Source of the DNA: Lachnospiraceae bacterium UBA3645
GTDB lineage: Bacteria > Bacillota > Clostridia > Lachnospirales > Lachnospiraceae
Reading direction: 5' to 3'
DNA: 12,836 nucleotides
NCBI GenBank assembly: GCA_002373555.1
Contig: DFKM01000222.1
Coordinates: forward strand, 474-13,309
The translations under genes were made by a program, and so were the position numbers. Positions 1 through 12,836 of the stretch are shown here, piece after piece (position 1 is the first letter of the stretch; the number at the start of each line of letters is the position of its first letter). Below the pieces are notes generated by a model. The model worked only from the letters and a program-made list of their open reading frames with translations. It had not been told where the DNA came from and searched no databases.

Positions 1-734
1 ACTCTTCCGATCCCGCCTCTGCCGGCCTGTTTCAGTCTGGTCACGCCGCGGCGGGGATCGTAGAAGGAGAAGTTCAGCATGCCGATATTCGCATGATCGG
101 CACCGGAACCGGCGGCCGCGACGGCAATGTTCTTCTTGTCATTCTCGTCATCGGCATAAAGCGCGGTCAGTTCCTCGCAGAGCACGTGCGCATCAAAATG
201 CTCGAGCGGCGCTTCTTCGAAGGAAATGGTCCCTTTGGTCGCATCGATCACAACGATGACATCCTTTTCGGATTTTCCCTTGATCTCCAGTGCATCAAAG
301 CCCGCGAACTTCAGATACGGACCGAAGAAACCGCCGACATTCGAATCGATCGGAATATCCGTCAGTGGGGAAATGGTGCAGATCAAGGTCTTGCCGGTGC
401 CGCCGTACTGCGTAATGCCGGCGATCGGTCCGGGCGACATGACGATCTCATTCTCGGGAGAATCCCATCTGGTCTGCGGGTTCACGGCATCCCACAGATA
501 CCGCAGGCAGTAGCCCTTGCCGCCGACGAATTTCTCCTTGACTTCCGCCGGGATATCCGCGATCTCAGCAGACTGCTCTCCGACGTCGATCGTCAGGATC
601 TTATCGGTATAACCGCGCATGATCGGCGTTCTTTCATAATCGAAGGAACGGAGCAGCACATGATGTTTGCGCATTTCCGCAAGCTCTTCTGCGGAAGGCG
701 CCTGGTATCTCGGTACATTACAGATATGGATCAC
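1..734 (-). CDS. aor: Aldehyde:ferredoxin oxidoreductase (tungsten-dependent), N-terminal part; runs off the window
   Basis: Reading leftwards from a GTG at 734-732 the frame stays open to base 1, giving 244 codons, the last complete residue being an Arg followed by a partial codon. The family oxidises aldehydes or related substrates to acids at a tungsto-bispyranopterin and passes electrons to a [4Fe-4S] cluster and ferredoxin. Visible family motifs, in order, are FVGGKGYCLRYL, MSPGPIAGI, GGTGKT, SPLTDIPIDSNVGGFFGP, LKFAGFDALEIKGK and near the edge KQAGRGGIG, the start of the pterin-binding region. The C-terminal part with the Fe-S cysteines is outside the window. The GTG is chosen because AAGGAGG (744-750) sits 9 nt upstream; no in-frame ATG occurs until Met21. 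About 38 residues precede the usual first strand (GYTDKILTIDV), longer than classical archaeal AORs. It lies 17 nt after the ferredoxin gene, so the two form one operon, like two-subunit WorSL-type enzymes. Substrate and metal cannot be read from this sequence. Confidence 0.93.
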   Translation of the reverse strand, partial: MIHICNVPRYQAPSAEELAEMRKHHVLLRSFDYERTPIMRGYTDKILTIDVGEQSAEIADIPAEVKEKFVGGKGYCLRYLWDAVNPQTRWDSPENEIVMSPGPIAGITQYGGTGKTLICTISPLTDIPIDSNVGGFFGPYLKFAGFDALEIKGKSEKDVIVVIDATKGTISFEEAPLEHFDAHVLCEELTALYADDENDKKNIAVAAAGSGADHANIGMLNFSFYDPRRGVTRLKQAGRGGIGR

Positions 735-751
735 AGCTCTTCTCCTCCTTT

Positions 752-1150
752 TCAGTCATCCACCAGGGACAGCGCACCGGTAGGACATACCTTTACGCAG
801 ATGCCGCAGGCGATACATTTGCTCGGTTCGGTCCGCTCGTCGCTCTGTACCATGACCTGTTCCGGACAGAATCCGACACACATCAGACATCCGACACACT
901 CTTTTTTCTTTATCATATAGACGCCTTTTGCGTTCGGCTGGATCACGCAGGTATTGCAGACCTCGGAACATTTTCCGCACTGATTGCAGATATGGATCGT
1001 GGAACGATACTCTCCGGCATCATCCCATCCGTCCTCGACGCGGATGCAGGCAAACGCCGGATCTTCCACTTTGTAATAGGCCTTCGCGCAGGCGAGTTCG
1101 CACTGATGGCATCCGACGCAGAGGGCTTCATTTTTCTCAAGGCGCTTCAT
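752..1150 (-). CDS. Four-cluster [4Fe-4S] ferredoxin-like electron-transfer subunit of the AOR
   Basis: A 132-residue protein with four CxxCxxCxxxC-type clusters: C11-C14-C17-C21, C55-C58-C61-C65 (plus C68), C85-C88-C91-C95 and C112-C115-C118-C122. The last two have the proline after the fourth Cys (FCPE, VCPT) typical of 2[4Fe-4S] ferredoxin folds; the arrangement resembles HycB/DmsB-like polyferredoxin subunits. The ATG at 1150 has AAGGAGGTG five nt upstream, so an upstream in-frame ATG at 1207 is rejected; that one would fall at the predicted transcription start. No signal peptide is seen, so it should be cytoplasmic. The 17-nt gap to the AOR gene and the lack of a promoter between them say it is the small electron-transfer subunit of that enzyme, taking electrons from the tungstopterin subunit to soluble carriers. 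C35 is an extra unpaired cysteine. Confidence 0.9.
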   Translation of the reverse strand: MKRLEKNEALCVGCHQCELACAKAYYKVEDPAFACIRVEDGWDDAGEYRSTIHICNQCGKCSEVCNTCVIQPNAKGVYMIKKKECVGCLMCVGFCPEQVMVQSDERTEPSKCIACGICVKVCPTGALSLVDD

Positions 1151-1215
1151 GGGACACCTCCTTCTTTCGCTGAATTTTCTGCAGGGACAGTCATTCCCCG
1201 CATTCAAACATTTTC

Positions 1216-1244
1216 AGTATAACAAAGCAGAAAACAGCTATCAA
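1216..1244 (-). promoter_or_regulatory. Sigma-A type promoter of the ferredoxin-AOR operon
   Basis: On the minus strand TTGATA (1244-1239) is followed by a 17-nt spacer and TATACT (1221-1216), a close match to the vegetative consensus. Transcription would start near 1209, giving a leader of about 58 nt before the ATG at 1150. It sits in the 270-nt gap after tupC, beyond the tupC terminator, so the enzyme genes can be expressed independently of the transporter. The rest of the gap shows only the dyad at 1260-1284. Confidence 0.75.
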
Positions 1245-1259
1245 ACCGGCAGGCCTATG

Positions 1260-1284
1260 TTCTTATTCCAATTTGTCATAAGAA
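1260..1284. promoter_or_regulatory. Inverted repeat upstream of the AOR operon promoter (operator candidate)
   Basis: TTCTTAT (1260-1266) and ATAAGAA (1278-1284) form a perfect 7-bp dyad with an 11-bp centre, ending about 15 bp upstream of the -35 box. This position suits an activator site. The half-site TTCTTATG is also found on the minus strand at the tupA promoter and just after tupA. No regulator is encoded in the window, so the function is a guess. Confidence 0.35.
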
Positions 1285-1398
1285 GCGGAATTCTGCCGCC
1301 TTCACATCTGCTTCATATTCTGCAGCTGCGCTGCGGAATCCGATCAGAGCCGCACCGTCCGGCAGATCAGACGGAACAGGCACCCTGCAATAGACGAT

Positions 1399-1430
1399 TA
1401 AAAACGGAGCCTGATAGATTTCAGCCTCCG
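1399..1430 (-). terminator. Intrinsic terminator of the tup operon
   Basis: On the minus strand CGGAGGCTGA (1430-1421) pairs with TCAGGCTCCG (1414-1405) across a six-nt loop, nine pairs with one G-G mismatch, followed by TTTTT (1404-1400). The tupC stop codon lies inside the left arm. It separates tup transcription from the ferredoxin-AOR operon. Confidence 0.85.
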
Positions 1431-2077
1431 TAAAATTCCAGAAATTCCTTCAGTTCTTTCGTCCCGGGAGCATCCAGATGTTCCTTACAGGGACCTGTTT
1501 CGACCGGCATGCCGTTTTTCAGAAAAAAGAGCCCGTCTCCGACACGTCTGGCCTGCCGGATACTGTGCGTGATCAGGAGAACCGCGGCCCCGGTCTCCTT
1601 TTTATATTCCAGAATCGCTTTCTCCGCCAGCATGGTCGATTCCATATCCATGGCAGCAGACGGCTCATCCAGGATCAGCAGATCGAACGGCTTCATCAGC
1701 ACTCTGGCGAGCGCCATGCGCGCGGATTCACCGCCGGAGAGCCGGTTTGCCGGTGCCTTTCGGAGTTCTGTCAGATGCAGCTGCGCAAGCAGCCTGTCCT
1801 CCCGCTCCCTGTCATTCGCTGCGATCCGCAGGTTCTTTTCCATGCTCATCCGGAATGCATAGGCCTTCTGCGGCAGACAGCCCACGCGGCACGGCTCCGT
1901 GAGCGGCATCGTGCCGCCGTCCGCAGCAAGCACCCCCGCAAGGATCTTTGCCCAGGTCGACTTGCCGCTGCCGTTCGATCCGAGCACCACATGCACGGTG
2001 TCCGCAGCCAGATCGACCGCCGGCATCTGCAGGACCGTCCTGCCGTCATAAGTTTTGGAAACAGCATTCGTCTTCAT
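1421..2077 (-). CDS. tupC: Tungstate ABC transporter ATP-binding protein TupC
   Basis: A 218-residue ABC ATPase that powers oxyanion import with TupB. Visible motifs are Walker A GSNGSGKST (33-41), Q-loop Gln70, signature LSGGE (113-117), Walker B LLILDE (133-138), D-loop SAAMD (140-144) and the switch His171 in LLITHS. The length fits short TupC/ModC proteins that lack a C-terminal TOBE regulatory domain. The ATG at 2077-2075 overlaps the tupB stop in an ATGA junction, which indicates translational coupling; the reading frame stays open 80 codons upstream inside tupB, but that part does not resemble an ABC protein. Assignment to tungstate rather than molybdate rests on the adjacent TupA-type binding protein and the AOR. 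Confidence 0.9.
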   Translation of the reverse strand: MKTNAVSKTYDGRTVLQMPAVDLAADTVHVVLGSNGSGKSTWAKILAGVLAADGGTMPLTEPCRVGCLPQKAYAFRMSMEKNLRIAANDREREDRLLAQLHLTELRKAPANRLSGGESARMALARVLMKPFDLLILDEPSAAMDMESTMLAEKAILEYKKETGAAVLLITHSIRQARRVGDGLFFLKNGMPVETGPCKEHLDAPGTKELKEFLEFYGG

Positions 2078-2760
2078 TTTGAGATCATCCTCTGGAGCAC
2101 GGTAACAAGAATATTGACGATCAGCGACAGCGCCATCAGGATCAGGCCGAGCGCGACGCCCAGCGTGAAATTCCCGCGGTTCGTATACATCATGATCGCG
2201 GTCGTCATGACATTGGTCTTCCAGGCGATCGCGCCGCCGACCATGGAGATCGCTCCGACCTCGGCGATCGCACGCGCGAAAGCCAGCAGGTACGTCGAAC
2301 AGATGACATACGCACATTCATTCATCAGAAGCCGGAGCGTCGTCATCCGGGACAGCCCGAGTCCTTTTGCCGTCTCCCGCACCGGCCCGGCGATGCCGGA
2401 AACATAGTTCTCCATGTTTCCGATCACGATCGGCGTGATCAGCACCACCTGCGCGAGGATCATCAGCTCGACGGTAAAGAGCAGCTTATAATGCCGGAAC
2501 GGCCCGACGCCGGAAAAGAGCATGTAAAAAAGCAGGCCGCAGACGACCGGCGGCATGCCCATCAGTGTCCGGTTGAGTACAATGAAAACAGATCTGCCGC
2601 GGAACACGGCGGCCCCCAGGATCAGTCCCAGCGGTACGCCGACCGCAAGTGCGATCAGCGAGCTGGAAAGGCTCATCCTGGCTGTGACCAGAAGGATATT
2701 GATCAGTTCTCTGTCTCCGGAAAGGATCAGTTCGATTGCTTTTATCACCGCTGTCCGCAC
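2074..2760 (-). CDS. tupB: Tungstate ABC transporter permease TupB
   Basis: Integral membrane permease of the BPD_transp_1 type. From the GTG at 2760-2758 it has 228 residues, with hydrophobic spans near 30-52, 57-84, 93-115, 148-172 and 199-224. The ATPase-contact EAA loop reads ETAKGLGLSRMTTLRLL (129-145), and GAISMVGGAI is typical of the Tup/Mod permease family. The frame extends to an ATG at 2826 (250 residues), but that ATG lies inside the arm of a perfect hairpin and lacks a Shine-Dalgarno; the GTG has GGGAG about 9 nt upstream and gives the family's usual start just before IELILSGDRELINI. The start is therefore a judgement. It overlaps tupC by 4 nt and is 84 nt from tupA. Confidence 0.88.
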   Translation of the reverse strand: MRTAVIKAIELILSGDRELINILLVTARMSLSSSLIALAVGVPLGLILGAAVFRGRSVFIVLNRTLMGMPPVVCGLLFYMLFSGVGPFRHYKLLFTVELMILAQVVLITPIVIGNMENYVSGIAGPVRETAKGLGLSRMTTLRLLMNECAYVICSTYLLAFARAIAEVGAISMVGGAIAWKTNVMTTAIMMYTNRGNFTLGVALGLILMALSLIVNILVTVLQRMISK

Positions 2761-2782
2761 GTTCCTGCTCCCGTATCTGTCA

Positions 2783-2829
2783 GAATATAGAAAATGTGAT
2801 GCAGAAACACCAGGTCCCTGCATCACATT
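2783..2829 (-). terminator. Terminator-like hairpin between tupA and tupB
   Basis: On the minus strand CTGCATCACATT (2804-2793) is the exact reverse complement of AATGTGATGCAG (2829-2818), a perfect 12-bp stem with a 13-nt loop, followed by TTTTCTATATT. The broken T-run suggests partial termination or 3'-end protection, giving more tupA than tupBC mRNA, a common arrangement for binding-protein genes. Confidence 0.65.
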
Positions 2830-2845
2830 ATTTTAGCATAAGAAT
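2818..2845. repeat. Downstream copy of the tupA promoter-region repeat
   Basis: These 28 bp align with 4028-4049 at every one of 22 shared positions if two 3-nt insertions are allowed (after CTGC and after ACATTAT). The shared core AGCATAAGAAT is at 2835-2845 and 4039-4049. At 4028-4049 it forms the -10 and start region of the tupA promoter; here it covers the tupA stop codon and one arm of the intergenic hairpin. The minus-strand TAAAAT in this copy could act as a weak -10 element for tupBC. Confidence 0.6.
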
Positions 2846-3963
2846 TACTCGATGACACCCTGATTGTTGAAGAATGTCAGATAGGTCGCCTTATCCGTAA
2901 GGATATAAGCGTGCATCTCCTCCGCCATGACAAGGCAGGCGCCCATGCCGGCATTGGCAGATACGTACCAGTCTGTGTAATCCGCGAAGGATTCCGCTTC
3001 TTCGGTGATGCCGAGTTCTTCGGGCCACAGGGAAAGTTCCTTCGTGTGGGTGCCGGAGCCGTCACCGCGGGAAATGAACTGGAACTTGCCGTCCGCAATC
3101 GCCTTGAATGCATCCGCAGCAGTCTCACAGTCCGCGACCTTTGCCGGATCCTCGGAAGGACCGCAGAGCACGAAGTAGTTGTACAGGAAGCTGACTCTCT
3201 CGGCTTCAAATCCTTCGACCGTACGGGCAAATCCCTTTTCCACGAACTCCTCTTCCTTCGCCTTTGCATGGACCAGGATCAGATCCGCGTTTCCGCTTTC
3301 GGCTGCCGCGATCGCCTTGCCGGTACCGGCAGACTGTACTTCGACGGTATAGCCGTATTTCTCTTCGAATACGGGAAGCAGGCTTCCGAGCAGACCGGAA
3401 TCATTCACGGATGTGGTGGTGGACAGACGGATCACTTTCGTCTCCTCTGTTGCTTCCGCTACTTCACCGGTGTATACCGGAACATCCTCCAGGACATAGA
3501 ACAGGCTGTCGCCATACTCTTCCTGTCCGTATGCAGCGGCCAGATCAATGGCTTCCTGTGTCAGCAGCCAGTGGATCAGCGCATCGGCACCTGCCGTATT
3601 GACGGCAACATCTTCTACAGGCGTGCCGTTCTCATCCGCAAAGGGAGCTTCGGGATTGACGGCCAGAAGAGAGTAGGTATTCTTCATGCTGTCATCCGCT
3701 TCCTTCAGGATGGTCAGGTCTACGGCGTTCTCTGCTTCCGCAGCAGCTTCCGTCTCTGCGGCTTCTGTTTCTGCAGCTGCGGTGGTCTCTGCCGCTTCCG
3801 TCTCAGCGGCTTCGGTCTCTGCTGCTGCAGTGGTCTCTGCCGCTTCCGTCACAGCCTCTGTCTCTGCTGCCGCGGTGGTCTCGGCAGGCTGGCTCTGTCC
3901 GCATGCGGTCAGCATGCCGAAAGTCATCAGCGCTGCAAGCAGCAATGCGATCGTTCTTTTCAT
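2845..3963 (-). CDS. tupA: Tungstate-binding lipoprotein TupA, apparently circularly permuted
   Basis: A 372-residue extracytoplasmic oxyanion-binding protein. Residues 1-20 are a lipoprotein signal peptide with lipobox LTAC (Cys21), so the protein is membrane-anchored. Residues 24-80 are an Ala/Glu/Thr linker. Residues 177-363 carry the normal TupA amino-terminal and middle motifs: STTTSVNDSGLL (oxyanion loop), QSAGTGKAIAAAESGNADL, LILVHA, NYFVLCGPSEDP, FISRGDGSGTHTKE and AYILTDKATYL. In known TupA proteins this is followed by a final segment of the type L-x-ILVEGD...N-x-YxVIxVNP...GQ...FG-xx-YG-xx-LF. Here the protein stops eight residues after TYLTF, and that final segment lies before the domain, at residues 82-157 (LTILKEADDSMKNTYSLLAVNPE ... 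YGQEEYGDSLFYV, in two blocks). AGGAGG lies 6 nt upstream of the ATG. First gene of tupABC. Confidence 0.9.
   Translation of the reverse strand: MKRTIALLLAALMTFGMLTACGQSQPAETTAAAETEAVTEAAETTAAAETEAAETEAAETTAAAETEAAETEAAAEAENAVDLTILKEADDSMKNTYSLLAVNPEAPFADENGTPVEDVAVNTAGADALIHWLLTQEAIDLAAAYGQEEYGDSLFYVLEDVPVYTGEVAEATEETKVIRLSTTTSVNDSGLLGSLLPVFEEKYGYTVEVQSAGTGKAIAAAESGNADLILVHAKAKEEEFVEKGFARTVEGFEAERVSFLYNYFVLCGPSEDPAKVADCETAADAFKAIADGKFQFISRGDGSGTHTKELSLWPEELGITEEAESFADYTDWYVSANAGMGACLVMAEEMHAYILTDKATYLTFFNNQGVIE
3739..3882 (-). repeat. Ala/Glu/Thr-rich repeat coding the TupA linker
   Basis: Residues 28-75 of TupA contain three copies of ETTAAAETEA (starting at residues 28, 43 and 59) separated by AAETEA-like spacers, a 15-16 residue period. 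It encodes a flexible acidic tether between the lipid anchor and the binding domain. Such slippage-prone repeats often vary in length between strains. Confidence 0.85.
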
Positions 3964-3972
3964 AATGTACCT

Positions 3973-4023
3973 CCTGTTACAGGTTTTTCAGCGGCGGATC
4001 CTCTTCCGGTCCCGCCGCCTGTT
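3973..4023 (-). promoter_or_regulatory. Structured 5' leader of tupA
   Basis: In the tupA transcript GCGGCGG (4018-4012) can pair with CCGCCGC (3997-3991) across 14 nt. The segment CCTGT (minus strand, 3983-3979) can pair either with ACAGG upstream of the hairpin (4022-4018) or with the ACAGG that begins the Shine-Dalgarno (3977-3973). The two pairings exclude each other and one would mask the ribosome binding site. The helices are short, so regulation is only a possibility. Confidence 0.35.
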
Positions 4024-4033
4024 CCATCTGCAC

Positions 4034-4061
4034 ATTATAGCATAAGAATACCCTTATACAA
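4034..4061 (-). promoter_or_regulatory. tupA: Promoter of the tupABC operon
   Basis: On the minus strand TTGTAT (4061-4056), a 16-nt spacer and a perfect TATAAT (4039-4034). The predicted start is near 4027, about 64 nt before the tupA ATG. It diverges from the moeA1 promoter; the -35 boxes are about 54 bp apart, a space that could hold a shared regulator site. AGCATAA occurs both here (4039-4045) and beside the moeA1 -35 (4107-4113). Confidence 0.75.
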
Positions 4062-4115
4062 CAGATTTATTTCATAACCAATTCTGATCCATATTACGTT
4101 TTGGAAAGCATAATC

Positions 4116-4157
4116 TTACAACTGCCCGTCAGAATATGCTACAATATCGTCGGGCAG
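4116..4157 (+). promoter_or_regulatory. Promoter of the moeA operon with flanking dyad
   Basis: TTACAA (4116-4121), an 18-nt spacer and TACAAT (4140-4145) with an extended -10 TG at 4137-4138. Transcription would begin near 4152. A perfect 7-bp inverted repeat, CTGCCCG (4122-4128) and CGGGCAG (4151-4157), brackets the spacer, -10 and start point, as a repressor operator might. The 3' half is also the first bases of the transcript. Confidence 0.7.
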
Positions 4158-4336
4158 CTGCAGTATTCCTGTCAGAATGACGTTTTTACACCGGAATCCG
4201 TTCTGCCTGCGGTTCTTCGTTATTCCGTTTCGGAATACACTTCCGGCATCGCTGATGCCGGTAAATACGGAATTGTGATATGATGAATTCCATACAGGAA
4301 TACTGAAACAACCTGCTCTTTGGGGAGGATACCCGC
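4152..4336 (+). ncRNA. Structured 5' leader of moeA1 (riboswitch candidate)
   Basis: About 185 nt of untranslated leader. CAGTATTCCTGT (4161-4172) is the exact reverse complement of ACAGGAATACTG (4294-4305), a 12-bp helix closing a 121-nt domain. Inside are hairpins TATTCCG/CGGAATA (4221-4227/4231-4237), CCGGCATC/GATGCCGG (4243-4250/4254-4261) and GGAATT/AATTCC (4269-4274/4286-4291). GGGCAG at the 5' end (4152-4157) can also pair, with one G-U, with CTGCTC (4313-4318) just before the Shine-Dalgarno. CGGAAT occurs three times (4192, 4231, 4268) but ATTCCG only once (4222-4227), so alternative folds compete. No intrinsic terminator is seen, which points to control of translation. Known Moco/Tuco riboswitches precede such genes, but I cannot confirm their conserved core by eye. 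Confidence 0.55.
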
Positions 4337-5557
4337 ATGTTTACCGTCAAGACGCCTGAAGAGGCATTTTCTGTCATAGAAACGGAATTCCATCCGTTCA
4401 TACCGGCAGAGACCGTTCCGGTTTCCGCCTGCTGCGGCCGCATTCTCGCGGAGGATATCATCTCTTCGGAATATGTGCCGGGCTTTACGAGGTCGACGGT
4501 CGACGGCTACGCCGTAAAGGCTTCCGACACCTTCGGCTGTTCGGATTCGATCCCTGCACTGCTGACGCTTTCCGGGGAGATCCTGATGGGTGAGGAAGCT
4601 GCGGCGGCGCTCTCCGCCGGCTGCTGCTTTTCCGTCCCGACCGGCGGCGCAGTACCGGAAGGCGCGGATGCTGTCGTGATGATCGAATATACCGAGGACT
4701 ACGGAGACGGCACGATCGGTGTGGAGAAGCCGGCGTCTCCCGGCCTGAATATCATCTATAAGGGCGATGATCTGGTGCCCGGAAAGACCGTACTGCCGGC
4801 CGGCCGCAGGATCACGGCTTCCGATATCGGCGCGCTCGCTTCCCTCGGGATCACAGGAGTTTCCGTGATAAAACGGCCGCAGATCGGCATCATTTCCACA
4901 GGCGACGAACTGGTCCCCATCGATCAGGTACCCGCTGGCGGGCAGATCCGGGACGTCAATACCCATATGCTCGATGCGCTGTGCCGCGAAATGGGTGCCG
5001 GCACACGGATCTACGGGATCGTCCGGGACGACGCAGTTCTGCTCTCCGGGATCCTGGAGAAAGCCATTTCCGAATGCGACATGGTGCTGATTTCCGGCGG
5101 CAGTTCCGTCGGTGCAAGGGACGCTGCCGCTGCCGTGATCGAAAAGCACGGAAGCATCCTGTTCCACGGGATCGCCATGAAGCCCGGCAAGCCGACCATT
5201 CTCGGCAAAGCCGGGAACCGGCCGGTCTTCGGGCTGCCCGGGCATCCCGTTGCCGCATTCTTCATCACGAAACTGTTCGTACGGCATGCAATCGCCGCGC
5301 TGACCGGCGAAAAATATACAGTCCGCACAGCGCCTGCGGTCCTGACCGAAGCGCTGAGCACGAATCACGGACGCAGCGAGACGCTCGGCGTCCGGCTGTC
5401 CGAACGGGACGGCCGGCTCTTTGCGGAACCGGTCCATACGAAATCCGGCCTGATCTCGGCGCTCGCCGGGACAGACGGCTATATCACGATCCCGCGGGAC
5501 TGCGAAGGACTTCCCGCCGGGGCTGAAGTAAATGTTTCCTTCTATGCTGCCTGCTGA
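4337..5557 (+). CDS. moeA: Molybdopterin molybdenum/tungsten transferase MoeA (first copy)
   Basis: A 406-residue MoeA, the usual length for the family. MoeA inserts molybdate or tungstate into adenylylated molybdopterin, releasing AMP, as the last step of cofactor synthesis in the cytoplasm. Visible motifs: PGFTRSTVDGYAV (48-60), GIISTGDEL (184-192), MoCF-type GGSSVGARD (254-262), HGIAMKPGKPT (277-287) and GLPGHPV (299-305); the C-terminal beta-barrel domain IV ends at SFYAAC. The ATG at 4337 has GGGGAGG (4322-4328) 8 nt upstream and lies after the structured leader. First gene of a five-gene operon; moeA2 follows after 30 nt. With a Tup transporter and AOR next door the metal is likely tungsten, but sequence alone does not separate W from Mo. 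Confidence 0.95.
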   Translation: MFTVKTPEEAFSVIETEFHPFIPAETVPVSACCGRILAEDIISSEYVPGFTRSTVDGYAVKASDTFGCSDSIPALLTLSGEILMGEEAAAALSAGCCFSVPTGGAVPEGADAVVMIEYTEDYGDGTIGVEKPASPGLNIIYKGDDLVPGKTVLPAGRRITASDIGALASLGITGVSVIKRPQIGIISTGDELVPIDQVPAGGQIRDVNTHMLDALCREMGAGTRIYGIVRDDAVLLSGILEKAISECDMVLISGGSSVGARDAAAAVIEKHGSILFHGIAMKPGKPTILGKAGNRPVFGLPGHPVAAFFITKLFVRHAIAALTGEKYTVRTAPAVLTEALSTNHGRSETLGVRLSERDGRLFAEPVHTKSGLISALAGTDGYITIPRDCEGLPAGAEVNVSFYAAC

Positions 5558-5587
5558 TCATCTCTGCAAACTGTAAGGAGGCCCTTC

Positions 5588-7498
5588 ATGGCATTTCAAT
5601 ATCTGACAAACGTACCGCTGGAGGAAGCCCGCGGCGCTTATACCGAAGCCCTGTTTTCCGAAGGCTTTCAGGCCGGGACCGAATCCGTTCCCGTGACTGC
5701 ATCCTGCGGCAGGATCACGGCTGCACCGGTCTACGCCGCGATCTGTGCGCCGCACTATCCCGCGAGCGCAATGGACGGCATCGCACTGAAGGCCGGACTG
5801 ACTTTCGGCGCCGGCGAAACAACGCCGGTCACCCTGACCCCGGAACAGTTCATCGTCGTGGATACCGGCGATCCCGTACCGGAAGACTGCGACGCGGTCA
5901 TCATGATCGAGGATGTGATAAGACAGGAGGACGGCACCGTAAAGCTGTACGCACCCGCCGCGCCCTGGCAGCACATCCGGCAGATCGGGGAAGATATCTG
6001 TGCGGGCGAAATGATCCTGCCCTCCTATACCGCGGTCACCCCTTCCGCCATCGGCGCGATGATCGCGGCAGGGGTGACGGAAGTATCCGTGCTGACAAAA
6101 CCGGTCGTCGGGATCATTCCGACCGGAGACGAAATCGTGCCGCCGACGCCGGATCCCGCACCGGGCGATATTCTGGAGTTCAACTCTTCCATTTTCTCCG
6201 GAATGCTGACCGAATGGAACGCCGTGCCGCGCACCTATCCCATCGTGAAGGATGTGAAGGAAGACATCCGCAGCGCCGTGCAGACAGCGCTTTCCGAATG
6301 TGATATCGTGCTGCTGAACGCCGGCTCCTCCGCCGGCCGGGAGGATTACTCCACGGAAGTGATCGGTTCCCTCGGCACGGTCCTGTACCACGGAATCGCC
6401 ATCAAGCCCGGAAAGCCCGCGATCCTCGGTCTTTCCGGCAGAAAACCCGTGCTGGGCGTACCGGGCTACCCCGTATCCGGCATCATCGTTCTGGAGCAGT
6501 TCCTGAAGCCGCTGATCGACTGCTGGTATCACGCTGCCGAAGCGCAGCCCGACACATGCACGGCGGTTCTTTCCAAAAATGTCGTATCCGGCCTGAAATA
6601 CCGGGAATATGTGCGTGTCCGCATGGGCGAAGTCGGCGGGAAGATCATGGCCTCTCCGCTCGGCCGGGGCAGCGGCGTTGTCTCCTCCTTCATGAAGGCC
6701 GACGGTATTCTGGAGATCCCGCAGGGCGTCGAAGGCTATGAAGCCGGCAGCGAAGTCACGGTAAGGCTTCTGAAGAAACGGGAGGCGCTCTCCCGCACGC
6801 TGGTCGCCATCGGCAGTCACGATCCGCTGCTGGATGAGATTTCGGATCTCCTGCATTCTTCCGATCCGTCCCTGCACATGAGTTCCACCCATGTCGGTTC
6901 GATGGGCGGCATCATGGCGGTAAAGCGCGGGGAAACCCATATCGCGGGCGTTCATCTGCTGAATGAAGCGGACGGCGTTTATAATACCGCTTTCATCAGG
7001 AAATATTTCCCGCAGGGCGGCGTACGTCTCGTGGAATGCGTCGGAAGGACGCAGGGACTGATGCTGCAGAAAGGAAATCCGAAGAACATTCAGGGGATCT
7101 ACGATCTGACACGCGCCGGCGTACGTTATGTCAACCGCCAGAAAGGTTCCGGCACAAGGATCCTGATCGATTATCTGTGCCGTAAGGAAGGGGTTTCCTT
7201 CGGCGATATTTACGGCTATGACCGTGAGGAGTTCACGCACACCTCGGTCGCGGCGCAGATCGCCTCCAATACTGCGGATGCCGGCATGGGCATTTACTCC
7301 GCAGCCCGCCTGTATGATCTGGATTTTCTTCCAGTCTGCATGGAGCAGTACGATCTGCTGATTCCCGATGCGGCGTGGGAGACCGCGCTCGTACAGAAGC
7401 TGATCGCGATCCTTCAGAGTGCGGAATTCCGGAATCGTCTGGAAGCCCTGGGCGGCTACGAACTGAAAAATCCCGGCAGCGTACGGGAGCGTTTCTGA
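5588..7498 (+). CDS. MoeA fused to a periplasmic-binding-protein-like domain
   Basis: A 636-residue two-part protein. Residues 1-398 form a second MoeA: YPASAMDGIAL (57-67), GIIPTGDEI (175-183), NAGSSAGREDY (244-254), HGIAIKPGKPAILG (268-281), GVPGYPV (290-296). Residues 403-636 match the PBP-like domain (PF12727 type) found fused to MoeA in archaea and anaerobic bacteria, with SSTHVGSMGGIMAVKRGETHI, GVHLLNE, NRQKGSGTR (516-524), VAAQIASNTADAGMGIYSAA and the end ILQSAEFRNRLEALGGYE. That domain has no signal peptide, so it should bind an oxyanion or cofactor in the cytoplasm, perhaps feeding metal to the MoeA site; this is inference. AAGGAGG lies 6 nt before the ATG. Its stop overlaps the next start by one base (TGATG). 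Tandem MoeA copies suggest sub-division of work, for example W versus Mo or insertion versus delivery. Confidence 0.92.
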   Translation: MAFQYLTNVPLEEARGAYTEALFSEGFQAGTESVPVTASCGRITAAPVYAAICAPHYPASAMDGIALKAGLTFGAGETTPVTLTPEQFIVVDTGDPVPEDCDAVIMIEDVIRQEDGTVKLYAPAAPWQHIRQIGEDICAGEMILPSYTAVTPSAIGAMIAAGVTEVSVLTKPVVGIIPTGDEIVPPTPDPAPGDILEFNSSIFSGMLTEWNAVPRTYPIVKDVKEDIRSAVQTALSECDIVLLNAGSSAGREDYSTEVIGSLGTVLYHGIAIKPGKPAILGLSGRKPVLGVPGYPVSGIIVLEQFLKPLIDCWYHAAEAQPDTCTAVLSKNVVSGLKYREYVRVRMGEVGGKIMASPLGRGSGVVSSFMKADGILEIPQGVEGYEAGSEVTVRLLKKREALSRTLVAIGSHDPLLDEISDLLHSSDPSLHMSSTHVGSMGGIMAVKRGETHIAGVHLLNEADGVYNTAFIRKYFPQGGVRLVECVGRTQGLMLQKGNPKNIQGIYDLTRAGVRYVNRQKGSGTRILIDYLCRKEGVSFGDIYGYDREEFTHTSVAAQIASNTADAGMGIYSAARLYDLDFLPVCMEQYDLLIPDAAWETALVQKLIAILQSAEFRNRLEALGGYELKNPGSVRERF

Positions 7499-8916
7499 TG
7501 AGCGGCAGCCGGGCTGCCGGCCTGTCCGGCAGGCATACGGATGTGATCATTATCGGCGCCGGCGTGCTCGGCTGCTTCCTGGCGCGTTCTCTGCGGCGTT
7601 ATGATCTGTCCGTCCGCGTACTGGAAATGGCGGACGATGTGTGTACGGGAATCTCCCGCGGCGGCAGCGGGATCATTTACGCCGGCTACGACATGAAGCC
7701 CGGCACAAGAAAAGCACGGATGACGACGGAGGCCTGCATTGCGTTCCCGGAACTGTGCCGGACGCTGAGCGTCCGATACCGGAATACAGGATCCCTGGTC
7801 GTCAGTTTCGGCGAAAACGCCGACCGTTCCCTTACGGATAAGCTGGAACGCGGGAAGAAGAACGGCGTGCCGGGGCTGCGGCTGCTTTCCCGCAGGGAAA
7901 CGCTCGCGATGGAACCGCTGCTGTCTCCGGCTGTTTCCGGCGCGCTGTATGCGCCGGGCACCTGCACGGTCGATCCGTGGGAGCTCGGTATCGCGGCTTA
8001 TGAGAATGCGCTGGCAAACGGCGCGGAATTTGTTTTCAAGCGCAATGCCGAACACGTGCAGCGAACTTCAGAAGGCTTTACCGTAACCGCCTCCGGGCAG
8101 GAATACGGCTGCCGCATTCTCGTAAACTGTGCCGGCACTGCGGCCGGGAACGTACATGAGCTCGTATCAGATCCCTCTGTCCGCATACAGACAGCAGCGG
8201 CAGATTATATCGTACTGGAAGACGATGCCGGCCCTGCTGTATCTCATGTGATCTTCCATGAAACGGAGGACGGCAGCAAGGGGCTGACGCTCATCCCGAC
8301 AGCCCACGGAAATATGATGATCGGGCAGACGGAACGGGAAATGAACGGTCCCGGCAATCCGACGGACAGCGGCGGCATCGCCCGTCTGCAGGAACTGTGC
8401 AGAGAAGTCGTTCCCGGGCTGCCGGCGGATCAGATCCTGCGCACCTTTGCGGTCTCCCGTCCGAATCCGTATACAGTCATGCGGTCCGGGGATACATGGG
8501 TGCCTGCCGGAAAGAGCCATTTCGATTTTTCCATTCTGGAAGAAGACGGATTTTTCAGCCTGATCGGCATCAAGACGCCGGGGCTGACCTGCAGCAATGC
8601 ACTGGCGGAGGATCTGACGGGCAGGATCCTGGCGGCCCTTGGAGAGGTGGCGGAGAATCCGGATTTCGATCCGGTCCGGAAACCGCCGGTGACTGTTCAT
8701 GTACTTTCTGCGGAAGAACGTAATGCACTGATCCGGAAGGATCCGGCTTACGGCAGGATCGTATGCATGTGCCGGGATATCTCCGAAGGAGAGATCCGGG
8801 ATGCGGTCCGCCGCGGAGCACGGTCTCTGTCCGGCATCAAATACCGTACCGGCGCCATGATGGGCAACTGCCAGGGCAGCCGGTGCATGCAAAGGATCAT
8901 GGATTTACTGTTATGA
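7498..8916 (+). CDS. FAD-dependent oxidoreductase (DAO/GlpA-like) with C-terminal BFD-type [2Fe-2S] domain
   Basis: A 472-residue flavoprotein. IIIGAGVLG (17-25) is the dinucleotide-binding Rossmann motif, and RGGSGIIYAGYD plus the later GIKTPGLTCSNALAEDL fit the glycerol-3-phosphate dehydrogenase/DAO fold. The tail (about 420-472) is a bacterioferritin-associated-ferredoxin-like domain with Cys423, Cys425, Cys458 and Cys463 (CMC ... GNCQGSRC), expected to hold a [2Fe-2S] cluster. The ATG at 7498 overlaps the moeA2 stop (TGATG); the frame is open 41 codons further upstream but that part is antisense-free moeA2 coding sequence in another frame. No membrane span. With the next gene it forms a GlpAB-like pair; a third partner, the small DUF1667 protein often found in such operons, is absent. 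The substrate is unknown. Its place in a W-cofactor operon suggests redox work linked to the AOR, but this is inferred. Confidence 0.85.
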   Translation: MSGSRAAGLSGRHTDVIIIGAGVLGCFLARSLRRYDLSVRVLEMADDVCTGISRGGSGIIYAGYDMKPGTRKARMTTEACIAFPELCRTLSVRYRNTGSLVVSFGENADRSLTDKLERGKKNGVPGLRLLSRRETLAMEPLLSPAVSGALYAPGTCTVDPWELGIAAYENALANGAEFVFKRNAEHVQRTSEGFTVTASGQEYGCRILVNCAGTAAGNVHELVSDPSVRIQTAAADYIVLEDDAGPAVSHVIFHETEDGSKGLTLIPTAHGNMMIGQTEREMNGPGNPTDSGGIARLQELCREVVPGLPADQILRTFAVSRPNPYTVMRSGDTWVPAGKSHFDFSILEEDGFFSLIGIKTPGLTCSNALAEDLTGRILAALGEVAENPDFDPVRKPPVTVHVLSAEERNALIRKDPAYGRIVCMCRDISEGEIRDAVRRGARSLSGIKYRTGAMMGNCQGSRCMQRIMDLLL

Positions 8917-9821
8917 AAGAGCTCACCTGTGACATCTTCATCGCCGGCGCCGGCGCCGCGGGCATGTCCGCGGCGCTTTCCGCATGCGCGGCCGGCGCCG
9001 ATGTGCTCCTGGCGGAGCAGGATGCCCAGCCCGGCGGGATCCTGAACCGCTGCATTCATCACGGATTCGGGCTGGGCTATTTCGGCGAAGACCTCACCGG
9101 CCGGGAGTACGCCGCGCGCTTCCGCGCGCGGCTGGCCGGCTCGGCCGTCCGCCTCCGCACCGGGACCACAGTGCTCTCCATTTCCGAAGACCGCACTGCG
9201 CTGCTGTCTTCGGCGGACGGGTTGACGCTGGTCCGTTTCCGCGCCTGCATTCTTGCCGCCGGCAGCATCGAACGGAACCTCTCTTCCGTTCCCGTCGCGG
9301 GGACACGGCCTGCCGGCGTGCTTACCGCAGGCTGTCTGCAGGGCATGCTGAACTGCGGCGGACACGCGGATATCGGAGAGCGCATCGTCATCCTCGGCAG
9401 CGGAAACGTCGGCCAGATCATGGCCCGCCAGCTGGCGCAGTCGGGCAAGACCATCCTTGCCATGATCGAGCAGAACGACCATCCGGGCGGGCTGGCGCGC
9501 AATCACCGCGAATGCATTGAAGCGTATCATATCCCGCTGCGGCTGCATTCCACAGTGACAGAGATCCACGGTACGGAACGCATTTCCGCCGTGACCGTAA
9601 AGGATCTGCGTTCCGGAGAGACAGAACTCATGGAATGTGATACAATGATCACAGCACTGGGACTGCTTCCCGACCGTTCGCTTGTTTCTCATTTACGGAA
9701 AGACGGCTCGTTCCCTGACTGGCTGCGTCTTTGCGGGAACTGCGACCTGATTTATGATATTGTCGATTCCCTGACCGTGCGGGCGGAACAGACCGGCGCC
9801 GAAGCGTGGGAATCCGCCTGA
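8913..9821 (+). CDS. NAD(P)/FAD-dependent oxidoreductase (pyridine nucleotide-disulphide family, GlpB-like)
   Basis: A 302-residue protein with two nucleotide-binding motifs: FIAGAGAAG (9-17) for FAD and VILGSGNVG (159-167) for NAD(P)H. EQDAQPGGILNRCIHHGFG (35-53) and ILAAGSIERN are typical of the oxidoreductases that partner GlpA-like flavoproteins with BFD domains, and LPDRSLVSHL with CGNCDLIYDIVDSLT form the usual C-terminal FAD contact. A CxxC (Cys274, Cys277) is present there. It is shorter than typical disulphide reductases and lacks their dimerisation domain. The ATG overlaps the previous stop in an ATGA junction and has no good Shine-Dalgarno, so it depends on coupling; the two proteins are probably made in equal amounts as a complex. 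Possible role: electron exchange between NAD(P)H and the Fe-S partner. Not proven. Confidence 0.83.
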   Translation: MKELTCDIFIAGAGAAGMSAALSACAAGADVLLAEQDAQPGGILNRCIHHGFGLGYFGEDLTGREYAARFRARLAGSAVRLRTGTTVLSISEDRTALLSSADGLTLVRFRACILAAGSIERNLSSVPVAGTRPAGVLTAGCLQGMLNCGGHADIGERIVILGSGNVGQIMARQLAQSGKTILAMIEQNDHPGGLARNHRECIEAYHIPLRLHSTVTEIHGTERISAVTVKDLRSGETELMECDTMITALGLLPDRSLVSHLRKDGSFPDWLRLCGNCDLIYDIVDSLTVRAEQTGAEAWESA

Positions 9822-9836
9822 AGGAGGTCCATCATC

Positions 9837-10604
9837 ATGTTGTCCAATCAAGAGCTGGAACGCTATTCCAGGCAGATGCTGATCGAAGAAATCGGCTATG
9901 AAGGTCAGAAAAAACTGAAGGACGGACATGTTCTTGTGATCGGTGCCGGCGGTCTCGGTTCCCCGGCGCTTCTGTATCTGGCAGCGGCCGGTGTCGGCAC
10001 GATCGGGATCGCTGATTTCGACTGCGTCGACCTCTCCAATCTGCAGCGGCAGATCCTTCATACGACAGACAGGATCGGCGTTCCGAAGACGGAATCGGCC
10101 GAAAAAACGCTCCGTGCACTGAACCCCGAGGTCCGTTTCATCCGGATCTCTGACCGGATCACACCGGAAAATATCACCGGCCTGATCCGGGATTATGACA
10201 TCGTACTGGACTGCACGGACGGTATGGAAAACAAACTGATGATCAACGATGCCTGCGTAAAATCGGAAAAGCCTTTTGTCCATGCGGGCGTGCTGGGAAC
10301 ATCCGGACAGATCATGACCTGGATCCCCGGGGGAAACTATCCCTGTTTCCGCTGCATTGCCGGAAATGAACCGGCGGACGATTCCTGTGAAAGCTGTGCT
10401 GTCATGGGTGTGCTCGGTGCCGCGACCGGCACGGCCGGGTCGCTCCAGGCAGCGGAAGCGATCAAATATCTGACCGGGGCAGGTGATCTTCTCACCGGCC
10501 GCATTCTCTTCTTCGATCTGCTGCGGCAGGATTTTACGGTGCTTGACATCCCGGAGAGATCCCCTTACTGCAGCGCATGCGGAAAGCAGGAAAGGACGGC
10601 GTGA
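9837..10604 (+). CDS. ThiF/MoeB/HesA-family adenylyltransferase
   Basis: A 255-residue E1-like enzyme. RYSRQ (9-13), the ATP site GAGGLGSP (36-43), Asp60 in IADFD, NLQRQILH (68-75) and LDCTDGM (125-130) are the family signature; Cys170-x2-Cys173 and Cys245-x2-Cys248 are the structural zinc ligands. The family adenylates the C-terminal GlyGly of a sulphur carrier (MoaD or ThiS). In this operon the MoeB role, activating MoaD for molybdopterin synthase, is most likely, but no moaD or thiS is in the window. The family motif around the crossover loop is normally CxEAGV; here it reads SCESCAVMGVLG, with Cys184 and Cys187. The ATG at 9837 has AAGGAGG (9821-9827) 9 nt upstream, starting right at the preceding stop. 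Last gene of the operon; its stop codon lies in the terminator loop. Confidence 0.9.
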   Translation: MLSNQELERYSRQMLIEEIGYEGQKKLKDGHVLVIGAGGLGSPALLYLAAAGVGTIGIADFDCVDLSNLQRQILHTTDRIGVPKTESAEKTLRALNPEVRFIRISDRITPENITGLIRDYDIVLDCTDGMENKLMINDACVKSEKPFVHAGVLGTSGQIMTWIPGGNYPCFRCIAGNEPADDSCESCAVMGVLGAATGTAGSLQAAEAIKYLTGAGDLLTGRILFFDLLRQDFTVLDIPERSPYCSACGKQERTA

Positions 10605-10623
10605 TCCGCCGTCCTTTCTTTAT
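10591..10623 (+). terminator. Intrinsic terminator of the moeA operon
   Basis: AAAGGACGGCG (10591-10601) and CGCCGTCCTTT (10607-10617) form a perfect 11-bp stem with a five-nt loop, followed by CTTTAT. The TGA stop of the ThiF/MoeB-like gene is in the loop. The insertion sequence begins within a few bases of the T-tail. Confidence 0.92.
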
Positions 10624-10630
10624 CGGGTAT

Positions 10631-10729
10631 CCAAAGTTTTTTAGGGTCTACGACTTTTCGGGTCATTCAGTAGGGTCGATTCGTAGGGTCAGCTTTTAGG
10701 GTCTGGTTTTAGGGACTGGCAGTAGGGTT
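10631..10729 (+). repeat. Left IS end: terminal repeat plus TAGGGTC iterons
   Basis: TAGGGTC or a close variant starts at 10642 (in the terminal repeat), 10658 (TCGGGTC), 10671, 10684, 10697, 10710 (TAGGGAC) and 10723 (TAGGGTT). The last six are exactly 13 bp apart. They are best explained as multiple transposase binding sites. Confidence 0.85.
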
Positions 10730-10779
10730 TGTATATCCAATGACACTGCTGCGGAAACCGATTTGTTTACGCATTCAAA

Positions 10780-10816
10780 AAGGGAAGGGTTAATGATTGC
10801 CCTTCCCTTCCTCTTT
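10780..10816 (+). terminator. Hairpin ahead of the transposase gene
   Basis: AAGGGAAGGG (10780-10789) and CCCTTCCCTT (10800-10809) form a perfect 10-bp stem with a 10-nt loop, followed by CCTCTTTTCG. It ends about 50 nt before the transposase ATG. It probably blocks read-through transcription from outside the element, as in other insertion sequences. The stretch 10730-10860 shows no convincing promoter. Confidence 0.6.
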
Positions 10817-10829
10817 TCGTAAGATTTGT

Positions 10830-10844
10830 TTGCAGACATTTCTT
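10830..10844 (+). repeat. Internal IS inverted repeat, left copy
   Basis: This 15-bp segment (TTGCAGACA core) matches the reverse complement of 12556-12570 at 14 of 15 positions. The pair lies just outside the two coding regions and well inside the iteron arrays. Confidence 0.55.
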
Positions 10845-10861
10845 TATCGAAAGGAGGATAC

Positions 10862-12274
10862 ATGAATAGTATCACAGACATTCTCGACTTAGAAGACCCT
10901 GATATTTACATCTCGGATATTCAAGTTGAGGGAAGCAAAAAACTGATCACTTTAGAATCTCGTCCCCTCCCTCATTACTGCCCATCCTGCGGATTTCGCA
11001 TGTATTCCAGAGGCATAAAACAAAGAACTATTTCCCATCCCATCCTGCAGGATGGCTATGCCCTGATCCTGCTGCTTAAACAGCGGCGTTGGCGTTGTAC
11101 AAATCCTGACTGTCGATATGAAGCAAATGAATCATTCCGCTTTGTGAACCGCAGTCGTCGTACTACAAACGCCACAGACATGCTGATCATCCAGGCTTTC
11201 AGAAATCTTAATGAACCGGCTGCTTCAATCGCCAGGCGCTTTAAGACATCTGATACACATGTACTTGATGTATTTGACCGATATGTCAAGATGGAACGGC
11301 TCCCGCTCACAGATATCATTTCTGTTGATGAAGTCTATACCGATATGGGTGATGACGGAAAATACGCATTGGTTATTCAGGACTTTCATACCGGAGATCC
11401 AATCGATCTTCTCCGGAGCAGACGTGCAAAAATCACAGAACCGTACTTTGTTTCCATTCCTCCGGAAGAGCGGAACCAGGTAAAATATCTGCTTTCAGAC
11501 ATGTATAATCAGTACATATCTTTTGTTGATAAGTATTTCCCGAACGCTGTCTCTGTCGTTGATTCATTCCATGTGATTCAGTGGATTGTGCATGCAATCG
11601 ATATGTATATCCGCCAGCGGGAGCGTGACTTTCGTAAACGCGACCGTGAACGGGAAGAAAGACTTTCGGCTGAGCAGGGACGTCCGATCTCTCTTCCTGT
11701 ATCCGATGAGATTTATCTACTGAAGAAATACCGTTGGCTTATCCTCTCTAACCCGGAAAACATCACGTATCATGCCGATACCCGCATGGATCAGCACTTC
11801 CGCCGCTACATGAATACCTACGATTACGAGGATGCTTTGTTCCGCGTCGATCCACGATTGAGGACACTGCGGGAGCTGAAAAACAAATATGTAAGTTTCA
11901 ATACCCGCAACGCCGGTCTTCCTATTCGTGCAGCAGAGGAAATCGAAGATCTCATTGATCTATATTTTCGCAGTGGACAGGATCTGTTTGTCGATTTCGC
12001 GCAGCTTCTCTGCAAGTATAAAGAACCTATCCTCAACTCATTTGTTATGGTCGAAAAACATGGAGCAGGTAATCTGTATGACAGCCGCCTTTCCAATGGC
12101 CCGATTGAATCCCTGAACAGAAAAATCAAGGATCTGAAAAGGAGCGGTCACGGATTCCGAAATTTTGAGCATCTCCGCAACCGCTTCCTTTACGCCGCAA
12201 GAAACAATCCAACATTATATGGATCTTCAGACCGTTCACAGGTACAGTATTTTGAAGATGATGAATTATTATGA
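10862..12274 (+). CDS. ISL3-family transposase
   Basis: A 470-residue DDE transposase, within the usual ISL3 range. An N-terminal zinc finger is formed by Cys40-x2-Cys43 and Cys79-x4-Cys84 (HYCPSC ... RCTNPDC), followed by a helix-turn-helix region around 100-140. Likely catalytic residues are Asp156 (SVDEVYTD), Asp234 (VVDSFHVIQW) and Glu416 (SNGPIESLNRKIKDLKR). A charged insert (251-271, RQRERDFRKRDREREER) precedes the C-terminal half. The ATG at 10862 has AAGGAGG 4 nt upstream; a TTG at 10826 in the same frame lacks support. The frame is intact, so the element may be active. Codon use is more AT-rich than in the metal-cofactor genes, as expected for an acquired element. Confidence 0.92.
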   Translation: MNSITDILDLEDPDIYISDIQVEGSKKLITLESRPLPHYCPSCGFRMYSRGIKQRTISHPILQDGYALILLLKQRRWRCTNPDCRYEANESFRFVNRSRRTTNATDMLIIQAFRNLNEPAASIARRFKTSDTHVLDVFDRYVKMERLPLTDIISVDEVYTDMGDDGKYALVIQDFHTGDPIDLLRSRRAKITEPYFVSIPPEERNQVKYLLSDMYNQYISFVDKYFPNAVSVVDSFHVIQWIVHAIDMYIRQRERDFRKRDREREERLSAEQGRPISLPVSDEIYLLKKYRWLILSNPENITYHADTRMDQHFRRYMNTYDYEDALFRVDPRLRTLRELKNKYVSFNTRNAGLPIRAAEEIEDLIDLYFRSGQDLFVDFAQLLCKYKEPILNSFVMVEKHGAGNLYDSRLSNGPIESLNRKIKDLKRSGHGFRNFEHLRNRFLYAARNNPTLYGSSDRSQVQYFEDDELL

Positions 12275-12307
12275 CACTCAAATGCCGTTTAGAGAAAGGG
12301 AAATCAA

Positions 12308-12550
12308 ATGACCAGACATAAAAAGCCCTCAACGCTTCAGGAGCAGTATGACATTCTCCTCAAGCGCTGCAATGAATTGCGGGACTACATCCATGAACTG
12401 TTGGATGATCAACAGACTGATCGCGAAGAACTGGAGTACCTTTATGCTTTTATAGCGCATAAAGAACTGGATGAGGAGTATTACTTTTTTCGCAAACACG
12501 CACACGAAGAATACTCTACCGATTCGCCATTCCCAACGCTGAAACTATAA
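12308..12550 (+). CDS. Small acidic helical protein, second ORF of the IS element
   Basis: An 80-residue protein I do not recognise. Residues 9-66 look continuously helical with hydrophobic positions spaced as in a coiled coil (TLQEQYDILLKRCNELRD, then IHELLDD, EELEYLYAFI) and a strong negative charge; a C-terminal EYYFFRKHAHEEY follows. It starts 33 nt after the transposase stop with a weak AAAGGG site, and ends before the IS terminator, so it is made from the transposase transcript. It lies inside the inverted repeats and is therefore part of the element. It could be a transposase partner or regulator, but no function can be assigned. Confidence 0.65.
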   Translation: MTRHKKPSTLQEQYDILLKRCNELRDYIHELLDDQQTDREELEYLYAFIAHKELDEEYYFFRKHAHEEYSTDSPFPTLKL

Positions 12551-12555
12551 CTCAC

Positions 12556-12570
12556 AAGAATTGTCTGCAA
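12556..12570 (-). repeat. Internal IS inverted repeat, right copy
   Basis: Partner of 10830-10844 (14 of 15 matches in inverted orientation). It lies between the small ORF and the IS terminator. Confidence 0.55.
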
Positions 12571-12571
12571 T

Positions 12572-12617
12572 ACAGAGCAGGGCCGGTACCCACCGTGCCC
12601 TGCTCTGTTTAATTATT
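12572..12617 (+). terminator. Intrinsic terminator of the IS transcript
   Basis: ACAGAGCAGGGC (12572-12583) and GCCCTGCTCTGT (12597-12608) form a perfect 12-bp stem with a 13-nt loop, followed by TTAATTATT. It would end the transposase/small-ORF transcript inside the element. Confidence 0.85.
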
Positions 12618-12619
12618 CT

Positions 12620-12734
12620 GTCCCTAAAATTCAACCCTACTGATTGACCCTAAAACCAGACCCTACTGATTCTCCCGAAAAAAGTCTGTCTGATTTTATG
12701 CCAGGCCCTACGGATCGACCCTAAAAAACTTTGG
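12620..12734 (-). repeat. Right IS end: iterons plus terminal repeat
   Basis: On the minus strand TAGGGTC-type heptamers occupy 12717-12723, 12704-12710 (TAGGGCC), 12672-12678 (TCGGGAG), 12659-12665, 12646-12652, 12633-12639 (TAGGGTT) and 12620-12626 (TAGGGAC). All steps are 13 bp except the 32-bp step between 12672 and 12704. Seven heptamers mirror the seven at the left end, including a shared TTTTCGGG variant. Confidence 0.82.
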
Positions 12735-12797
12735 CAAACCCTAAAGAACTTTGATTATCCTAAAAAACTTTGGCAAACCCTAAAGAACTTTGATTAT
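12720..12797. repeat. 39-bp tandem duplication at the right IS tip
   Basis: 12720-12758 and 12759-12797 are identical 39-bp units. Each unit itself holds two related halves, CCTAAAAAACTTTG (first 14 bp) and CCTAAAGAACTTTG (from the 21st base), giving four end-like sequences about 19-20 bp apart. The left end has only one. Confidence 0.85.
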
Positions 12798-12799
12798 CC

Positions 12800-12836
12800 T
12801 ATAAAAGAAAACCGGCTGCAGCGTATGCTGCAGCCG
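12800..12836 (-). terminator. Hairpin at the right edge, probably a terminator
   Basis: CGGCTGCAGC (12813-12822) and GCTGCAGCCG (12827-12836) form a perfect 10-bp stem with a GTAT loop. On the minus strand it is followed by GTTTTCTTTTATAG, so it looks like the terminator of a leftward gene beyond the window. A plus-strand T-tail, if any, would lie outside. Confidence 0.6.

Follow-up and report, generated by a model that had tools for sequence, protein, structure and literature searches.

A circularly permuted TupA-type substrate-binding lipoprotein in Lachnospiraceae bacterium UBA3645

The open reading frame at 2845-3963 (minus strand) of the window, i.e. of the whole stretch of 12,836 nucleotides analysed here, is intact and encodes a 372-amino-acid lipoprotein with the parts of the tungstate-binding protein TupA in swapped order: the C-terminal quarter of TupA (block B) precedes its N-terminal three quarters (block A). 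The protein was confirmed as a circularly permuted TupA and not a TupA of canonical order. Very probably, it serves a TupABC-type tungstate importer as its substrate-binding lipoprotein, folds as a two-lobed trap with the lipid tether on lobe B, and likely arose by duplication and trimming. The chain was divided as follows, with the basis of each assignment in brackets.

3901..3963, minus strand: signal peptide, residues 1-21, with LTAC and Cys21 as a lipobox by its motif (sequence)
3724..3900, minus strand: Ala/Glu/Thr-rich linker, residues 22-80, which would connect the lipid anchor with lobe B (sequence)
3496..3723, minus strand: block B, residues 81-156, the closing part of canonical TupA (HMM, hhalign, identity to P0230), comprising a lobe-B strand within 81-96, the crossover at Thr96/Tyr97, and then a lobe-A strand and helices
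3436..3495, minus strand: junction of the old C-terminus to the old N-terminus, residues 157-176 (NxY-TTTS motif spacing)
2872..3435, minus strand: block A, residues 177-364, the opening part of canonical TupA (profiles, phmmer, HMM), with the proposed oxyanion-site residues TTTS 182-185, His232, Arg299, Thr305 and Asp357 (after passages of PMC5517513)
2848..2871, minus strand: new C-terminal tail, residues 365-372 (motif-to-end spacing)

A very similar signal peptide and (AETEA)n linker (window 3724-3963) was seen on other lipoproteins of the genome (L002-L008, L207), ModA included, with 63% identity over query residues 1-94.

Standard profiles were matched by the second part of the protein only, Pfam PBP_like_2 by residues 172-364 (profile positions 4-207 of 267) and NCBIfam TupA (NF041772 tung_bind_TupA) by residues 176-368 (positions 15-193 of 266), so that the profile ends were left unmatched there. 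Using phmmer, query residues 177-367 were aligned to chain positions 6-182 of 3lr1, 3muq and 3kn3, and the query from residue 78, 81 or 83 onwards to positions 179-229; for 3lr1, the pieces were 177-364 on 6-178 and 81-105 on 183-207. As the second pieces were individually weak (3-10 bits; just 3.2 in 3lr1, 9.9 in 3muq, 9.3 in 3kn3), 37 canonical TupA proteins were used to build an HMM of the C-terminal block. This model matched residues 81-156 of the window protein with 48.6 bits and 93/93 permuted rows (85 distinct sequences) with 39.2-63.8 bits, block B always lying ahead of block A; among 1860 shuffled sequences, no score exceeded 5.4 bits. Comparison of the permuted with the canonical block-B alignments by hhalign gave a probability of 99.6 at an E value of 2e-24. 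Against the canonical relative P0230, block A was identical at 112/188 positions (60%, P0230 residues 85-258) and block B at 39/74 (53%, residues 268-329). Both parts are homologous to opposite ends of this relative, none duplicated and none lost, and a motif search for a second block B found one in 0/93 permuted proteins.

The rotated block order had been proposed in a first-pass annotation of the sequence and was borne out by the C-terminal-block HMM, phmmer and the P0230 alignment; aligned separately, block A was recognised as PBP_like_2/TupA and residues 81-156 as the canonical C-terminal block. The closing block had been placed at residues 82-157, correct to within a residue or two, and the start of STTTS at residue 180, one short of the actual 181. 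Against the full NCBIfam TupA model, the window protein scored 142.9 bits, under the cut-off of 400, and three permuted proteins tested scored 130-157 bits with part of the profile matched. The same cut-off was also missed by 6/6 canonical relatives tested (207-267 bits), the match of which extends to profile position 260-264 of 266. The best family and fold matches of the window protein were TupA, ModA and similar binding proteins.

The following genes of the window surround the permuted tupA.

2074..2826, minus strand: tupB, permease (NCBIfam ABC_perm1 with 172 bits, over the cut-off; TupB with 136 bits, below the cut-off of 320)
1421..2077, minus strand: tupC, ATPase (PF00005; NCBIfam TupC with 70 bits, below its cut-off and below other ABC models), its start taken as the ATG overlapping the tupB stop
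752..1207, minus strand: 4Fe-4S ferredoxin (Pfam Fer4 families)
3..734, minus strand: N-terminal part of an aldehyde:ferredoxin oxidoreductase (AOR) running off the window (PF02730 AFOR_N, 141 bits)
4337..5557, plus strand, divergent: moeA, molybdopterin molybdotransferase (Pfam/NCBIfam profiles)
5588..7498, plus strand, divergent: moeA fused to a PBP_like domain (Pfam/NCBIfam profiles)

The AOR frame continues to the contig end, and AFOR_C was found at G000:C34:2-310, just outside the window. A GTDB scan yielded 416 relatives, of which the best 80 were kept; among these 80 permuted loci, tupB follows in 77 and tupC was found in 73, and in the seven loci lacking tupB or tupC, the sequence breaks off at that point. 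The two moeA queries had matches in 39/80 and 45/80 permuted loci, counts which may overlap, since both can match the same gene. Further divergent genes of the window are an FAD oxidoreductase pair, a ThiF/MoeB gene and an ISL3 transposase. The pair (window 7375-9821) consists of an FAD oxidoreductase with a BFD-like 2Fe-2S domain and a pyridine-nucleotide oxidoreductase, with matches near permuted tupA in 29/80 and 27/80 loci, respectively; the ISL3-family transposase (window 10826-12274) lies at the cluster edge. An AOR domain occurs at two more places of the same genome. AOR-family enzymes use tungsten, and we infer that the permuted TupA system supplies tungstate to them. The genome also has ModA, so the permuted TupA system is not its only oxyanion importer. 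At G000:C223:4889-5284, two adjacent TOBE domains were observed in one 148-aa frame, resembling a molybdate/tungstate storage protein.

The oxyanion-site residues proposed in passages of PMC5517513 (TTTS, His59, Arg118, Thr124 and Asp170 in D. alaskensis numbering) all fall in block A of the window protein. According to the same passages, Arg118 mutants lost molybdate binding and were changed in tungstate binding. The corresponding residues are invariant in 13/13 aligned permuted proteins; by pattern counts, TTTS is present in 85, SRGDxSGT (with the Arg and Thr) in 85, the His in 82 and the Asp in 84 of the 85 distinct permuted proteins, and in 37, 37, 32 and 37, respectively, of the 37 canonical ones. 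The window protein probably catches tungstate for import. Binding mainly of molybdate or of mixed oxyanions is an unlikely reading, to which several observations lend something: the window adjoins moeA genes and a MoeB/ThiF gene, all of them common to molybdenum and tungsten cofactors, of the 80 permuted loci, only 30 had an AOR in the flanks covered (about 6 kb) and 50 had none there, and the permuted clade carries extra residues at three places. The retained TupA site motifs, the nesting of the permuted protein in the TupA tree, the AOR and ferredoxin in the window operon and the separate ModA elsewhere in the genome all favour tungstate instead.

For the position of the chain cut, the window protein was mapped onto TupA of D. 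alaskensis (5my5) by counting along the alignment (chain position minus 23 equals the residue number). In the passages of PMC5517513 describing this structure, lobe A is made of residues 2-76 and 201-251 and lobe B of 91-200, with a central strand, 77-89, in between, and lobe A contains the N-terminal as well as the C-terminal segment. By the counted mapping, Tyr201 of 5my5 corresponds to the Tyr of the N-x-Y motif, Tyr97 in the window protein, whereas Phe364 falls at about residue 177 and Val81 at about 185, ungapped. On these lobe limits (PMC5517513, in part), the cut lies between about 177 and 185, inside lobe B, so that the lipid tether (Cys21 and the 59-residue linker), normally on lobe A, should leave from lobe B. 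Instead of the canonical path A-hinge-B-hinge-A, the permuted chain would follow B-hinge-A-hinge-B, still with two crossovers, and the continuous and the split lobe would trade places, lobe A becoming continuous and lobe B split. The first-pass annotation had the tether and chain end moved to a different face or hinge; by the mapping, the tether should shift to lobe B from lobe A, and not to the hinge.

A single chain was folded by AF2 with good confidence, although two of the five models were poor (pLDDT 60 and 59) and the alignment comprised only 13 rows; the model lends support to the earlier suggestion that the fold could still close on its ligand. Block A superposes on TupA crystal structures in a fold search, the matches of which keep chain order, and the order of elements is rotated in the AF2 model. 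The chain would be expected to form the usual two-lobed trap, holding tungstate between TTTS on lobe A and the Arg, Thr and Asp opposite, to close and to dock on TupB. With the old N- and C-termini joined and the chain opened in lobe B, the tether would hold lobe B and not lobe A. We infer both tungstate binding and a functional effect of the permutation. By pattern, a lipobox-like site was present in 64/85 distinct permuted proteins. About a dozen permuted relatives (L078, L109, L117, L120, L122, L123, L126, L128, L131, L133, L134, L136), inspected by eye, have a signal peptide without lipobox, some of them being nearly linker-free, and relocation of the tether can therefore not be the whole story.

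Block B of one molecule might instead complete block A of another, giving a domain-swapped dimer and an oligomeric binding protein. A single-chain prediction is blind to whether the blocks pack within or between chains, and the junction has only about 20 residues; nevertheless, we consider such a swap very improbable, since the single chain is predicted to fold with good confidence and the NxY-to-TTTS spacing across the junction is fixed at 85-87 residues in 93/93 permuted rows. Moreover, as the canonical N- and C-terminal segments are both placed in lobe A in the passages of PMC5517513, a short joint may suffice, which argues against the swap. A truncated TupA (residues 177-372) preceded by an unrelated extra domain (81-163), as the lack of standard profile matches over 81-163 might suggest, was ruled out by the 48.6-bit HMM match and the alignment to the C-terminal block of P0230, and its probability is negligible. 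The genome of the window (G000) is 63% complete in 244 contigs, and an assembly or binning artefact of this fragmented metagenome-assembled genome could be imagined, but was rejected as practically nil because relatives share the same order.

By motif order, all of the best 80 of the 416 GTDB loci have the blocks swapped, and the arrangement is widespread. The taxa named for them are Lachnospiraceae, Oscillospiraceae, Ruminococcaceae, a Peptococcaceae and a Solobacterium (Erysipelotrichaceae); many come from rumen or gut samples, and the labels of metagenome bins may err. In all, 5820 relatives were counted. Of the 120 best database proteins, 119 had the swapped order by motif, and the 120th, P0120, also reads B then A and missed the motif filter only. 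Within P0001-P0240, the block-A motif was not recognised in seven proteins, nor the block-B motif in P0181. Left out of the counts were L013, L018, L023, L025 and L037 (pieces or no open reading frame by motif) and L046 (no block B found). Judged by match range, a permuted TupA was present in 6/11 genomes of the genus of the window, in 7/20 matching genomes among 397 of its family, in 4/29 among 392 of its order, with block A alone matched in three further genomes, and in 4/47 among 391 of its class; in the phylum, it was present in at least 1/179 matching genomes among 398, that of the window itself, among the matches listed. A permuted and a canonical form together were found in 0/15 genomes with a permuted match at the search threshold, genome completeness being variable. 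Two different permuted tupA genes were seen in one genome bin in G389 (L021, L036), for L070 and L079, and for L118 and L137.

The first-pass annotation had concluded that nothing was lost, only moved. No block is missing, but the change is not purely a move, as three sites of the permuted proteins have additional residues, constant in length. The TTTS-to-SRGD spacing is 116 in 85/85 permuted versus 106-113 in 37/37 canonical proteins; the distance from the His to the YN motif is 30 in 85/85 versus 23 in 33 canonical proteins (pattern absent in 4). The NxY-to-LF spacing is 58-60 in 85/85 versus 46-48 in 33/37, and SRGD-to-GMG is 41 in 82/85 (one 40, one 20, one absent) versus 33-35 in 37/37. 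The distance between the DK[AT]-type motif and the protein end is 14-17 residues in 92/93 permuted rows; L066 ends before the motif.

For phylogeny, the 93 permuted rows were cut to 47 and 17 by identity limits. In the two-block trees, all permuted rows form one clade (100/100), which is joined at 99/95 by a canonical clade made up of L024 and the retained P0121-P0240 rows, the pair lying inside other canonical TupA. The smaller tree drew a program warning of two long branches meeting, L024 and the permuted stem; with more sister rows, in a tree rooted at midpoint, no warning was given. As the permuted clade is nested inside canonical TupA, the simplest reading takes the canonical order as ancestral, and the topology fits a single origin of the permuted form.

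Likely, tupA was first duplicated in frame and head to tail (A-B-A-B), and the leading A and the final B were then trimmed off. For INTERMEDIATES, the search was restricted to long proteins (54 matches) and combined with block annotation. Four head-to-tail A-B-A-B proteins were found in it (P0242, P0243, P0244, P0245), so the step needed for duplication and trimming does occur in the TupA family. The halves of P0242 and P0243 are 98%/87% and 93%/84% identical in A/B, and both proteins fall within the sister clade of canonical order, where the split joining them with its 47 rows is supported at 100/99 with mixed inner support. In P0244 and P0245, the halves are 85%/71-72% identical, and these two proteins are placed among distant canonical rows. 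These positions indicate separate duplications and not an ancestral intermediate, and the tree does not support the A-B-A-B proteins as direct ancestors of the permuted form. They could be two-site tungstate binders.

P0241 consists of (A-tail, B, A-head) twice, with a period of 309 and repeats identical at 305/306 positions. In the tree, one such unit is placed as the sister group of the permuted rows taken together (100/98), with a long branch marked as uncertain; the opening point of P0241 would lie one strand-helix earlier than that of the window protein. As the repeats are near-perfect and the protein comes from a single contig, an assembly error is possible. It was the only form with an A-tail before block B among the proteins searched: such a leftover was found in 0/93 loci proteins and in none of P0001-P0120 (P0120 failed the motif filter), and no P0241-type arrangement was found by match range in the 398 phylum and 392 order genomes among the matches listed. 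Tentatively, and with the odds rather against the whole, the family may preserve the steps of a permutation: single A-B, A-B-A-B made at least twice, the P0241 form, and a trimmed B-A replacing A-B in many gut Clostridia, the opening in lobe B being kept because the shift of the tether alters docking on, or nearness to, TupB.

Other composite forms were also observed. P0246, P0247 and probably P0181 have a canonical TupA followed by a second domain, which in P0246 and P0247 is PF01497, presumably a periplasmic binding domain. P0249, P0250 and P0251 have canonical TupA blocks in a protein also containing PF00174, which we take to be a molybdopterin-binding oxidoreductase domain.

Given the low and partial NCBIfam TupA scores, annotation may miss tungstate importers in gut bacteria; tungsten enzymes of the gut are of current interest according to excerpts of PMC11980592. 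Permuted binding proteins are already on record, but a permutation within TupA was not found described. The search was limited to open-licence papers, which makes this a weak negative; a term search of PMC9732360 and PMC2861598 gave nothing on natural permutation.

TupA of D. alaskensis G20 (5my5) and G. sulfurreducens (3lr1) share with the window protein the same blocks, the proposed site residues and the tupB/tupC partners, block A being 38-45% identical. In contrast to both, the window order is rotated by about a quarter of the chain, the termini lie in lobe B instead of lobe A, and extras of fixed length stand at three places. GlnPQ of Lactococcus lactis reportedly has two binding domains per chain, as in A-B-A-B TupA, but in canonical order and fused to the permease. 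A natural circularly permuted, tethered binding protein is TpMglB-2 (Tp0684) of Treponema pallidum, assigned in excerpts of PMC4990184 to 'Type Ic', with the same topology in related species, and its authors, too, raise anchoring as a possible cause. In these excerpts, however, it has a type I sugar-binding fold with the N-lobe strands reordered and a fourth crossover added, and its moved part is 13% identical, compared with 53% for the window protein. The CPSARST group, as described in parts of PMC2395249, joins glycine-betaine-binding, molybdate-binding and CysB folds by circular permutation and thus likewise holds similar folds, molybdate binders included, in permuted form; according to those parts, distant proteins (under 24% identity) with different ligands were compared there by structure, not members of one orthologous family. 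Permuted and canonical TupA relatives are up to about 60% identical and have common partners and double-length kin, so that the cause, route and consequence of the permutation are directly testable, unlike in the distant, structure-based cases.
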